A stretch of 64,000 nucleotides of DNA, from assembly GCA_024641005.1 (NCBI GenBank), contig JAHEDX010000013.1, positions 1 through 64,000 of the forward strand. Reading direction: 5' to 3'. Every line of letters begins with the position of its first letter. Within the stretch, counting starts at the first letter, position 1. Of the stretch, positions 1-64,000 are shown piece after piece. The DNA comes from Acidimicrobiaceae bacterium (GTDB lineage: Bacteria > Actinomycetota > Acidimicrobiia > Acidimicrobiales > Ilumatobacteraceae). The translations under genes were made by a program, and so were the position numbers. The notes under the pieces are model-generated. The model had not been told where the DNA came from. It did no database searches and saw only the letters and a program-made list of their open reading frames with translations.

Positions 1-477
1 GGCGGGGGAGGCACGGGCTTCGTGCCCGGCACACATCTGCGACGGGTGCACGAGACCCAGGTCGGCCGGTACCGCCATCTCAAGGGCGAACGCCAGTGGG
101 AGGGCCCTGCGGGGTCGATCCTCGTGTTCCATCACGGGCTGTGGCACCGGGGTATGGCGAACCCCGGCACTGAGCGGCGGGTGATGTACAAGATCCGGCT
201 CAATCCGACCCGGCCGCAGGTGCGGCTGTGGGACGACGCCGATCTCGACGAGGTGCAGAACCGACCGAACGACCACATCTTCGCAACCTTCGATCTCGAG
301 CGCCTCGGCATGACGTTGCGTACGAGAGAGGCATGGATGGGGGAGCAGGATTATCGCCTCGAGCTGATCGCTCGCGCCCGTCTGTGGCGCTATCTCACCG
401 GCACCACGGAGTACGACCTCGATTGGTACAACACACGCGTCGAGGGGCGCGCTGCGCTGCACGGGGGCATGTCGTGA
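1..477 (+). CDS. Phytanoyl-CoA dioxygenase (PhyH) family protein, C-terminal part
   Basis: The gene enters from the left edge; 158 codons are visible and the true start lies outside the window. The frame opens with a glycine run and FVPGTHLRR, resembling the VPGSH loop of PhyH-type Fe(II)/2-oxoglutarate oxygenases. From about position 127 the read FHHGLWHRGM supplies a plausible distal metal-binding His, followed by an Arg-containing strand (RRVMYKIRL) where the family holds its 2-oxoglutarate-binding Arg. The proximal HxD pair would lie upstream of the window. Members hydroxylate hydrophobic or CoA-bound substrates; the substrate here cannot be told. Its TGA overlaps the GTG of the next gene (GTGA), so the two are probably translated together. 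Confidence 0.72.
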   Translation, partial: GGGGTGFVPGTHLRRVHETQVGRYRHLKGERQWEGPAGSILVFHHGLWHRGMANPGTERRVMYKIRLNPTRPQVRLWDDADLDEVQNRPNDHIFATFDLERLGMTLRTREAWMGEQDYRLELIARARLWRYLTGTTEYDLDWYNTRVEGRAALHGGMS

Positions 478-758
478 ACTCAGAGACCGAACGCCAGGAA
501 CTGTTGTTCGTCTGGACAGAGGACTCGAGCTTGGCGAGTCGCATCGTCGGCTGGTCGTTCCACGACGGCAACGACCCGAATGCCGACGCGCCCGAGCTCC
601 CGCACGCCAGAGGTGTCGATGTGCTCGCCGACGGGTGGCGGTTGATCCAGTCGTCGCAGCTGGTCACGCGGCCCGCAGGTGACGAATACGTCGCCGGTGT
701 GCTCGAATTCGAGTGGTTGTTCGAGCGGATCGTCCGCCGACGCGACCTGCGTCGTTGA
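474..758 (+). CDS. Small hypothetical protein coupled to the PhyH gene
   Basis: A 94-residue protein of no family I recognise. The GTG start overlaps the upstream TGA by four bases, which decides the start and implies translational coupling. The protein is acidic in its first half (ETERQELLFVWTEDSS), contains a WSFHDGNDP turn, and ends in a short basic tail (RRRDLRR). It has no signal peptide or membrane segment. The tight overlap suggests a partner or accessory of the oxygenase, but nothing in the sequence shows what it does. Codon use matches its neighbours, so I treat it as a real gene. Confidence 0.6.
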   Translation: MNSETERQELLFVWTEDSSLASRIVGWSFHDGNDPNADAPELPHARGVDVLADGWRLIQSSQLVTRPAGDEYVAGVLEFEWLFERIVRRRDLRR

Positions 759-794
759 TCGTCGCTCGATCAGGCGAGACCTGTTGGGGTGGGG

Positions 795-800
795 GAGACT
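795..800 (+). promoter_or_regulatory. Predicted -10 box, photolyase gene
   Basis: GAGACT ends 6 nt (aagctt) before the GTG at 807. This places the expected transcription start on the start codon and rules against the GTG at 789. Confidence 0.5.
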
Positions 801-806
801 AAGCTT

Positions 807-2105
807 GTGGCATCCCGCTCGATCGTGTGGTTTCGGCGCGACCTGCGCCTCGTCGACCATCCGGCCTTGGCCGCCGCGTGCGCGGAGGGCGAGGTGCTGC
901 CCTTGTACGTGTTCGATCCGGCATTCGCTCGGGCCGGCGCCCCCAGGAGGGCGCTCCTGCACGATTGCCTTGCCGCCCTCCACACCGCCACTGGCGGTGC
1001 TCTCGTCGTACGTCATGGCGATCCGGCGGATGAGGTGCCCGCGATCGCCGAGGAGGTCGGGGCCACGACCGTGTTCGTGTCGAAGGATTTCGGTCCGTAC
1101 GGCCGACGGCGTGACGAGCAGGTGGCAGATCTGCTTCGTGGTGCGGGGCGCACGCTGCGCGGCGTCGGCTCGCCCTACGCGGTCGACCCGGGTGTCGTGA
1201 CCAAGGACGACGGCCAGCCGTATGCCGTCTTCACTCCGTTCTCGCGTCGATGGCGCGCCCACGGGTGGCGCGCTCCGATCGACGCACCGGCGTCGCCGAA
1301 CTGGATCTCGGCGGTCTCGGATGGCCTGCCGGTGCGGCCGGACACCGACGTCGACGTCCCGTCGTCCGCCGAAGCCGATGTCACCGCTCGCTGGCGACAG
1401 TTCCGGGATCACGCCCTCGACGAGTATGCAGGCCGGCGCGATCTTCCGGCAGTCCCGGGCACGAGCAGGTTGTCGCCCGACCTCAAGTACGGGTTGATAC
1501 ATCCGCGCCAGTTGTTGGCCGAGTCTGACCCTCGAGTAGAGGATCATGCCGTCTTCCAGTCAGAGTTGGCTTGGCGCGACTTCTACGCCGACGTGTTGTT
1601 CCGGCACCCCAGGTCGGCCTGGGAGAACCTGAACACCAAGTTCGACTTCATCCATCTCGACACGGGCAGGCACGCCGAGGAGAAGTTCCGCCGGTGGTGC
1701 GCCGGAACGACGGGTTTCCCGATCGTCGACGCCGGGATGCGACAACTGGTCGCCACCGGCTGGATGCACAACCGGGTACGGATGATCGTGGCCAGTTTCC
1801 TCGTGAAGGATCTGCATCTTCCCTGGCAGTGGGGAGCCCGTTTCTTCCTGCAACATCTGCTCGACGGCGATGTCGCTTCGAACAACCAGGGTTGGCAGTG
1901 GGCGGCAGGGACGGGTACGGATGCCGCTCCGTACTTCCGGGTGTTCAATCCGACCGCCCAACAGCAGCGTTGGGATCCCGAGGGGGAATACGTGCACCGC
2001 TGGATCCCCGAGCTCGACACGGCCGGGTACCCGAAGCCGATGGTCGACCACAAGATCGAGCGGCAGGAAGCCCTCGATCGGTATCAGGCGATCCGGCGAA
2101 TGTGA
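807..2105 (+). CDS. phrB: Deoxyribodipyrimidine photolyase
   Basis: A 432-residue class I photolyase that repairs UV-induced cyclobutane pyrimidine dimers with light energy through FAD. The start RSIVWFRRDLRL is the family's N-terminal Rossmann strand (antenna domain, about residues 1-130). The C-terminal FAD-binding half carries TGFPIVDAGMRQL, WMHNRVRM, NNQGWQWAAGTGTD and APYFRVFNP, the motifs that bind FAD and the lesion. Length is normal for a bacterial enzyme (about 430-470). It stands alone, converging on the cupin gene. A cryptochrome-like role is possible, but the complete motif set favours repair. Confidence 0.93.
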   Translation: MASRSIVWFRRDLRLVDHPALAAACAEGEVLPLYVFDPAFARAGAPRRALLHDCLAALHTATGGALVVRHGDPADEVPAIAEEVGATTVFVSKDFGPYGRRRDEQVADLLRGAGRTLRGVGSPYAVDPGVVTKDDGQPYAVFTPFSRRWRAHGWRAPIDAPASPNWISAVSDGLPVRPDTDVDVPSSAEADVTARWRQFRDHALDEYAGRRDLPAVPGTSRLSPDLKYGLIHPRQLLAESDPRVEDHAVFQSELAWRDFYADVLFRHPRSAWENLNTKFDFIHLDTGRHAEEKFRRWCAGTTGFPIVDAGMRQLVATGWMHNRVRMIVASFLVKDLHLPWQWGARFFLQHLLDGDVASNNQGWQWAAGTGTDAAPYFRVFNPTAQQQRWDPEGEYVHRWIPELDTAGYPKPMVDHKIERQEALDRYQAIRRM

Positions 2106-2139
2106 CGTCGCCGCCCGGCCGATGCTCCCGTCGGGTGTT

Positions 2140-2199
2140 GAACCGACGCAAAGTCGATTCGGGACCGACGGTGGTTCTGGGCGGGCTTTGCGTCGGTTC
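2140..2199 (+). repeat. Intergenic GACGCAAAG element, copy 1
   Basis: Two perfect 14-base arms face each other: GAACCGACGCAAAG at 2140-2153 and its reverse complement at 2186-2199, separated by 32 bases. The inner stretch CCGACGGTGGTTCTGG is shared with copy 2. The element lies between the convergent photolyase and cupin genes, where a bidirectional terminator would be expected, although there is no T-run. A mobile-element remnant is the main alternative. Confidence 0.75.
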
Positions 2200-2239
2200 G
2201 AGACCCGACCTTGCCTGGGGGCCCAGTCCGGTGCTGCAG

Positions 2240-2291
2240 CGACGCAAAGTCGATTGGTGTCCGACGGTGGTTCTGGACGGGCTTTGCGTCG
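2240..2291 (+). repeat. Intergenic GACGCAAAG element, copy 2
   Basis: A second copy of the element, about 95 bp downstream of copy 1 and in the same orientation. Its arms are CGACGCAAAG (2240-2249) and CTTTGCGTCG (2282-2291). Copies 1 and 2 have the same arm-to-arm length and match at all but a handful of positions, including most of the loop, so they look like one duplicated unit rather than chance hairpins. The loop conservation argues that more than base-pairing is being kept. Confidence 0.75.
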
Positions 2292-2327
2292 ATTCGAGGC
2301 CCGCGGACGCGGTCGCGGTCGGCCTGA

Positions 2328-2732
2328 TCAGCGGGGGCGGTGTTCGGTGCCGAGACCGGCCGTGATGAACAGCGCCGTCACCGGGGCATGCACGTCTGCC
2401 GTGTGCCAGGTGCCGGGCTCGTTGACGATGTATTCGCCGGCCGGGATAGTGACCGTCACGTTGGTGCCGTCGACCTTTTCCTGGTGCAACGTGATCTCGC
2501 CCGTCGTACACAGCACGACCTCGCTGCCCGACGGATGCATCTCCCAGACGTCCCACGACTCGGTGAACGTGTGCATGGTCACCAAACGGGCGTCGACGCC
2601 GTCGGACGAGTGGCGAGCGACATAGTCGCCGTACCAGCTCATCTCGCCGGTGAACAATGGTTCGGTCTCCGCGGTCGCTCCGAGCCCGAGGTGAATCGGG
2701 TGCTTGCTGATCTCCATCGAGCCCGTGTTCAT
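2328..2732 (-). CDS. Cupin-domain protein
   Basis: A 134-residue single-domain cupin. The core shows the two cupin motifs in order: a WDVWEMHPSGSEVVLCTTGEI stretch (about residues 60-80) and a second around IPAGEYIVNEPGTWHTAD. Histidines in both would bind a metal in the small beta-barrel. Such stand-alone cupins may be enzymes, sugar-binding proteins or sensors; the sequence does not decide. It converges on the photolyase gene and is divergent from the P450 gene, with about 60 bases between the two starts. Confidence 0.82.
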   Translation of the reverse strand: MNTGSMEISKHPIHLGLGATAETEPLFTGEMSWYGDYVARHSSDGVDARLVTMHTFTESWDVWEMHPSGSEVVLCTTGEITLHQEKVDGTNVTVTIPAGEYIVNEPGTWHTADVHAPVTALFITAGLGTEHRPR

Positions 2733-2739
2733 GGCGACC

Positions 2740-2745
2740 AGTATG
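2740..2745 (-). promoter_or_regulatory. Predicted -10 box, cupin gene
   Basis: On the minus strand CATACT ends 7 nt before the ATG at 2732. It faces the P450 promoter in the same short divergent region. Confidence 0.42.
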
Positions 2746-2778
2746 GCCCACGCCTCAGGGCGGTCTGACCGTTAGCGA

Positions 2779-2784
2779 TACGGT
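2779..2784 (+). promoter_or_regulatory. Predicted -10 box, P450 gene
   Basis: TACGGT ends 7 nt before the ATG at 2792. Confidence 0.42.
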
Positions 2785-2791
2785 CTCACGC

Positions 2792-3958
2792 ATGGGGATT
2801 CCGGAACTCGACATCGATCTGTGGTCGGACGACGTGCTCGCGGACCCCTATCCCACGTACGCCCGACTCCGCGAACTGGGAGCCGTGCTGTATTCGCCTC
2901 GATGGGATGCGTACATCGTTCCTCGCTACGACGAGGTGCGCCGCGTGCTCCAGGACTGGGAAACGTTCAGCTCGGCCCAAGGGGTGGGCCTCAACGATCG
3001 CGCCAACGGCATGGCCGGGCGTGGCATCCTCACCACCGACCCGCCGCTGCACGACACGCGTCGCCGCGTGCTGAATACGCAGCTCGTGCCGCGTGAGGTC
3101 GCGCGCCATCACGAGTTCCTGGCAGACGAGGCCGTTCGACTCGTCACGATGCTGGTCGACCGTGGCTCGTTCGACGCCGTGGCCGACCTCGCACACCCGT
3201 ACAGCGTGCAGGTCGTGTCCGATCTGTGCGGCCTGCCGATCGAGGGTCGTGAACACCTGATCCACCGTGCCTCGGCGGCCTTCGACACGTTCGGACCCGA
3301 CAACGATCGTTGTCGCGGCGCATGGGAGGGGTTTCGCGAGTTGTACGACTACGCCACCTACTTCGCCACGCCCGAGCGGCTGACCCCCGGGCGTTGGGGT
3401 GCTGAGATCTACGAGGCCGCAGTGGACGGTGTGGTCGAACCCGATGCCTGCCCCGGACTGGTGCTCGCGTACGTGTGGGCCGGCATGGACACCACCGTCA
3501 ACGCGATCTCCGCGGCGGTGTCGTTGTTCGCGGACCATCCCGACCAGTGGGCGATGTTGCGTTCGGATCGTTCGTTGATGACGAGTGCCGTCAACGAGGT
3601 ATTGCGGATCCAGCCACCGGTGCAGCGCTTCACCCGAAGCGTCACACGCGAGGTCAGGCTGGCCGCCGAGGTGTTGCCCGAGGGTGCTCGAGTCGCGGTG
3701 TTGTTCGGCTCGGCCAACCGCGACGAACGGCGATTCGTCGAACCCGATCGCTTCGACATCACACGCAATCCCACCGACCACCTCAGTTTCGGTCGTGGCG
3801 TGCACCGTTGCGTCGGGGCGGGGCTCGCTCAGGAGGAGATGAAGGCGGTGTTGGACGCGTTGGCCGATCGAGTCGAGCGGTTCGACGCGGTCGACCGGTC
3901 ATGGCGCTGCAACAACGCTCTGCACGGCCTCGAGCAGCTCACGGTGTCGGTGGCCTGA
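2792..3958 (+). CDS. Cytochrome P450
   Basis: A 388-residue soluble bacterial P450, typical in length. The oxygen-activating I-helix motif AGMDTT is at residues 230-235, the ExxR pair at E269/R272 (EVLR), and the haem loop FGRGVHRCVGAG puts the axial thiolate at C340. These residues are all intact, so it should be an active monooxygenase needing an external ferredoxin and reductase. No ferredoxin gene is adjacent, and the nearest ferredoxin-reductase-like protein is PaaE. Substrate is unknown. Just after the stop codon there is a separate promoter for the VOC gene, so the two need not form one unit. Confidence 0.93.
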   Translation: MGIPELDIDLWSDDVLADPYPTYARLRELGAVLYSPRWDAYIVPRYDEVRRVLQDWETFSSAQGVGLNDRANGMAGRGILTTDPPLHDTRRRVLNTQLVPREVARHHEFLADEAVRLVTMLVDRGSFDAVADLAHPYSVQVVSDLCGLPIEGREHLIHRASAAFDTFGPDNDRCRGAWEGFRELYDYATYFATPERLTPGRWGAEIYEAAVDGVVEPDACPGLVLAYVWAGMDTTVNAISAAVSLFADHPDQWAMLRSDRSLMTSAVNEVLRIQPPVQRFTRSVTREVRLAAEVLPEGARVAVLFGSANRDERRFVEPDRFDITRNPTDHLSFGRGVHRCVGAGLAQEEMKAVLDALADRVERFDAVDRSWRCNNALHGLEQLTVSVA

Positions 3959-3959
3959 C

Positions 3960-3965
3960 TACCGT
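3960..3965 (+). promoter_or_regulatory. Predicted -10 box, VOC gene
   Basis: TACCGT starts two bases after the P450 stop codon and ends 6 nt (cgtgcc) before the ATG at 3972. Confidence 0.5.
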
Positions 3966-3971
3966 CGTGCC

Positions 3972-4340
3972 ATGAGCGAGCCGTCCCGCAACCTGGCGAT
4001 CGTCATCGACGCTGCTGATCCCGACCGACTGCGCGATTTCTGGGTGGCAGCGATGCGCTACGAGCCGTATGGCAGCGCCGGTGCGTACCGTTCTGCGGCG
4101 CCGAGTCAGGGCTCGATCGGGCCGAAGCTGGTGTTCCAGCAGGTCGACGATCCCCGAACGGGCACGAAGAACCGGCTGCACATCGACATCATCGTCGGTG
4201 ACGAGATCGAACACGAGGCCGAGCGACTGGAAGCTCTCGGCGCCCGTCGCCTGACCGGCTTGATCGTCGAGGTCGGAACATCGTGGATCGTCATGGCCGA
4301 CCCCGAGGGCAACGAGTTCTGCCTGGTCTACGACACCTGA
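3972..4340 (+). CDS. VOC (glyoxalase/bleomycin-resistance) superfamily protein
   Basis: A 122-residue protein with the vicinal-oxygen-chelate fold pattern. The N-terminal strand NLAIVIDAADPDRLRDFW is the usual opening of glyoxalase-like proteins. A central RLHIDIIVG strand supplies a candidate metal-binding His, and the end VMADPEGNEFCLVYDT is the family's C-terminal signature. VOC proteins include isomerases, dioxygenases and drug-binding proteins, and nothing here picks one. It lies 13 bases after the P450 gene and converges on paaE across a copy of the intergenic repeat. Confidence 0.82.
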   Translation: MSEPSRNLAIVIDAADPDRLRDFWVAAMRYEPYGSAGAYRSAAPSQGSIGPKLVFQQVDDPRTGTKNRLHIDIIVGDEIEHEAERLEALGARRLTGLIVEVGTSWIVMADPEGNEFCLVYDT

Positions 4341-4430
4341 CGTGTCCACGTTCGCTACTCGTCAGAGGTGAGCAGCGCTGGTCAGGCGAGTGGCCTCGTC
4401 GGTGAGCACGCTCAATCCCGGTTCGTGAAT

Positions 4431-4482
4431 CGACGCAAAGCCGTCTGGCGACCACCGGTGTTCGTGAGTCGACTTTGCGTCG
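4431..4482 (-). repeat. Intergenic GACGCAAAG element, copy 3 (inverted)
   Basis: A third copy between the convergent VOC and paaE genes. Arms are CGACGCAAAG (4431-4440) and CTTTGCGTCG (4473-4482). Read on the minus strand, its loop begins TCGACTC and contains GGTGGT, aligning with the loops of copies 1 and 2. It is therefore the same element in the opposite orientation. The rest of the 168-base gap shows no gene. Confidence 0.7.
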
Positions 4483-4508
4483 GTTCGTAACCCGGTCGAA
4501 CGGGGCGG

Positions 4509-5573
4509 TCAGGCGTCGTAGTCGACGTCGATGGTGGGCGTCGTCGGATGCGACTGGCACGTCAGCACGTAGCCGCGCGCGACCTCGTCGTCGCTGAGTC
4601 CGTAGTTGACCGCCATCTCGACCCCGCCGTCGCGCATCACCGCCTGGCACGTCGAACACACGCCGCTGCGACACGAGAACGGCGCGTCGGGACGCACGCG
4701 CTGCACCGCGTCGAGCACGCTGTCACCCTCATACAGGTCGAACTGGGTGACCCGCCCGTGCAAGGTTGCTCGGCCGGTGGCAACGGTGACCGATGTCTCG
4801 GTGACCGCTTGCGGTGCCAGGCTCACGCGGCCCGGCTGGTTCGTGGTGAAGATCTCGCGATGCACTGCTGCTGCGGGCAGCCCCGCTGCCACGAGGGCAC
4901 GCTCGGCGTCGGCAATCAGCTCGAGTGGTCCACACAGGAATGCATGGTCCGAGTCGGCGGGCAGGAAACCGGCCTCGATCAGCCGGTCGAGCTGTGTGCG
5001 GTCGGGTCGGCCCGAGAGCAAGGCCCCGCCGGACTCCTCCCGAGTGAACGCATAGGCGATGCTCAAACGACCGAGGTGGCGGTCGCGGAGATCTTGCAGC
5101 TCATCGAGCAGCATGGTCGATTGGGACGTGCGGTTCAGGTAGTACAACGACACCAGGGCACGAGGTTCGACGGCGAGGACCGTCGCCGCGATCGAGAAGA
5201 TCGGGGTGATACCACTGCCCGCGGCCAGCAGCGTGTAGGTGCGAGTGCTGCTCGTTTCGAGGGAGTGGGTGAAGTGACCGGCCGGCGGTAGGACGTCGAG
5301 CAGGTCGCCCGGTCGGAGCTGTTCGGTTGCCCAGGTCGAGAACACGCCACCGTCGACGTGCTTGATGGCGACGCGCAGGCGGCCGTCGGGAGCCGCAGAG
5401 CAGATCGAGTAGCTGCGGCGCACCTCGATACCGTCGAACTCGCGACGTACCGTGAGGTGTTGACCGTGGGCGAACGGGAGATCGTCGTCGAACGAGACGA
5501 TCACGCTGTCGTCGGTGTCGCGTTCGACCGCCGAGACGACGAGCGTGGTGAATCCGTCGGATGAGGAGGTCAT
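4509..5573 (-). CDS. paaE: Phenylacetyl-CoA epoxidase reductase subunit PaaE
   Basis: A 354-residue reductase that passes electrons from NAD(P)H through FAD and a 2Fe-2S centre to the PaaABC epoxidase. Residues 1-100 form the FAD domain (RSYS at 53-56), 110-240 the NAD domain (AAGSGITPI at 117-125, CGP at 214-216), and 265-354 a plant-type ferredoxin domain with C301, C306, C309 and C339. Last gene of the five-gene paa operon. Its ATG shares one base with the paaD stop (TGATG), implying re-initiation by terminating ribosomes. The domain order FAD-NAD-FeS is that of PaaE. Confidence 0.95.
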   Translation of the reverse strand: MTSSSDGFTTLVVSAVERDTDDSVIVSFDDDLPFAHGQHLTVRREFDGIEVRRSYSICSAAPDGRLRVAIKHVDGGVFSTWATEQLRPGDLLDVLPPAGHFTHSLETSSTRTYTLLAAGSGITPIFSIAATVLAVEPRALVSLYYLNRTSQSTMLLDELQDLRDRHLGRLSIAYAFTREESGGALLSGRPDRTQLDRLIEAGFLPADSDHAFLCGPLELIADAERALVAAGLPAAAVHREIFTTNQPGRVSLAPQAVTETSVTVATGRATLHGRVTQFDLYEGDSVLDAVQRVRPDAPFSCRSGVCSTCQAVMRDGGVEMAVNYGLSDDEVARGYVLTCQSHPTTPTIDVDYDA

Positions 5574-6049
5574 CACAGCGCCTTGAAGAATTCGAATGGT
5601 TCGGAACACGCGTTGCACACGTAGGTCGCCTTGCAGGCAGTCCCCCCGAAGTGTGAGATCAGACGTGTTCGACGCGAGTTGCAGCGGGGGCATGCGACCG
5701 GTGGGTCGACGAATGTGACCCCTGGTTCGCTCGCCGGTGGCGGGGGCGCGATGCCCGCCGAACGCAACCGTTCGTGACCTCGTTCGGTGATCCAATCGGT
5801 GGTCCAGGCCGGGCTCATGACGAGGCGTACGTCGGGTTCGAAGCCGGCGGACCGTACCGCGACTTCGACATCGTCGCGGATCTGTTCGGTCGCCGGGCAG
5901 CCGGTGTAGGTCGGGGTCAGCAGCACGGTCGCGGTACCCGCTTCGATCGTGACCGAGCGGACGATGCCGAGATCGCCGATCGTGACGTGGGGTAGTTCAG
6001 GGTCCTCGATGTCGCGGACGAGTTCGTCGAGCGACTCCGCGACGGCCAT
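5573..6049 (-). CDS. paaD: Phenylacetate pathway assembly protein PaaD
   Basis: A 158-residue PaaD. The N-terminal two thirds is a MIP18/DUF59 domain (IEDPELPHVTIGDLGIVR, then TPTYTGCPA with C51). The C-terminal third is a cysteine cluster (CPRC at 120-123, then C139, C145, C148) expected to bind a metal or Fe-S centre. PaaD is required for a working epoxidase complex, probably by helping metal-centre assembly, but is not part of the purified catalytic complex. The start is set by TGATG overlap with paaC and by homology; a GTG two codons earlier is possible. Confidence 0.93.
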   Translation of the reverse strand: MAVAESLDELVRDIEDPELPHVTIGDLGIVRSVTIEAGTATVLLTPTYTGCPATEQIRDDVEVAVRSAGFEPDVRLVMSPAWTTDWITERGHERLRSAGIAPPPPASEPGVTFVDPPVACPRCNSRRTRLISHFGGTACKATYVCNACSEPFEFFKAL

Positions 6050-6822
6050 CACCACGAGGCCCCGGGATGAGCGCGCGCGAGCACCTGCAGCTCGCCGATC
6101 AGGCGTGAGAATGATTCGGTGTGGCGACCGGAGCGCCCGCCGGTCTGCATCACACCGTCGTCGGGGAGCGCGAGCGTGGCCTCGTGCAGCGTGTCGGTCA
6201 CCGTCGCCAACCAGGTTGCCTGGATCTCGGTGGGATCTGCAGCAATACCGACGACGATCAGTTGATCCTCGACCTCGTCGTGCTCGAACAGCTCGCCGGT
6301 GAAGCGCCAGAGGTGGTCGACGGCAGACTGCATCCGGTCGTGGCTCTCGCTTGTGCCGTCTCCGAGCCGTACTACCCAGCTGCGCCCATGGCGCAGGTGA
6401 TATGCCGTCTCCTTCACCGACTTGGCCGCCAGCGCCGCCAGCGTCGTATCGGTCGAACTCGTCATCGCCTGCCAATACGGCAGCGCGTACGCGTCGTGGA
6501 GGAACTGCCGGGCGATGACCTGGGCGAAGCCCTCGCCCGGTTGCTCGACGAGAAGGGGATTGCAGAACTCGTGCTGTTCGCGCCAATAGGCGTAGTGGTC
6601 CTCGTCATGGTTGGTCGTCCCGTCGGGTCCTTCGAACGGTTCGTCGATCTCGCCCGCATACGTGTACAGCGCCCTGGCCTGGCCGATCAGGTCGAGCGCG
6701 AGGTTCGACAGCGCCATGTCCTCTTCGATCTCGGGCGCATGTGTGATCGTCTCGAGCAGGCGTTGGGCGAGGACCAGCGCCCGATCACCTTGACGCAGGG
6801 TGTAGGTGAGCAGGGGCGGCAT
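6049..6822 (-). CDS. paaC: Phenylacetyl-CoA epoxidase structural subunit PaaC
   Basis: A 257-residue PaaC, the catalytically silent ferritin-like partner that forms the heterodimer core with PaaA. Recognisable stretches are LALDLIGQARALYTYAGE near residue 42, NHDEDHYAYWREQHEFCN near 71 and the ETAYHLRHGRSWVVRLGDGT segment around 138-157. In the family this subunit lacks the full di-iron ligand set and acts as scaffold. Length matches the family (about 250). Start and stop overlap both neighbours by the same TGATG arrangement. Confidence 0.94.
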   Translation of the reverse strand: MPPLLTYTLRQGDRALVLAQRLLETITHAPEIEEDMALSNLALDLIGQARALYTYAGEIDEPFEGPDGTTNHDEDHYAYWREQHEFCNPLLVEQPGEGFAQVIARQFLHDAYALPYWQAMTSSTDTTLAALAAKSVKETAYHLRHGRSWVVRLGDGTSESHDRMQSAVDHLWRFTGELFEHDEVEDQLIVVGIAADPTEIQATWLATVTDTLHEATLALPDDGVMQTGGRSGRHTESFSRLIGELQVLARAHPGASW

Positions 6823-7112
6823 CACATGTTGGCGACTTCGTCGGGCAGCTCGAAGTCGGTCGGGTGGCGGAAAGTCTTGTCGTCGGCGGGATCGAACAGG
6901 GCGTCCCGATCGTCGGGGTCGGAGGCGGTGATGTCGTTCGACTTCACGACCCACAAGCTGATGCCTTCCGACCGTCGTGTGAACAGATCCCTTGCATTCT
7001 GCAGGGCGAGTTCGGCGTCGGGTGCGTGCACCGTGCCGGCATGGACATGGCTGACACCGCGCTTGGCGCGAACGAACACCTCCCAGAGTGGCCAATCGGC
7101 CTTGCTGCTCAT
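6822..7112 (-). CDS. paaB: Phenylacetyl-CoA epoxidase subunit PaaB
   Basis: A 96-residue PaaB, the small subunit that bridges PaaAC heterodimers in the epoxidase. The opening [20 protein letters not shown] and the segment [20 protein letters not shown] are characteristic of this short family, and the length is standard. Its ATG overlaps the paaA stop by four bases, and its stop overlaps the paaC start. Stoichiometric production with PaaA and PaaC is what translational coupling would achieve. Confidence 0.95.
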
Positions 7113-8062
7113 GCCGCCGCCTCGGCGGCGCGCTGCGCCTGCTTGTCCGCGTAGGCCGTGGCCGCCTCGCGCACCCAGGTGCCGTCGTCATGGGCGCCGA
7201 CGCGGGTCGCCAGCCGCTCGCGGTTGCACGGTCCGTCGCCCTTGACGACGTCCCAGAAGTGATCCCAGTCGATCGTGCCGTGCACATAGTGGCCCGATTC
7301 CTCATCGAGGTACATATCGGGGTCGGGAATCACGAGGCCGAGCAGGTCGGCCTGCGGGACGGTCGCGTCGATGAACTTCTGGCGGAGTTCGTCGTTGCCG
7401 AACCGCTTGATGCCCCAGCGCATGTTCTGATCGCCGTGCACCGACTCGGCGTCGGGCGGGCCGAACATCATGATCGACGGCCACCACCAACGGTCGAGCG
7501 CGTCCTGGGCGAGTGTCTTCTGCTCTGGGGTGCCCTTGGCGAGCGTGAGCATGATCTGGAAGCCCTGTCGCTGGTGAAAGCTCTCTTCCTTGCAGATGCG
7601 GATCATGGCCCTGGCGTACGGCCCGAACGAGCAGCGGCACAGCGGTACCTGGTTCATGATCGCCGCGCCGTCGACCAGCCAGCCGATGGCGCCCACGTCG
7701 GCCCAGGTGAGGGTGGGATAGTTGAAGATCGAGGAGTATTTCTGACGTCCGGTGTGCAGGCGGTCGAGCAACTCCTCACGTGGCGTGCCGAGCGTCTCGG
7801 CAGCGCCGTACAGATAGAGACCGTGCCCGGCTTCGTCTTGCACCTTGGCGGTGAGGATTGCCTTGCGACGCAAGGATGGGGCACGCGTCAGCCAGTTGCC
7901 TTCTGGTTGCATGCCGATGATCTCGGAGTGAGCGTGCTGGGCGATCTGCCTGACGAGCGTCTTGCGGTACTCGTCGGGCATCCAGTCACGTGGCTCGATC
8001 CGCTCGTCGGCATCGATCAGTCGATCGAATCGTGCTTGCAGCGCGTCGGAGTCAGCAGCCAT
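7109..8062 (-). CDS. paaA: Phenylacetyl-CoA epoxidase catalytic subunit PaaA
   Basis: A 317-residue catalytic subunit of the oxygenase that turns phenylacetyl-CoA into its 1,2-epoxide, the ring-activating step of aerobic phenylacetate breakdown. Di-iron ligand motifs are present: HSEIIG (E47), DEAGH (E77, H80) and EESFHQRQG (E158/E159, H162). First gene of paaABCDE. The later pathway genes (paaG, H, J, Z) and the ligase paaK are not in this window, so the cell must keep them elsewhere. No paaR/paaX-type regulator is adjacent. Confidence 0.96.
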
Positions 8063-8068
8063 GTACGA

Positions 8069-8074
8069 AGTATG
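8069..8074 (-). promoter_or_regulatory. Predicted -10 box, paa operon
   Basis: On the minus strand CATACT ends 6 nt (tcgtac) before the paaA ATG at 8062. This is the only promoter-like site seen for the five overlapping genes. Confidence 0.5.
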
Positions 8075-8120
8075 ACACCGACGACGCGTGAACCCATCGA
8101 GTGAGGGGACGGTCGACGGG

Positions 8121-8867
8121 TCAGAACGTGGACGTGATCAAGCGCCGGAAGATGTCGGCATCGTGCCCGGGGACGATGGCGGTGCCGCTCGACCGCTCGC
8201 GTCGCAGCATGTCGAGTGAGGCGCGCTGCTGGTCGAAGTCGAAACCGAACGGCGGCAGAACATCATCGTCGAGCGTGTGCCCGAAGTAGCAGGCGTCGGC
8301 GGCCAAGATCACCGGCCCTCCGGCGGTGAGGACCCGCAGCGACTGGTGACCGCAGGTGTGCCCGGGCGTCGGCACGCAGGTCACCGTGCCGTCGTCGAAC
8401 AGGTCGTGTGGGCCGTCGATCGCGATCACGTCGTGCCCGAGGTCGCACAACGAGCGTTCGTAGCCGCCGGCGGCGAGCATCGCGTTCCACTCGCCGCTTT
8501 GAACGATCACGCGAGCGTTCGGGAGCTCACAGAGTCCGCCGGAGTGATCGAAGTGACAGTGCGACAGCACCACCGTGAGCTTGCCCAGAGGGTCGACGTC
8601 GTGATGCGCGAGCCGATGACCGACGGTGCCGCCATGGTCGAGTTCGGGCGTGAACAGCTTCGACATCCGCCCGAGAGATTCGGGTCCGTCGGCCAGGTCG
8701 GGATGCAGCCCGACATCGAACACCACGGTTCCGTTCGGGTGTCGTACCAGCCAGGCCGGGACCGGCAGGCTGAACTCGTCGGTCGATCCGCCTTGCGAGA
8801 GCGTGCGTTGCTGAGTTCTCAGCCAGCCGCAATCGAGAGCGGTGATCGTTGGCGCACCGGACGACAT
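8121..8867 (-). CDS. Metallo-beta-lactamase-fold hydrolase, lactonase-like
   Basis: A 248-residue MBL-fold enzyme with the full zinc-binding set: HCHFDH at residues 103-108, H170 in PTPGH, D191 in AADACYFGH and H235 in IVPGHDAD. The layout and length resemble N-acyl-homoserine-lactonase-type MBL proteins (AttM/AiiA clade), which open lactone rings, but the same subfamily contains other esterases and lactonases. A quorum-quenching role is only a possibility. It is divergent from the acyl-CoA synthetase gene, 48 bases apart. Confidence 0.83.
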
Positions 8868-8903
8868 CGACTGTGGTCTATCAGAATCCGACCGTCGACC
8901 TGC

Positions 8904-8909
8904 GACGAT
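8904..8909 (+). promoter_or_regulatory. Predicted -10 box, acyl-CoA synthetase gene
   Basis: GACGAT ends 6 nt (ggggag) before the ATG at 8916. Confidence 0.45.
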
Positions 8910-8915
8910 GGGGAG

Positions 8916-10319
8916 ATGACTCTGCTCCCTGCGCTCCACGGCGTTCACGGCGATCCCTCCGGCGCGGTGTCGGTCGCCGGCGAGACCTTGTCGTGGTCCG
9001 AGTTGGCGGGAAAGGCCGACGCAGTCGGCGCATGCGTTGGCGGTGCTGCGGCCATCGCCGTGTGCGGTGCGGCGTCGATCGAGACGGTCGTCGCCGTGGT
9101 GGCCGGGCTGCGCTGGGGGGTTCCGGTCGTGCCGGTGCCCGCCGATGCCGGCCCGATGGAGCGCGAGCACATTCTCCGCGACTCGGGGGCGGACATGGTG
9201 ATCGGTGATCCCGACTGGCCGGAGGTCGAACTCGAGCGTGTTCTCGTTCCCGCACGGGCGGGGTCACCGACGGGCGGGTCCGACGTCGGCGACAGCGACC
9301 CCGCCCTGATCATGTACACCTCAGGCACCACCGGGCTTCCGAAGGGCGCTGTCATCCCGCGGCGTGCTGTGGCCGCCGGGCTCGATGGCCTCGCGGACGC
9401 CTGGGGTTGGACACCGGACGACACGCTGGTGCACGGCCTGCCCTTGTTCCACGTGCACGGTCTGATCCTCGGGGTGCTCGGAGCGCTCCGCGTCGGTTCG
9501 AAGCTGGTGCACACGGGCAGACCCACGCCCGATCGGTACGCAGCGGCGGGCGGCACCTTGTACTTCGGCGTGCCCACCGTCTGGAGTCGGCTGGTCGCGG
9601 CTCCTGAACAGGCGAGGGCGCTCTCGTCGGCACGCCTACTCGTTTCGGGCAGCGCCGCCCTGCCGGTGCCCGTGTTCGATCGGATCCGCGAGTTGACCGG
9701 TCAGGCGCCGGTCGAGCGGTACGGCATGACCGAGACACTCATCACGTTGTCGACCCGTCACGACGGTGAGCGTCGGCCCGGCCACGTGGGTGTTCCGATC
9801 GCCGGCGTCGAGACGCGTCTGAGATCCGATGCCGGTGATCTGTTGCGACACGACGGGGAGACCATCGGTGGGCTCGAAGTGCGGGGCGCCACGATGTTCG
9901 ACGGTTATCTCAATCTGCCCGACAAGACGGCCGAGTCGATGACCGACGACGGCTGGTTCGTGACCGGTGACGCCGTGACGATCGGGCCCGATGGCTTCCA
10001 TCGCATCGTCGGGCGGGCCTCGATCGACATCATCAAGTCGGGCGGTTACAAGGTGGGTGCCGGCGAGGTCGAAACGGCGCTCTTGTCTCACCCGTCGGTC
10101 GAGGAAGTGGCGGTGATCGGGGTACCGGACGATGACCTCGGCGAGCGGATCGTCGCGTTCGTCGTCGGCGATCGCGTCGCGCCGCAGGAACTGATCGATC
10201 ACGTCGCTGCCCTGCTCTCGGTTCACAAGCGGCCACGCGAGATCCGTCTCGTCGAGAGCCTGCCCCGCAACGCGATGGGCAAGGTGCAGAAGCAGCAGCT
10301 GAGAGGGACCGATCGATAG
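8916..10319 (+). CDS. Acyl-CoA synthetase (ANL superfamily), malonyl-CoA synthetase-like
   Basis: A 467-residue adenylate-forming ligase that joins an organic acid to CoA using ATP. The P-loop [11 protein letters not shown] is near residues 134-144, YGMTET follows in the middle, DGWFVTGD and RASIDIIKSGGYKVG mark the hinge, and NAMGKVQK near the end carries the catalytic Lys. The short length and the GGYKVGAGEVE segment recall MatB-type malonyl/methylmalonyl-CoA synthetases, though the substrate cannot be assigned with certainty. The start is set by the promoter spacing and sits just after the divergent hydrolase gene. Confidence 0.88.
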   Translation: MTLLPALHGVHGDPSGAVSVAGETLSWSELAGKADAVGACVGGAAAIAVCGAASIETVVAVVAGLRWGVPVVPVPADAGPMEREHILRDSGADMVIGDPDWPEVELERVLVPARAGSPTGGSDVGDSDPALIMYTSGTTGLPKGAVIPRRAVAAGLDGLADAWGWTPDDTLVHGLPLFHVHGLILGVLGALRVGSKLVHTGRPTPDRYAAAGGTLYFGVPTVWSRLVAAPEQARALSSARLLVSGSAALPVPVFDRIRELTGQAPVERYGMTETLITLSTRHDGERRPGHVGVPIAGVETRLRSDAGDLLRHDGETIGGLEVRGATMFDGYLNLPDKTAESMTDDGWFVTGDAVTIGPDGFHRIVGRASIDIIKSGGYKVGAGEVETALLSHPSVEEVAVIGVPDDDLGERIVAFVVGDRVAPQELIDHVAALLSVHKRPREIRLVESLPRNAMGKVQKQQLRGTDR

Positions 10320-10327
10320 GTGTCCGG

Positions 10328-10345
10328 CCCGGGATCCGACCCGGG
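10328..10345. terminator. Possible bidirectional terminator hairpin
   Basis: CCCGGG (10328-10333) and CCCGGG (10340-10345) flank the loop ATCCGA in the 43-base gap between convergent genes. The stem is short and no T-run follows on either strand, so this is a weak call based mainly on position. Confidence 0.3.
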
Positions 10346-10362
10346 TGATCAGACGCGTGCGA

Positions 10363-12285
10363 TCAGATGCGGGTGATCACGAAGTCGGCCAGATCGACGT
10401 CGTGGGTCATCTGCCAGTACTCGAGCAGGCTGAACGGGGTGACCGACACGACTCGACCGTGCGAGTTGCGGTAGTAGGTCGACATCCCGGGGTGGCTCCA
10501 GATCATGTCGGCATGACGCTCGTCGACCAGGCGGACGAACTCGTCGTGGACGCGCTGCTTCGGTTCGATCGCGCTGATGTCGCCTTCGATCATCCGGACG
10601 ATCGCGTCGGTGATGTACCGGGTCTGGCTCTCGGCCTGGAAGATCGCACTGCCGCCGTGTCCCAACCCGGTGCTGGGGCCTTGCATCAGGAAGAAGTTCG
10701 GGAAGCCCGGCACCGTGATGCCGAGGTGGGCGGTGGCGTCGTCGTGCCCCCAGACGTCGTCGAGCACCATGCCGTCCCGGCCGACCGGGTGGAGCGCGCG
10801 CGCCATGTCGGTCATGCGGAACCCGGTCGACAGGACGATCGCGTCGACAGCGTGGTCGACACCATCGACCGTGCGGACTCCATCAGCGGTGATGCATTCG
10901 ATCGGTTGCGTGAGCAACGCCACGTTCGAGCGTCGAAGCGTGCGGTACCAGCCGTTGTCGAGCAGGATCCGTTTGCCGTACGGCGGATAGCTCGGGGTGC
11001 ACGCTGCGATCAGGTCGGCGCGGTCACCGAGTTCGTCCTCGATGTGATCGATCATCTCCTGGCGGTGACGTTCGTTGACCCGGTTCAACGACCTGTCGGG
11101 ATAGGGCCAGTTGGGGTCTCGTTTCAGGAATGGCAGCAGTCCGTCGCCGTAACGCCACAGCATCGCGAACCGGAACCATCGGGCATAGAACGGCACGTTC
11201 GTGAGCAGCCATTGCGATCGCTCGCTGATGAGGTCGTGGTACCGGGGGATCGGGCGGGCCCACTGCGGGCTGCGCTGAAAGATGGCGAGGTGTTCGACGT
11301 CCTCGGCGATCGTGGGAGCGATCTGCATCGCCGAGGCGCCGGTTCCGATGATCGCCACGCGTTTTCCGTTGACGTCGAGATCGTCGGGCCAGGCGGTGGT
11401 GTGGAACATCGGCCCGGTGAACGTCGACATACCGTCGATGTCGGGGACGGACGGAATGCCGAACTGGCCGATCGCGGCGACGAGATCCGTACCGGTGAAC
11501 ATCTGCGGGCCGTCGGGCGTGGACACGGCGACGTCCCATGCCTGGGTCGTCTCGTTCCACTCGGCCGCGGTCACCTCGGTGTGGAAGCTGATGTGCTCGC
11601 GCAATCCGAACTCGTCGGTGCAGTCGCGCAAGTAGTCGAGCAGCTCCTGCTGCGGCGAGAAGTTGCGCGTCCAGGGGTGGCGATGACCGAGCGAGTACGA
11701 GTAGGCGTGATTCGGGGTGTCGACTCCACAGCCGGGGTAGATGTTGTCTCGCCACGTACCGCCGACCTCGCCCGCGCGCTCGAGGATCGTGAACGGGATG
11801 CCGAGCCGAAGCAGCCGTGCGCCCAGGATCAGTCCGCTCGCCCCGGCACCCACGATCACGACATACCGGTCAGGTGGCGCTTCGGGTGTGCCTTCCTTCC
11901 ACGCCACGTCGCGATCCACCATGCCGAGGTCTTCTCGCATCATCGGCGCGTACGACGCATCGATCGGCTCGTCCATGCACCAGCACATCATCTCGAGCAT
12001 CAGCTCGTCGCCAGGATCATCGATCGCCACCGTGACGCTGTCGCCGGTGAGCAATTCGAGGGCGGCGGCCCGGATTTCGTCGGCGATCCCAGGTGGGAGC
12101 CCGGCGTGTTCGTCGGCGATCAGCTTCACATCCCGACGCGGCCGGTACGGCTCGGCGAGCCAGCGCCGGTCACCACTGAGATGGACCAGGCACATCAACA
12201 GCGCCCGAAGATCTGCGTCTGCGAGCGCGTCGGCCAGTCGCTCCCGGTCGAGCGGAGCGAGCTGCGCTGTCGGCGTCGTGTCCAT
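10363..12285 (-). CDS. Type I Baeyer-Villiger monooxygenase, 4-hydroxyacetophenone-monooxygenase-like
   Basis: A 640-residue FAD/NADPH monooxygenase that would insert oxygen next to a ketone to give an ester. The FAD Rossmann motif GAGASG is at 146-151, the type I fingerprint FTGPMFHTTAWP at 289-300, and the NADPH motif GTGASA at 314-319. The roughly 135-residue N-terminal extension and total length match 4-hydroxyacetophenone monooxygenase (HAPMO), known from Pseudomonas, rather than the shorter cyclohexanone enzymes. An HSL-type hydrolase that could cleave an ester lies 3.5 kb away. Substrate remains inferred. Confidence 0.88.
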   Translation of the reverse strand: MDTTPTAQLAPLDRERLADALADADLRALLMCLVHLSGDRRWLAEPYRPRRDVKLIADEHAGLPPGIADEIRAAALELLTGDSVTVAIDDPGDELMLEMMCWCMDEPIDASYAPMMREDLGMVDRDVAWKEGTPEAPPDRYVVIVGAGASGLILGARLLRLGIPFTILERAGEVGGTWRDNIYPGCGVDTPNHAYSYSLGHRHPWTRNFSPQQELLDYLRDCTDEFGLREHISFHTEVTAAEWNETTQAWDVAVSTPDGPQMFTGTDLVAAIGQFGIPSVPDIDGMSTFTGPMFHTTAWPDDLDVNGKRVAIIGTGASAMQIAPTIAEDVEHLAIFQRSPQWARPIPRYHDLISERSQWLLTNVPFYARWFRFAMLWRYGDGLLPFLKRDPNWPYPDRSLNRVNERHRQEMIDHIEDELGDRADLIAACTPSYPPYGKRILLDNGWYRTLRRSNVALLTQPIECITADGVRTVDGVDHAVDAIVLSTGFRMTDMARALHPVGRDGMVLDDVWGHDDATAHLGITVPGFPNFFLMQGPSTGLGHGGSAIFQAESQTRYITDAIVRMIEGDISAIEPKQRVHDEFVRLVDERHADMIWSHPGMSTYYRNSHGRVVSVTPFSLLEYWQMTHDVDLADFVITRI

Positions 12286-12346
12286 CCCAGTTCCTGACAG
12301 TAGAAGTCCGAGGGCTCCGTTCTCGAACGGGCCGACCCTCTCGGGA

Positions 12347-12352
12347 TACCGT
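12347..12352 (+). promoter_or_regulatory. Predicted -10 box, PanE-like gene
   Basis: TACCGT ends 6 nt (agtcct) before the GTG at 12359, in the 73-base region divergent from the monooxygenase. Confidence 0.5.
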
Positions 12353-12358
12353 AGTCCT

Positions 12359-13285
12359 GTGCGAGTGTGCGTGATCGGTGCTGGTTCGCTCGGCTCGGCG
12401 ATCGGAGGCACCTTGGCGGCCGCCGGCAACGACGTGGTCCTCGTCAGCCGCAACCGAGAGCACGTCGACGCGATCAATGCGCAGGGGCTCGTGATGCACG
12501 ACGGACGGCAGGGGCGGTCGGTCACCGTTCGGGCGGAGACGGGTTACGGCGACGTCCAATCGGTCGACCTTGCGATCATCTTGGTCAAATCGTTCGACAC
12601 GAGAGCAGCCGTCGAAGCGGCGTTGCCGGTGATCGGTCCCGGCACTGCAGTACTGACCCTCCAGAACGGCGTCGGATGTGAGGAGATCGTTGCCGAGGTG
12701 GTCGGTGGTGAACGTGTCGTTGCGGGGCGAACGTTCGTCGGTGGACGCATCGTTTCGCCAGGCGTCGTCGAGTTCGGCGTGACCGGTCGCCGCACGGCAA
12801 TCGGCGAACTCGACGGGTCGGTCACCGAGCGGATTCAGCGCATCGCGAACGTCTTCGAGTCGGCGGGCATGGCGATCGACGTCAGTACCGACATCGTCGC
12901 GATGATGTGGGAGAAGTTGTTGGTCAACGTGGCGACGGGAGCGTGGAGCGCACTGACCGGCTTGCCGTACGGTGAGCTGTCGATCCATCCGGATGTGTCG
13001 GCGATGGCGGTGGCGACCGTCGCCGAGGCGATGGACGTCGCCCGCGCACTGGGCATCTCGATCACCACGACCGATCCAGAGGTGCCGTGGCGTCGGGCCT
13101 GGGAGGGTTTGCCGTACGGGTTCAAGGCGTCGATGCTGCAGAGCATCGAGAAGGGTTCGCGAACCGAGGTCGACGTGATGCACGGAGCGGTGTGCCGCGG
13201 CGGGAGGAGCGCCGGCGTGCCGACGCCGGTCAACGACACCCTGCTCGCCGCTGTGAAAGGTCTCGAGCGCCGGTTGGACCTGTGA
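12359..13285 (+). CDS. 2-dehydropantoate 2-reductase family protein (PanE/ApbA-like)
   Basis: A 308-residue NADPH-dependent reductase of the ketopantoate reductase family. The protein opens directly with the Rossmann strand RVCVIGAGSLGSAIGGTL, which fixes the GTG start. LQNGVG and the interdomain segment MMWEKLLVNVATGAWSAL carry the catalytic-Lys region. The end ISIEKGSRTE-like stretch (MLQSIEKGSRTEVDV) is also diagnostic. True PanE makes pantoate for CoA; actinobacteria often have several paralogues acting on other 2-keto acids, and no pantothenate genes are nearby, so I withhold the symbol. Confidence 0.87.
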   Translation: MRVCVIGAGSLGSAIGGTLAAAGNDVVLVSRNREHVDAINAQGLVMHDGRQGRSVTVRAETGYGDVQSVDLAIILVKSFDTRAAVEAALPVIGPGTAVLTLQNGVGCEEIVAEVVGGERVVAGRTFVGGRIVSPGVVEFGVTGRRTAIGELDGSVTERIQRIANVFESAGMAIDVSTDIVAMMWEKLLVNVATGAWSALTGLPYGELSIHPDVSAMAVATVAEAMDVARALGISITTTDPEVPWRRAWEGLPYGFKASMLQSIEKGSRTEVDVMHGAVCRGGRSAGVPTPVNDTLLAAVKGLERRLDL

Positions 13286-13298
13286 CCGGATGTCGGAA

Positions 13299-13321
13299 CG
13301 ACGGTTCGGTCAGGGCCGTCG
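13299..13321. terminator. Possible weak terminator hairpin between convergent genes
   Basis: CGACGG (13299-13304) can pair with CCGTCG (13316-13321) across an 11-base loop in the 42-base gap between the PanE-like gene and the secreted propeller gene. No T-run is present. Confidence 0.22.
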
Positions 13322-13327
13322 GCCGAC

Positions 13328-15721
13328 TCAGCTGACGCCGGAGACCAGGGTGGGCGACGTTCGGGTCTCGAAGGTTCCGTCGCCCAGCTGGCCGGAACTG
13401 TTGTCGCCCCAGCAGTACACGTCTCCGTCGAGAGCGACTGCACACAGGTGGAATCTCGTGGCATCGAAAGATGCGATCGGCGGAAGGCCCACGACCGGCA
13501 CGCTGACCGAGGTCGTGTCGGTCCACGGATCGGGCGCCAGCCCCCAACGGCCAGACGACGACGACCCCCAGCAGTAGACCTGGTCGTCCTGGCGGAGAAC
13601 GCAGGCATAGTCGTCGCCGCCGTCGATCTGAACGATGTCGGTGACGGGGTCGCCGGAGATGCTGTCGCGTACGACCACCGGCGTCATCGACCGACCGACG
13701 GTGCCGTCACCGAGGAAGCTGTTTCCCCAGCAGACGGCTTGGCCGGATCGGCGGGTGGCGCAGGCTCTCAGCCCTTGCACCGTCACCGATGTGGCGTCGG
13801 TGAGACCGGCGACCTGTACCGGTGTGATGGAGTCCTGTCCGGAACCATCGCCGAGGACCCCCGTGCTCGCCAACCTGCCCCAACACGACACACGACCGTT
13901 GCCATCCAGGGCGCATGCGCTCTCGGAACCCACCTCGAGCCCGATGACGCCAGTCAGGCCAGGGACCTTCTTGGGGGTCGGTGCAGGCGCCCCGACAAAG
14001 GATGCGCCCCAGCAACTCACGGTACCGTCGGCGACGAGCGCGCACGTCTGGAGGTAGCCGGTGTCGATGGCCACCACGTTGCTCAGGCCAGGTACTCGAA
14101 CCGGGGGCCATCTGTCTCCCACGCTTCCGTCCCCGGCGAGTGGAATGACACCGGATGACGACCAACACCACACGGAGCCGCCCTGGCGGATCACGCACGA
14201 GTGCGCCCAGTCGACTGCCATGTCGACCGCATCGTCGAACAGGCCGAGCTGATACGGGTACGGTCGCGCGTTCGCCGGTCGGTAGAGCAGTTGAGTGTCC
14301 TGAGGCGCCTCGCCCCAGCACGAGACGGTGCCGATATCGAACAGCGCACAGCTCGCTCGCTGATCGGTGACGATCTCTCTGACGTTGCCGATCTCGGACC
14401 GGAAGTATCCGGCGACATCGACCGCTAGGTCGGTCGTGCCGGCCCTGTTGTAGATGTCGATGTTGCCTCCGGCGCCGACCTTGACGACGACGAGATTGGG
14501 TACGACCTCGCCTCGACCGACCAGATTCAGATTGGAGGCCTTGGGCCGGTCGGCGCCCGACGGCCAGACGGTGACATACGACGGTGACCCAGGGTGGATC
14601 GCCGTGACATTGAGGACCACTGCTGACACTCCGCTTGCGGGGATGCCGGCGAGCCCGGTGACGTCGATCGAGTACGAGTAGTCCCCCCCGAGTCGGGCGC
14701 CCATGTTGACGCCTCCGGGAGTGACGGGTTGATCTGGGCGCGTCTCGAGGATGCGCGCTGGTTGCAGCGGTACGAAGGCGCCGTCGGTCGGGAAGTACCC
14801 GGCGAGATCGGCGACGACGTCGGCCGTGCCCGCTGCGTTGAACACGGACACCGAACCGGCCTTGCCGACCTTGACGATCACGAGATTTGGTCTGGTCGTT
14901 CCAGGGGTGAGATTGAGATTGGATGCGATGGGGCGAGGTGCACCGCTCGGCCACAGGGTGAGAAACGATGCGCCCGTCACATTGGTCGCCGTCACGTTCA
15001 GGACGACCGCCGAGACCCCGGTGCTGGGCACGCCGGCGCGACCGAGCAACTCGAGATCCAGGGACTCTGATGGCCCGAGCGGCGCACCCGGCCTGCCTCG
15101 ACCATCGATCGTCGCCAGTCCGGCACGGGTTTCGAGCACCCGGGCAGGGACGAGCGGCACATAGGCGTCGGCAGCGGGGAAGTACCCGCTGAGGTCGACG
15201 ACGACGTCGACGTCGCCGAATCGGTTGAAGATGCTGACCTGACCACCGGCCCCGACCTTTGCGATGACGAGGTTCGGTATGACATCGCCGGGACCGAAGT
15301 TGAGGTTTGATGCTGTGGGCCGTGTCGCTCCGGTCGGCCAGACCGTGAGGAACGAGGCCGTCGTCGGGTTCACGGCGGTCACGTTCAGCACGACGGCGGA
15401 CACGCCTGTCGCGGGGACTCCACCCCGACCGAGGACGGTGACGTCGACCCTCGATGCGGCGCCCAGAGGTGCCTTGGGTCGGCCGAGCCCGTCCACGGTC
15501 TGCTCTGTCGGTCGGGTGTCGAGGAGCCGCGCCGGCACCACGGGGGTGTACGACTGACGCGCCGCCGGCGGTGTCGGAGCAGGCAGGGCCGCGTACGCCG
15601 CACCGCTCGGCGTGGTGAACAACATGGACGACACCACTGCGGTCGCTGCTGCGCCGAGGCAGAGTCCGCGACGCGCTCGGTTCGGTCGGAGGGGTCGTGG
15701 CTGACGTCGGGGCGTGGTCAT
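13328..15721 (-). CDS. Secreted RCC1-like beta-propeller protein with three N-terminal repeat modules
   Basis: A 797-residue exported protein. Residues 1-45 are a signal peptide: a basic segment (RPNRARRG), then a hydrophobic core and small residues before AAYAA. Residues 58-186, 187-315 and 316-445 are three copies of one module running from VPARxLxTR through SAVVLNVTA and PNLVxxKVG to a DLxGYF end. Residues 446-797 hold seven RCC1-like repeats, each with a Cys, about ten residues and a second Cys followed by Trp (such as CALVADGTVSCWG). Seven repeats suit one closed propeller. Probably cell-surface or extracellular binding; no catalytic residues are visible. Confidence 0.85.
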   Translation of the reverse strand: MTTPRRQPRPLRPNRARRGLCLGAAATAVVSSMLFTTPSGAAYAALPAPTPPAARQSYTPVVPARLLDTRPTEQTVDGLGRPKAPLGAASRVDVTVLGRGGVPATGVSAVVLNVTAVNPTTASFLTVWPTGATRPTASNLNFGPGDVIPNLVIAKVGAGGQVSIFNRFGDVDVVVDLSGYFPAADAYVPLVPARVLETRAGLATIDGRGRPGAPLGPSESLDLELLGRAGVPSTGVSAVVLNVTATNVTGASFLTLWPSGAPRPIASNLNLTPGTTRPNLVIVKVGKAGSVSVFNAAGTADVVADLAGYFPTDGAFVPLQPARILETRPDQPVTPGGVNMGARLGGDYSYSIDVTGLAGIPASGVSAVVLNVTAIHPGSPSYVTVWPSGADRPKASNLNLVGRGEVVPNLVVVKVGAGGNIDIYNRAGTTDLAVDVAGYFRSEIGNVREIVTDQRASCALFDIGTVSCWGEAPQDTQLLYRPANARPYPYQLGLFDDAVDMAVDWAHSCVIRQGGSVWCWSSSGVIPLAGDGSVGDRWPPVRVPGLSNVVAIDTGYLQTCALVADGTVSCWGASFVGAPAPTPKKVPGLTGVIGLEVGSESACALDGNGRVSCWGRLASTGVLGDGSGQDSITPVQVAGLTDATSVTVQGLRACATRRSGQAVCWGNSFLGDGTVGRSMTPVVVRDSISGDPVTDIVQIDGGDDYACVLRQDDQVYCWGSSSSGRWGLAPDPWTDTTSVSVPVVGLPPIASFDATRFHLCAVALDGDVYCWGDNSSGQLGDGTFETRTSPTLVSGVS

Positions 15722-15845
15722 CTGTGACGAGCCGGGAACGCAGGGCGTGTGTTGCACGGCGGGCATCATCGCGTACGACCTTCCCGGAACACGTTCACCA
15801 CTCGAGATGCCTGTCACGTTTCGCGGCGGCCGAAACGATCGCCGG

Positions 15846-16778
15846 TCACCCGGTCGACTCGGCGAACGCCGTCGCGAGTGCTCGTGCCAGGTCGTCGTGT
15901 GCCTGCTCGGCCCGCCCGATGGCATGCCAGCGGCTGACGAATCCGTGCACGACGCCGGGATACCGATCGACCGTCACCGTCACAGCCGCTTCGCCGAGAC
16001 GTCGGGCGTACAGTTCGGCCTCGTCACGCAGCGGATCGAACTCGGCTGTCTGCACGTATGCCGGGGCGAGACCGGTCAGCAACTCGCACCTCGCCGGTAC
16101 GGCCCTCGGATCGAATCGGTGCTCACCGGGCACGAACTGGTCCCAGAACCACGTCATGTCGCTGGCTGTGAGGAAGAAGCCTTCCGCGTTCTCGCTCATC
16201 GAGGGGTACGCGTCCTGGTGATCGTCGATGCAGGGGTAGATGAGCGCCTGCATCGTCAGTCGGGTGCCTTCGTCCCGGGCGCGGATCGCCACACCTGCGG
16301 CGAGATTGCCGCCGGCGCTGTCGCCGCACACCGCGATTCGCGACGTGTCGCCTCCCCAGTCGGTTGCGTGCTCGGCGAGCCAGGCCGTCGCCGCCCAGCA
16401 GTCGTCGTGCGGAGCTGGGAACGGGTGCTCGGGTGCGAGCCGATAGTCGACCGATATCACCATCGCCGACGAGCGAAGGGCAATCCTCCTGGCGAGCGCG
16501 TCGTGGCCGTCGACGCTCGACAACACCCAACCGCCGCCATGGAAGAACACGACGATCGGCAGGTTTGCGTCGTCCGTGTCGGCATACAACCGCACGGGGA
16601 TCTCGCCGGCGGGACCGGGGATCGAGCGGTTCTCGACCCGTGCGAGCGGTTCAGCGGTGGGTTTGGGCGCTCCGTCATAGTTTGCCCGGGCTTGTGCAAC
16701 CGTCCCGGCAGACATCGCCGGCGCCTGGAGCTCGGCCAGACCCGACAGCATTTCGGCGACATCGGGATCCAACGGCAT
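15846..16778 (-). CDS. Alpha/beta hydrolase of the HSL (hormone-sensitive lipase) esterase family
   Basis: A 310-residue esterase. The oxyanion-hole motif HGGG lies in FFHGGGWVLSS, the nucleophile Ser in GDSAGGNLA, the acid in AEFDPLRDE and the catalytic His in VVHGFVSR, so the triad is complete. HSL-family enzymes cleave short-chain esters of carboxylic acids. It sits between the secreted propeller protein and a divergent benzoate-CoA ligase-like gene. With the Baeyer-Villiger enzyme at 10.4-12.3 kb, an ester-cleaving step in ketone breakdown is a reasonable but untested idea. Confidence 0.9.
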   Translation of the reverse strand: MPLDPDVAEMLSGLAELQAPAMSAGTVAQARANYDGAPKPTAEPLARVENRSIPGPAGEIPVRLYADTDDANLPIVVFFHGGGWVLSSVDGHDALARRIALRSSAMVISVDYRLAPEHPFPAPHDDCWAATAWLAEHATDWGGDTSRIAVCGDSAGGNLAAGVAIRARDEGTRLTMQALIYPCIDDHQDAYPSMSENAEGFFLTASDMTWFWDQFVPGEHRFDPRAVPARCELLTGLAPAYVQTAEFDPLRDEAELYARRLGEAAVTVTVDRYPGVVHGFVSRWHAIGRAEQAHDDLARALATAFAESTG

Positions 16779-16784
16779 CCCGCC

Positions 16785-16790
16785 AGTGTG
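16785..16790 (-). promoter_or_regulatory. Predicted -10 box, HSL esterase gene
   Basis: On the minus strand CACACT ends 6 nt (ggcggg) before the ATG at 16778. Confidence 0.47.
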
Positions 16791-16832
16791 CCACCGCCGC
16801 CGACCGCGTTCGGCGTCGGGGGGCCGGCCTGC

Positions 16833-16838
16833 GACAAT
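16833..16838 (+). promoter_or_regulatory. Predicted -10 box, benzoate-CoA ligase-like gene
   Basis: GACAAT ends 6 nt (gcttgc) before the GTG at 16845. With the divergent esterase promoter the two -10 boxes are only 42 bases apart, so the -35 regions must interleave. Confidence 0.48.
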
Positions 16839-16844
16839 GCTTGC

Positions 16845-18347
16845 GTGGGCTACTACAACGCTGCCGGCTGGCTGATCGATCGTCATCTCGAGGACGGGCG
16901 CGGCGATCGCATCGCGATCCGGTGCCAGGGCGAATCTCTCAGCTATGACGCAGTGCAGCGCGAGGTCTTCCGGGCGCAGCACGCGCTGGCGGATCGGGGC
17001 GTTCGCCCCGGAGACCGAGTCGCGATGGTCGTCAACGACGAGCCCGCCTTCATGGCGTTCTTCCTGGGTGCGATGCGGTCGGGGGCGATCCCCGTTCCGC
17101 TCTCCACGATGCTCACCGGCCCCGATCTCGAGGCGATCGTGGCCGACGCCCAGGCCTCGGCGCTCGTCGCCTCGGCCGAGCATGCTGATCGACTGTCGGG
17201 CGCGGCGACCCCTGGTGGGACCGTGGTGATCGGAGGTCCGTCATGGAGCGCCTACGACGACAGATCCGAGGTGGCGGTCGCATCCACCGACGAGGCGTCG
17301 ATCGCCTTCTGGCTGTACAGCTCGGGTACCACCGGCACGCCCAAGGGCGTGATGCACCGCCACGGAAGCTTGCAGGCGACAGCAGACACCTACGCGCGAA
17401 CCGTGCTCGGAACGGCCGAGCAAGATCGCTTCTTGTCGGTCGCCAAGCTGTTCTTCGCCTACGGTCTCGGCAACTCGCTGACGTTCCCGTTCGCCGTCGG
17501 TGCGACGACGATCCTCAACCCGCTACCACCGACTCCACCCGGCATGTTGCAGCTCGTCGCGGACGAGCAACCCACCCTGTTCTTCGCCAGCCCAGGTTTC
17601 GTCGCGGCACTCCTCGACGCTTCCCCCGACCCCGAGTCCTTTGCCTCGGTTCGCACCACGGTGACCGCCGGCGAGTCGTTGCCCGGTGCGCTGCAACGGC
17701 GTTTCGCCGAGAGGTTCGGGCACGACGTGCTCGACGGCATCGGAACCACCGAGGCGCTCCACATCTTCATGTCGAACACCGCTGGCGATCAGGTTCCGGG
17801 TAGCAGCGGCAAGCCGGTGGCGGGCTACGAGGCGGCACTCCTCGACGACGCCGGAGCGGCGATCGTCGATCCCGACTCACCTGGGTATCTGCACATCCGT
17901 GGTCCCTCGGTCGCCGACGGCTACTGGCAGCGGCCCGAGCAGACCGCCGCTGCGTTTCTCGATGGTGGGTGGCTGCGGACGGGTGACGTCTACACCCGGT
18001 CCGCCGAGGGGCACTGGACGTTCCTCGGGCGCAACAACGACATGATCAAGGCGGGTGGCATCTGGGTCTCGCCGGCCGAGGTCGAGTCGGTTCTCGTCGA
18101 ACACCCCGACGTGCTGGAAGCAGCGGTCGTGGGTGCCCGCGATGACGCAGGCCTCGAACAGACGGTCGCCTTCGTGGTCGCCCGGGCCGGTCGCGTGATC
18201 GACCGTGGCGACATCGACCGGCACTGTCGGGCGAACATGGCGGCGTTCAAACGGCCCCGACGTCTCGTCGTCGTCGAGGCTCTGCCCAAGACGTCGACCG
18301 GCAAGATCCGTCGTTTCGAGCTTCGCGAATCACTCGGTTCGGAATGA
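16845..18347 (+). CDS. Benzoate-CoA ligase family protein
   Basis: A 500-residue aryl/acyl-CoA ligase. The adenylation P-loop is YSSGTTGTPKGVMHRHG, followed by the KLFFAYGLGNSLTFPF segment that marks the benzoate-CoA ligase group. DGIGTTEALHIF, GGWLRTGDVY and KTSTGKIRRFELR (catalytic Lys) complete the ligase. It would convert benzoate or a relative to its CoA thioester with ATP. The GTG start is decided by promoter spacing. An amidohydrolase gene follows 58 bases later on the same strand and may be co-transcribed. No benzoyl-CoA epoxidase (box) genes are in the window. Confidence 0.87.
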   Translation: MGYYNAAGWLIDRHLEDGRGDRIAIRCQGESLSYDAVQREVFRAQHALADRGVRPGDRVAMVVNDEPAFMAFFLGAMRSGAIPVPLSTMLTGPDLEAIVADAQASALVASAEHADRLSGAATPGGTVVIGGPSWSAYDDRSEVAVASTDEASIAFWLYSSGTTGTPKGVMHRHGSLQATADTYARTVLGTAEQDRFLSVAKLFFAYGLGNSLTFPFAVGATTILNPLPPTPPGMLQLVADEQPTLFFASPGFVAALLDASPDPESFASVRTTVTAGESLPGALQRRFAERFGHDVLDGIGTTEALHIFMSNTAGDQVPGSSGKPVAGYEAALLDDAGAAIVDPDSPGYLHIRGPSVADGYWQRPEQTAAAFLDGGWLRTGDVYTRSAEGHWTFLGRNNDMIKAGGIWVSPAEVESVLVEHPDVLEAAVVGARDDAGLEQTVAFVVARAGRVIDRGDIDRHCRANMAAFKRPRRLVVVEALPKTSTGKIRRFELRESLGSE

Positions 18348-18405
18348 GTGGGGAGCACTTGCGATCCGGCGACGAGATCGAACACGACCAAGGCCTGAAG
18401 GCGCC

Positions 18406-20256
18406 ATGACGTCGACCGGTGCGAGGATCATCGTCGCCAGGATGATCAGGACCATGGACGATCTCGTGCCGGCGGCGACGGCGGTCGCAGTGAACGACGG
18501 CCGGATCATCGCAGTCGGCGCACTCGATGACGTGATCACCGCGATGGGCGGCGAACCCTTCGAGATCGACTCGACTCACGCCGACAGCGTGCTACTTCCC
18601 GGGCTGATCGATCAGCATCTTCATCCATTGCTCGGCGCGACGACGCTCGCCACCGAGGTGATCGCCACCGAGGACTGGGTGCTTCCCGGACGGACGTTCC
18701 CTGCAGCGCACTCGCACGACGAATACCTCGCCCGTCTCCGGTCGGCCGACGCTGCGCTCGCCGACCCGGACGAGTGGTTGTTGTCGTGGGGATACCACGA
18801 GTTGTGGCACGGCGAACTCGATCGTGAGGTGCTCGACTCGATCAATCCCACGCGGCCGATCGGCATCTGGCAGCGATCGTGTCACGAGTGGTACATGAAC
18901 ACGGCTGCGATCGACGTCCTCGGGCTCACTCCCGAGTCTGTGGCGGGCAGGGGAGCGGTGTCCGACATGATCGACCTCGACCGCGGCCATGCATGGGAGA
19001 TCGGCTTCTTCAACCTGGTGCTGCCCAAAGTGTCGGGAGAGTTGCTGAGCATCGAGCGCATCTCTCGTGGGTTGCGCCAGATGACCGCCTACCTGCATCA
19101 GCACGGAGTCACCGCGTTCAACGAGCCGGGCATCGTGTGGCGGAACGAACCGGTCGAGCTCTACCAGGCGATGCTCGGCGGCGACGACGTGCCGATCCTG
19201 TCGACGTTCATGGTCGACGGACGCACGCAGGCGGCGCTGGGGATGGATCCAGCCGACGTCGTGGCCGACGCGACGAGTCAGATGGAACGATTGCCCGCAG
19301 AGGGCAAGGTGTCGCTGTTCCGCAAGCAGGTGAAGCTGTTTGCCGACGGAGCGATCATCTCGCAGCTGATGGTCATGGCTGATCCCTACCTCGATCGAGA
19401 TGGCAATCCCGACCCATTGCATCGGGGCGAGTGGATCATCGAACCCGAGCAGCTCCGTTCGTACTTCCGCTCCTACTGGGACGCCGGCTGGCAGATCCAC
19501 ACCCATGTCAACGGAGACCATGGCCTGCAGGTGCTGCTCGACATCATGGAGGAGTGCCAGCAGGCAACGCCGCGCACCGATCACCGTTGCGTGATCGTGC
19601 ACTTCGCCAACTCGAACGAAGAGCAGGTCGACAGGATCGCCCGGCTCGGTGCGATCGTGTCGGCGAATCCGTATTACCCCGTGGGGTTCGCCGACAAGTA
19701 CGGCGAGTTCGGGTTGGGTCCGGAACGCGCCGATGCGATGGTTCGCTCCGCATCGGTGTTGCGCACCGGCATCCCACTGTCTTTCCACTCCGACTTGCCG
19801 ATGGCCCCTGCCCAGCCGCTGTTCCTCGCCGCGTGCGCCGTCAACCGAACGACGCCGGCAGGGCGGATCGCTGGCCCAGAGCAGCGGATCAGCGTGCACG
19901 ACGCGCTGAGGGCTGTCACGATCGAGGCCGCTTACTCATGGCGGATGGAGAACGAGATCGGCAGCATCGAACCCGGCAAAGCCGCGACCTTCACGGTGCT
20001 GGCCGGTGATCCCTACGAGGTCGATCCAGCCGACATGCACCGCATCCCGATCGTCGGCACCGTGTACCAGGGGCATTGGTTCCCGGTTCCCGACGATCTC
20101 CGTGTGGCACCGCTGGGGACGCCCAGCGGTGGCGGATCTGCATTTGCCCCGTCGGCTCTCGGATGCGACGCGCACGACGCGGCGGCCGCGGGTTGCTCAT
20201 GTCAGGTCGCCCGCCGGTTGGCGGAGGCATACCGCCAGGTGCATCGCGCCGCGTGA
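18406..20256 (+). CDS. YtcJ-like amidohydrolase family protein with cysteine-containing tail
   Basis: A 616-residue metal-dependent hydrolase. LLPGLIDQHLHP carries the first HxH pair, FRKQVKLFADG the bridging Lys, QIHTHVNGD and VIVHFANSN the later histidines, and FHSDLPMAP the catalytic Asp, so the active site is complete. YtcJ-type proteins are about 540 residues. This one has an extra C-terminal stretch of about 40 residues ending in a cysteine cluster (GCDAH, then GCSC), unusual for the family. Substrate unknown. There is no leaderless -10 box here, consistent with transcription from the ligase gene upstream. Confidence 0.84.
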   Translation: MTSTGARIIVARMIRTMDDLVPAATAVAVNDGRIIAVGALDDVITAMGGEPFEIDSTHADSVLLPGLIDQHLHPLLGATTLATEVIATEDWVLPGRTFPAAHSHDEYLARLRSADAALADPDEWLLSWGYHELWHGELDREVLDSINPTRPIGIWQRSCHEWYMNTAAIDVLGLTPESVAGRGAVSDMIDLDRGHAWEIGFFNLVLPKVSGELLSIERISRGLRQMTAYLHQHGVTAFNEPGIVWRNEPVELYQAMLGGDDVPILSTFMVDGRTQAALGMDPADVVADATSQMERLPAEGKVSLFRKQVKLFADGAIISQLMVMADPYLDRDGNPDPLHRGEWIIEPEQLRSYFRSYWDAGWQIHTHVNGDHGLQVLLDIMEECQQATPRTDHRCVIVHFANSNEEQVDRIARLGAIVSANPYYPVGFADKYGEFGLGPERADAMVRSASVLRTGIPLSFHSDLPMAPAQPLFLAACAVNRTTPAGRIAGPEQRISVHDALRAVTIEAAYSWRMENEIGSIEPGKAATFTVLAGDPYEVDPADMHRIPIVGTVYQGHWFPVPDDLRVAPLGTPSGGGSAFAPSALGCDAHDAAAAGCSCQVARRLAEAYRQVHRAA

Positions 20257-20355
20257 TCGCGACAGTGACCATCGGCCCTGCCCCGCTGGGTCGTCGTCGT
20301 TCCACGATGGACATGGCGGTCGCGCCCCGTGGCGAGGCCGGGACAAGGAGGCGTC

Positions 20356-20778
20356 ATGGTCTATGAGGAGTCGATCATCCTCACACTGCCCTTCGACGAT
20401 GTGCTGACGAACGTGAAGGCGGCGCTGGCAGCGCAAGGCTTCGGCACACTCACCGAGATCGATATGCAGGCGACCCTGCTGGCGAAAGTCGGCAAGGAGA
20501 TGGACCGGTACGTCATCGTCGGCGCGTGCAACCCGAAATTGGCGAGCGCAGCGCTCGATGTCGAACCCCTGGTCGGGGTATTGCTGCCCTGCAACGTCGT
20601 GGTTCGCGCGATCGACGACAGGGTGTCCGTCGACGCGATGGATCCGGGCCTGATGGCGACGATGTCAGGCCGTGCCGACCTGCAACCGATCGCAGACGAA
20701 GCTCGCCGCCTCGTGAACGCTGCGCTCGCGCAGGTGAGCGCCGTCGCAGAGCAAGCACAGAGCATCGTCGTCCCATAG
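20356..20778 (+). CDS. DUF302 domain protein
   Basis: A 140-residue DUF302 protein, recognised by the opening LTLPFDDVLTNVKAALAAQGFGTLTEIDM and the central ACNPKLASAALDVEPLVGVLLPCNVVV. The family's function is unsettled; some members appear next to sulfur or metal genes. It is one of the few genes here with a strong ribosome binding site (AAGGAGG at 20345-20351, ATG four bases later), so it must have a leader mRNA, unlike most neighbours. It may continue the transcript of the two genes before it, 99 bases downstream of the amidohydrolase. Confidence 0.88.
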   Translation: MVYEESIILTLPFDDVLTNVKAALAAQGFGTLTEIDMQATLLAKVGKEMDRYVIVGACNPKLASAALDVEPLVGVLLPCNVVVRAIDDRVSVDAMDPGLMATMSGRADLQPIADEARRLVNAALAQVSAVAEQAQSIVVP

Positions 20779-20801
20779 TCCGAGGCAGCACTGCTTCGTG
20801 C

Positions 20802-20807
20802 GACACT
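20802..20807 (+). promoter_or_regulatory. Predicted -10 box, tag gene
   Basis: GACACT ends 7 nt before the ATG at 20815. Confidence 0.4.
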
Positions 20808-20814
20808 GGCGCGG

Positions 20815-21423
20815 ATGGAGCCCGTGACCGGTGACGACGGCATTGCGCGCTGCTCGTGGGGTGCTTCGACACCCGACTATGCCACCTACCACGACACCGA
20901 GTGGGGGTTCGGAGTCACCGACGACACCCGTCTGTTCGAAAAGCTGTGCCTCGAGGGCTTCCAGTCCGGCCTGTCGTGGCTGACGATCCTGCGCAAACGC
21001 GAGAACTTCCGAGCTGCCTTCGCCGGCTTCGACCTGCAGACGGTCGCCGGCTTCGGCGAACGCGACGTGCGACGCTTGTTGGCCGACGCCGGCATCGTTC
21101 GGCACCAGGGCAAGATCCGGTCGACCATCAACAACGCAGCCCGCGCGATCGAGCTGGTCGAGCAATACGGCTCGATCGCCGCATTCTTCTGGCCGCACGC
21201 TTCCTTCTCGGCCGCCCCCCCGGCCGAGATACCTGCGATCACCGAGACGTCGACGGCGTTGTCGAAACAGCTGAAGCGGGCAGGATGGACGTTCGTCGGA
21301 CCGACGACGATGTACGCGTTCATGCAGGCGATGGGCCTCGTCAACGATCACATCGCCGGCTGCGCCGTGCGCGACGATGCAGAACGAGCCCGACGTGCAG
21401 CTGCCGACTCGATACTGGGATGA
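20815..21423 (+). CDS. tag: DNA-3-methyladenine glycosylase I
   Basis: A 202-residue Tag, a base-excision enzyme that removes 3-methyladenine from alkylated DNA. All four zinc ligands are in place: C13 (ARCSWG), H26 (YHDTEWG), H179 and C183 (DHIAGC), with the same spacing as in the E. coli enzyme. The catalytic pocket segments FEKLCLEGFQSGLSW and TILRKRENFRAAFAGFD are standard. Its stop overlaps the ATG of the acetyltransferase gene (ATGA), so the two probably form a unit. Confidence 0.95.
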   Translation: MEPVTGDDGIARCSWGASTPDYATYHDTEWGFGVTDDTRLFEKLCLEGFQSGLSWLTILRKRENFRAAFAGFDLQTVAGFGERDVRRLLADAGIVRHQGKIRSTINNAARAIELVEQYGSIAAFFWPHASFSAAPPAEIPAITETSTALSKQLKRAGWTFVGPTTMYAFMQAMGLVNDHIAGCAVRDDAERARRAAADSILG

Positions 21424-22241
21424 GAACCGGGCACCCGAGCGGGGTACCTGCACGCTGGTCCGCGCCGGACTTGCCGGCAGATCCTTCCTCAGCTGAACCG
21501 ATGGGTCGCGGTCGCTACTTCACCGGGTTGGCGGACGCGTTCGGAGTCCATGCTGACCGGTTTTGGTCCGATGGTGTGCTCGTCGTGCCGGCCATCGACC
21601 GCTTGGGTGAGCGTCGGGTCACGCTGTATCACGTGGGCGCACTCGCAGTCATCTGGACCGACCCCGATCTCGCGGACGAGCTGTCCGCGTGGCACCGGCG
21701 GTCGACGACTCCGACCTTCGAGGAGTTTCGAGCGTGGGCGATCGACGCGGGAGCGAACATGCTCGGTCACGGTCTCGAGCACCTTCTGACCGACTCGTAT
21801 CGGCCGGTGCCGTGGTCCCCGGAGCTGACCGTCCTCGACGGCCGATCCGCCGCGGGGGTCGAGTTGGTTCGAACCCTCCTGGACGAATGCTCCGATGAGG
21901 ACCTCGATGAAGCCGAGTTCGAGATCGATGCACTCGATCCGTACCTCGTCGGCTGGGTCGATGCCGGGCGGTTGCTCGCCTTGGCAGGTGGACGCCCCGA
22001 GCCGGTCCGGCCCGATTGCATGGACATCGGTGTGCTCGTGCACCCCGATGAGCGTCGTCACGGTCACGGCGCAGCTGTGGTCGCTGCCACGGCCGCCGAG
22101 GTGATCGCTGCCGGGCATCTGCCGCTGTACCGCTGCGCCTCGACGAACGTCGGGTCGAGCCGCTTGTGCCGCTCGGTCGGCTTCGAGCTGGTGCTCGAGT
22201 TGGAAGCCTTCGACTGGGGATCGGGTCCGACCGAGTGCTGA
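21420..22241 (+). CDS. GNAT-family N-acetyltransferase-like protein
   Basis: A 273-residue protein whose last 110 residues carry the GNAT signature: GVLVHPDERRHGHGAAVV includes the acetyl-CoA pyrophosphate loop (RRHGHGA), and YRCASTNVGSSRLCRSVGF is the usual last helix-strand. The N-terminal half (YFTGLADAFGVHADRFW and on) is not recognised. I chose the ATG overlapping the tag stop; an ATG at 21501, which would remove 27 weakly structured residues, is equally possible. Substrate unknown. Confidence 0.78.
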   Translation: MRTGHPSGVPARWSAPDLPADPSSAEPMGRGRYFTGLADAFGVHADRFWSDGVLVVPAIDRLGERRVTLYHVGALAVIWTDPDLADELSAWHRRSTTPTFEEFRAWAIDAGANMLGHGLEHLLTDSYRPVPWSPELTVLDGRSAAGVELVRTLLDECSDEDLDEAEFEIDALDPYLVGWVDAGRLLALAGGRPEPVRPDCMDIGVLVHPDERRHGHGAAVVAATAAEVIAAGHLPLYRCASTNVGSSRLCRSVGFELVLELEAFDWGSGPTEC

Positions 22242-22259
22242 GCGCTCGACGATGAACGC

Positions 22260-22265
22260 GATACT
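22260..22265 (+). promoter_or_regulatory. Predicted -10 box, amidohydrolase gene at 22272
   Basis: GATACT ends 6 nt (cgcgac) before the ATG at 22272. Confidence 0.47.
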
Positions 22266-22271
22266 CGCGAC

Positions 22272-23483
22272 ATGACGTACAACTCGACCGGGTTGGTCGT
22301 GCACGATGCCGACGCCCACATCATGGAGACGCCGACCTGGCTGCGGGACTATGCGGATCCAGCGATACGGGACCGTCTCGAGGTACTGACGTATCCGGGC
22401 GGCAACGAGTTGCAGCAGTCGAGCGATCTTCTGGATCGTCGGGACGACCTCGACGATGCATTCGCCCGCCTGACCGAACGTCACCGGTCGGCCGAATATG
22501 TCGCCGTCGAGGCCGAGGAGATCATGCTCCGCAAGAACTTCGCCGCCACGGGTTCGTTCCTGGCCGAGGACCGGCCACGGGTACTCGATCTGTTGGGGTT
22601 CGCCAGCCAGCTCGTGTTCAACACGTTCCACAACACGCGCTTGCGCGACTGGGAGCATTCGGGCGACATCGACTTGGCGATCGGCGCTGCTCGTGCCCAC
22701 AACCGAGGAATGGCCGAGTTCTGTTCGGTCGACCCGCGCCTGTTGTCGACGCTGTACGTACCGTTGGCAGACATCGAACGCGCGGGGGAACTTGCCCGGG
22801 AGGCGCTCGACATGGGCGCTGCCGCACTGCTCGTCGCGTCGGGGTGCCCTCCCGGGCACTCGCCGAGCCATGCCGGGCTCGATCCGGTCTGGGCGGCGGC
22901 ACAGGAAGCCGGCGTGCCGATCGTGTTCCACGTCGGTGGCACGGGCGAGCTGCTCGACCCGAACTATTTCTGCAACGGTCTGCCGGTACCCCCCGATTTC
23001 CATGGTGGTGAGGAGAACTTTCGATCAGTCGACTACATGGCGATCCCGGTCCCCCCGGCTCAGACATTGGCGACCATGTTGTTCGACGGTGTCTTCGAGC
23101 GCTTCCCCGACCTGAAGATCGGCGTGATCGAACAGGGCGCGATCTGGGTGCCGTCCTGGATGAGGCAGATGGAGTCGGCGTTCGATGCGTTCTCGCGCCA
23201 CGAGGAGCGACTCAGGGGTCTTTCGATGCGACCGAGCGACTATGTGCGGCGCCAGATGAGGTTCACGCCCTATCCGACCGAGGATGTCGGCTGGATCATC
23301 GAGCAGGCAGGTCCGCAGGTCGCCCTGTTCTCGTCGGATTACCCGCACGTCGAGGGTGGCCGCCGTCCGATCGAACGGTTCGAGCGGTCGATGCAGCGCA
23401 CCGGTGACGCCGCTCGTCATGCGTTCTACCACGACAACTTCGTCGACCTGATGGGGTCGGCCCTCGGCTCGCTCGCGCGTTGA
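22272..23483 (+). CDS. Amidohydrolase-related (amidohydrolase 2) family protein
   Basis: A 403-residue TIM-barrel hydrolase of the amidohydrolase-2 group (decarboxylases and hydrolases of the ACMSD type). LVVHDADAHIMETPTW gives the N-terminal metal motif, VPIVFHVGGTGE a barrel-strand His, and FSSDYPHVEGGRRPIERF the C-terminal Asp and the usual last motif. Length is within the family range. It converges on an F420-type oxidoreductase with only seven bases between the stops. Reaction unknown. Confidence 0.86.
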   Translation: MTYNSTGLVVHDADAHIMETPTWLRDYADPAIRDRLEVLTYPGGNELQQSSDLLDRRDDLDDAFARLTERHRSAEYVAVEAEEIMLRKNFAATGSFLAEDRPRVLDLLGFASQLVFNTFHNTRLRDWEHSGDIDLAIGAARAHNRGMAEFCSVDPRLLSTLYVPLADIERAGELAREALDMGAAALLVASGCPPGHSPSHAGLDPVWAAAQEAGVPIVFHVGGTGELLDPNYFCNGLPVPPDFHGGEENFRSVDYMAIPVPPAQTLATMLFDGVFERFPDLKIGVIEQGAIWVPSWMRQMESAFDAFSRHEERLRGLSMRPSDYVRRQMRFTPYPTEDVGWIIEQAGPQVALFSSDYPHVEGGRRPIERFERSMQRTGDAARHAFYHDNFVDLMGSALGSLAR

Positions 23484-23490
23484 GCACCGG

Positions 23491-24549
23491 TCAGCGAAGC
23501 TGGATCTCGCGGACCATCTCGGCAAGTAGCGCTTCGTCGTCGGGGTTCTCGACCGGGATCGAGAACTCGACGCGATCGCAGAGGCCTTCGTAGCGGGTTG
23601 CGATCGCGTCGGCGAGCGTGTCGTACGGCGCGACGACGGCGATTTCGTGCACCATCTCCTCGGTGACGTGCGTTTCCATCTCGTCCCAGCGTTGCTGGCG
23701 CGACAACAGCGACAGGTGTTCTCCGATGTCACCCCAGTCGTGCAGGTCGAACACCGGTCGGTACGTGCGGGTCGACGCATAGAACGAGATGCGAGACCGC
23801 ACGGCGCTGACCTTCTGGGCGAGTTCGGCCTCGGTGCGAGCCGTGACGATCAGCGGGGAGGCGACCATCCCGATCGCAGCGGCATCACGGTCGGCCTCGG
23901 CCGCCCCTCTGGCGACCGCTGGCTTCAGGATCTCGCCGATGTACCGGCGGGTACAGATCGGGTGTGGGCGGACCGCCTCGGCGTGCCGACCGGCCAGGCG
24001 AGCCATGTGTGCATTGACCGAGGCGAGGTGGATCGGAGGGAAGGGATGGTCGATCGGCCCCGGATCGAACAGGGGATTCATCAACGTGAGGTCGTAATGA
24101 TCACTGTGGAAGTCGAGCGGGGTGCGTTCTTGCCAGCACGTCCACACCGCCTTGACGGCTCCGATGTAGTCCTCGAGCCAGGGGCCCGGGGCGCTCCACT
24201 CCATGCCGTACCGTCGTTCGATGTGGCCCTTGACCTGGGTCCCCAAGCCGAGTTTGAATCGTCCCTGGCTGGCTCGCTGGAGCGTCCACGCAGTCATGGC
24301 GGTGACGGTGGGCGAGCGTGGGAAGGCGATGGCGACTGCTGTGGTGAGATCGATCCGTTGCGTCGTGGTCGCGGCCATAGCCATCACCACGAACGGGTCT
24401 TCCTTGGTCTCGGTCAGCACGAGCCCGTCGAGCCCGAGTCGTTCGACGAGGGCGGCGTCGTGATGGACGCGAGTCATGTCGACGGGCTTCTCGGTCTCGC
24501 GGATACCCGGATCGACCTTGCCGAGTGGGAGATGGGTCTCGACCTGCAT
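23491..24549 (-). CDS. LLM-class F420-dependent oxidoreductase
   Basis: A 352-residue luciferase-like (alpha/beta)8 oxidoreductase. The segments FVVMAMAATTTQRIDLTTAVAIAFPRSP and ASQGRFKLGLGTQVKGHIERR are typical of actinobacterial LLM proteins in the TIGR03617-type group, which use cofactor F420 rather than FMN. The GLGTQVK segment is where F420-binding enzymes contact the cofactor. Substrate unknown. The start is supported by a -10 box seven bases upstream and by the MQVETHLPLG opening; no sensible family similarity extends further upstream. Confidence 0.86.
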   Translation of the reverse strand: MQVETHLPLGKVDPGIRETEKPVDMTRVHHDAALVERLGLDGLVLTETKEDPFVVMAMAATTTQRIDLTTAVAIAFPRSPTVTAMTAWTLQRASQGRFKLGLGTQVKGHIERRYGMEWSAPGPWLEDYIGAVKAVWTCWQERTPLDFHSDHYDLTLMNPLFDPGPIDHPFPPIHLASVNAHMARLAGRHAEAVRPHPICTRRYIGEILKPAVARGAAEADRDAAAIGMVASPLIVTARTEAELAQKVSAVRSRISFYASTRTYRPVFDLHDWGDIGEHLSLLSRQQRWDEMETHVTEEMVHEIAVVAPYDTLADAIATRYEGLCDRVEFSIPVENPDDEALLAEMVREIQLR

Positions 24550-24556
24550 TGCGTCG

Positions 24557-24562
24557 ACCGTA
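24557..24562 (-). promoter_or_regulatory. Predicted -10 box, LLM gene at 24549
   Basis: On the minus strand TACGGT ends 7 nt before the ATG. Confidence 0.42.
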
Positions 24563-24937
24563 GCGTCACCGGGCGCCGTATCGAGACCTCGGGCGCACAG
24601 CTGCAGGAGGGGGGTGACCACCGCTATCCGCTCGATCGTCGTTGTCCCAGGTCGAACGGGCACCATGCCAGATCGTGAAGCGTCGATAACGTGCGGAATA
24701 GCGGGCTGGTCACCGCGTTCTGACCACACACAGTGCTCGGAACGTCCTCAGTGTTGCGTAGCGTGACCTGAATTGCAAGTACCCGGCGCATCACTTGACA
24801 GAAATCGAACTCGCCTGAAGTAGCGCAGGAGGAGTTCTGTCGATCATTCAGATGATCTGCCGGCGGCCGAGGCCACCCCTGCGATGATGTCGGGGATCGG
24901 AGGGCGGTCGCTCGGATCCCGCGGGAGCCGCAGCCGG
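24563..24937. other. Gene-free stretch with promoter-like remnants
   Basis: No convincing coding sequence is seen on either strand. On the plus strand there is TTGACA (24795-24800) and an isolated strong ribosome-binding-like AGGAGGAG (24827-24834), followed only by an ATG at 24852 that stops after 11 codons. This looks like the control region of a gene now lost, in keeping with the decayed dehydrogenase just downstream. Confidence 0.5.
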
Positions 24938-25176
24938 TGCAACCGTCCGCAGGACCACCTGTTGCCGATGGTGGGCATCACCCGCGAACTGTCGATCCAG
25001 TTCGCGTTCGGCTACACGCCCGAGGAGTTCGCAGAGACCCACCGGGCGATCGCCGCGGGGCATGGGACCTGACACCGATGATCACCGGCACCGTCGCCAT
25101 CGACGGTGTGCCGCAGGTCTTTGCTGATCTCGGCAACCCCGACGAGCACGCGAAGATTCTCGTCGGACCGCACTGA
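24938..25176 (+). pseudogene. Remnant of a zinc-dependent (MDR) alcohol dehydrogenase, C-terminal end
   Basis: Two adjoining frames together give the usual C-terminus of a medium-chain zinc alcohol dehydrogenase. Frame one (24938-25072) reads DHLLPMVGITRELSIQFAF, then GYTPEEFAETHRAIAAG. Frame two continues AWDLTPMITGTVAIDGV and ends HAKILVGPH at the TGA of 25174-25176. The switch falls at the G-run 25057-25060; one extra G would restore GAWDLTP after AIAAG. The catalytic and Rossmann domains are absent, so this is a truncated, frameshifted relic rather than a sequencing slip alone. I see no IS or phage gene near it. Confidence 0.75.
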
Positions 25177-25290
25177 CGCATGCCGGCAGATCCGGTGCGC
25201 CGGTCTCGCGAGGTGTTCGGGGCGGCGCTCGGCTCGAACGGCCCGGTACCCGGCGACCGATCGGGTCGGACTGTTCGCCCGACGATGTGA

Positions 25291-25296
25291 CAGGCT
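25291..25296 (+). promoter_or_regulatory. Predicted -10 box, kinase-like gene
   Basis: CAGGCT ends 6 nt (cgcatc) before the GTG at 25303. Confidence 0.4.
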
Positions 25297-25302
25297 CGCA
25301 TC

Positions 25303-26406
25303 GTGGGGACAGAGTTCGATCCGATCCGATCCGCTGCGGATGTCGACGCCGAGTGGCTGACCGTCGTGTTGCACGGCGCCGGCGTCGGTGTGTCGAATCG
25401 TGTCACGTCCTGCTCGGCGAGATCGATCGGCACCGGGCAGGTGGGCGACAATGTCCGATTCCAGCTGGTCTGGGCAGATACGGACGAGTCCGTGCCGGAG
25501 ACCGTGGTCGGCAAGTTCCCGTCGCAGAGCGAGATCAGCCGATCGACAGCGGTCGCCGTCGACACCTATGTCCGCGAGATCGGCTTCTACCGGGATCTCC
25601 AACAGCAGGTGGGTATCCGCACACCCCATGTGCACCATGTCGGGTGGGAACCCGCCACGCACGACTTCGTGGTGATCATGGAGGACATCCGGCCGGCCGA
25701 GCAGGGGGACCAGCTCGCAGGGTGCGGGCTCGCCGAGGCGCAACTGGTGATCGACCAGGCGATCGGCCTGCACGCGCCGACATGGGGACGGGTCGGAGAG
25801 TTCGCCGGGTTCGACTGGCTCCATCAACCGGATGCCGAACGAGCGAACACGCTCGGGGCGATGTACTCACTGTGCGCTCCCGGATTCGTCGCCCGCTATG
25901 ACGGACGGCTGAGCAGCGAGGACGTCGCGCTCGCCGACGTGCTCGTCGGGCACTATCCGCAGATCTTCGACGCCACCGCAGCGTGGGCCGATCGGCATCA
26001 GGGCTATTGCGTGATACACGCCGACTACCGGCTCGACAACATCTTGTTCGGTGCGCCGCCGGACTCTCCGGCGGTCACGATCGTGGACTGGCAGACGGTC
26101 TCGATCGGCATCGGACCCGCCGACATCGCCTACTTCTGTGGCGCCGGTTTGTTGCCCACCGAACGCGCCCTCCACGAACGGGGGCTGGTCGAGCGCTACG
26201 CCGCAGGCATGCGTGAGGCAGGCATCGAACTCGACGATGCCGCCGCCTGGGAGGGTTACGTGCTCGGCAGCGCCGGCGGGTACCTGATGGCGCTGCTCGC
26301 GTCGCAGATCGTCGAACGCACCGAGCGGGGCGACGAGATGTTCGCAGTCATGGCTGAACGGCACGCGGCCCAGATCCGCCACGTCGGCCTGCTCGACCGA
26401 CTCTGA
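25303..26406 (+). CDS. Phosphotransferase (aminoglycoside/choline kinase-like) family protein
   Basis: A 367-residue protein kinase-like phosphotransferase. The catalytic loop VIHADYRLDNILFG holds the Brenner-type HxDxxxxN set, and IVDWQTVSIGIGPAD supplies the metal-binding Asp, so ATP-dependent phosphorylation of a small molecule is expected. The N-terminal lobe has PETVVGKFPSQSE with a likely ATP-binding Lys. The family includes aminoglycoside, choline and ecdysteroid kinases. The CrtC-like gene starts 16 bases downstream with its own ribosome binding site, making a probable two-gene operon. Confidence 0.85.
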   Translation: MGTEFDPIRSAADVDAEWLTVVLHGAGVGVSNRVTSCSARSIGTGQVGDNVRFQLVWADTDESVPETVVGKFPSQSEISRSTAVAVDTYVREIGFYRDLQQQVGIRTPHVHHVGWEPATHDFVVIMEDIRPAEQGDQLAGCGLAEAQLVIDQAIGLHAPTWGRVGEFAGFDWLHQPDAERANTLGAMYSLCAPGFVARYDGRLSSEDVALADVLVGHYPQIFDATAAWADRHQGYCVIHADYRLDNILFGAPPDSPAVTIVDWQTVSIGIGPADIAYFCGAGLLPTERALHERGLVERYAAGMREAGIELDDAAAWEGYVLGSAGGYLMALLASQIVERTERGDEMFAVMAERHAAQIRHVGLLDRL

Positions 26407-26422
26407 CCCGGAGGAAATCATC

Positions 26423-27532
26423 ATGTTGCACCCGTTCGACGACTATCCGTTGCACCAGACGCCCGAACCGATCAGTCACCCGGCCTCCGAGTCGCCGAAC
26501 GTGTACGACCGCTTCTTCTTCAACGGGTACAGCGCAGATGGTTCGGTGTTCTTTGCCTTCGCACTCGGCGTCTACCCGAATCGGCGGGTCATGGACGGCG
26601 CGTTCAGCTTGGTTCGCGAGGGGGTGCAGCACAATGTGCGGGCGTCTCGCTTGTGTCCAGACGACCGGACCGACACGTCGGTCGGGCCGCTACGGGTGGA
26701 CGTGGTCGATCCGATGCGACGCCACCGCATCACCGTCGACGATCGCTACGGTCTGTCGGCAGACCTGACGATGACGGCGATCGCTCCGGTGATCGAGGAG
26801 CCACGATTCGTGCACACCGTCGGCCAACGCACCATCTTCGATTACACCCGACTCACGCAGTTCGGGCGGTGGGAAGGTTGGATCGACCTCGACGGCGAAC
26901 GGATCACCCTCGATGCCACCGTGCCGGTGGTCGGTACCCGTGATCGGTCGTGGGGCATGCGGCCGGTGGGCGAGCAGCAGGCAGGCCCTCGCTCGGCACC
27001 CCAGTTCTTCTGGTTGTGGGCACCCACCGTGTTCGACGACGTCTGCACACATATCGCGATCAACCACGAAGCCGACGGCAGGGCGTGGCACCAGAGCGGG
27101 GCGGTCGTGCCACGGATCGGCGACGGTGAACCGACGCTCGACCCGGGTCGCGTGCAGCGTGGGGACGGCGCCGACTTCGATGTCACATGGAGATCGGGCA
27201 CCAGGTGGGTCGAGCGCATCACGACCCGTCTCGGCGTGTGGGGAGGAGCCGACGTCGAAGTGTCGTACGAACCGATGCTGACGTTTCAGATGAGTGGAAT
27301 CGGTTACCGCCACCCTGTCTGGGGGCACGGCTGCTGGGTTGGCCCCGACGAGTCGACACGCGACCACCTGGTGCTCGCCGACGTCGACCCCCTCGATCCG
27401 CTGATGCTCCATGTGCAGGCGCTCGCCCACGCCCGGTGGGGGGATCGTCGCGGTGTCGGCATCGTCGAGCAGCTGATCATCGGTCCGCACGAGCCGACCG
27501 GGTTGACCGGCATCATCGACGGCGCGCGCTGA
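26423..27532 (+). CDS. CrtC/AttH-like lipocalin-fold protein (DUF7064/DUF7065-like)
   Basis: A 369-residue protein without enzyme motifs I can name with certainty. Alternating strands, the opening YDRFFFNGYSADGSVFFAFALGVYP and the central GTRDRSWGMRPV resemble hydroxyneurosporene-synthase (CrtC)/AttH-like proteins, which have a double lipocalin fold and handle hydrophobic molecules. The DRSWGxR segment is typical of the group. The start follows GGAGG (26410-26414) with eight bases spacing, so it is translated from a leadered message shared with the kinase-like gene. Function as a hydratase, cyclase or carrier is open. Confidence 0.65.
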   Translation: MLHPFDDYPLHQTPEPISHPASESPNVYDRFFFNGYSADGSVFFAFALGVYPNRRVMDGAFSLVREGVQHNVRASRLCPDDRTDTSVGPLRVDVVDPMRRHRITVDDRYGLSADLTMTAIAPVIEEPRFVHTVGQRTIFDYTRLTQFGRWEGWIDLDGERITLDATVPVVGTRDRSWGMRPVGEQQAGPRSAPQFFWLWAPTVFDDVCTHIAINHEADGRAWHQSGAVVPRIGDGEPTLDPGRVQRGDGADFDVTWRSGTRWVERITTRLGVWGGADVEVSYEPMLTFQMSGIGYRHPVWGHGCWVGPDESTRDHLVLADVDPLDPLMLHVQALAHARWGDRRGVGIVEQLIIGPHEPTGLTGIIDGAR

Positions 27533-27586
27533 ACACACTCGTCGCCGGACGCCGTCGATCGAGCCCGAGTACGTTGCCCCGATGGC

Positions 27587-27619
27587 TCGTGGAGCGCTCG
27601 TTGTTCCAGCAGGTGCTCG
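27587..27619 (+). repeat. Direct repeat, upstream copy of the start of the 27688 gene
   Basis: A 33-base stretch beginning TCGTGGAGCGCTCGTT matches 27686-27718 at all but two positions, exactly 99 bases upstream and so in the same reading frame. In this copy the GTG (27589) frame runs on for only 22 codons before a TAG. It looks like a partial tandem duplication or a decayed paralogue of the gene start. A -10-like TACGTT (27570-27575) lies 6 nt before an ATG at 27582. Confidence 0.65.
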
Positions 27620-27685
27620 TCCCTGATCGACAGCGTTCCTCGCACCGACGGTAGCCAACCGCACCGGACGCCCTATCGTCCCGGT

Positions 27686-27718
27686 TCGTGGAGCGCTCGT
27701 TCTTCCATCAGGTGCTCG
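27686..27718 (+). repeat. Direct repeat, copy at the start of the 27688 gene
   Basis: Second member of the 33-base pair. It covers the GTG start and first ten codons of the intact gene. A TATCGT box ends eight bases before the GTG. Confidence 0.65.
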
Positions 27719-28122
27719 ATGTGTTCGAGGGGTTCGTCGCAGACGTCGCTGGTGACCTCCACTCGTTCGCGCACGCACGAGGTCTGAAGGTCTGGTACGA
27801 CGACGCAGTCCGCGAGCACTACGAGGCCCAACTGGTCCGGGTCGGCGGCGAGCCCGTGCTCGAACTCGGGTTCCATGCCGAGTACCCGAAGGCATCCGCC
27901 AACGATCGGGTCGTGGCGCGGCTCATCGCCCACGAGGCCAGCTGGCGGGCGGAGCTCGGCGCCGAACCGGTGGCCGGGCCGTTCCTGGGCTCGGAGACGT
28001 GGCGTCGGGTGTCGGAGATCTGGACGCCGCCCGACGTAGAAGACGTGGATGCCGCGATCGAAGTAGCGGCGAGGTTGGCCGACTATGTCGTGGTCCTCGA
28101 ACCGCTGAGGCGTCTGGAGTGA
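27688..28122 (+). CDS. Hypothetical protein, 144 residues
   Basis: I do not recognise the family. The protein is soluble and acidic: it opens with a helix-like RSFFHQVLDVFEGFVADVAGDLH, has a central strand pair (LVRVGGEPVLELGFHAEYP), a helix RVVARLIAHEASWRAELG, and ends with an acidic PPDVEDVDAAIEVAARLADY segment. No metal or nucleotide motif is seen. The first codons are duplicated 99 bases upstream. The start is the GTG after that repeat. It converges on the SnoaL-like gene with a seven-base gap. Confidence 0.7.
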   Translation: MERSFFHQVLDVFEGFVADVAGDLHSFAHARGLKVWYDDAVREHYEAQLVRVGGEPVLELGFHAEYPKASANDRVVARLIAHEASWRAELGAEPVAGPFLGSETWRRVSEIWTPPDVEDVDAAIEVAARLADYVVVLEPLRRLE

Positions 28123-28129
28123 GTCGGAC

Positions 28130-28585
28130 TCAGCTCGAGAGGCGCTCGAGCATCGCCTTCATCTGGGCGTGAACCGCATTGATGGCTTGCAGCGGGCGCA
28201 TCATCACCTTGAACTCGACGATCTTTCCGTCGTCGTCGCAGGTGATGATGTCGACGCCGTTGGCGTACTTACCCTCCACTTCGGTCTCGAACTCGAGCAT
28301 CGCGTGGTGGCCCTGGCAGATCTCCTTGGTGTATCTGAACTTTCCGCCGCCGTCACCGCTCGTGTCGATCGAGGCGCCTGATCCATTCGGATCCGCGTCG
28401 GCCAGCGTGCCGCCAGCGGCGCGCAGGTAGAGCTTGGTGATCTCACGACCGCGCTGGGGCGTGAACACGATGGGGGAGAGGAAGATGCATTCCTCGTGCA
28501 GCACCGTGTCGAGGCCTCCCGGCAGCTGGCCCCGAAGATGTTGATGCCAGCGCTCGATGCACCCGTGGATTGGTTCGTCAGCCAT
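28130..28585 (-). CDS. Nuclear-transport-factor-2-like (SnoaL-like) protein
   Basis: A 151-residue single-domain protein with the NTF2-like cone pattern: an N-terminal helix (IERWHQHLRGQLPGGLDTVLHEECIFLSP in its first part), a strand-rich middle (HHAMLEFETEVEGKYANGVDIITC) and the last strand GKIVEFKVMMRPLQAI. Proteins of this fold include ketosteroid-isomerase-like enzymes and polyketide cyclases, with active-site residues too variable to assign here. The ATG is supported by a -10 box six bases upstream. Confidence 0.75.
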   Translation of the reverse strand: MADEPIHGCIERWHQHLRGQLPGGLDTVLHEECIFLSPIVFTPQRGREITKLYLRAAGGTLADADPNGSGASIDTSGDGGGKFRYTKEICQGHHAMLEFETEVEGKYANGVDIITCDDDGKIVEFKVMMRPLQAINAVHAQMKAMLERLSS

Positions 28586-28591
28586 GCCGCC

Positions 28592-28597
28592 AGTCTT
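28592..28597 (-). promoter_or_regulatory. Predicted -10 box, NTF2-like gene
   Basis: On the minus strand AAGACT ends 6 nt (ggcggc) before the ATG at 28585. Confidence 0.42.
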
Positions 28598-28651
28598 GCC
28601 GACCGCATCCGCGGGCGACGACATCAGCCCGGTCTCGGGGACGTCGGCGGT

Positions 28652-30073
28652 TCAAGCAGCGTGGATCTTGGCGATTTGGTGGCGGTCTCCACCGGCACGC
28701 TTGGCGGCGTACATCGCCTCGTCCGCGCGACTCATCAGGCGGTCCACGTCGCGATCTGCATCGAGATGGGCGACCCCGACGCTGGCAGAGACCGTCAGCG
28801 CCAACCCGTCGATGCGCACCGGCTCACCGAGCATCTTCACGACCCGGTCAGCGATCCTCCTGACGGTCGAGGGCGTCAGGCCACCCGTTTCGCCGTTCAA
28901 CACGAGTGCGAACTCGTCGCCGTGGAGACGGGTGACGACGTCGCCGGCGCGAACGGCGCGGCGCAGCCGGTCGGCGACGGTGGCGAGCACACGGTCGCCG
29001 ACGAGATGCCCATGCAGGTCGTTGACCAGCTTGAAGTTGTCGAGGTCGACGAACAACATCACGCAATCCCCGGCCAGTGACTCGACCTGCCTGAGGCAGC
29101 GAGTGAGTCCCAACCGATTGGGTAGACCGGTCAGATCGTCCAACGTGGCGGCATGCTCGAGCAGCCTGTCGTTGTGAGCCTTGAGCAGCACGACCGACAT
29201 CAGCTCGCGGGCCCGCTCGACACGCTGCAGTGCCCCCATCGGGGGTTCTTGGCGCTCGCGCTTGCATGCGATGAGGCGCAGCGTCGTCGAAACGTCCGGC
29301 GCATGGGCGCCGGCGTAGAAGCAGTCGTGGAAGCCGGCGGCAGCGAGCTGCTCGCGTGAAGGATGGGGCAGGGCGTCGACCGCGATGCGAGCCGGTGCAG
29401 TGTGCAGACCTGCCCAGGGCACGAAGTCGGTGCAGCTCATCGGCAGACCCTCGAACGCCGGATGGCTGGCGGCGATCAGGCGGTCGGAGCCGTCGGACAG
29501 CTGTTCGAACACGGCCGCTTCGATGCCGTGCGGTGGCAACGTCATGATGTCGACGACATGCTGCATCAACGTCTCGATCGAGTCGCCTGCCGCAACTCCT
29601 GAGAACACGGCGTCGAGTAACTCCTCGATACGTGCCGGCCGCACGGAATACATGAAGCCCTGCACGTCAGGATCGGTGAGTCCCGCGCCGCCGGTCGCCT
29701 CGATCGGAATCACCGTGCCGTCCTTGGCCAGCACCCGCAATCGCAACGACGCCCACTCGGAGGCGCCGAGTTGTTCGTCTGCTTCGGCGGTGCTGATCAG
29801 ATTGGCGAATGCCTCGATCACCCAGGTCGCGTCGTCGGGGTGGAGGTATTGGAACAGGCTGCCCCCGAGCGCCTCGTCGAAGGTCCAACCGGTGAGTTCG
29901 ACCATCGCCTCGTTCGCGTAGGTGATCTGGCCGCCCTGATCGATGACGATCACCGGTGTCGGTAGATGATCGAGTACGCGCCGGTAGAACCTGGGGCTGT
30001 CCTGCAGATTCGTATGGCCGGTGGGAGCTACGGGCACGGTGCTCTCGGTGGTCGTTCGACGGATGGGGCGCAT
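28652..30073 (-). CDS. PAS-GGDEF diguanylate cyclase
   Basis: A 473-residue predicted c-di-GMP synthase. Residues about 25-135 are a PAS sensor (RVLDHLPTPVIVIDQGGQITYAN, LTGWTFDEALG). Residues about 150-300 resemble a GAF-like domain with several Cys/His residues. The GGDEF domain starts near LDDLTGLPNRLG; the active-site loop reads HGDEF at 384-388 rather than GGDEF, and the inhibitory I-site RAGD is intact five residues before it. No membrane segment is seen, so it is a cytosolic sensor. The variant first residue leaves catalytic competence uncertain. Confidence 0.88.
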   Translation of the reverse strand: MRPIRRTTTESTVPVAPTGHTNLQDSPRFYRRVLDHLPTPVIVIDQGGQITYANEAMVELTGWTFDEALGGSLFQYLHPDDATWVIEAFANLISTAEADEQLGASEWASLRLRVLAKDGTVIPIEATGGAGLTDPDVQGFMYSVRPARIEELLDAVFSGVAAGDSIETLMQHVVDIMTLPPHGIEAAVFEQLSDGSDRLIAASHPAFEGLPMSCTDFVPWAGLHTAPARIAVDALPHPSREQLAAAGFHDCFYAGAHAPDVSTTLRLIACKRERQEPPMGALQRVERARELMSVVLLKAHNDRLLEHAATLDDLTGLPNRLGLTRCLRQVESLAGDCVMLFVDLDNFKLVNDLHGHLVGDRVLATVADRLRRAVRAGDVVTRLHGDEFALVLNGETGGLTPSTVRRIADRVVKMLGEPVRIDGLALTVSASVGVAHLDADRDVDRLMSRADEAMYAAKRAGGDRHQIAKIHAA

Positions 30074-30140
30074 GGGGTCTCGTGTTCTGATCGGACGCCG
30101 AACCGAGTGACTTGAACCGCTGGTCGAGAAATCCTCGAGG

Positions 30141-31874
30141 TCACAGCAGACGGGTTGCGTACGGCCACTGACGGTTGCGAACGGGCACGTCGCGCCGACG
30201 TTCGGTGGTGAGCCGGGCCGTCAGTATCGTGCGCGTCGCCGCAGTGCAGGGTTCGTCCCAGAGGTTGTGTCGCTCGACGGGGTCCGTCGTCAGGTCGTAC
30301 AGCTCCCATTCGTCGGGGAGCACGTGGGCGCGATGGGTCGGCCCATCTGGACCGGATGTTGCAAGATGGCGTACGCCCGGCTCGGTCCAGGTGTCGGGGT
30401 CGTCGAACGTTCTCACGAGCTTCCACAGGTGGCCGTCGACCGTGGTGACGAGCGCCTCGAGATTCGAGCCCACATTCGCCGGGACGGCGATCAACATGTC
30501 GTCGGGAGGTTCTGCTCCCAGCCCGAAGCCCCGGGCGACGGCGGATGCGCCGGTGTCACCTTCCATGATGTTGTCGCGCGTCATCAGGTAGACGCTGCGG
30601 TTCGTGTCGGCGGGTTCGCCGTCGACGAAGCGCATCAGGTTGTGCCCGGGAAGCGGATGGAACTCGGTGAACCGCCCGGAGAGTGTCGCCCCGATCTCGT
30701 CGATGTCGATGTCCGCCGCAGCGAGCAGCGTCGGCACGATGTCGACATGGGAGGTCGGCATCTGCGAGATCATCTGCCCGTGCGTGGGCCGCTCGCCGAT
30801 TCGGACGATCGTGAAGGGCACCCTTGCGGCCTCGTCATAGAGCGTGAACCACTTCTGGTGGAGGCCTCCGTGAGACCCCAACAGTTCGCCGTGATCGGCG
30901 CTGCGCAGCAGCACGGCATCGGCTGAGCCGGCGTCGGTGACGGCCCGCCTCACCCGATCGATCGGATCGTCGACGTCGGCGTGGAGCCGGTAGTACAGGC
31001 GTCGATACTCGTCGGCGTTGGCCTCGTAGACACCGACGCCGAGTGGCGCGTAGCCCGTCGGGTACGAATCCCGATAGGCAGCCTGAGCGGAGGGCTTGTC
31101 GGCGAGGTCCTCGTCGGCCGTCGGCGCCGCCGGCACCGGCGGGGTGTCGTGCGGGTCGGGTGGGAGCGGGTTCCTGCGGGTCCACCCGGGGAACAGCACG
31201 ATGTCGTGGGGATTGACGAAGCTGACGACCAGCAGGAACGGCCGAAGGGCGTCGGCGTCGCCGGCCCGCCGCCCGTCATACCGTTGTTCGAGCCAGGCGA
31301 TCGCCCGGTCGGCGTACAGCCCGTCGCGACGGGTTCCGCTGTCCGCGAGCTTGCCCCCGTGAGGTTCGGGTCCCACCCATCCCGAGAAACCGAACTGGTC
31401 GAGCGGGTCGGCGTCCAGATAGGCCTGCACCGCCACTGGGTCCGGCTCGCCGGCGTCGTCGTTCGTGGCGAGCGACGCTCCGGTCACGGGATCGACGAGA
31501 TCGGCGTGGGTGAGGTGCCATTTACCCTCGTAACGGGTGTCGTACCCGGCAGCACGGAACCAGTGACCCAGGGTGGGCACCTCACCTTGGCGCAACCAAC
31601 GCATCGCCGTGTCGTCGGCGTCCTTGCCGAGCCCGTCGGTCTGGGTGACCCCGTGCACGTCCGGAAACTGCCCGGTGAAGATGGTCGGTCGACTGGGCAC
31701 GCAAGCGAGCGAGCCTGTGTAGTGCCGGTCGAAGGTGACTCCGTGTTCGTCGAACCAGCGACGCCCCGGCAACGCTGTGCTTCGCCATCGGCGAATTTCG
31801 TCGTTTTCGTAGGGAGGAGCTGCTCGTTCCTGATCGGTCAGGATGACGATGATGTCGGGTCGAGCGGCACTCAA
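30141..31874 (-). CDS. Sulfatase family protein (formylglycine-dependent)
   Basis: A 577-residue sulfatase/alkaline-phosphatase-superfamily hydrolase. The CxPxR signature is at residues 58-62 (LACVPSRPTIFTG), where C58 would be matured to formylglycine; DIIVILTDQE near the start binds the metal and GKWHLTH carries the next active-site Lys/His pair. SADHGELLGSHG supplies a second metal-ligand Asp-His pair. No signal peptide, so it acts inside the cell unless exported with a partner. Its start overlaps the dienelactone-hydrolase-like gene by four bases, suggesting an operon that removes sulfate or a related ester group. Confidence 0.9.
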   Translation of the reverse strand: MSAARPDIIVILTDQERAAPPYENDEIRRWRSTALPGRRWFDEHGVTFDRHYTGSLACVPSRPTIFTGQFPDVHGVTQTDGLGKDADDTAMRWLRQGEVPTLGHWFRAAGYDTRYEGKWHLTHADLVDPVTGASLATNDDAGEPDPVAVQAYLDADPLDQFGFSGWVGPEPHGGKLADSGTRRDGLYADRAIAWLEQRYDGRRAGDADALRPFLLVVSFVNPHDIVLFPGWTRRNPLPPDPHDTPPVPAAPTADEDLADKPSAQAAYRDSYPTGYAPLGVGVYEANADEYRRLYYRLHADVDDPIDRVRRAVTDAGSADAVLLRSADHGELLGSHGGLHQKWFTLYDEAARVPFTIVRIGERPTHGQMISQMPTSHVDIVPTLLAAADIDIDEIGATLSGRFTEFHPLPGHNLMRFVDGEPADTNRSVYLMTRDNIMEGDTGASAVARGFGLGAEPPDDMLIAVPANVGSNLEALVTTVDGHLWKLVRTFDDPDTWTEPGVRHLATSGPDGPTHRAHVLPDEWELYDLTTDPVERHNLWDEPCTAATRTILTARLTTERRRDVPVRNRQWPYATRLL

Positions 31875-32563
31875 TCGAGGTGCTCGTGCAGGAACGCCGT
31901 CGTCTGAGGCCAGATGAGATCGTAGAGCGCCTGGTCCTGCGTGCCGAGCGCGTTGTGCGGTGCCATGAACGCGTGGCCGGATCCTTCGTGAACGGTGATG
32001 GTGACGTCCTTGCCCATGGCCTGCAGCTCGGCCTCGAGGGCCTTCGCGGCCGCAGGCGGGAAGAAGTCGTCGTGCTCGGCCATGTGCCCCTGGATCGAGG
32101 CCTCGATGTCGCGGTAGTTCGGCTGATCGTCGCCCTGCGGAAATCCGTAGAAGGGAACTGCGGCGACGATCCGGTCGGGTCGCAGGGCCGCCAGGATGAA
32201 CGTGAGGAGGCCACCCATGCAGAAACCCATCACGCCGATGCCGTCACTCGTCGTGGCATCGTGATCGGCGAGGTAGTCGACGGCGCTGCTCATGTCTCGT
32301 GCCGCACGCTCGGGCGGTAATGACGACATCATGGCGGCCGCCTTGTCCATCTCGGTGTGGCCGGCGAGCTGGCCGTGGTACAGATCGGGCGCGAGGGCGA
32401 CGAACCCGGCAGCTGCCAGGCGGTCTGCCATCTCTTTGATGCCCGAGTCGAGGCCCCACCACTCCTGCACGACGATGACGCCCGGACCCCGTCGACCCTC
32501 GGGAAGCGCGAGGTAACCGGATGCGATTTCACCGTTGCTCTTGAAGTCGATCATTGATCCCAT
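31871..32563 (-). CDS. Dienelactone hydrolase family protein
   Basis: A 230-residue alpha/beta hydrolase of the dienelactone hydrolase type. The nucleophile is Cys (C115 in VMGFCMGGLL) as in true dienelactone hydrolases, with E34 in VVQEWWGLDSGI, an acid around AEHDDFFPP and the His in GSGHAFMAP. Dienelactone hydrolases open lactones in chlorocatechol breakdown, but the family is broad. It is first in a two-gene unit with the sulfatase, and its promoter overlaps the end of the transporter gene upstream. Confidence 0.9.
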   Translation of the reverse strand: MGSMIDFKSNGEIASGYLALPEGRRGPGVIVVQEWWGLDSGIKEMADRLAAAGFVALAPDLYHGQLAGHTEMDKAAAMMSSLPPERAARDMSSAVDYLADHDATTSDGIGVMGFCMGGLLTFILAALRPDRIVAAVPFYGFPQGDDQPNYRDIEASIQGHMAEHDDFFPPAAAKALEAELQAMGKDVTITVHEGSGHAFMAPHNALGTQDQALYDLIWPQTTAFLHEHLD

Positions 32564-32569
32564 GCGCGT

Positions 32570-32575
32570 ACGTTA
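32570..32575 (-). promoter_or_regulatory. Predicted -10 box, dienelactone hydrolase gene
   Basis: On the minus strand TAACGT ends 6 nt (acgcgc) before the ATG at 32563. It overlaps the TAA stop codon of the upstream MFS gene. Confidence 0.52.
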
Positions 32576-33775
32576 GGGCGCGGACGCCGGTTGTGGCGAA
32601 CGCTCTGGGAGGACCGAGATCGGAAGGTGGATCAGCGCAGCGACGACTCCCAAGACGACAGCGATGGTCCAGACCGGTCCGTACCCACCCGAACTGTCGT
32701 ACACCCGGCCACCCAGCCAGACACCGAGGAATGCTCCGACCTGGTGGGACAGGAACACGATGCCGAACAGCGTGGTCAGGTACCGCTGCCCGAACATCGC
32801 GGCGACGAGCCCGCTGGTCAACGGTACGGTCGAGAGCCACAGCAACCCCATCACGGCACCGAACGCAAGCGCGCTCGCGCTGCTGAGGGGGGTCAGCATG
32901 AACGCGGTCATGACGATCGCTCGAGCGAGATACAGGGCGGCGAGCAAGGTGCGACGTGGGTACCGGTCGCCCATCCACCCGGCCGCCAGCGAACCGGCGA
33001 TGTTGAACAAGCCGATCAACGACAGCGAGATAGCGGCGGTGCGATCGGACAGGCCTTGGTCGGTGAGGTAGGCGGGGAGGTGAGCGCTGATGAACGCTAC
33101 GTGGAAGCCGCAGACGAAGAACCCGGTGGTGAGCAGGACATAGCTCGGGGTGCGCATCGCCTGCCCGACGGCGGTCGAGAGCGAATCGGCCGGGGCGTGG
33201 GGATCGTGCTCGTCGTGTGTGTCCGCCGGCAGTAGGAACGACGCCGCTCCGATCGCGACGAACGCGATCGCGCCGAGCGCTGCCATCGCCCCGCGCCAGC
33301 CGAGCGAATCGATCAGCAGCTGGACGATCGGCACCATCGCGAACATGCCGATCGACGCGCCGGCAGTGACGAAACCGAACGCAAACGACTGTCGCCTTGC
33401 CGGTACCGCCTTGCCGACGGCACCGATCACCACGACGAACGAGGCACCCGACACGGCCAAGCCGAACAACAACGCGAGCGAGATGCCGAACCCGGTCATG
33501 CCGTTCGAACGCGATGCAAGGACGAGGCCCGAGCCCATCAACAGGCCGGCCGTGGCGACGACTCGTCGCGGGCCGAGCCGGTCGGCAGCCATGGCGGCGA
33601 GTGGGACACCGAGAATCAGATTGTGGGCGGCCACCGCCAGGGCGAACGACTCGCGGTCGGTGCCGAGGTCGGAGGTGACCGGTTTGAGGAACAGCCCGAT
33701 CGATTGGCGGGTGCCCATCGTGATGAACACCATCGCCGCGCCGGTCAGCAACACGATCCAGGTTCGGCGCGACAC
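32573..33775 (-). CDS. MFS transporter
   Basis: A 400-residue major-facilitator membrane protein, long enough for 12 helices. The loop 2-3 signature reads AMAADRLGPRRVV and its second-half equivalent GWMGDRYPRRTL. Oxalate/formate-antiporter-like (MCT-type) features such as TMGTRQSIGLFLKPVTSDLG suggest export or uptake of an organic acid, without certainty. The GTG at 33775 is chosen over an adjacent GTG because a CACACT box lies exactly six bases upstream. It is divergent from acetoacetyl-CoA synthetase, 44 bases apart. Confidence 0.88.
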   Translation of the reverse strand: MSRRTWIVLLTGAAMVFITMGTRQSIGLFLKPVTSDLGTDRESFALAVAAHNLILGVPLAAMAADRLGPRRVVATAGLLMGSGLVLASRSNGMTGFGISLALLFGLAVSGASFVVVIGAVGKAVPARRQSFAFGFVTAGASIGMFAMVPIVQLLIDSLGWRGAMAALGAIAFVAIGAASFLLPADTHDEHDPHAPADSLSTAVGQAMRTPSYVLLTTGFFVCGFHVAFISAHLPAYLTDQGLSDRTAAISLSLIGLFNIAGSLAAGWMGDRYPRRTLLAALYLARAIVMTAFMLTPLSSASALAFGAVMGLLWLSTVPLTSGLVAAMFGQRYLTTLFGIVFLSHQVGAFLGVWLGGRVYDSSGGYGPVWTIAVVLGVVAALIHLPISVLPERSPQPASAP

Positions 33776-33781
33776 CACAGC

Positions 33782-33787
33782 AGTGTG
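33782..33787 (-). promoter_or_regulatory. Predicted -10 box, MFS gene
   Basis: On the minus strand CACACT ends 6 nt (gctgtg) before the GTG at 33775. Confidence 0.46.
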
Positions 33788-33806
33788 GCAGGCGAGCTGG
33801 ACGCGC

Positions 33807-33812
33807 GAGAAT
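33807..33812 (+). promoter_or_regulatory. Predicted -10 box, acetoacetyl-CoA synthetase gene
   Basis: GAGAAT ends 7 nt before the ATG at 33820. It overlaps the alternative ATG at 33811, arguing against that start. Confidence 0.42.
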
Positions 33813-33819
33813 GCCGGGG

Positions 33820-35790
33820 ATGACCCCGCCAATTCTGTGGACACCGCTCGCCGACGCCAGGACCTCGACCCGGCTCGGACGGTTCCTCCAATTCTGTGAG
33901 GCCCGGTCAGGTCTCCGGTTCGACGATTACGACGAGTTGTGGCGGTGGTCGGTCGAGGAGGGACTCGAGGAGTGCTGGGCTGCGATCTGGGCCTATTTCG
34001 ACGTACAGGCCTCACACCCATTTGACCGGGTGTTGGACGGTCGGGTGATGCCGGGCGCCGCCTGGTTCGAGGGAGCGCGGCTCAACTACGCCGAGCACGT
34101 GCTGCGCAGCGGCCTGGGACGACAGGACGAGGTGGCGATCGTGGCCGTGTCGCAATCGCGCGATCGCGTCGCGCTCACCTGGGGCCAACTGACCGATCAG
34201 GTCGCGCGTGCGCGCGTCGGACTGCAACGACTCGGCGTGGGTGAGGGGGATCGTGTTGCGGCATATCTTCCCAACATCCCCGAGACGATCGTGGCCTTCC
34301 TGGCAGCGTGCAGCCTGGGCGCGACCTGGACCTCGTGTGCTCCCGAATTCGGTGTCCAAGCGGTGCTCGACCGGTTCAGCCAGGTCGAGCCCACGGTGTT
34401 GCTCGCTGTAGATGGCTACCGATACGGCCGTCACGACGTCGACCGCGTCAGCGAACTCGAGGCGATCAGGGCCGGTCTGCCCGGTCTGCGCCGAACCGTG
34501 ATGGTGCCCTACCTCGACGTTTCACGGCCGCTGCCTGCTCAGTCGCTGTCATGGGACGACTTGCTCGTCGACACAGCTCTCATCGAGTTCGCCCAGGTCG
34601 CTCCGGATCATCCGCTGTACGTGTTGTACTCGTCCGGGACGACCGGACTCCCCAAGCCGATCCTGCACGGCCACGGCGGTGTCCTGCTCGAACACTTGAA
34701 GGTGCTCGGCCTGCACAGCGACATGGGGGACACCGACCGGTTCTTCTGGTTCACCACGACTGGGTGGATGATGTGGAACTTCCTCGTCTCGGGTCTGCTG
34801 GTCGGCGCCCAGCTCGTGTTGTTCGACGGTGATCCGAATCACGACGGCCCGGACACCCTGTGGAGCCTGGCCGCAGACGAGCGGATCACCTGGTTCGGTG
34901 GTGGCGCCCCGTTCTTCACGGCGTGTCGCCGCGCCGGTATCACACCAGCCGAGCGATTCGACCTGACCGACCTTCGAGCGGTCGGTTCGACAGGTGCCCC
35001 CTTGCCGGCCGAGGCGTTCCGATGGATCTACGAGGCCGTGTCGCCGGACGTGATGTTGTCACCGATCTCGGGCGGCACCGACGTGTGTTCGGCTTTCGTC
35101 GGTGGGAGTTCGATGACCCCGGTGTGGGAAGGCGAGATCCCGTGCAGCTATCTCGGCGCTGCGGTTCGCTCGTTCGACGAGGCGGGGCTCCCGGTCGTGG
35201 GCGAACAGGGTGAACTCGTGCTGACCCAACCGATGCCGTCGATGCCGGTCGGGTTCTGGGGCGATGAGGATGGATCGCGATACAGGTCCGCCTATTTCGA
35301 GCAGTACCCGGGGATCTGGCGCCACGGCGATTGGATCACGATCACCGATCGAGGCAGCTGCCTGATCACCGGGCGCTCGGACGCGACGCTCAACCGTGGA
35401 GGCGTCCGGGTCGGCACCGCCGAGATCTACCGGGTGGTCGAATCGCTCGACGGTGTGCTCGACAGTCTGGTCGTGCATCTCGAATCGCCCGACGCCGACG
35501 ACCCCGGCACGCTGGTGCTGTTCGTCGTGCTGGCCGACGGGCTCACGCTCGACGACGAGGTGCGGACCCGAATCCGGTCAGGTATCCGTGCCGGGCTGTC
35601 GCCGCGCCACGTGCCCGACGAGGTGCACCAGGTCGCTGCGATCCCCACGACCCTGAGCGGCAAGAAGCTCGAATTGCCGGTCAAGAAGATCCTGCGCGGC
35701 GCCGACCCCGACGCGGCGGCCAGCAGGGGAGCGCTCAAGGACCCGTCCGCGCTGGATGTGGTCGCCGGGATCGCCAAGGCCCGCGGGTAG
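33820..35790 (+). CDS. Acetoacetyl-CoA synthetase (acetoacetate-CoA ligase)
   Basis: A 656-residue ligase that activates acetoacetate (or a short-chain acid) to its CoA ester. The family-specific N-terminus ([24 protein letters not shown], with NYAEH after GARL) is present; the P-loop is [19 protein letters not shown], and [16 protein letters not shown] and [14 protein letters not shown] are hallmark segments of this subgroup. The C-terminal [15 protein letters not shown] carries the catalytic Lys. The length separates it from ordinary fatty-acyl ligases. An ATG nine bases earlier gives three more residues. Confidence 0.93.
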
Positions 35791-35813
35791 CAGGGGATCG
35801 GCCGGCCGGTGGA

Positions 35814-35819
35814 TACGTT
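35814..35819 (+). promoter_or_regulatory. Predicted -10 box, DHA2 transporter gene
   Basis: TACGTT ends 6 nt (gcgggg) before the GTG at 35826, within the 35-base gap after acetoacetyl-CoA synthetase. Confidence 0.48.
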
Positions 35820-35825
35820 GCGGGG

Positions 35826-37367
35826 GTGACGTCGTCCGTGACACCTATCCCGCTGTACAAACAACCCGACATCCACCACCGACGCTGGTTCCTGCTGGGC
35901 GTCATGTGCACGAGTCTGGTGATGGTGGTGATGTCGGTGTCGGGCCTCAACGTGGCGCTGCCGTCGATGCAACGCAGCCTCGATGCCAACGCAACCGACC
36001 TGCAGTGGATCGTCGACTCGTATGCGATCGTGTTCGCGGGTCTCCTGCTGACGGCCGGAGCGATCGGAGACCGGTTCGGCCGCAAATTGGCATTGATGGG
36101 CGGCCTCACCGTGTTTGCGCTCGGGTCGCTGGTCGGGGCACTCGCCGACACGTCGAACACGGTCATCATCGCCCGTGCGATCTCCGGTATCGGCGCCGCG
36201 TTCGTGATGCCGGCCACACTCTCGCTCATCTCCTCGATCTTCCCGCCGATCGAGCGCAGCAAGGCGATCGCGATCTGGGCAGGCTTCGCCGGTGCCGGAG
36301 GTGCGCTCGGCCCTCTGGTGGTCGGCTTCTTGTTGACCGGATGGTGGATCGTTCCTTCGTTCTGGTGGGGCGCTGCATTCGTGGTGAACGTGGTGGCGTC
36401 GCTGTCGGTGCTCGTCGCCGTGGCGATCTGGGCCCCGCGCAGCCGCGACGACGACTCGACACCGCTCGATCCGTTCGGCGCAGCATTGTCGCTGGTTGGC
36501 CTCGCCGCGCTGCTGTACGGCATCATCGAAGGCCCCGACAAGGGGTGGGGCGACAGCGAGGTGATCGGAGCTTTCGTCGTCGCTGCTGCGATGCTGGTTG
36601 CATTCGTCGCCTGGGAGCTACGAGCTGAGCATCCCACTTTGCCGATGCGGTACTTCCGGAACCGATCGTTCTCGACCGGCAGCATCATCATCACCTTCGG
36701 GTTCCTGGTGATGTTCGGATTCTTCTTCCTGATGACCCAGTACTTCCAGTTCGTGCGCGGCTACTCCCCCCTGAAGGCCGGCGCCGCCAACCTGCCGTTC
36801 GCGTTCACGATGATCGCTGTATCACCGCGCAGCGCCGGGCTCGTTCAGCGGTTCGGTCTGAACAAGGTCGTAGCGGGTGGTTTCATCTCGATCGCCGCAG
36901 GATTCGTGTTGCTCTCGACACTCGGACCGTCGACCCCCTACCTCCTGATCGTGGTCGCGCTCGTGCTGCTGTCGGCAGGAATGGCCTCCAGCATCGCGCC
37001 GGGTACGGGCGCGATCATGTCTGCCGTGCCCATGAACAAGGCGGGCGTCGGTTCGGCCGTCAACGACACGACCCGTGAGTTGGGCGGTGCCCTCGGGATC
37101 GCGATTCTGGGCAGCATCGTGGCGTCGGCGTACCGCGGCCGGATCGATACGTCGGGGCTGAGCGGTGATGCTGCTGCCCAGGCCGGTGAGTCGATCGGCG
37201 GTGCGATCCGTGTGGCCTCCTCGCTGCCCGGTGGTCAGGGCGCAGGCGAACTGATCGCCCGGGCGGGCATAGCTTTCACCGACGCGATCAACGTCGCGTT
37301 CGCCACCTCGGCCGTGATCGCGGTGTTGATCGGCTCGATGTTGTTCGTGGCGGGCCGCCGGACCTGA
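35826..37367 (+). CDS. MFS transporter, DHA2 (EmrB/QacA) family
   Basis: A 513-residue, 14-helix drug:proton antiporter. The loop signature [13 protein letters not shown], the early [20 protein letters not shown] segment (helix 1-2 of DHA2 proteins) and the later [19 protein letters not shown] are all characteristic. It would export hydrophobic or cationic compounds using the proton gradient. The GTG start is fixed by promoter spacing. No TetR or MarR regulator is adjacent, which is unusual for this class of pump. Confidence 0.91.
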
Positions 37368-37465
37368 TCGTCACCGGACTCGACCACCGATCGGATTCCG
37401 GTACGGCGAGCGAGTCGAGGGAGTCGGTGCGATCGCCAGGTCCCCGATCGTCGGGGGATGATCGT

Positions 37466-37471
37466 TACGCT
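37466..37471 (+). promoter_or_regulatory. Predicted -10 box, M24 peptidase gene
   Basis: TACGCT ends 6 nt (ggcgcg) before the GTG at 37478. Confidence 0.5.
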
Positions 37472-37477
37472 GGCGCG

Positions 37478-38575
37478 GTGAGCCAGATCTATCTCGACCG
37501 ACTGGCGCGTGTGCGCGCCGCAATGACCCAGCAGGGCGTCGACACGCTCCTGCTCTCAGTGGGTCACGACCTGCCGTATCTCACCGGCTACTTGGCGATG
37601 CCGCTCGAGCGGCTGACCATGCTCGTCGTGCCTCGTGATGGCGATGCAACCCTCGTGATCCCACGGCTCGAGGCGCCGCGGGTGGTCGAGCAGCCGGGCG
37701 TCTTCCAACTTCTGCCCTGGAACGAGACCGACGATCCGACCAGACTGGTGTCCGAGCTGGCGTCGGGTTCGACTGCCGTGGCCGTCGGCGACCAGATGTG
37801 GGCCCGGTTCCTCGTCGAACTACTGCCTCAACTCCCGGGCGCCTCGTACCAGCGAGCGGTCGACGTCGTGGGTCCCCTGCGGATGGTCAAGGACGCTGCC
37901 GAGATCGATGCATTGACCGCCGCTGCCGCCGCCGTGGATCGCATCGCTGCAGAGCTGCAATCGGGGCGCATCCCTCTGGTCGGTCGCACCGAAGCCGAGG
38001 TGTCGGCAGATCTGTCGGCCCGGATCATCGCAGAAGGCCACCAGAAGGTGAACTTCGCGATCGTCGCGGCCGGCGAGAACGCCGCGAGCCCGCATCATCA
38101 CGCCGGCCAGCGCATCATCAACGACGACGAGATCGTCCTGTGTGACTTCGGTGGCACCATGGACGGCTACTGCTCCGACATCACGCGCTGCGTGTACACC
38201 GGCGACATCGCATCAGATGTCGCCGAGGCGTACGAGGTGCTGCTCGAAGCCCAACAAGCGTCGGTGGGTTCGGCTACGGCGGGAACGTCGTGTGAGGACG
38301 TCGACAGCGCAGCGAGAGACATCATCGCCGCAGCAGGATTCGGCGACTACTTCGTGCACCGCACCGGGCACGGGATCGGCCTCGAGGAACACGAGGATCC
38401 GTACATCGTGCAGGGCAACCGTCGTGCGCTCGAGCCCGGGCATGCATTCAGCATCGAGCCGGGCATCTATGTCCCCGGCAAGTGGGGGATGCGGCTCGAG
38501 GACATCGTCGTGTCGACCGCGACGGGGCCACTTGCTCTCAACTCCGCCGATCACCGGCTCGCCAACGTCGGGTGA
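37478..38575 (+). CDS. Xaa-Pro peptidase family protein (M24)
   Basis: A 365-residue aminopeptidase P/prolidase-type enzyme. Residues 1-130 are a creatinase-like N-terminal domain; 140-365 form the pita-bread catalytic domain with the complete di-metal ligand set D223, D234, H298, E327 and E341 (CDFGG, CSDITR, TGHGIGL, FSIEPGIY, LEDIV). It would remove an N-terminal residue preceding proline or cleave Xaa-Pro dipeptides. Length is typical of bacterial PepQ/YpdF-type proteins. It converges on a lipoprotein gene with three bases between the stops. Confidence 0.92.
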   Translation: MSQIYLDRLARVRAAMTQQGVDTLLLSVGHDLPYLTGYLAMPLERLTMLVVPRDGDATLVIPRLEAPRVVEQPGVFQLLPWNETDDPTRLVSELASGSTAVAVGDQMWARFLVELLPQLPGASYQRAVDVVGPLRMVKDAAEIDALTAAAAAVDRIAAELQSGRIPLVGRTEAEVSADLSARIIAEGHQKVNFAIVAAGENAASPHHHAGQRIINDDEIVLCDFGGTMDGYCSDITRCVYTGDIASDVAEAYEVLLEAQQASVGSATAGTSCEDVDSAARDIIAAAGFGDYFVHRTGHGIGLEEHEDPYIVQGNRRALEPGHAFSIEPGIYVPGKWGMRLEDIVVSTATGPLALNSADHRLANVG

Positions 38576-38578
38576 CGG

Positions 38579-39214
38579 TCAGTCGCCGAAGTCGGACGAC
38601 ATCACCTGGAACGAGAACGACGTCAGCTCGATGCTGACATCGGCGCCGAAGTAGCGCCCCAACACGCCGGCGTCGAGCCCGCAGTACGTCACGGTCCCGG
38701 TTGCCGTGGCGACGCTGGGCACGATCACGTCGACGCACACGGTCGGTTGCCCGGCGATGTTGGTGTTGAGATTGGCGCTGGGACCGATGCGGCGGCTGGC
38801 GTCGAGTTCGAGCCGCGAGCCGAACGAAGAACCCCAGAAGTCGTGCGTGATGTTGAGATCGCTGACGCGTGCGTCGTCGAGGAAATCCGTGCAGTCCTCA
38901 CCATTGTTGACACACGTCTGGGACACGTTGCCGTCGGTGCTGAACTCGACATTCCCGATCGTGATGCGACGCCGGCCGTCCTGCTGTACCACGGTCGCCT
39001 GCGTCGTCGCTCCGGTCAGCGAGGGAGTGATGTCGTACGTCGCGATGAAGTTGACCGAGCCGGCCAGAGCGAGACGGTCGAGCACCGCCTGGGCAGCGGC
39101 GTCATCGATCGGAACCTCTGACACGAGCGTTGGACGCTCCCCGGTGAAACAGCCGGTCAGGGCGATCATCGCGACGCAGGTGAGGAAGAACGATCGTCGG
39201 TGTTGCTGGAGCAT
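38579..39214 (-). CDS. Hypothetical lipoprotein
   Basis: A 211-residue predicted lipoprotein: a charged start (QQHRRS), a hydrophobic stretch and the lipobox ALTGC with the lipid-modified Cys at 22. The mature part is rich in Ser, Thr and Asp. It has four further cysteines (in SQTCVNNGEDC, TVCVDV and VTYCGL) that could form two disulfides. A VNFIATYDITPSLTGATTQATV segment resembles lipoproteins of the LppX/LprG kind, but the match is weak. I chose the ATG over a TTG three codons earlier. It would sit on the outer face of the membrane. Confidence 0.72.
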   Translation of the reverse strand: MLQQHRRSFFLTCVAMIALTGCFTGERPTLVSEVPIDDAAAQAVLDRLALAGSVNFIATYDITPSLTGATTQATVVQQDGRRRITIGNVEFSTDGNVSQTCVNNGEDCTDFLDDARVSDLNITHDFWGSSFGSRLELDASRRIGPSANLNTNIAGQPTVCVDVIVPSVATATGTVTYCGLDAGVLGRYFGADVSIELTSFSFQVMSSDFGD

Positions 39215-39249
39215 GCAGCACAAACACTACGGCGTTACCCTCCAACGGC

Positions 39250-40125
39250 GTGATTCACCTCGATGCCGCCACCGTGCTGTTGCAGTGGGCGGTGGGCGGC
39301 ATGGCGTTTTGCTGGTTCACGACCCGTCGCCGAGAGGTGAGCCTGGGGTACGGCTGGCTGCTCAGGGTCACGTACGGCCTGCTGGCGATGGCCGCTTTCG
39401 TAGCCGGGTTTCGATACAGCCCGCTGCCCGTTCGGGAACTATCGGCGCTCGGTGTCGTCATCGCCTGCGTCGTTGCACTCGTGGTATCGGTCCGACGCAG
39501 ATCGGCCGGGGTGAGCGGCCATCGACTCGAGCACGACCGCCGCACCGAGCGCGTCGCAGCGATGACCGGCATCGCCCGGGCCGTCGACGACCGCCCCATC
39601 GACCCCGGGCGCGGCGCCGAGTTCCCCCCCGTCCTCGACCTCGTGCCCGTCGTCATCGGAACCGTCGGTCTGCTCGCCGCCGCGATCGACGCAGCACCGG
39701 CCGGTGGGGCCGACACGATCATTTCGCTGCTGAGGACGCTCGTGGGTGCGGCCTTCCTGGGCGCTGTCACCGACGCGATGTTGCTGGGGCACTGGTACCT
39801 GACCCAGCCGGGCCTGCCACGGCGACTGCTCAACGAGCTCGTCGACGCCCTGGGATGGATCTGGCCACTCGAGGTGTTCGTGCTCCTGCTTCCGACCGGC
39901 ATGATCAGTGTGTGGTCGGGTTCGATCGACGACGGTTGGGGCGGGACCTTGGGCTGGTTCTGGGGCGCTTGTGCGGTCAGCACGATCGTGCTGGTCTTCG
40001 TCACCCGCGCCGCGTTGCGCGAGCGTGAGTACTCCGCCGTGATGGCAGCGACGGGCCTGCTGTACCTCGCGATCCTCACAGCGTTCGGCACCGATCTCGT
40101 CGCTCGTGCCGTGCTCGACGTCTGA
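39250..40125 (+). CDS. Multi-spanning hypothetical membrane protein
   Basis: A 291-residue protein with about eight hydrophobic segments (for instance LLAMAAFVAGF, SALGVVIACVVALVV, VPVVIGTVGLLAAAI, WPLEVFVLLLPTGM, WGACAVSTIVLVFV) and a charged internal loop around residues 80-125. A conserved-looking GHWYLTQPGLPRRLLNEL lies between two helices, with His and Trp that might bind a cofactor. I cannot assign a family. The GTG start has a TACCCT box eight bases upstream, looser than at other genes here. It precedes the Ku gene by 55 bases. Confidence 0.7.
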   Translation: MIHLDAATVLLQWAVGGMAFCWFTTRRREVSLGYGWLLRVTYGLLAMAAFVAGFRYSPLPVRELSALGVVIACVVALVVSVRRRSAGVSGHRLEHDRRTERVAAMTGIARAVDDRPIDPGRGAEFPPVLDLVPVVIGTVGLLAAAIDAAPAGGADTIISLLRTLVGAAFLGAVTDAMLLGHWYLTQPGLPRRLLNELVDALGWIWPLEVFVLLLPTGMISVWSGSIDDGWGGTLGWFWGACAVSTIVLVFVTRAALREREYSAVMAATGLLYLAILTAFGTDLVARAVLDV

Positions 40126-40168
40126 ACGATCCTGTTCCCAAACGGGTGACATCGCGCGTCTGTTCGGG

Positions 40169-40174
40169 CATGAT
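40169..40174 (+). promoter_or_regulatory. Predicted -10 box, ku gene
   Basis: CATGAT ends 6 nt (gggcgg) before the ATG at 40181. Confidence 0.47.
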
Positions 40175-40180
40175 GGGCGG

Positions 40181-41149
40181 ATGCCACGGCCTGTTTGGAA
40201 CGGCACGATCAGCTTCGGGCTCGTCGCGATCCCGGTGAAGCTCTACCACGCAGTCCGTCGACAGAGCGTGTCGTTCAACCAACTCGACGACCGCACGATG
40301 GCCCGCATCAAGTACAAGAAGGTGTCTGCACTCGACGGTGAGGAAGTTCCCGACGACCACATCGTGAAGGGGTACGAAGTTTCCCGGGAGCGCTATGTGG
40401 TCGTCGACCCCGACGACCTCGAGCCATTCATCCCTGCCGCGACCAAAACGGTCGAGCTCGAGGAGTTCGTCGACCTCGAGGAGATCGACCCGGTGTTCTA
40501 CGACACTGCCTACTACGTGGCGCCCGGCACGAATCCGAAGCCGTACGTGTTGCTCGCGCGAGCGATGGAGGAGGCCGGCAAGGTCGCGATCGGGCGGTTC
40601 GTGATGCGGAACAAGCAGTACACGGCGGCAATCCGAGCCGAGGAGGGCCGACTGATCATGTCGACGCTCGCGTATGCCGACGAGGTCATCGATCCTGCGT
40701 CGATCGACGACCTGCTCGGCCTCGAGCACGTCGAGGTGTCGTCGAAAGAGATAGCGATGGCTGAGTCGTTGGTCGACTCGCTGACCGCCGCGTTCGAGCC
40801 CGAGAAGTATCGCGACGAATACCGGGAACAGGTGCTCGACCTCATCCAGATCAAGGCGGCCGGGCAGGCGTTCGAGCTGCCGGAGGTGCCGGTCGAGAAG
40901 CCCAACGTGATCGACTTGATGGCTGCGCTCGAGGCGAGCGTCGCTCGGGCCAAACAAGCCCGTATCGGTCATCCGGCGCGTGACGACGTGACCGAGACGG
41001 CAACCGCCTCGGTCCAGACGAAGTCGACGAAGTCGCGAACTGCCGGCCGGACGACACCGGCTCGTACGACGGTGCCCGAGGATGCCGACGGCATTGCCGA
41101 GGGGGCGGGCACGAAGAAGCCTGCCGCCCGAAAGAAGAAATCTGCGTGA
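40181..41149 (+). CDS. ku: Non-homologous end-joining protein Ku
   Basis: A 322-residue bacterial Ku, which forms a homodimeric ring on DNA ends and recruits LigD. The start MPRPVWNGTISFGLVAIPVKLY is the family hallmark; the core runs to about residue 260 and includes YYVAPGTNPKPYVLLARAM and GRFVMRNKQY. The last 50 residues are a low-complexity Lys/Arg/Thr tail ending KKPAARKKKSA, like the basic extensions that help some Ku proteins hold DNA. Its stop overlaps the polymerase-domain gene (GTGA), so the two are co-translated. Confidence 0.96.
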   Translation: MPRPVWNGTISFGLVAIPVKLYHAVRRQSVSFNQLDDRTMARIKYKKVSALDGEEVPDDHIVKGYEVSRERYVVVDPDDLEPFIPAATKTVELEEFVDLEEIDPVFYDTAYYVAPGTNPKPYVLLARAMEEAGKVAIGRFVMRNKQYTAAIRAEEGRLIMSTLAYADEVIDPASIDDLLGLEHVEVSSKEIAMAESLVDSLTAAFEPEKYRDEYREQVLDLIQIKAAGQAFELPEVPVEKPNVIDLMAALEASVARAKQARIGHPARDDVTETATASVQTKSTKSRTAGRTTPARTTVPEDADGIAEGAGTKKPAARKKKSA

Positions 41150-42051
41150 GCGCGGGCGTCGAGATCGACGTCGAAGGTCGTCACCTTTCGCTGAGCAATC
41201 TCGACAAGGTGCTGTACCCGAATGGGTTCACGAAGGCCCAGGTGATCGACTACATGGCGCGCATCGCTGCGGTGGCGATCCCGCATCTTGCAGGTCGGGC
41301 ATTGACGTTCCGGAGGTACCCGGATGGCACTGACACCGCGGGATTCTTCGAGAAGCGATGCCCAGGCCATCGTCCGCCCTGGGTCGGCGTCGCGCTCGGT
41401 CCCGGTGACCGTCATGGAGGTATCGAGTACTGCCGGATCGACGAGACGGCAGCCCTCGTCTGGGCGGCCAACATGGCGGCCATCGAGATCCATGCGCCCA
41501 TGGCGCTCGCTGACGACCTCGCCACCCCGCGGGCGCTGGTGTTCGACTTCGATCCGGGTGCGCCGGCCACGATCGTGGAGTGCTGCCAGGTTGCGCTTGC
41601 GACACGTTCGGTCCTCGACGCGGTCGGGCTGCGCGGGTGGTGCAAGACGTCTGGATCGAAGGGTCTGCAGATGTACGTGCCGCTCAACACCCCCGCAGCG
41701 ACCCACGAGGGCGCCGCAGATTTTGCCTTGGCGGTCGGCCAGGTGCTCGAACGGCAGTTACCCGGCAGCGTCACGACGGTGATGTCCAAGGCGGAGCGGC
41801 CGGGAAAGATATTTGTGGACTGGAGCCAGAACTCGTTCCACAAGACCACGATCGCCCCGTACTCCCTGCGGGCGCGTCCGGAGCCGACGGTGTCGACGCC
41901 GGTGACGTGGGACGAGGTCACCGCCTGCGCCGTGGGCGATCTCGAACTGCGATTCACCAGTCGAGACGTACTGGCTCGTGTGGATGAGTCGGGCGATCTG
42001 TTCGCCGATGTACTGGTCGTCGATCAGGAATTACCGGTGGCGCGACACTGA
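41146..42051 (+). CDS. LigD-type polymerase domain protein (stand-alone)
   Basis: A 301-residue archaeo-eukaryotic-primase-type polymerase equivalent to the LigD polymerase domain, used in end-joining to fill gaps. The catalytic pair is D134/D136 (ALVFDFDPG), the DWSQN segment near residue 226 supplies the third acidic residue, and SGSKGLQMYVPL is the nucleotide-binding motif. It contains no phosphoesterase or ligase domain, so a separate ATP-dependent ligase must act with it, and none is in the window. The GTG start overlaps ku by four bases. Confidence 0.93.
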   Translation: MSAGVEIDVEGRHLSLSNLDKVLYPNGFTKAQVIDYMARIAAVAIPHLAGRALTFRRYPDGTDTAGFFEKRCPGHRPPWVGVALGPGDRHGGIEYCRIDETAALVWAANMAAIEIHAPMALADDLATPRALVFDFDPGAPATIVECCQVALATRSVLDAVGLRGWCKTSGSKGLQMYVPLNTPAATHEGAADFALAVGQVLERQLPGSVTTVMSKAERPGKIFVDWSQNSFHKTTIAPYSLRARPEPTVSTPVTWDEVTACAVGDLELRFTSRDVLARVDESGDLFADVLVVDQELPVARH

Positions 42052-42140
42052 CAGCACCGAAAACCGTTGATCGACCACGATTCGTGGCCGCGGGGAGTGT
42101 TCGAATGGGCACGCAGGGTGCATTTTCCTCAAGAATGCGG

Positions 42141-42146
42141 CATGAT
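42141..42146 (+). promoter_or_regulatory. Predicted -10 box, lipoprotein serine hydrolase gene
   Basis: CATGAT ends 6 nt (gtcggt) before the GTG at 42153; this favours that GTG over the ATG at 42135. Confidence 0.45.
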
Positions 42147-42152
42147 GTCGGT

Positions 42153-43427
42153 GTGATACCGCGATGTTGGGACGTGGGCCGCTCGGTCGCGCTGGCGGCC
42201 GTGGCTGCCATCGTGGTCAGCGCGTGCGGTCAAGCCCGCGTCGCATCGCCTCCAGCTCCTCAGTTCACGAGTGGCCAGCGCGCGGAGCCGACCCTGGTCG
42301 AAGACCGGTCTTCGTCCGATGGCGGTTTCGAGCCGATCCTCGCCGAGGACGTCGAGACCGATTCGATCGACGCCGATGTCGTGGTGGACGTCGATCAGAT
42401 GCTGCTCCTGGACGACGCCGGCAACGCATCGCCCAATCGCTCTGGCTGGCAGTCGTTCGATGCCGCACTCGAGCAGCGACTGATCCCGGCCGATGTGAGC
42501 GCGTCGGTGGCCGTCATGATCGACGGTGAGGTCGTTCACAGCGCCGCGTTCGGCGAACGGGTCGCCGGCAGCGACGATCCCGCCGAGACCACTGACCGAT
42601 TTCGGATCGCGAGCATCTCCAAGACGATCACCGCGATCGTCGCACTGCAGCTCGTCGAGGAGGGAACGCTGACGCTGGACGATCCTGTCGGCCAGACGTT
42701 GATCGATCACCTCGGCCTGCGCAGCTCTGACCCAGATGTCGCGAACATCACCCTGCGCGACTTGCTCAGTCATACGGCTGGATTCCCCAAATATCAGAAC
42801 CTCTTCTTTTCGAATGGTGCGACCTCGTGCGTCGACGCTGCGACGCAAGGACTGCAGCGTTCGGTGTCGACGGGCAACGGGTTCCGGTACAGCAACATGA
42901 GTTACTGCGTGCTCGGAATCCTCATCGAGGCGGTCACGGGCAAGACCTACGAGCGTGTCGTGTACGAAAACCTGCTCACTCCGTTGGGCATCAGCGGGAT
43001 GCGGATGTCGTCCACCTACGACCTCGGCCCAGATGAAGTGTCGCATCACCCCACACCTGGTCGGAACTTCATGGAGACGCTCGGTGCCGCTGGGGCATGG
43101 AACGCGACTCCGACCGACCTCGTGACGATCATCGACTCGATCGACCCGTCCACCCCCGGCTGGAAAGCCCTGTCGCCGGAGTTCGCAGCGGCGATGCGCT
43201 ACCGCGTCCCAGATGGGCGACCTCCGGTCGGATACGGGCTGGGCCTGATCAACTATGCCGAGGGCTTCGGCCACACCGGCACCATCCAGAACACGCACGC
43301 GATGGTGCTGGTGCAGCCCGACGGGGTCACCTGGGCGATCACGGTGTCGGGCGAGTATCCGAGCGAGACATCTCAACTCCGCAGCATCCTGCGCTCCGCG
43401 CTGGCGGCTGGATTCGGCGATCGCTGA
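42153..43427 (+). CDS. Serine hydrolase lipoprotein, beta-lactamase (class C)/DD-peptidase family
   Basis: A 424-residue exported hydrolase. Residues 1-25 form a lipoprotein signal (hydrophobic ALAAVAAIV, lipobox VSAC, lipid Cys at 25). After an acidic linker the penicillin-binding fold shows S154-x-x-K157 (ASISKT), YSN in the FRYSNMSYC segment, and HTG in FGHTGTI, so the catalytic set is complete. Such proteins act as D-aminopeptidases, esterases or carboxypeptidases; true beta-lactamase activity is not implied. The GTG start gives a much better signal peptide than the earlier ATG. Confidence 0.88.
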   Translation: MIPRCWDVGRSVALAAVAAIVVSACGQARVASPPAPQFTSGQRAEPTLVEDRSSSDGGFEPILAEDVETDSIDADVVVDVDQMLLLDDAGNASPNRSGWQSFDAALEQRLIPADVSASVAVMIDGEVVHSAAFGERVAGSDDPAETTDRFRIASISKTITAIVALQLVEEGTLTLDDPVGQTLIDHLGLRSSDPDVANITLRDLLSHTAGFPKYQNLFFSNGATSCVDAATQGLQRSVSTGNGFRYSNMSYCVLGILIEAVTGKTYERVVYENLLTPLGISGMRMSSTYDLGPDEVSHHPTPGRNFMETLGAAGAWNATPTDLVTIIDSIDPSTPGWKALSPEFAAAMRYRVPDGRPPVGYGLGLINYAEGFGHTGTIQNTHAMVLVQPDGVTWAITVSGEYPSETSQLRSILRSALAAGFGDR

Positions 43428-43452
43428 TCTCGCCTCGGTCGCTCCATTCTGG

Positions 43453-43458
43453 AAAGAT
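43453..43458 (+). promoter_or_regulatory. Predicted -10 box, PLP lyase-like gene
   Basis: AAAGAT ends 6 nt (cgtcgg) before the ATG at 43465. Confidence 0.46.
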
Positions 43459-43464
43459 CGTCGG

Positions 43465-44718
43465 ATGGAGATGCCACAACAGGGTCGCAATGTCGACGAC
43501 GTCATTGCCGACCTGCAAGCCAAACGCGCCGGAGACGCGCGTTGGCAGGACGGCAAGACGTTCGGCATGGTGTACGACGGTGGCCCGAGCGTGCACGAGG
43601 CCGCCGAGCGAGCAGCGATGCTGTTTCTCCACGAGAACGCGCTGAACACCAAGGCGTTTCCGTCGCTGGCGCAGATCCAATCTGAGGTCGTCGGGTGGAC
43701 CGCCGAGTTGCTGCACGGCCCCGACACGGCAGCGGGGTTCCTGACGAGCGGCGGCACCGAATCGATCCAGTGTGCAGTCCTGGCAGCTCGCGAACGGGGC
43801 CGGGCCGAGCGCGGCATCCGTTCCGGAGAGATCGTCGTCGCCGAGTCGGCCCACGCCGCGTTCCACAAGTCCGCTCACATGTACGACATGCCGATCCACA
43901 CCACGCCGGTGCACGACGACTGGACCGTGGACGTCGAGGCAATGGCAGCGGCCGTCAACGCCGACACCGTGCTCGTCGTCGGATCAGCACCGCAGTATCC
44001 GCAAGGCGTGGTCGACCCCATCCCCGAGATCGCGGCGTTGGCCGCCTCGGTCGGGGCCAACTGCCACGTCGATGCATGTATGGGGGGCTTCGTGTTGCCG
44101 TTCGCCGAGATGCTCGGTCGACCGGTACCGGTCTGGGACTTTCGCGTCGACGGCGTTCATTCGATCTCGGCCGACATCCACAAGTTGGGATATGCGCCCA
44201 AAGGCGTCTCGGTCGTGCTCCACCGCACCAAGGAGCTACGTCGCTACCAGACGTGGATGTTCGATCGGTGGCTGGGCGGCTTCTACGGTTCGCCAAACCT
44301 GCAAGGCACGCGAAGCGGGCTGCCGATGGCCGCGGCCTGGGCCGTGATGCAGCACCTGGGTGTCGAGGGCTATGTCGATCTCACGAGGCAGACGCTCGTC
44401 AACGCCGACCTGATCCGAGCAGGGATCGACGAGATCGACGGAATCCGCGTGCTGGGCGACGGCTCGTACCATCTCATCGCACTGGCATCCGATCCGACCT
44501 CGGCCGACCCGATCGATGTGTTCGCGCTCGGGGATTCGCTGCTGAGTCGAGGTTGGTTCCATGATCGGCAGGGCCCACCAGACTCGCTCCACTCGACCGT
44601 CAGTAATTCGAACACCGGGGTGATCGACTCGTACTTGCACGATCTGCGACAGTGCGTCGCCGAGGTCAGAGGGCGAGCGACGCACGATCGCAGCACGAGC
44701 TACTCGACGGTCGAGTAG
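43465..44718 (+). CDS. Pyridoxal-phosphate enzyme, sphingosine-1-phosphate lyase/decarboxylase-like
   Basis: A 417-residue group II decarboxylase-fold PLP enzyme. The Schiff-base Lys is K240 in SADIHKLGYAPKG; TSGGTESIQCAVLAAR (phosphate loop), AHAAFHKSAHMYDM and HVDACMGGFVLPF (the Asp that pairs with the pyridine nitrogen) are in place. The closest known pattern is sphinganine-1-phosphate lyase and its bacterial relatives, which split phosphorylated amino alcohols; amino-acid decarboxylation is the alternative. The 3' end lies inside a 25-base palindrome. Confidence 0.88.
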   Translation: MEMPQQGRNVDDVIADLQAKRAGDARWQDGKTFGMVYDGGPSVHEAAERAAMLFLHENALNTKAFPSLAQIQSEVVGWTAELLHGPDTAAGFLTSGGTESIQCAVLAARERGRAERGIRSGEIVVAESAHAAFHKSAHMYDMPIHTTPVHDDWTVDVEAMAAAVNADTVLVVGSAPQYPQGVVDPIPEIAALAASVGANCHVDACMGGFVLPFAEMLGRPVPVWDFRVDGVHSISADIHKLGYAPKGVSVVLHRTKELRRYQTWMFDRWLGGFYGSPNLQGTRSGLPMAAAWAVMQHLGVEGYVDLTRQTLVNADLIRAGIDEIDGIRVLGDGSYHLIALASDPTSADPIDVFALGDSLLSRGWFHDRQGPPDSLHSTVSNSNTGVIDSYLHDLRQCVAEVRGRATHDRSTSYSTVE

Positions 44719-44721
44719 CTC
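44697..44721. promoter_or_regulatory. 25-base perfect palindrome upstream of the two-component genes
   Basis: GAGCTACTCGAC and its exact reverse complement flank a single G. The site covers the last codons and TAG stop of the PLP-enzyme gene and ends 62 bases before the response-regulator start. It could be an operator bound by a dimeric protein (for example the response regulator itself) or an intrinsic RNA hairpin; there is no T-run for a classical terminator. Confidence 0.5.
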
Positions 44722-44771
44722 ACCGACGTTCGACGCCGGTCGAGAGTCAGCAGGGGTTCAGGCCCAGAGGG

Positions 44772-44777
44772 CATGCT
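44772..44777 (+). promoter_or_regulatory. Predicted -10 box, two-component operon
   Basis: CATGCT ends 6 nt (ggtgtg) before the second of two tandem GTG codons, at 44784, fixing the response-regulator start. Confidence 0.46.
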
Positions 44778-44783
44778 GGTGTG

Positions 44784-45464
44784 GTGAAGGTGCTCGTCAT
44801 CGAGGACGATGCCAAGACGGCAGATGCGTTGCGCCGCGGGCTCGAGGCGGAGGGATACCGGGTGGAGGTGGCTCACGACGGCCTCGACGGGCTGTGGCTC
44901 GCGAGCGAAACGGGCGCCGACGTGATCGTGCTCGACATCATGCTCCCTCGCATGAATGGATATGTCGTCTGTCGCGAGCTTCGGGAGCGTGCGATCTGGA
45001 CTCCCATTCTGATGCTCACCGCGAAAGACGGTGAGTTCGACGAAGCCGAAGGGCTCGACACCGGGGCCGATGACTATCTCGTCAAACCCTTCTCGTTCCC
45101 GGTGCTGCTCGCCCGTCTTCGAGCGCTGCTGCGTCGCGCCCATGACTCCCCGACGCCGTGCGACGTGGGGGACCTGCGGATCGAACCCTCGTCTCGGCGG
45201 GCATGGCGTGCAGGCGTCGAGGTACCGCTGACCACGCGCCAGTTCGATGTGCTCGAGTTCCTCGTTCGCCGAGCAGGCAGTGTGCAGTCGAAGTCCGACA
45301 TTCTCGGCGGCGTCTGGGCGCACGACTTCGATGGTGATCCGAACATTGTCGAGGTGTACGTGAAGCGGCTCCGACGAGCGATCGACGAGCCGTTCGGCCG
45401 GCACTCGCTCGAAACGGTTCGCGGTGCGGGCTACCGCTTGATCGACGACCAGGAGAACCCGTGA
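44784..45464 (+). CDS. OmpR/PhoB-family response regulator
   Basis: A 226-residue DNA-binding response regulator. The receiver domain (1-115) has the acidic pair in VIEDD, phospho-acceptor D51 (VIVLDIMLPRMNG) and K101 (DDYLVKPF). The C-terminal winged helix (about 128-222) ends VEVYVKRLRRAIDE then VRGAGYRL, the usual OmpR/PhoB signature. It is followed by its sensor kinase with a four-base overlap. The 25-base palindrome just upstream is a natural candidate for autoregulation. Confidence 0.95.
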   Translation: MKVLVIEDDAKTADALRRGLEAEGYRVEVAHDGLDGLWLASETGADVIVLDIMLPRMNGYVVCRELRERAIWTPILMLTAKDGEFDEAEGLDTGADDYLVKPFSFPVLLARLRALLRRAHDSPTPCDVGDLRIEPSSRRAWRAGVEVPLTTRQFDVLEFLVRRAGSVQSKSDILGGVWAHDFDGDPNIVEVYVKRLRRAIDEPFGRHSLETVRGAGYRLIDDQENP

Positions 45465-46792
45465 GGACAGGTTCGATCCGTCTGCGCATCACGATGCTCG
45501 CGGTTGTGATCGTGAGCATCGTCCTGGTGGCGGCTGGGGCGGTCGTGGTCGTCGTCGTCCAGTCACAGTTGCGCGACAACCTCGATCGTTCGCTCGAGCA
45601 ACGAGCCGATCAGATCGAGCAATCACTGCTCGGCGACCCGGCGGCGGCCCTCGTCAACTCCAATCAGGAAGACCGGTTCGTTCAGGTATTGGACGACGCC
45701 GGTGGGGTGATTGCCGCGACTGCCAACGTGTCGAGGGCCCGGGCGCTCGTCGAGTTGCCCGATCACCAGCAGTCGGTGGTGACCCGATCGGACCTACCGC
45801 TGGAGGACGATGTCTACCGGGTCCTGATCCGGAGATTCGACGAACCGGACGGTGCGCGGTTCATCGTCGTCGGCGAGAACGTCGATGACGTGCGAGACGG
45901 TGTCAGGGCGTTGATCGCGACGTTGGCGATCGTGTTTCCCGCCGCGGTCCTGGCACTCGCCGCAGCGGTGTGGTGGCTGGTGGGACGGACACTCCGGCCG
46001 GTCGAGGAGATCAGGGAAGAGGTTGCCGGAATCGGTCTCGGGGACCTGGGCAAACGGGTTCCGGTGCCCGGCTCGGGCGACGAGATCGACCGGTTGGCCG
46101 GAACGATGAACGACATGCTCGCCCGTCTCGAATCGGCATCGGCACATCAGCGTCGCTTCGTCGCAGATGTCTCCCACGAGTTGCGAACACCGCTCACGCG
46201 CATGCGCACCGCACTCGAGGTCGATCTGGCAGCCGAGGGCATCGATCTGGTCGAGACATGCCGCAGCGTGCTCGGGGATGCCGTCGACATGCAGACGCTC
46301 GTCGACGACCTGCTGTTCCTCGCCCGTCGGGACGCTGGCGACGTGCTGGTCCGACGGAGACCCGTCGACCTGGATGTGGTGATCGAAAGCGAGGTTCGCG
46401 CGGCGCGCGGTGAGACGGATCTCGATATCGACATGTCGCTGGTGGCCGCGGTCGTCTTGAACGGGGACGAGCGCTACCTCGCTCGACTCGTGCGCAATCT
46501 CTTGGCGAACGCGATCCGGCATGCTCGACGACGCGTACGGGTCTCGGTGACGACCGATCCCGACGGCACCATCGAGCTCCTCGTCGACGACGACGGCCCC
46601 GGGGTGCCGGAGGCAGAACGCGCCCGGGTGTTCGAACGTTTCGTCCGGCTCGACGAGTCCCGTCAGCGCGATCGCGGTGGTTCGGGGCTCGGGCTGGCGA
46701 TCGCACGCGACATCGCCGAGTCACACGACGCGACCATCTCGATCGCCGACTCCCCGGACGGTGGCTGCCGATTGGTGGTCGACTTCAGTTGA
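45461..46792 (+). CDS. HAMP-domain sensor histidine kinase
   Basis: A 443-residue membrane sensor. Transmembrane helices at about 10-33 and 152-174 bracket a sensing domain of roughly 115 residues outside the cell; a HAMP linker follows, then the H-box with phospho-acceptor H239 (FVADVSHELRTPLTRMR), the N-box (LARLVRNLLANAIRHA), and G-boxes (DDDGPGVPEAER, GGSGLGLAIARDI). The extracytoplasmic domain has no recognised ligand motif. It is the partner of the regulator upstream (GTGA overlap). Its end overlaps the convergent acyl-CoA synthetase gene by eight bases. Confidence 0.95.
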   Translation: MRTGSIRLRITMLAVVIVSIVLVAAGAVVVVVVQSQLRDNLDRSLEQRADQIEQSLLGDPAAALVNSNQEDRFVQVLDDAGGVIAATANVSRARALVELPDHQQSVVTRSDLPLEDDVYRVLIRRFDEPDGARFIVVGENVDDVRDGVRALIATLAIVFPAAVLALAAAVWWLVGRTLRPVEEIREEVAGIGLGDLGKRVPVPGSGDEIDRLAGTMNDMLARLESASAHQRRFVADVSHELRTPLTRMRTALEVDLAAEGIDLVETCRSVLGDAVDMQTLVDDLLFLARRDAGDVLVRRRPVDLDVVIESEVRAARGETDLDIDMSLVAAVVLNGDERYLARLVRNLLANAIRHARRRVRVSVTTDPDGTIELLVDDDGPGVPEAERARVFERFVRLDESRQRDRGGSGLGLAIARDIAESHDATISIADSPDGGCRLVVDFS

Positions 46793-48320
46793 CCTGGCGG
46801 TCGCGGCCTTCCCAGAACGGCTCACGGAGCTTGAATTTCTGCAGCTTTCCGGTCGCCGTGCGGGCGAGTTCGTCGCGGAACTCGACCCGCTTCGGGCATT
46901 TGTAGCCGGCAAGCTTCTGCTTGGTCCAGGCGATCACTTCTTGCTCGGTGAGTTCGGCCCCGGCCGCCTTGACCACCAGCGCGGTCACCAGCTCACCCCA
47001 CTTCTGGTCGGGGATACCGATCACTGCAACCTCGGTGACGTCAGGGTGCTGGAAGATCGCATCCTCGACCTCGATCGAGCTCACGTTCTCGCCGCCCGTG
47101 ATGATGACGTCCTTCTTGCGGTCGGCGATCGTGACATAGTTGGCGTCGTCGATGAAGCCGCCGTCTCCGGTGCGGAAGAAGCCGTCCTGGATCGCCTCTT
47201 CCGTCGCTTCGGGCTGGCCCCAATAGCCCTCCATGATCATGTTGCCCTGCGCCAGCACTTCACCGTCGGGCCCGGTGGCCATCGTGCAGCCCACCACAGC
47301 CCCACCGGCACGGTTCAGCTGCACTGCTCGCTCTGCGACGGAGAGGTCGTCCCACTCGGCCCGGGGCCGGTTCATGGTGAGCACCGGCGCAGTTTCGGTG
47401 AGGCCATAGATCTGGTTGAACTGCCAACCCAACTCGCTCTCGCAACGCTCGATCGTGCGCGTCGGCGGCGCTGCGCCGGCAATCACGCAGCGCACGCGAC
47501 CGGCGCCGGGGATCGGCCCCTCCCACTCGGCAGCCGCATCGAGGATCATGTTCAACACCGCCGGCGCGCCACACCACAACGTGACGCCGTGCTCCTCGAC
47601 GCGCCGGAGGATCTCGGCGCCGTCGATCTTGCGCTGGATGACGTGCTTGCCGCCCATGCCCGTGACCGCGTAGAGCATGCCCCAGCCGTTGCAGTGGAAC
47701 TGGGGCAGGGTGTGCAGGTACACATCGCGGTCGTTGACGCCCATGTGCCATCCGAACACCGAGGCGTTGAGCCACACGTTGCGGTGGGTCAGCTGCACGC
47801 CCTTGGGTCGCGCAGTCGTGCCCGACGTGTAGTTGATGGTGGCGGTCGCGTCCTCGTCGGCCACCCAGGGTTCGGGTTCGACGTCGAACTTCATCAGGAT
47901 CGCATCGCTCTCGGCACCGATGATCCACTTCATCTCGCACTCGACGTCGGCCATCTCGTCTTCGAGTTCGGGGTCGACGAGTAGCACACGCGCACCGGAG
48001 TGGGCGACGATGTACTTCACCTCTTCGGCGACCAGCCGGAAGTTGATCGGCACCAGGATCCTGCCCGAGCCCGACACGCCGAACAGGGCGGTCAGCAGGC
48101 GCGCAGAGTTGTGGGACACCATCGCGACTCGTTCGCCCTGGGCGACACCGAGTGCGTCGAGGCCGGCAGCCATCGCGGTGGCTCGTCTCGCCATTTCGCG
48201 GTAGGTGAGCGAGCCCCACGATTCGGCCGGCTGGTTCGGCTCGTCGGCGACCGCCTCGCGGTCGGGATACAGCAACTCGGCTCGTCGGAGGAAGTCATTG
48301 ACCGTCAGCGCAACCTTCAT
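46785..48320 (-). CDS. Acyl-CoA synthetase (fatty-acid/medium-chain type)
   Basis: A 511-residue ANL-superfamily ligase. The P-loop reads INYTSGTTARPKGVQLTHRN, FHCNGWGMLY and IYGLTETAPV line the acyl pocket, DGFFRTGDGGFID and DRKKDVIITGGENVSS form the hinge, and TATGKLQKFKLRE carries the catalytic Lys. The FHCNGW motif is typical of FadD-like proteins of the dicarboxylate/AMP-binding group common in actinobacteria. It activates a fatty or related acid to its CoA ester; chain length cannot be told. Confidence 0.91.
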   Translation of the reverse strand: MKVALTVNDFLRRAELLYPDREAVADEPNQPAESWGSLTYREMARRATAMAAGLDALGVAQGERVAMVSHNSARLLTALFGVSGSGRILVPINFRLVAEEVKYIVAHSGARVLLVDPELEDEMADVECEMKWIIGAESDAILMKFDVEPEPWVADEDATATINYTSGTTARPKGVQLTHRNVWLNASVFGWHMGVNDRDVYLHTLPQFHCNGWGMLYAVTGMGGKHVIQRKIDGAEILRRVEEHGVTLWCGAPAVLNMILDAAAEWEGPIPGAGRVRCVIAGAAPPTRTIERCESELGWQFNQIYGLTETAPVLTMNRPRAEWDDLSVAERAVQLNRAGGAVVGCTMATGPDGEVLAQGNMIMEGYWGQPEATEEAIQDGFFRTGDGGFIDDANYVTIADRKKDVIITGGENVSSIEVEDAIFQHPDVTEVAVIGIPDQKWGELVTALVVKAAGAELTEQEVIAWTKQKLAGYKCPKRVEFRDELARTATGKLQKFKLREPFWEGRDRQVN

Positions 48321-48326
48321 GTGCGC

Positions 48327-48332
48327 AACCTA
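48327..48332 (-). promoter_or_regulatory. Predicted -10 box, acyl-CoA synthetase gene at 48320
   Basis: On the minus strand TAGGTT ends 6 nt (gcgcac) before the ATG. Confidence 0.5.
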
Positions 48333-48446
48333 CATCGTGTGCCCGGACCGGTTCGAAGGCTGTCGCACTCGCGCGCATCGGCACGCAACAATTCGGGGGC
48401 GGTGTCGGCCGAGCGCGGCTGGTCTCCTCGCTGTGGTCGGCGCGAG

Positions 48447-49856
48447 TCAGGTTGCGGCGTTGACCGTGAGCGGCCATGGACGATTGCGCTCGGCCGTGAG
48501 TGCCACGTCGAGGAGTAGCTCCTCGGTGAAGTGAGGGCTGATCACCTGCAGGCCGAACGGCAAACCGTCCACGAATCCTGCTGGGATCGAGATGGCCGGA
48601 TTCCCGTACAGGTTGGCCGGAAAGGTCAGTCGCCCATTGATTCTGGCTCCGGCTTTGACGCCGCCGAACGTATTGGGCAGAGGGCCGTCGGCGGCGAACG
48701 CAATGTCGGGGTTGGAGGCGGTCATGACGAAGTCGACGCCCCCGGCAGCGACGTCGAAGATCCGCGCCATCTTCTCGTTGAGTTCGGTCCGACGTCGTTC
48801 GAGCTTGATGCGGGCGTCGGCCCCGTACTGGCCGGCCCCGAGTTCCATCGAGGCGCGGATCTCGGGCGTCAGTTCGTCGGCGCACTCGGGCCAGTGGTCC
48901 CGCAACCGGTCGATCAATCCGACCGAGTTGGCCACCGACCAAGCGGCGCCCATCCGTGGGAGTTCGGTGTCGATGCCGTCGACGCGCACCATGCCGCAGT
49001 CGATGACCAGTTGGGTGGCCGCCTCCTCGAGGAGCTCCCACATGATCGGTGAGACGACGGCCGCGCCCCAGTCGGGAACGATCGCGACCCGCATGCCCCG
49101 CAGTTGCTCGCGGTGTGTTCCGAGGCCTCGTTCCCACCCCTCGACGCGGGGCAGGCTCAGCGGTTCGCGAGGGTCATGCCCGTTGCACACATCGAACCAT
49201 CGCGCCGTGTCGCGGACCGACCGCGACAGGCAACCGTGCGTGACGGTCATCGCCCCGAGGCCCGCCGAGGGCGTGAGCGGGATGCGCCCGTATGTCGCCT
49301 TCAGACCGATCAGTCCGACGAAACCTGCCGGGATACGAATCGAACCGCCGCCGTCCCCGCCCGTGCCGAGGGTGACCAGCCCGCCGGCGACTGCGGCGGC
49401 AGTGCCGCCGGACGAACCGCCGGGTGTGCGTCCGTGTTGCCACGGATTATGGGTCGTGCCGTTCAGCACCGTACGGGTGAGGTTGACGCCCCCGAACTCG
49501 GATGCCGTCGTCTGTCCGGCGAGCACGGCGCCACCGAGGTCGCGGATGCGAGCGACATTCGTGCCGGTGTCGGATGCGATCTGGTCGCGGTACACGGCGC
49601 AGGCGTGTGTATCCGGCCACCCCTCGACGCGATCGAGCTCTTTCACGCCGATCGGCACCCCTCCGAAGGGCTTGTTCACATCGGCATCTCGGGCGGCAGC
49701 CTCGGCCTGTTCTCGATGTAGTCGTGAGAACGCGTTGAGGTCGCTCGCGTCGATCGCGGCGTAGGTGGCAGCCAGTTCCTCCGACGGCGTGCGTTCACCG
49801 GCTCGGAACGCCTCGACCAACGAACATGCATCGCCTTGCCATGGGATATCAGCCAT
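48447..49856 (-). CDS. Amidase (amidase-signature family)
   Basis: A 469-residue amidase-signature hydrolase. The Ser-cisSer-Lys triad is complete: K72 (GVPIGVKELDRVEGW), S148 in the glycine-rich TPGGSSGGTAAAV and nucleophile S172 in GTGGDGGGSIRIPA. The C-terminus ends with the usual GLPFGLQVISPHFTEELLLDVA helix. Substrates may be amides, ureas or glutamine side chains; the stand-alone setting makes a GatA role in tRNA amidation unlikely. The ATG is fixed by a -10 box six bases upstream. Confidence 0.92.
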   Translation of the reverse strand: MADIPWQGDACSLVEAFRAGERTPSEELAATYAAIDASDLNAFSRLHREQAEAAARDADVNKPFGGVPIGVKELDRVEGWPDTHACAVYRDQIASDTGTNVARIRDLGGAVLAGQTTASEFGGVNLTRTVLNGTTHNPWQHGRTPGGSSGGTAAAVAGGLVTLGTGGDGGGSIRIPAGFVGLIGLKATYGRIPLTPSAGLGAMTVTHGCLSRSVRDTARWFDVCNGHDPREPLSLPRVEGWERGLGTHREQLRGMRVAIVPDWGAAVVSPIMWELLEEAATQLVIDCGMVRVDGIDTELPRMGAAWSVANSVGLIDRLRDHWPECADELTPEIRASMELGAGQYGADARIKLERRRTELNEKMARIFDVAAGGVDFVMTASNPDIAFAADGPLPNTFGGVKAGARINGRLTFPANLYGNPAISIPAGFVDGLPFGLQVISPHFTEELLLDVALTAERNRPWPLTVNAAT

Positions 49857-49862
49857 GTCCGC

Positions 49863-49868
49863 AAGGTA
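49863..49868 (-). promoter_or_regulatory. Predicted -10 box, amidase gene
   Basis: On the minus strand TACCTT ends 6 nt (gcggac) before the ATG at 49856. Confidence 0.5.
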
Positions 49869-49902
49869 ACCCGGTTCGGGGTTGCCGTAACATGCGGGCA
49901 CT

Positions 49903-50703
49903 ATGGACTCACGGGCCTTTCTCGGGCTGCAACAGAGCCACAATCCGTTCCGGTGGACGCTCGACGTGCGCGCCGATGTGTGCACCAGCAGTGGGTTCCT
50001 GTTCGGCGGTGCCGGGTTGGGCGCGGCGATCGGGGCGCTCGAGGGGACCAGCGGCCGCGAGTGCATCTGGGCGACCAGCCAGTACCTGTCGTACGCCAGG
50101 CCGGGTGAGGTGCTCGACATCGACGTCACGGTCGCCGTCGAGGGCCATCAGATCACCCAGGCTCGTGCGGTGGGGCATGTCGGCAATCGCGAGATCCTGA
50201 CGGTCAACGCGGCGCTCGGTGATCGCCCCGACAAGCCCTCCGGTCAGTTCGAGACCATGCCGGTGGTGGCGCCCCCGCTCGAGTGCCCACCGCGTCCATA
50301 CAGCTCGGAAACTGCCGGCACGATCAACGAACGCCTCGACGTGCGGATCGCGAAGGGCCGGGCGTACCGCGACCTGGACGGCGGCCTGGGTGACGGCCAG
50401 ACCATCATGTGGGCACGATTGCCCGACGTGATCGAGGGCATCGACGCGGTTGCGCTGGCGATCATGGGTGATTTCGTACCCTCAGGCGTCGGCCAGGCGC
50501 TGGGTGTGCGAGGGGGCGGCAACAGCCTCGACAACACGCTGCGGGTGCTGCACCTGGTGCCCACCGAATGGGTGTTGTTGGACATCCGGGTGCACGGAGT
50601 GCAGCGTGGGTTCGGCCATGGATTGACGCACATGTTCAGCGAGGACGGCACCTTGCTGGCCACGGCGAGCCAGAGCTGCATCGTGCGCTTCCGTCGCGGT
50701 TGA
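49903..50703 (+). CDS. Acyl-CoA thioesterase-like protein, double hot-dog fold
   Basis: A 266-residue protein that looks like two fused hot-dog domains (about 1-115 and 130-266), as in TesB-type thioesterases. The first half has the hot-dog helix LFGGAGLGAAIGALE and the strand ATSQYLSYARPGEVLDIDV; the second has WARLPDVIEGIDAVALAIMGDFVPSG and ends with GFGHGLTHMFSEDGTLLATASQSCIVRF. Such enzymes hydrolyse acyl-CoA esters. TAACAT lies nine bases before the ATG, a looser fit than elsewhere. An F420-type oxidoreductase gene follows 23 bases later with its own promoter. Confidence 0.78.
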   Translation: MDSRAFLGLQQSHNPFRWTLDVRADVCTSSGFLFGGAGLGAAIGALEGTSGRECIWATSQYLSYARPGEVLDIDVTVAVEGHQITQARAVGHVGNREILTVNAALGDRPDKPSGQFETMPVVAPPLECPPRPYSSETAGTINERLDVRIAKGRAYRDLDGGLGDGQTIMWARLPDVIEGIDAVALAIMGDFVPSGVGQALGVRGGGNSLDNTLRVLHLVPTEWVLLDIRVHGVQRGFGHGLTHMFSEDGTLLATASQSCIVRFRRG

Positions 50704-50713
50704 TCGGTCGGCC

Positions 50714-50719
50714 TACAGT
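50714..50719 (+). promoter_or_regulatory. Predicted -10 box, LLM gene at 50727
   Basis: TACAGT ends 7 nt before the ATG. Confidence 0.43.
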
Positions 50720-50726
50720 CGTCGGC

Positions 50727-51710
50727 ATGTCGTTGCCGAACCGTCCAGGAATGACCATCCCGCTACCCGGCCCGCTGCATGCGCAGCGCGATCGCATTGT
50801 CGAGCTCGCCGACCTCGGGTTCACCGATGTCTGGACCGCCGAGTCGGACGGCGGTGACGGCTTGACGCCGCTGGCGCTGGCATCGGTCTGGGAACCCCGA
50901 CTGCGGCTGGGTACGGCGATCCTGCCGGCCTACACGCGTGCCCCGGCATGTATGGCCCAGAGCGCGGCCACGATGGCCGACGCCGCTCCGGGCCGCTTCG
51001 TGTTGGGCATCGGTTCGTCGTCGAACGTGATCGTGGAGCGATGGAACGGCGTGCCCTTCGACGAGCCGTACAAGAAGGTTCGGGACGTGGTGCGGTTCCT
51101 GCGTGACGCATTCACCGGGGAGAAGGTCAACCAGCAATACGACACGTTCGAGATCCAGGGCTTTCGGCTGGGCATCCGCCCCGAACAGCCGCCGTCGATC
51201 GTCGTGGCGGGCCTGCGCGAGGGCATGCTCAAGATGGCTGGACGCGAGTCGGACGGAGCGATCACGAACTGGTTGGCGCCCGGCGACGTGCCACGGGTCG
51301 CAGCGGCCGTGCGCGAGGGTGCCGGTGGCGAGGAGCGTGAACTGGTGGCGCGGATCTTCGTGTGCCCGAGCGACAACGCCGAGGTCGTCCGTGCCGGCGC
51401 CCGCCGTGCGATCGCGGCCTACATGAACGTGCCCGTGTACGCCGCCTTCCAGGAGTGGTTGGGGCGCGGCGAACAGCTTGCCGGGATGTGGTCGGCGTGG
51501 AAGGCCGGCGACCGGAAGCAGGCGCTGGCCGAGATCCCCGACGAGGTGGTCGACGCTCTCGTGGTGCACGGAACTCCGGAACGCTGTCGCGCCCGCATCC
51601 AGGAATACTTCGACAATGGTGTGACGACGAGTTCGCTCGCAATCCTGCCCTTCGACCCCGCGCTCGCGCAGTGGGACGCGATCCGGTCGTTGGCGCCGAA
51701 CGCCGGCTGA
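50727..51710 (+). CDS. LLM-class F420-dependent oxidoreductase
   Basis: A 327-residue luciferase-like oxidoreductase. RIVELADLGFTDVWTAESDG is the second strand-helix unit typical of F420-dependent members, RLRLGTAILPAYTRAPACMAQ and PGRFVLGIGSSSNVIVERWNG contain the cofactor-contacting loops, and the barrel ends with HGTPERCRARIQEYFDNGVT. Length and motifs place it with the actinobacterial LLM enzymes, not with FMN-dependent luciferases. Substrate unknown. The stop abuts the end of a convergent small gene. Confidence 0.88.
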   Translation: MSLPNRPGMTIPLPGPLHAQRDRIVELADLGFTDVWTAESDGGDGLTPLALASVWEPRLRLGTAILPAYTRAPACMAQSAATMADAAPGRFVLGIGSSSNVIVERWNGVPFDEPYKKVRDVVRFLRDAFTGEKVNQQYDTFEIQGFRLGIRPEQPPSIVVAGLREGMLKMAGRESDGAITNWLAPGDVPRVAAAVREGAGGEERELVARIFVCPSDNAEVVRAGARRAIAAYMNVPVYAAFQEWLGRGEQLAGMWSAWKAGDRKQALAEIPDEVVDALVVHGTPERCRARIQEYFDNGVTTSSLAILPFDPALAQWDAIRSLAPNAG

Positions 51711-51914
51711 TCAGGCTGCGTTCGATCGGACCGGTCGGCGACCGGCCAGTTGGTCGATCTGCTGCTTGGCGGCCTGACGCTCGGCGAGTTGCCGGCGAAT
51801 CTCGTTGACGTGCTGCATACCTCGCCGACGAGTGTCCGCGTCGAGCCTGAACTGGACGGGAACGTCGGACGACGGCAACAGGGTCAGCTGCTGTGGGAAG
51901 TCGTTCTCGCTCAT
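51711..51914 (-). CDS. Small hypothetical protein, 67 residues
   Basis: A short soluble protein, MSENDFPQQLTLLP at the start, then VQFRLDADTRRRGMQHV and a charged helical end (IRRQLAERQAAKQQIDQL). Small proteins of this appearance occur in many actinobacteria without known function; the end half is likely a single amphipathic helix. I chose the second ATG (51914) because a CATGCT box lies exactly six bases upstream; an ATG nine codons earlier has no such box. Confidence 0.65.
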   Translation of the reverse strand: MSENDFPQQLTLLPSSDVPVQFRLDADTRRRGMQHVNEIRRQLAERQAAKQQIDQLAGRRPVRSNAA

Positions 51915-51920
51915 ACCAAC

Positions 51921-51926
51921 AGCATG
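51921..51926 (-). promoter_or_regulatory. Predicted -10 box, small gene at 51914
   Basis: On the minus strand CATGCT ends 6 nt (gttggt) before the ATG. Confidence 0.42.
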
Positions 51927-51937
51927 AACGCGGGGTG

Positions 51938-52402
51938 TCACAGAGTTTCGGTGAGCATCGGGTGCAGCGGGTCGAGCCCGACCACCCGCAAGACGACGCC
52001 CCGTGTCTCGAGATCATCGGCGATCGCTTCGAGCGACCGCATCGCCTGGCCCGACCGGATCGAGGCCGAGCCGAGATCGAGATGGACGTAGTGGCCGTGG
52101 CCGAGATCCGCCAGCAGCCCGGTGAGGGAGTCGACGGTGATCGTACCGACATTGCCACACACCGTGACCAACGACATCTGCCCGAACGGATCGTCGACCC
52201 GGTCGACCCTGGCCGGTCGATTCGGCCCGTGCGTTCCTGTCGATGCGATGCCGGCGACCACCGCATCGGTGCGGGTCGCGGTGGCCGAGGTGTTCGGAGC
52301 TTCGCGGCGAAGCACCTTGCAGAGCAGGTGCGAAGCAGCCGCGCGCCAGCTGATCAACGCTGACCTCCACAGAGACCGGCGCCGGAGAACCTGCACATTC
52401 AT
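51938..52402 (-). CDS. STAS-domain-like protein with basic N-terminus
   Basis: A 154-residue protein. The C-terminal 85 residues follow the STAS pattern of anti-sigma-factor antagonists: strand VTVCGNVGTITVDSL, helix, strand HYVHLDLGSA, a helix after SIRSGQAM, then GVVLRVVGLDP. Where SpoIIAA-type proteins have D-S around the phosphorylated Ser, this has R-S. The N-terminal 45 residues are basic and Trp/Arg-rich (LRRRSLWRSALISWRAA), not part of STAS. I chose the ATG; a GTG at 52447, with CATTCT eight bases upstream, would add 15 residues. No anti-sigma factor is adjacent. Confidence 0.6.
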   Translation of the reverse strand: MNVQVLRRRSLWRSALISWRAAASHLLCKVLRREAPNTSATATRTDAVVAGIASTGTHGPNRPARVDRVDDPFGQMSLVTVCGNVGTITVDSLTGLLADLGHGHYVHLDLGSASIRSGQAMRSLEAIADDLETRGVVLRVVGLDPLHPMLTETL

Positions 52403-52501
52403 GCGAAAAACCCGCCGAGATTTGACACGAAGTTCACAGTAACTCACGCAAATCTAGAATGCACGAGATTGATGTGTTCTTACCGATCTGACCTCTCCGG
52501 G

Positions 52502-53371
52502 TCATCCAGACCGGACGGACATGACCGAAATGGTCACGCAGAGCGCGATTATCACGGCCGGTGCCGCATAGGTCGCCCACCTCGGAACACCCCGTTGACG
52601 GGGGGCCATCACGAAGAACGCGCACACGGCGCCGGCGATCGCCCCGCCGAGATGGCCGCCGACCGAGATGCGATCCCGCAACATGAACGTGAGGAACAAG
52701 TTGATCATCAGCAGGGTCCCGATCGAGGTGTTCATCGGGTTCGCTCCGTGGAGATACGAACCGACGAACGCCAGTGCCATCAGGCCGAAGACCGCCCCGG
52801 AAGCACCAGCCGTCAGGGCGTTGGGATCGAGCAGCAACACACCTGCGGAGCCACCCAGCAGCCCGGCGAAATACACCAGAGCGAAGCGGACCCGGCCGAG
52901 CGTCGGCTCGAGCATCTGGCCCAACAGGTAGAGCAGATACATATTGAATCCGAGATGGATCACGCCGTAGTGCAAGAAGCCCGAGGTGACGAGCCGGTAC
53001 CACTCGTTTCCCTGCCTGAGCAACTGCTCGTTCAGCGCCAGGTCGTAATGGACGCCGGTGAAGCTCCCACCGATGCTCGCCGGGTCGCGAATGGCGGCGT
53101 ACACGAACACGAACAGGTTGACTGCGATGATCGACATCGTGACCAACGCCGGTTGGCGTGCGTTCCAGAACCGTGCCCTCGTGCGGGCGTCGGGCTTGGC
53201 GGCCTTCGCGCAGTCCAGGCAGTGGCTCCCGACCGTGGCCTGCACGAGGCATTCGGCACAGGCAGGTCGGCCACACCTGGTGCACCTGCGTCCGGCTTCG
53301 CGCCCGGGGTGCCGGTAGCACGCCATGGCTCCATCAGCGGCTGTAGGTGGGGGAGGCGGAGGGAGTGACAT
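52502..53371 (-). CDS. Rhomboid-family intramembrane serine protease with N-terminal zinc finger
   Basis: A 289-residue membrane protease. Residues 17-55 form a B-box-like zinc finger (CYRHPGREAGRRCTRC, then CAECL and HCLDC). About six membrane helices follow from residue 75. The catalytic pair is S191 (GASGAVFGLMAL) and H240 (SVGGHLGGAIAG), with the supporting HxxxxHxxxN set H134, H139 and N143 (HYGVIHLGFN). It cleaves transmembrane segments of unknown targets. A proline run opens the cytosolic end. The zinc-finger-rhomboid arrangement is common in actinobacteria. Confidence 0.94.
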   Translation of the reverse strand: MSLPPPPPPTAADGAMACYRHPGREAGRRCTRCGRPACAECLVQATVGSHCLDCAKAAKPDARTRARFWNARQPALVTMSIIAVNLFVFVYAAIRDPASIGGSFTGVHYDLALNEQLLRQGNEWYRLVTSGFLHYGVIHLGFNMYLLYLLGQMLEPTLGRVRFALVYFAGLLGGSAGVLLLDPNALTAGASGAVFGLMALAFVGSYLHGANPMNTSIGTLLMINLFLTFMLRDRISVGGHLGGAIAGAVCAFFVMAPRQRGVPRWATYAAPAVIIALCVTISVMSVRSG

Positions 53372-53387
53372 CAGGGTACGAGAGTAT

Positions 53388-53687
53388 TCACTCGAGGTGA
53401 GCGTCCCACCAACGTCGAAGGTGTTCCCATGCATAGATTCCGGTGTCGTGGCCGTCGGACCACCTGATAGCGATACCCCAGTTGCCGTGAAGTTCGGCCT
53501 CGACAGCCGAGACGCTGTCCGCGGGATACGGGTCGAGCGACTGCTCACGGCGCCCCCGACAACCTGCGCAGGGACAGCTACGCCGCAGCGAGAGGATCGG
53601 AAAGGTTGCCACGACCCCGTCGTCATAGGTGACGCGGAGTTCTCGATCCCGCTCGAGTTCGATGTCGACGGCCTGGGACATCTGCAC
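53388..53687 (-). CDS. DUF971 (gamma-butyrobetaine-hydroxylase N-domain-like) protein
   Basis: A 99-residue DUF971 protein. ELRVTYDDGVVATFPILSLR is the domain's first sheet, SCPCAGCRGR a short Cys motif likely to bind zinc, and GNWGIAIRWSDGHDTGIYAWEHLRRW the typical C-terminal half. The domain is found alone in bacteria and at the N-terminus of carnitine-pathway hydroxylases; its function alone is unsettled, though links to Fe-S protein maturation have been proposed. The GTG (two codons before an ATG) has a TACCGT box six bases upstream. Confidence 0.88.
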   Translation of the reverse strand: MQMSQAVDIELERDRELRVTYDDGVVATFPILSLRRSCPCAGCRGRREQSLDPYPADSVSAVEAELHGNWGIAIRWSDGHDTGIYAWEHLRRWWDAHLE

Positions 53688-53693
53688 GCAGCA

Positions 53694-53699
53694 ACGGTA
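53694..53699 (-). promoter_or_regulatory. Predicted -10 box, DUF971 gene
   Basis: On the minus strand TACCGT ends 6 nt (tgctgc) before the GTG at 53687. It lies inside the stop-codon side of no gene, just before the GGDEF-EAL stop. Confidence 0.48.
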
Positions 53700-53725
53700 C
53701 CCGCGCCCGACGCTGCTCTGACCGG

Positions 53726-55504
53726 TTACATCTGCATGTGCATGCTCATCTGGTCTGCGGCACACGGCTTGCCGACCAGATGGCCCTGCACGAGATCGCA
53801 TCCGGCCGCCCGCAGCCTCCGCAGCTGCTCGAGCCCGGTGACGCGTTCGGCGACGACCTCCATGTTGAGGGCATGAGCCAGGAGCACCAGTGCTCGCACC
53901 ACGCGGGTGTCCGCTTCCGAGGCCCCGCTGGGCAGTGCAAGGCTGCCGTCGAGTTTCAAGACGTCGGCACCCACGTCGGTGAGCAACGACAAGGCGTTCG
54001 ATCCCGTGCCGAAGTTGTCGAGTGCAACGCGAACCCCGACCCGTCGTAGCGCACGTACCGAACGGATCACCTCGTCGGTATCGCTGCCGAGCAGCGTTGC
54101 CTCACGGGCTTCGAGCACGATCTGGCGGGGACGTAGCCGGTACTCACGCAGCATGTCGACGACACGGTTCACGAACGAAGCATTCGCCAACTGGAGCCGC
54201 GACACATTGATGTGCACCGCGAACCGCTGGCCGACCGTGCCGTCGTCGATCCACTTACGCGTCGCCGCGCACGCCTGCTGCAACACCCAGTCGCCGATCG
54301 GAACGATGACCCCCGTCTCTTCTGCCACCGGGATGAATTCGTTCGCCTCGACTCGTCCCCGTTGCGGGTGTGCCCAGCGGAGCAGCGCCTCGGCGGCCTC
54401 GGCCTTTTCGGAGACGGCCGAGAAGATCGGCTGGTACTCGAGATGCAGCTGACCGTCCCGCAAGGCCTTCGACAGGGCTGCCGCGAGCTCGGTACGCACC
54501 TTGGCTCGGCTGCGCAACTGGCTGGTGTACATCGCCGTGCGGGCCCGTCCCGCAGTCTTGGCCGAATGCACGGCCGTGTCGGCATGCGACAACAGCTGGA
54601 CAGCACCCTGATCCGCCGGCTCGGCGCGGATCTCGGCGTCGGTGATGCTGACCCCCACGCTGACCGACACGTCGAGTTCGAGCTGCTTGATCGTGAGTCG
54701 CCCCGTGAGAGCCCGCCGCACGCGGTCGGCGAGATCCATGGCGACGGCCGGGTCCGGAACGTTGGTGCACAGCACCATGAACTCGTCGCCTCCGATACGG
54801 GCGATGAGGTCGTCGGGTCGCACGGCGGTCGCCAGGCGGCGCGCGGTCGAGCTGAGGAGCCGATCACCGACCTCGTGTCCGAGAGCGTCGTTCACATCCC
54901 GAAGGCGATCGATGTCGATCAGGAGGATCGCCAACTCGCCGCCGTCCCCGTCGATTCGACGAAGCGCGTCGGCAGTGCGTTCGAGCGCGGCCGTTCGATT
55001 GAGCAGCCCGGTCGTCGAATCGTGCTCGAGCAGGCGAAGCAACTCGGAGGCCCGCCCCCGCTCGTCGGTCACGTCACGGCAGATCACGCCGATGAATCCG
55101 CCCGATACGGCTTGTGGGTCGTGCCGAACCAGCACCGTCGTGTCATAAACCGTGTTCAACGATCCCGGCAGGGCCAGGTCGATCTCACCGCGCCACACGC
55201 CGCCTTCAGGGTCGATCAGGAGTTGCTGGGGGAGCTGCTCGATCACGTCGCGGAGCATGTAGCGACCATCGGGTGGATCGTCGGGGAGCGACTGTGACGG
55301 GAACAGCCGCGCGCCGGCCTGATTCGCGTCGAGCACCGTTCCGTCGATGCCGATGATCATCGTCGCGGCCTCCGCCGCAGCCAGGACCGCGCGGAGATGC
55401 ATCAGGCTGTCCGGAGATGAGATCGGGGAGAACTCTGCAGGCTGCTCGGGCGCAGGAAGCTGGGAGTTGAGACCGGATGCGGCGGCGGTGTCGTGGTTGG
55501 TCAT
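53726..55504 (-). CDS. PAS-GGDEF-EAL c-di-GMP signalling protein
   Basis: A 592-residue protein. Residues about 35-155 are PAS-like (AATMIIGIDGTVLDANQAG). The GGDEF domain (about 160-325) has an intact active loop (IGGDEF, 238-242) and an I-site (RPDD, five residues before). The EAL domain (about 335-590) keeps E372 in AEALLRW, N433, E465, K517, E553 and Q573, but the metal-binding pair usually read as DDFGTG is DNFGTG (D496, N497). So cyclase activity is likely while phosphodiesterase activity is doubtful. No membrane helices. Confidence 0.9.
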   Translation of the reverse strand: MTNHDTAAASGLNSQLPAPEQPAEFSPISSPDSLMHLRAVLAAAEAATMIIGIDGTVLDANQAGARLFPSQSLPDDPPDGRYMLRDVIEQLPQQLLIDPEGGVWRGEIDLALPGSLNTVYDTTVLVRHDPQAVSGGFIGVICRDVTDERGRASELLRLLEHDSTTGLLNRTAALERTADALRRIDGDGGELAILLIDIDRLRDVNDALGHEVGDRLLSSTARRLATAVRPDDLIARIGGDEFMVLCTNVPDPAVAMDLADRVRRALTGRLTIKQLELDVSVSVGVSITDAEIRAEPADQGAVQLLSHADTAVHSAKTAGRARTAMYTSQLRSRAKVRTELAAALSKALRDGQLHLEYQPIFSAVSEKAEAAEALLRWAHPQRGRVEANEFIPVAEETGVIVPIGDWVLQQACAATRKWIDDGTVGQRFAVHINVSRLQLANASFVNRVVDMLREYRLRPRQIVLEAREATLLGSDTDEVIRSVRALRRVGVRVALDNFGTGSNALSLLTDVGADVLKLDGSLALPSGASEADTRVVRALVLLAHALNMEVVAERVTGLEQLRRLRAAGCDLVQGHLVGKPCAADQMSMHMQM

Positions 55505-55558
55505 GTCGTCCGTCTCGTCATCTGGCCGATCCGTGTGTCCCAGTTGGCTCGTGCTGAA

Positions 55559-56215
55559 TTACCCCGTTCGGACGAAGGTGCCCGTCACGGAGCCTTGGTC
55601 GATCGCGATCAGATTGATGAGCGAGATCACTTCGGTTGCAGGAGCATCATCGGCAACTTCGAGCTGTTGGTTGAGTGCATGAACCGTGAATTGATAGAGA
55701 TGTTGCTCGCCGGGGGGCGGGCAGGGGCCGGTCCAGTCCTCGACGCCGGCCGTGTTCGTCCACTCGTATCCGGGAACGGGGGTTTCGTCTTCGGTCAGAC
55801 CGGTGCGCTGCGGGTCGATGCCGAACAGGATCCAGTGCACGTATCCGGCGGCGTCGAGGTCGACGACGGTGATTGCCAGCTCGGCGGTGCCCGTGGGGAC
55901 ATTGACCCACGTCAGCGCCGGCGAGGCATCGTCTCCGTCGCAGGTCTGACGAACCGGGATCTCGGCCCCGTCCTGCCAGGGCGCGAGCAGCTCGAGGTGC
56001 GCGGTGGGTTCGATGGGCGACGTGGGTTCGATGGGCGACGTGGGTTCGACGACGGCGGTCGTCTCCGGCGGCACCGTCTCGGGTGGTGGATAGATCGGTG
56101 GCGTCATGGTTCGCCCATCGCCGGTCGAGCACGAAACGAGCCCGATCGACACGACGAGAGCACAGCCGACCGAACGGGCGACCGACCTGCGAATCGGAGT
56201 GGAATTGCGGCGCAT
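55559..56215 (-). CDS. YbhB/YbcL-family (PEBP) lipoprotein
   Basis: A 218-residue exported protein. A signal with lipobox LVSC (lipid Cys at 29) leads to a short Pro/Thr-rich linker containing the tandem SPIEPT repeat, then a phosphatidylethanolamine-binding-protein domain (about 85-218): CDGDDASPALTWVNVP is the ligand-pocket motif and DLDAAGYVHWILFGID the second. PEBP proteins bind anionic ligands; bacterial roles are poorly known. The start ATG has TACGAT eight bases upstream. It is divergent from mca across 64 bases. Confidence 0.88.
   Translation of the reverse strand: MRRNSTPIRRSVARSVGCALVVSIGLVSCSTGDGRTMTPPIYPPPETVPPETTAVVEPTSPIEPTSPIEPTAHLELLAPWQDGAEIPVRQTCDGDDASPALTWVNVPTGTAELAITVVDLDAAGYVHWILFGIDPQRTGLTEDETPVPGYEWTNTAGVEDWTGPCPPPGEQHLYQFTVHALNQQLEVADDAPATEVISLINLIAIDQGSVTGTFVRTG
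56004..56049 (-). repeat. 18-base tandem repeat inside the PEBP lipoprotein gene
   Basis: GTGGGTTCGATGGGCGAC occurs twice in tandem (56004-56021, 56022-56039) with a third partial copy. In protein it gives EPTSPI units in the linker between lipid anchor and domain, so the copy number would set linker length. Confidence 0.7.
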
Positions 56216-56266
56216 CAGCGTCGATCGTAGCCAGCGACTCGAACGTCGACCCCGCGCTCGGTCGGG

Positions 56267-56272
56267 TAACGT
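56267..56272 (+). promoter_or_regulatory. Predicted -10 box, mca gene
   Basis: TAACGT ends 7 nt before the GTG at 56280. Confidence 0.46.
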
Positions 56273-56279
56273 TGGACCG

Positions 56280-57218
56280 GTGACGGCCGAACCTCGCACG
56301 ATTCTCACCGTGCATGCCCATCCCGACGACGAAGCGTCGAAGGGTGCCCCGACACTCGCGAAATATCATGCGCACGGTGTGCGAACGGTGCTCGTCTGTT
56401 GCACCGGCGGCGAGGAAGGCGATCTTCAGAACCCGGTCCTCCGTGAGCCGGGGATGCCGTTCCACGGGCTCAGCCCCGCCGACGAGAAGGCCCTCGTCGC
56501 GTCGATGCGTCCCGCCGAACTGGCAAGATCGGCGGCGGTGATCGGCTTCGACGAGGTCGTCATGTTGGGCTACCGCGATTCAGGGATGGCGGAGTCCGAG
56601 TTCAACGAGCATCCCGATTGCTTCCACCAGGCTGATCTCGACGAGTCGACGGGTCGTCTGGTCGAGATCATCAGGCGCACGAAGCCGCAGGTGATGATCA
56701 CCTACAACGACGATCAGCAGGGGTACCCGCACCCTGACCATCTCAAGGTCCACGACATCTCGGTGCTGGCGTTCGAGCGGGCGGGCGATCCCGAGTGGTA
56801 TCCCGAGCTCGGTGAGCCGTACCAGCCCTTGAAGCTGTACTTCACCACCTGGAGCCGCCGCCGCCTCGTCGCAGTTCACGAGGGTCTGCTGAAACACCGT
56901 GGTGAGTCACCGTTCGATGACAAGTGGCTCGAGCGACCCGACACCGACCACCGGGTCACGACCCATATCGAGATCGGCGAGTATCTCTGGGCGCGCACCC
57001 AATCGCTGCTGGCACACGCCACACAGGTCGACCCCACGGCTGCGTTCTGGTTCGGGCTCACCGATGACGAGCTGGCAGCGATCTATCCGTGGGAGGACTG
57101 GATCCTCGCTCGGTCGCTGGTCGGTGACATCCCGGTGCGCGACAACGGTGATGCGCTCGAGGACGATCTGTTCGCAGGCGTCGAGCTACCCGTCGGCGTC
57201 GTCGAGGCGAGCTCGTGA
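56280..57218 (+). CDS. mca: Mycothiol S-conjugate amidase
   Basis: A 312-residue LmbE/PIG-L-family zinc amidase. The zinc site begins with AHPDDE (residues 13-18), and PHPDHLKVH supplies the later His. The segments CCTGGEEGDLQNP and GYRDSGMAESEFNEHP are typical of Mca, which cuts mycothiol conjugates to release mercapturic acids and so detoxifies electrophiles. MshB deacetylase is the close paralogue, but length and FWFGLTDDELA near the end favour Mca. Presence of Mca supports an actinobacterial host. A four-base overlap couples it to the next small gene. Confidence 0.9.
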   Translation: MTAEPRTILTVHAHPDDEASKGAPTLAKYHAHGVRTVLVCCTGGEEGDLQNPVLREPGMPFHGLSPADEKALVASMRPAELARSAAVIGFDEVVMLGYRDSGMAESEFNEHPDCFHQADLDESTGRLVEIIRRTKPQVMITYNDDQQGYPHPDHLKVHDISVLAFERAGDPEWYPELGEPYQPLKLYFTTWSRRRLVAVHEGLLKHRGESPFDDKWLERPDTDHRVTTHIEIGEYLWARTQSLLAHATQVDPTAAFWFGLTDDELAAIYPWEDWILARSLVGDIPVRDNGDALEDDLFAGVELPVGVVEASS

Positions 57219-57451
57219 GCATCCAGTACCGGGTGGTGGTCGGCAAGAAAGACGAGCGGGTCGAGGGCCGCGACGGCGCCGAGGTCGTGATTGCTGTGCC
57301 GATCGACATCGCGTCGCTCGACGGCTTCGATGCGGCGGTCGAGTACATGCGCGGCAACGTGAAGGCCACCGGTCACACCGGACTCCTGCTCGACGTGCTG
57401 AAGTCCGGCGCAGCGACGACGGCGATCAGCCGGCTCGCATCGCAGCCCTGA
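57215..57451 (+). CDS. Small hypothetical protein downstream of mca
   Basis: A 78-residue soluble protein: an N-terminal strand pair (IQYRVVVGKKDERVEG, AEVVIAVPIDIAS), a helix (DAAVEYMRGNVKA) and a C-terminal Ser/Ala-rich part (GLLLDVLKSGAATTAISRL). No family recognised. The GTG start overlaps the mca stop (GTGA), so it is produced with Mca. Its 3' end overlaps the convergent YdjC-like gene by 26 bases, an antisense overlap that could limit either message. Confidence 0.68.
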   Translation: MSIQYRVVVGKKDERVEGRDGAEVVIAVPIDIASLDGFDAAVEYMRGNVKATGHTGLLLDVLKSGAATTAISRLASQP

Positions 57452-58262
57452 GCTCGCGATATCCGATCAGCACGGCACCAGCCTCGTCGACCAGTGCGGG
57501 AAGTGTGGCATCGGCGGTGACGAAGATGTGGTCGTCGATCCATCGCTCGGCGAGATCGGTGAGCGCCCTGACCTCCGGGGTGTCGATGGTCGGTTGCACA
57601 TGTACCTCGGTCACGCCGGGCTGCAGATTCCGCAATGCCTTGGTGACCCGCTCCCTCGACCCGGCGCGCCAATCGTGGTCGAAGTGGTCCGGAAAGACGA
57701 TGCCTGCGTCGCTCGCCAGCTTGCGGAAGGGGAACCCTGCCTGCTCGGCGGAGATGGTGGACGGCAGCCGGATCGGGAGTCGGAACTCGGTGGCCAACTC
57801 GACATAGATGTCGAAGAACTCGGGTCGCAGTGTGATGGCGGTCAGGTGCGGGGCGAGATGGGTCACGTCGATACCCCACGCGATCGCTCGCGTGATCTGA
57901 GCCCTCAGCTCGCGAAAGACCTCTTCGGAGTCGGCGTGTTCCCACAGATCGTCGATGTTCCGAGGGAAACCGCCCTCGCCGGACAGCAGCGAGGGGGCAT
58001 GGGTCAGCGGACCCCAGCGATACATGGCGTGCTCGGCATTGAGGGTGAGATGCACTCCGATGTCGTCGTCCGGCGTGTACTCCGCAGCAGCGTGCCGAGC
58101 CCACGGTGCAGGGATCATGATCGACGCGCAGGTTGCCGACCCTGCACGAACGGCCTGATACACGCCCACGTTCGCGGCGTGACACGACCCGAGGTCGTCA
58201 CACGAGATGATCAGCAGCTTTGCCTCTGCCGGGTAACCGAGACGTTCGACGAGCTGGGTCAC
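57426..58262 (-). CDS. ChbG/YdjC-family carbohydrate deacetylase-like protein
   Basis: A 278-residue protein of the YdjC/ChbG group. LLIISCDDLGSCHAANVG carries the metal-binding Asp pair, DIGVHLTLNAEH the GVHL histidine, and DVTHLAPHLTAI the HxxxH motif, so the metal site of this deacetylase family is complete. ChbG removes acetyl groups from chitin-type oligosaccharides; other members act on different sugars. No sugar operon surrounds it. A TAGCGT box seven bases upstream supports the GTG start. Confidence 0.86.
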   Translation of the reverse strand: MTQLVERLGYPAEAKLLIISCDDLGSCHAANVGVYQAVRAGSATCASIMIPAPWARHAAAEYTPDDDIGVHLTLNAEHAMYRWGPLTHAPSLLSGEGGFPRNIDDLWEHADSEEVFRELRAQITRAIAWGIDVTHLAPHLTAITLRPEFFDIYVELATEFRLPIRLPSTISAEQAGFPFRKLASDAGIVFPDHFDHDWRAGSRERVTKALRNLQPGVTEVHVQPTIDTPEVRALTDLAERWIDDHIFVTADATLPALVDEAGAVLIGYRELRAAMRAG

Positions 58263-58269
58263 GTCCGAG

Positions 58270-58275
58270 ACGCTA
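58270..58275 (-). promoter_or_regulatory. Predicted -10 box, YdjC-like gene
   Basis: On the minus strand TAGCGT ends 7 nt before the GTG at 58262. Confidence 0.43.
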
Positions 58276-58306
58276 GCTGGCCGACACGTGGTGTCGGCCC
58301 TCGCGC

Positions 58307-59464
58307 TCAGAGGCCGTGGACAACCTCGAGCAGACGGTCGACGTCGTCGTCGGTGACATAGAGGGCGATGCCGGCTCGCACCGCCCCCTCGATGCCGAAA
58401 GAGGCCATCGCCTCGAGCGCGTAGTAGTTGCCGTCCCAGACGGCGATGCGTTCGGCCGCGAGCGATCTTGCCACGTCGGTGGCGTCGTGACCCGCCACGT
58501 TGAATGCAACCGTCGGTGCCCGTTCGTTCAGGTCGTGGGGGCCGTACACCGTGACGCGGTCATCGGCGAGGAGGCCGTCGAGCAGTCGGGAGAACACTGC
58601 TCGTTCGTGGGCTTGGATGACGTCCATACCGGTGTCGAGCAGGAAGCGTGCGGCCGCGTCGATGGCGGCGAAGCTCTCGTACGACGGCGTCCCCAGCATG
58701 AAGCGTCCGGGGCCGGTGTCGGGGGCCGGTCGGACCTTGTAGGCATGGAGCCGGTCGAGCAGGCCCGGTTCGACCCAGGTGGCGCTCGCGTGGGGTCCGT
58801 ACCATTTGTACGAGCTGGTGGAGTAGACGTCACAACCGATTGCGGACACGTCGACGGGAGCGTGTGGGGTGAGGTGCACGCCGTCGACCATGACGTAGGC
58901 CCCGGCCGCGTGCGCTGCGGTCGTGATCGTGGCGACGTCGGGCATCGTGCCGATCGCGTTGCTGGCACCGGTGACTGCCACCCAGCGGGTGCGGTCGGTC
59001 AGGAGGCTCGTGACGGCTTCGGGTGGGAGCCGCCCGTTCGCAGGATCGAACTGCGCGAATTTGACGACAGCGCCGGTGTCCTGCGCCATGAGCAACCACG
59101 GCGAGACGTTCGAATCGTGATCGAGCCTGGTGCAGATGATCTCGTCGCCAGGCTGCATGTCGTGACCGATGGCGCGGGTGATCGAGAAGACGTTCGACGT
59201 CGTGGACGGGCCGAACATGATGCTGGCCGCATCGACGTTGAGCAGCCGACCGACGGTGGCCTGCACCTGCTCGAGCAGCGCGTCACAGGCGTCGGCCGCG
59301 GCGAACGAGCCGTGGCTGTTGGCGTTGTTGCCACTCCGTTGCCAGTGTGATGTCGCCTCGATCGCCGAGTCGACGACCTGGGTGCCGGCAGGTCCGTCGA
59401 AGCGGGCCCAACCCTGGTGGAGGCCCTCGGTGACGGCGGGGAAGCGATGTCTCAGATCGAGCAT
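58307..59464 (-). CDS. Cysteine-desulfurase-like PLP aminotransferase, catalytic Cys absent
   Basis: A 385-residue class V aminotransferase-fold enzyme of the cysteine desulfurase-like (TIGR01976-type) group. The PLP Lys is K220 (STSSYKWYGPH), D194 in VMVDGVHLTPH holds the cofactor ring, and FGPSTTSNVFSI binds phosphate. Where SufS/IscS have a persulfide-forming Cys in a GHHCA-type loop, this reads WDGNYYALEAM, with no Cys. It is therefore unlikely to deliver sulfur and may act as a different PLP lyase or aminotransferase. No Fe-S assembly genes are adjacent. Confidence 0.85.
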   Translation of the reverse strand: MLDLRHRFPAVTEGLHQGWARFDGPAGTQVVDSAIEATSHWQRSGNNANSHGSFAAADACDALLEQVQATVGRLLNVDAASIMFGPSTTSNVFSITRAIGHDMQPGDEIICTRLDHDSNVSPWLLMAQDTGAVVKFAQFDPANGRLPPEAVTSLLTDRTRWVAVTGASNAIGTMPDVATITTAAHAAGAYVMVDGVHLTPHAPVDVSAIGCDVYSTSSYKWYGPHASATWVEPGLLDRLHAYKVRPAPDTGPGRFMLGTPSYESFAAIDAAARFLLDTGMDVIQAHERAVFSRLLDGLLADDRVTVYGPHDLNERAPTVAFNVAGHDATDVARSLAAERIAVWDGNYYALEAMASFGIEGAVRAGIALYVTDDDVDRLLEVVHGL

Positions 59465-59470
59465 GATCAG

Positions 59471-59476
59471 ACCGTA
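59471..59476 (-). promoter_or_regulatory. Predicted -10 box, PLP gene at 59464
   Basis: On the minus strand TACGGT ends 6 nt (ctgatc) before the ATG. Confidence 0.5.
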
Positions 59477-59518
59477 CCCGGAGCGGGTCGCGATGCCCTT
59501 GGTGTTCGTGTCGGCGCG

Positions 59519-60052
59519 TCAGCTACACACCGACCAGAGGCCGACGTCGTCGGCTTCGGCATCGCGGGCGGCCTGCACCATCAGATCGGCGAACGTGACG
59601 TTGGGCGGGATCGTGAGCGGCTGGGCGTACCCCTGGCGGACGATCTCGTAGTTGACGAACAAGCCGTCGCTCGCCCGGTACACATAGGCGAGGAGCCGCC
59701 CATAGTCATCACGGCCGACGACGTCACGCTCGAGCCGAACCGGGGTGCCCGGGTCGAGCAGGGACTCGGTGAAGGCGGTGGCCTCCTCGCCGAAGCACTC
59801 GCCAGTCGTGGCCTCGCGGGTGCCGGTCGCCGGGTGGGCGATCTCGGGTGTGTCGATGCCGGTCAAGCGAACCCGCTCTCGGCTGTCACCGAGAAAGACG
59901 ATGATCGTGTCGCCGTCGACGATGCGATCGACCGTGGCATTGGCTTCGATCGTGGATCCGGTCGCCGGCGAGATCGATCCCGGCGTGGCCGACCCGTGCC
60001 CACACGCGACGAGCGCGGTCGCGGACAAGATGGCGAGCGCACGGCGGTACAC
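59519..60052 (-). CDS. Thermonuclease-family (SNase-like) lipoprotein
   Basis: A 177-residue exported nuclease-like protein. The signal ends with lipobox LVAC (lipid Cys at 17). The staphylococcal-nuclease fold follows: ATVDRIVDGDTIIVFL, then RVRLTGIDTPE (first catalytic Arg and acid), GECFGEEATAF and DYGRLLAYVY (second catalytic Arg). The active-site set looks complete, so it could degrade extracellular DNA or RNA at the membrane surface. Length is normal. A TAGAAC sequence and an AGGGAC motif precede the GTG; neither is decisive. Confidence 0.9.
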   Translation of the reverse strand: MYRRALAILSATALVACGHGSATPGSISPATGSTIEANATVDRIVDGDTIIVFLGDSRERVRLTGIDTPEIAHPATGTREATTGECFGEEATAFTESLLDPGTPVRLERDVVGRDDYGRLLAYVYRASDGLFVNYEIVRQGYAQPLTIPPNVTFADLMVQAARDAEADDVGLWSVCS

Positions 60053-60161
60053 GTCCCTGTTCTACCCGCACGGTGTCGCAGTGGCTCGCCACGGCGGTCA
60101 TCGTGGGCGCTCCGACTGGTACGTGCGGGGACCGCGGGTCGGCGCCTATTCGAACGTCGAG

Positions 60162-61355
60162 TCAGAGTCGCTCGATGATGGTGCCGGTGCCCAGCCCGCC
60201 GCCACAGCACATCGAGACGAGGCCGTAGCGGCCCTGGGTGCGCTCGAGCTCGTACAGCGCCTTGGTGAGCAGGAACGCGCCGGTACCGCCGAGAGGGTGG
60301 CCCAGCGCGATGGCGCCGCCGTTCGGGTTGGTCTTGTCGAGATCGGCGCCGACCTCCTTGGCCCAGGCCAGTACGACCGACGCGAAGGCTTCGTTGATCT
60401 CGAACGTGTCGATGTCGTCGATCGACAGGCCCGTGCGTGCGAGCAGCCGTCGCGTCGCATCGATCGGGCCGGTCAGCATCAGGACCGGGTCGACACCCAC
60501 GAGGCAGGTGTCGACGACACGGGCCCGAGGGGTCAACCCCAGCTCGTCCGCCTTCTGCTCGGTCATCATCAACACTGCCGCAGCGCCATCGGAGATCTGC
60601 GATGAGTTGCCGGCCGTGTGCACGCCGTTCTCGCGCCCGACGGGCTTGAGCGTTGCGAGCTTCTCGAGGGTGGTCTCACGCAGGCCTTCGTCCCGCGACA
60701 CCCAATGGGTAGTGCCGGTCGGGTCGCCCTCCTCGTCGAGATCGGGTGCCTCGATCTCGATGTACTGGCCGTCGAACCGCCCCTCCGCCCACGCCCGGGC
60801 GGCGCGCTGCTGCGAGGCGAAGCCGAATGCATCCGTGTCATGACGTGAGATGCCCCACTTGTCAGCGATTCGCTCGGCGCCCTCGAACTGCGAGGTCATC
60901 TCGTAACGATCGAAGTAGGTCTTCGGGATCGGGACACCGAGCCCTAACTTCTTCGACGAGTTCGAACCGATCGGGATCCGGCTCATCAGCTCGACCCCGC
61001 ACGAGACGGCAACATCGACGACGCCGGATCCGATCAGCGAGGTGGCCAGGTTGGTCGCCTGCTGGCTCGAACCGCACTGCGTGTCCACCGTGGTGGCAGC
61101 GGTCTCGAGTGGCAGGCCGGCGGACAGCCACGCCGTGCGGGTGACGTTGAAGCTCTGTTCGCCGACCTGGCTGACGCAGCCCCCGACGACTTGGCCGACC
61201 TCGGCCGGGTCGATCCCCGAGCGCTCGATCAGCGACGACTGGACCCGAGCGAGTACCTCGGCCGGGTGCAGCGAGGAAAGGCCGCCCCCGCGGCGACCGA
61301 TCGGAGTGCGGATCGCGTCGACGATGACGACGGAACGAGCGTTCGAAGATGCCAT
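60162..61355 (-). CDS. Thiolase (acetyl-CoA acetyltransferase family)
   Basis: A 397-residue thiolase. The acyl-carrying C94 lies in TVDTQCGSSQQA, the activating H353 in NPNGGAIALGHPLGGTGA, and the second Cys at 383/384 in SMCCGGGLGTG; NEAF is at 321-324. It would split 3-ketoacyl-CoA in beta-oxidation or condense acetyl-CoA units. The sequence resembles the FadA5-like/steroid-lipid thiolases common in actinobacteria, but no sterol genes are near. The ATG is supported by a TACGCT box seven bases upstream. Confidence 0.93.
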   Translation of the reverse strand: MASSNARSVVIVDAIRTPIGRRGGGLSSLHPAEVLARVQSSLIERSGIDPAEVGQVVGGCVSQVGEQSFNVTRTAWLSAGLPLETAATTVDTQCGSSQQATNLATSLIGSGVVDVAVSCGVELMSRIPIGSNSSKKLGLGVPIPKTYFDRYEMTSQFEGAERIADKWGISRHDTDAFGFASQQRAARAWAEGRFDGQYIEIEAPDLDEEGDPTGTTHWVSRDEGLRETTLEKLATLKPVGRENGVHTAGNSSQISDGAAAVLMMTEQKADELGLTPRARVVDTCLVGVDPVLMLTGPIDATRRLLARTGLSIDDIDTFEINEAFASVVLAWAKEVGADLDKTNPNGGAIALGHPLGGTGAFLLTKALYELERTQGRYGLVSMCCGGGLGTGTIIERL

Positions 61356-61362
61356 GTCACCC

Positions 61363-61368
61363 AGCGTA
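61363..61368 (-). promoter_or_regulatory. Predicted -10 box, thiolase gene
   Basis: On the minus strand TACGCT ends 7 nt before the ATG at 61355. Confidence 0.45.
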
Positions 61369-61389
61369 CGAACTGGAGGTCGCGTCAGT

Positions 61390-61893
61390 TCAGTCGAGAT
61401 CCTCACGCACGAGATGCGCCGAGAGGTGGTACTGCATCGGCAGGCCGACCGCCGACATGTGCAACTCGTAGTCGAGGATGTCGTCCTTCAGGCGAAACTT
61501 CCGTTCGACTGCAGTCACCGACTTCGCCGTCGAACTGAGAGCGACGCTCGTCGTGGCGAGTTCGATCAGGAGCGCTCCGTCGAGGGCGATCTCGACCGTG
61601 CCTTCCTCGATCTCGGTGACGCCGGTGGGATGGCTCAGGACCACCTCGATCCGGCCGGGCGCCGGAAACCGCCAGTACCCGGCTTCGGCGTGCATCGGTT
61701 GACCGGGTTGACCGGCGGTCCCGATCGACCGGGTGCGCTGTTGATAGGCGAGGAAGGGTTTGCCGACGTGGCTGAACGTCACCGATTCGCTGTAGTCGAA
61801 CGGGTCGATCGACGGGTAGTCGCCGTGCCCGACGCCGGTCCACGTCCCCAGAAGGGCCGTGACATGGGAGAGGTGGGGGTGCACGCCGGTCAT
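61390..61893 (-). CDS. Nitrobindin-like haem beta-barrel protein (DUF1794/FABP-like)
   Basis: A 167-residue lipocalin-like beta-barrel. LLGTWTGVGHGDYPSIDPF is the hallmark GxWxGxGxGxYP start of nitrobindins, bacterial THAP4-related proteins that bind ferric haem and interact with nitric oxide or peroxynitrite. The C-terminal MQYHLSAHLVRED contains the His expected to hold haem iron. Its ATG overlaps the GntR regulator stop by four bases, so the two are co-expressed, which is an unusual pairing. Confidence 0.86.
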   Translation of the reverse strand: MTGVHPHLSHVTALLGTWTGVGHGDYPSIDPFDYSESVTFSHVGKPFLAYQQRTRSIGTAGQPGQPMHAEAGYWRFPAPGRIEVVLSHPTGVTEIEEGTVEIALDGALLIELATTSVALSSTAKSVTAVERKFRLKDDILDYELHMSAVGLPMQYHLSAHLVREDLD

Positions 61894-62690
61894 GGCATCG
61901 GGTCTGGGCAGTCGACCATCGTGAGCCGAAGTTCACTGCGCTGGCCGGCGGTCCAATCGGCGACGAAGGTGAACCGACTCCCGCGGATGGTCGTGACGCG
62001 CCACTCGAGCGGTTCGCCACTGAAGGTGCCGAGCCGCTGTATCGAGAACACCGCCTCGCCATCATCGAGTTCGAGGCAGGCGCAGTCATCGGTGGTCGGG
62101 ATCGCGGGATGGATGCGTTCCCAGCCCTCGTTGGGGCGTTTTCCGATCGTGCGATCGAGTTCGTTGTACAGCGAGGTGTGAGTGAAATCGGCGTCGAGCA
62201 GGGGTTCGGCGATCTCGGCGGGCAGCCAGATCCGATCGATGGCGAGTGGAAGGTCCCCGGCGTACCGCACCCGATCGATCAGCACCAGTGGAGCGTCGGC
62301 ATCGAGCCCCAGGTGCGACGAGGCCTCGGCGTTGACGACCCGGGAGAGTGCCCGGACCTTGCTGTGTTGCGGGACGCCTGACTCCTCGACCACTTGGAAC
62401 AAGCTGTAGAGGGATCCCAGCGACCGTTCGAACGTGCGGTGATCCACCGAGGTGCCGACTCCTCGGGCCCGATGCAGGATGCCGCTCGCTCCGAGCTGGC
62501 TGACCGCGTGTCGGGCCGTGTGCCGGCTGACGGCGTAGATCTCCATCAACTCACGATCTGTCGGAAAGCGTCGCTCGAACTCGCCGAGCTCCATACGACG
62601 TCTGAGCTCGTGTTCGAGCTGCGACCAGAGGGGGAGTGCGCTGTCTCGATCGAGGGAGCGCGATCCCTCCGCGAAATCGTCGCTGCTCAT
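61890..62690 (-). CDS. GntR-family (HutC-type, UTRA domain) transcriptional regulator
   Basis: A 266-residue repressor-type protein. Residues about 18-85 are the winged helix: PLWSQLEHELRRRM, the recognition-helix part YAVSRHTARHAVSQL and the wing GASGILHRARGVGT. Residues about 100-260 are a UTRA effector domain (PLVLIDRVRYAGDLPLAIDRIWLP), which in relatives binds small acids, sugars or acyl compounds. The ATG follows GGGAGG (62700-62705) with nine bases spacing, so this message has a leader. An inverted repeat 44 bases upstream is a candidate operator. Confidence 0.93.
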   Translation of the reverse strand: MSSDDFAEGSRSLDRDSALPLWSQLEHELRRRMELGEFERRFPTDRELMEIYAVSRHTARHAVSQLGASGILHRARGVGTSVDHRTFERSLGSLYSLFQVVEESGVPQHSKVRALSRVVNAEASSHLGLDADAPLVLIDRVRYAGDLPLAIDRIWLPAEIAEPLLDADFTHTSLYNELDRTIGKRPNEGWERIHPAIPTTDDCACLELDDGEAVFSIQRLGTFSGEPLEWRVTTIRGSRFTFVADWTAGQRSELRLTMVDCPDPMP

Positions 62691-62733
62691 CTTGTCGCGC
62701 CTCCCATGTGCTGTCGATATGCCGTCATGAAGT

Positions 62734-62747
62734 TAGCGAGGACGCTA
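62734..62747. promoter_or_regulatory. Candidate operator upstream of the GntR gene
   Basis: TAGCG and CGCTA flank the four bases AGGA in the 113-base gap before the regulator. Autoregulated GntR proteins usually bind such short inverted repeats near their own promoter. The arms are only five bases, so chance is not excluded. Confidence 0.35.
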
Positions 62748-62803
62748 GCGGCCACCGCGTACTCGATGCCCTGCCGCGTGTCGACGCTGGCTCCGGGCAT
62801 CGG

Positions 62804-64000
62804 TCAGGTCGTTGTCCGATAGGCGCTGGGCTCGGGCTTGAGCGGTCGGGCATACCAGAGCGGTCGGCGCAAGCCGCCTGGTCCGGGAGCCGGTCTGGTC
62901 TTGGTGAGCCAGTCGAGGTAGGCCTCGCGCGACTTGGCAGTGTCGACCACCACATCGCCGTACTGGTCGCCGGCTTCGGCGGGTGTCACGCGTACCCGTT
63001 GATGCCAACACTGCATGCCGGAGATGGGGTCGGGTTGCACCGAGAACGTGAGGTTCTGGTGCACACCCGTGTCGTTCCACCAGATTCGTTGGGTGTCGGG
63101 GTCGCCATCGGGCCCGGAGTCCCAGGTTCGCATGCCGTGCTCACGGGTCAACTTCCAGTTCGAGCCGTCGTGGTCGATCCTGGCCTTGCCGGCGCCGAAC
63201 GAGCGAGCCTTGTCCTCCTCGATCCGCCAGCGACCCATGTGGTGGGACGCCGCGACGACCCCGGGGCGGATGCCCTCGGTGCGCCACGCGGCGATCACGA
63301 AGTGGCCGATGCGGGTGGTGATCCGTACCAGGCCCTCCTCTTCGATCCCGAGCTGTTCGGCATCTCTGGGATGGATCCAGAGCGGATGACGGTGACTGAT
63401 CTCGTTGAGCCACTTCGAGTTGCCCGATCGGGTGTGGATGAGCGTGGGAATCCGGAACGTGGGCAGCAGGATCCGCTCGTTGCCGGCGATGTCGAGGTCT
63501 TCCCAGTGGACGTGTGACGGGATCCACTTCGGTGTCGCGTACTCGGGCCATCCCCAGTCCTTCAGGGTGGTCGAGAACAACTCCAGCTTCTTGGACGGCG
63601 TGGGGAAGCCTTCCTTGATCTCGCCATCGACCTCGACGGCGGGCGAACCGTCACCCAGTTTGGCCAGTGTGAGGTCGTCGAGCGTCTCGTCGCTGCCGTC
63701 CCAGGTGCCGATCGTGCCGGGCTTGCGGAAGACGCCGGAGTCGTCCTTGATGCAGTCGGCCACGTCGGCAGCCGATACCGCCTTCTCGTAGGGCTCGTAC
63801 ATGTCGCCCGGGACGGCGTACGCGCCCCGGTCGCGCATGTATTCGAGTGGCGTCACGCCTGCAGCCGCTGCGTCCTCGGCAAGACCAGGAACGCTGTCGG
63901 CGAACATGCGCCCGTAGTACTCGTCGACGCCCATCGCGGTGCCTGGCCGCTCGTCGCTCTCGAAGAACTTGCGCACGCCGAGCGAGCCGTCAGGGTCGAT
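62804..64000 (-). CDS. Molybdopterin oxidoreductase, C-terminal part
   Basis: The gene runs off the right edge; 398 C-terminal residues are visible, and the frame stays open to the last base. GNERILLPTFRIPTLIHTRSGNSKWLNEI and HPRDAEQLGIEEEGLVRITTRIG are the dinucleotide-binding barrel (molybdopterin-guanine-dinucleotide domain) of DMSO-reductase-family enzymes. The N-terminal Fe-S and catalytic parts lie outside the window. The sequence resembles large uncharacterised oxidoreductases found with 4Fe-4S partner subunits. Reaction cannot be told from this end alone. Confidence 0.86.
   Translation of the reverse strand: MDPDGSLGVRKFFESDERPGTAMGVDEYYGRMFADSVPGLAEDAAAAGVTPLEYMRDRGAYAVPGDMYEPYEKAVSAADVADCIKDDSGVFRKPGTIGTWDGSDETLDDLTLAKLGDGSPAVEVDGEIKEGFPTPSKKLELFSTTLKDWGWPEYATPKWIPSHVHWEDLDIAGNERILLPTFRIPTLIHTRSGNSKWLNEISHRHPLWIHPRDAEQLGIEEEGLVRITTRIGHFVIAAWRTEGIRPGVVAASHHMGRWRIEEDKARSFGAGKARIDHDGSNWKLTREHGMRTWDSGPDGDPDTQRIWWNDTGVHQNLTFSVQPDPISGMQCWHQRVRVTPAEAGDQYGDVVVDTAKSREAYLDWLTKTRPAPGPGGLRRPLWYARPLKPEPSAYRTTT

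Follow-up and report, generated by a model that had tools for sequence, protein, structure and literature searches.

The palindromic repeat present in three copies in the stretch of DNA analysed here (64,000 nucleotides, hereafter the window) is a discrete intergenic element of 72 bp, and elsewhere in the same genome doublets of this element bracket a gene predicted to code for a nuclease. Sequence comparison demonstrated a repeat family with discrete ends and intergenic siting, the bracketing of the nuclease gene, the recurrence of this arrangement across the class and the co-divergence of repeats and nucleases. The explanation that we favour, and hold to be fairly probable, is that these elements are REPIN-like non-autonomous palindromes and have a solo AbiEi-like/Vsr-like (EDxHD) endonuclease, not a RAYT, as their dedicated partner.

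Exact arms, GACGCAAAG-N32-CTTTGCGTC, were found in the window at 2145-2194, 2241-2290 and 4432-4481, whereas none were expected (100 shuffles of the window). The first two copies form a tandem doublet, copy 2 being located 96 bp downstream (Table 1). The three positions, the inversion of the third copy and the location of both sites between convergent gene ends were those of the initial annotation and were all confirmed, the last by gene calls; the unit itself proved larger than annotated, its information content being bounded at 72-74 bp. Considered as 72-bp units, copies 1, 2 and 3 displayed identities of 63/72, 52/72 and 47/72, respectively, against 36-38/72 for the next-best stretch of the window. 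A Pfam search with the small gene at the right of copies 1 and 2 returned zero matches. At 31659-31703, the window also matched the Rfam family Ms_AS-5, a Mycobacterium sRNA, above the gathering score.

Table 1. Location of the element copies and of neighbouring genes (window positions unless a contig is given)
Feature	Position	Strand	Remarks
DNA photolyase gene	807-2105	+	left neighbour of copies 1 and 2; ordinary host gene, outside the element
Element copy 1	2134-2205	+	palindromic units 2134-2166 and 2173-2205; linker 2167-2172; exact arms 2145-2153 / 2186-2194
Element copy 2	2230-2301	+	palindromic units 2230-2262 and 2269-2301; exact arms 2241-2249 / 2282-2290
Small cupin-like gene (by reading)	2328-2732	-	right neighbour of copies 1 and 2, outside the element
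Glyoxalase-like (VOC) gene	3972-4340	+	left neighbour of copy 3, outside the element
Element copy 3, inverted	4421-4492	-	palindromic units 4460-4492 and 4421-4453; exact arms 4432-4440 / 4473-4481
PaaE-like ferredoxin reductase gene	4509-5576	-	right neighbour of copy 3, outside the element
Solo nuclease gene	G000:C159, about 8156-9102	-	outside the window
Element doublets bracketing the nuclease gene	G000:C159, 8036-8205 and 9183-9352		

The element is composed of two mutually inverted 33-bp palindromes, each with a 5-base loop (GCAAA and TTTGC), separated by a 6-bp linker. Its consensus reads GGTnCtGAAnCGAC-GCAAA-GTCGATTcgCGACC, followed by the linker AnCGGT and by GGTyCCGAATCGAC-TTTGC-GTCGnTTCgnGACC. 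Information content was high across 72-74 columns and fell to background level beyond both edges, a sharp drop which indicates a discrete unit, and the conservation beyond the arms reported at first, loop included, was upheld. The core GACGCAAAG...CTTTGCGTC was mostly 50 bp long and measured 51 bp in a few diverged copies whose linker reads GGGT; an alternative loop, GGAGA/TCTCC, was also encountered in diverged copies. At some sites, three or four units followed one another at intervals of about 40 bp, or tandem doublets were present with a spacing of 91-112 bp. Neither a conserved target nor any conserved neighbouring sequence was found beside the copies. The features of a MITE derived from a DDE insertion sequence were not observed: no target-site duplication was detected at the element edges (p=0.35), and a scan of genes flanking the copies recovered no transposase.

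Searching the whole source genome (G000; 4.14 Mb, 175 contigs) with a profile of the extended element yielded about 38 units, distributed over 28 sites and 19 contigs. Twelve copies had exact arms, every one of them spanning exactly 50 bp where the pattern permitted 38-68, and the arm GACGCAAAGNCG occurred 43 times against 2 for its reversed control. According to a gene caller based on codon usage, for which the window served as training set, with two edge cases assigned by hand, all 28 sites were intergenic, two of them overlapping the extreme end of a gene; 10 were convergent, 14 tandem, 3 divergent and 1 undetermined. Convergent sites accounted for 10 of the 27 classified, versus 17.7% expected from the gap types in nine stretches of the genome (p=0.014). 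The preference for convergent gene ends is modest at the genome scale: the siting first described holds for both window sites and as a mild overall excess, but not as a strict rule. The reading of the repeat as a REP/MITE-like unit was supported by its copy number, fixed geometry and intergenic location. Being a short palindrome dispersed between genes, it is REP/REPIN-like in the broad sense, and the inverted doublet of 33-bp palindromes with its 6-bp linker and constant spacing is that of a REPIN. No named family had been recognised initially, and an Rfam search with the element likewise gave no match.

Family-wide, 200 genomes were searched, and element matches were restricted to G000, G009, G005 and G034, those of the last two resembling the repeats that flank the nucleases of these genomes. 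The photolyase-paaE locus of seven congeners was devoid of the element, and G000 and G009 had one element in common, located upstream of an FAA-hydrolase gene. From the small number of genomes with matches, the empty locus of the congeners and this shared copy, it follows that the family was amplified in one lineage and partly inherited vertically. The exact pattern had ten matches in GTDB contigs, none belonging to the element family, and zero in the viral contigs searched. Most of these ten corresponded to a different palindrome with an 8-bp period (ACGCAAAG), from unrelated phyla; the repeat (ACGCAAAG)n was widespread, being present in Acidobacteria, Verrucomicrobia, Bacteroidota and others (L061, L062, L065-L068, L070). 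Two further arrangements were noticed. A tandem array of TGGTCCCGAATC, the outer arm of the element alone, lies beside an element copy in G009 (L092:4280-4360; G009:C37), and another palindromic family, made of inverted CCAGAAGGGGTCA / TGACCCCTTCTGG repeats, occurs just upstream of the photolyase gene of G003 (L121:201-299, reverse strand).

The genes adjoining the copies were ordinary metabolic genes with one exception, which encodes a 315-aa protein combining an AbiEi-like N-terminal region with an MTES_1575/DUF559 (Vsr/EDxHD-type) nuclease domain. Its last residues are encoded within the element itself, and its neighbours are genes for an aldehyde dehydrogenase (ALDH) and an FAA hydrolase. 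A second, more distant nuclease match was present in G000, and a plasmid tblastn with the nuclease returned zero matches. Matches to the AbiEi N-terminal part and to PF18741 were obtained for 12/12 solo nucleases of the genus. Over 40 loci, E200, D231, E242 and D258 were conserved in 40/40, H249 in 38/40 and D244 in 37/40. The nuclease profile matched 3hrl and 3r3p, the latter a mobile-intron endonuclease, and these E, D and H residues together with the family match place the protein in the EDxHD (Vsr-like) family.

The association of this gene type with repeats extended over the genus and the class. The genus set comprised all 12 solo MTES_1575 genes found, without the large fusion proteins L154 and L155, which displayed no comparable flank repeats. 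The best left-right flank repeat scored 17-54 in this set, with 11/12 nucleases at 24 or above versus 5/220 control genes (p=2e-14). A profile built from the 12 proteins (A5) retrieved the same architecture from 191 of 395 genomes and 110 of 183 genera of the class. Among 28 further class loci, picked by nuclease score only, 22 had a flank-repeat score of at least 25 (p=6e-22 against 231 pooled controls) and 6 were without a clear flank repeat; 11 other genes within the same class loci scored at most 19. The flank repeats were mostly hairpins of 35-56 bp, such as TTCATTGCACCGTGAGTTGCGCTGAGCGAAAGCCACGGTGCAATGAA, which is found on either side of the gene in locus L195.

Repeat types followed nuclease clades. 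The genus contained three nuclease clades and three kinds of repeats, those of clade I varying among members. The clade II palindrome, TGCG-N-CGCA-N5-YTCAYGCRTT, was matched 27 times in G002, 45 in G003, 29 in G006, 17 in G007 and 21 in G009, these five being precisely the congeners in which a clade II nuclease is present. Elsewhere, it had no match in G000, G001 and G008, the last of which has one weaker member of the nuclease family, and 3-4 matches in G004 and G005, where a clade II nuclease was not detected; the reversed control had none in any genome. Within each genome, the dispersed copies were of a variant similar to that found at the nuclease gene of this genome. Among the 40 loci, the nucleases were at least 41% identical in 17/17 locus pairs with similar flanks, and similar flanks were found in 0/686 pairs with nucleases less than 40% identical; the observed mean was reached by none of 5000 permutations of repeat versus nuclease similarity. 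Part of this co-divergence may reflect vertical descent of the same locus, for instance in L166 and L167, which appear to have neighbours in common.

A dedicated partnership between repeat and enzyme could operate as follows. The AbiEi-like N-terminal part probably binds the palindrome, because AbiEi proteins are autoregulators which bind to inverted repeats in their own promoters (PMC7319586). The nuclease domain would nick or cut the palindrome, perhaps in the form of a hairpin extruded during replication; cleavage at or near it is suggested by the kinship to 3r3p and by the conservation of the E, D and H residues. Repair of the break would then copy or capture the element and spread it between genes, the routes from cut to new copies being either excision of the hairpin followed by its capture or repair from another copy. 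Intergenic copies would be tolerated by selection, and any effect on transcript ends would be a by-product.

The same nuclease might instead be the product of a homing-type selfish gene which cuts pre-existing palindromes and is copied into them, the repeats themselves not being spread. The profile match to a mobile-intron endonuclease agrees with such behavior, as does the place in G009 corresponding to the nuclease of G000, where a single element is found instead of a nuclease gene between doublets. However, the ALDH gene is also missing there, so that the site cannot count as a clean empty one; none was found for the nuclease unit, and a search of 1.6 Mb of the nuclease-poor G008 gave no orthologous flanks. 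Homing alone also leaves the clade-specific amplification of repeats within the same genome unexplained, and we regard this account as unlikely.

Autoregulation by AbiEi proteins through inverted repeats (PMC7319586), along with the AbiEi N-terminal match in all 12 genus nucleases, could point to a regulator, the flanking copies being its operators and the dispersed ones a regulon or decoys. The repeats nevertheless occur both 5' and 3' of the nuclease gene, divergent gene pairs occur at only 3 of the 27 dispersed sites and the conserved nuclease residues would have no explanation, which makes a regulatory function of this kind appear quite doubtful.

The copies had also been proposed to be bidirectional terminators, which would be of fixed sequence and maintained by selection at gene ends. 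At least one gene 3' end adjoins 24 of the 27 classified sites, convergent ends are in mild excess and copy 1 has a folding energy of -60.7 kcal/mol (z -9.3); copy 2, however, folds no better than its shuffles. The copies had no U-tract or other terminator-like site, no G+C-rich hairpin followed by a T-run being found at any of them. The long hairpin had fewer paired cells and less covariation than column shuffles (500/500 as high), the two local hairpins slightly better covariation (12/500). With neither a U-tract nor covariation of the long hairpin, a dedicated terminator function is unlikely. Some copies, moreover, lie upstream of genes, one of the three divergent sites is common to G000 and G009, the same locus exists in congeners without the element, and the doublets around the nuclease would remain unaccounted for. 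Termination was not sustained as the main role, and selection of the copies for it is very unlikely.

Mobilisation of the elements by the RAYT-like Y1 transposase of the genome, as in a classical REPIN-RAYT system, was rejected as highly improbable: the element has the architecture of REPINs (PMC3116915) and one Y1_Tnp gene exceeded the cut-off in G000 (G000:C75:3391-3720), but this sole detected Y1 gene is bracketed by another 33-bp palindrome, AGTTACGAAACGTGCC-N-GGCACGTTTCGTAACT, with about 36 copies of its own, no element copy was found around it, analogous palindromes of that type accompany the two Y1 genes of G009, and six congeners possess Y1 genes with at most one element-like match. 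Two enzyme types in one genome, each with its own palindromes, can serve as an internal comparison. The AGTTACGAAACGTGCC-N-GGCACGTTTCGTAACT copies were concentrated in a few contigs (G000:C138, C169, C115, C103, C75; L148-L153, L088) and most of those examined start within a few bases of a stop codon; the family appears to be RAYT-associated and sited at gene ends. Near the Y1 gene of G005, a perfect 74-bp palindrome with 37-nt arms and no loop was observed (L095:3258-3331).

As REPIN-like palindromes with a putative nuclease partner, the elements share with REPIN-RAYT systems (PMC3116915) the inverted doublets of short palindromes, their extragenic, clustered, dispersed and non-autonomous nature, and the presence of a single enzyme gene that has its own type of repeat at its flanks. 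They differ in the enzyme, here an AbiEi-like/Vsr-like EDxHD nuclease and not an HUH tyrosine transposase, and in the occurrence of RAYT-type genes with other palindromes in the same genomes. Like the GTAG and CGTC REP superfamilies (PMC3733652), they involve palindromes of 20-40 bp with short loops, often in dimers of opposite orientation and mostly downstream of genes, but the unit is of the GGT...ACC form and, by inspection, lacks the terminal unpaired GTAG/CGTC tag. CGTC REPs were reported without a dedicated transposase (PMC3733652), a gap of the kind that the nuclease may fill here. EDxHD/Vsr-like homing endonucleases such as 3r3p belong to the same nuclease family by profile and have the same conserved E/D/H residues, whereas the present proteins carry a fused AbiEi-like DNA-binding part, are not intron-borne and are linked to dispersed palindromes. 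Finally, AbiE type IV toxin-antitoxin systems have in common the AbiEi-like N-terminal part and, for AbiEi, binding to inverted repeats (PMC7319586); such a system was rejected here, the protein having a C-terminal nuclease instead of an antitoxin domain alone and no AbiEii toxin gene being adjacent in G000.

The recurrence of the palindrome-nuclease-palindrome arrangement across the class suggests a repeat-plus-enzyme system without earlier description. No link of DUF559/MTES_1575 or AbiEi nucleases to palindromic repeats was found in open-licence PubMed Central papers, and this novelty is provisional. REP repeats are among the commonest repeats of bacteria, and RAYT is, to our knowledge, the only enzyme so far tied to them. 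Rather tentatively, AbiEi-like/EDxHD nucleases might represent a second, RAYT-independent class of enzymes creating and maintaining REPIN-like populations, with a palindrome of their own in each lineage and widespread in the class, and they could perhaps also be the partner that other orphan REP families lack. If this is true, a co-diverging nuclease partner, present in about half of the 395 sampled genomes of the class, would constitute a second way to make REP-type repeats, and the DUF559/MTES_1575 genes with an AbiEi-like domain, an orphan family that is very common, would gain a role.
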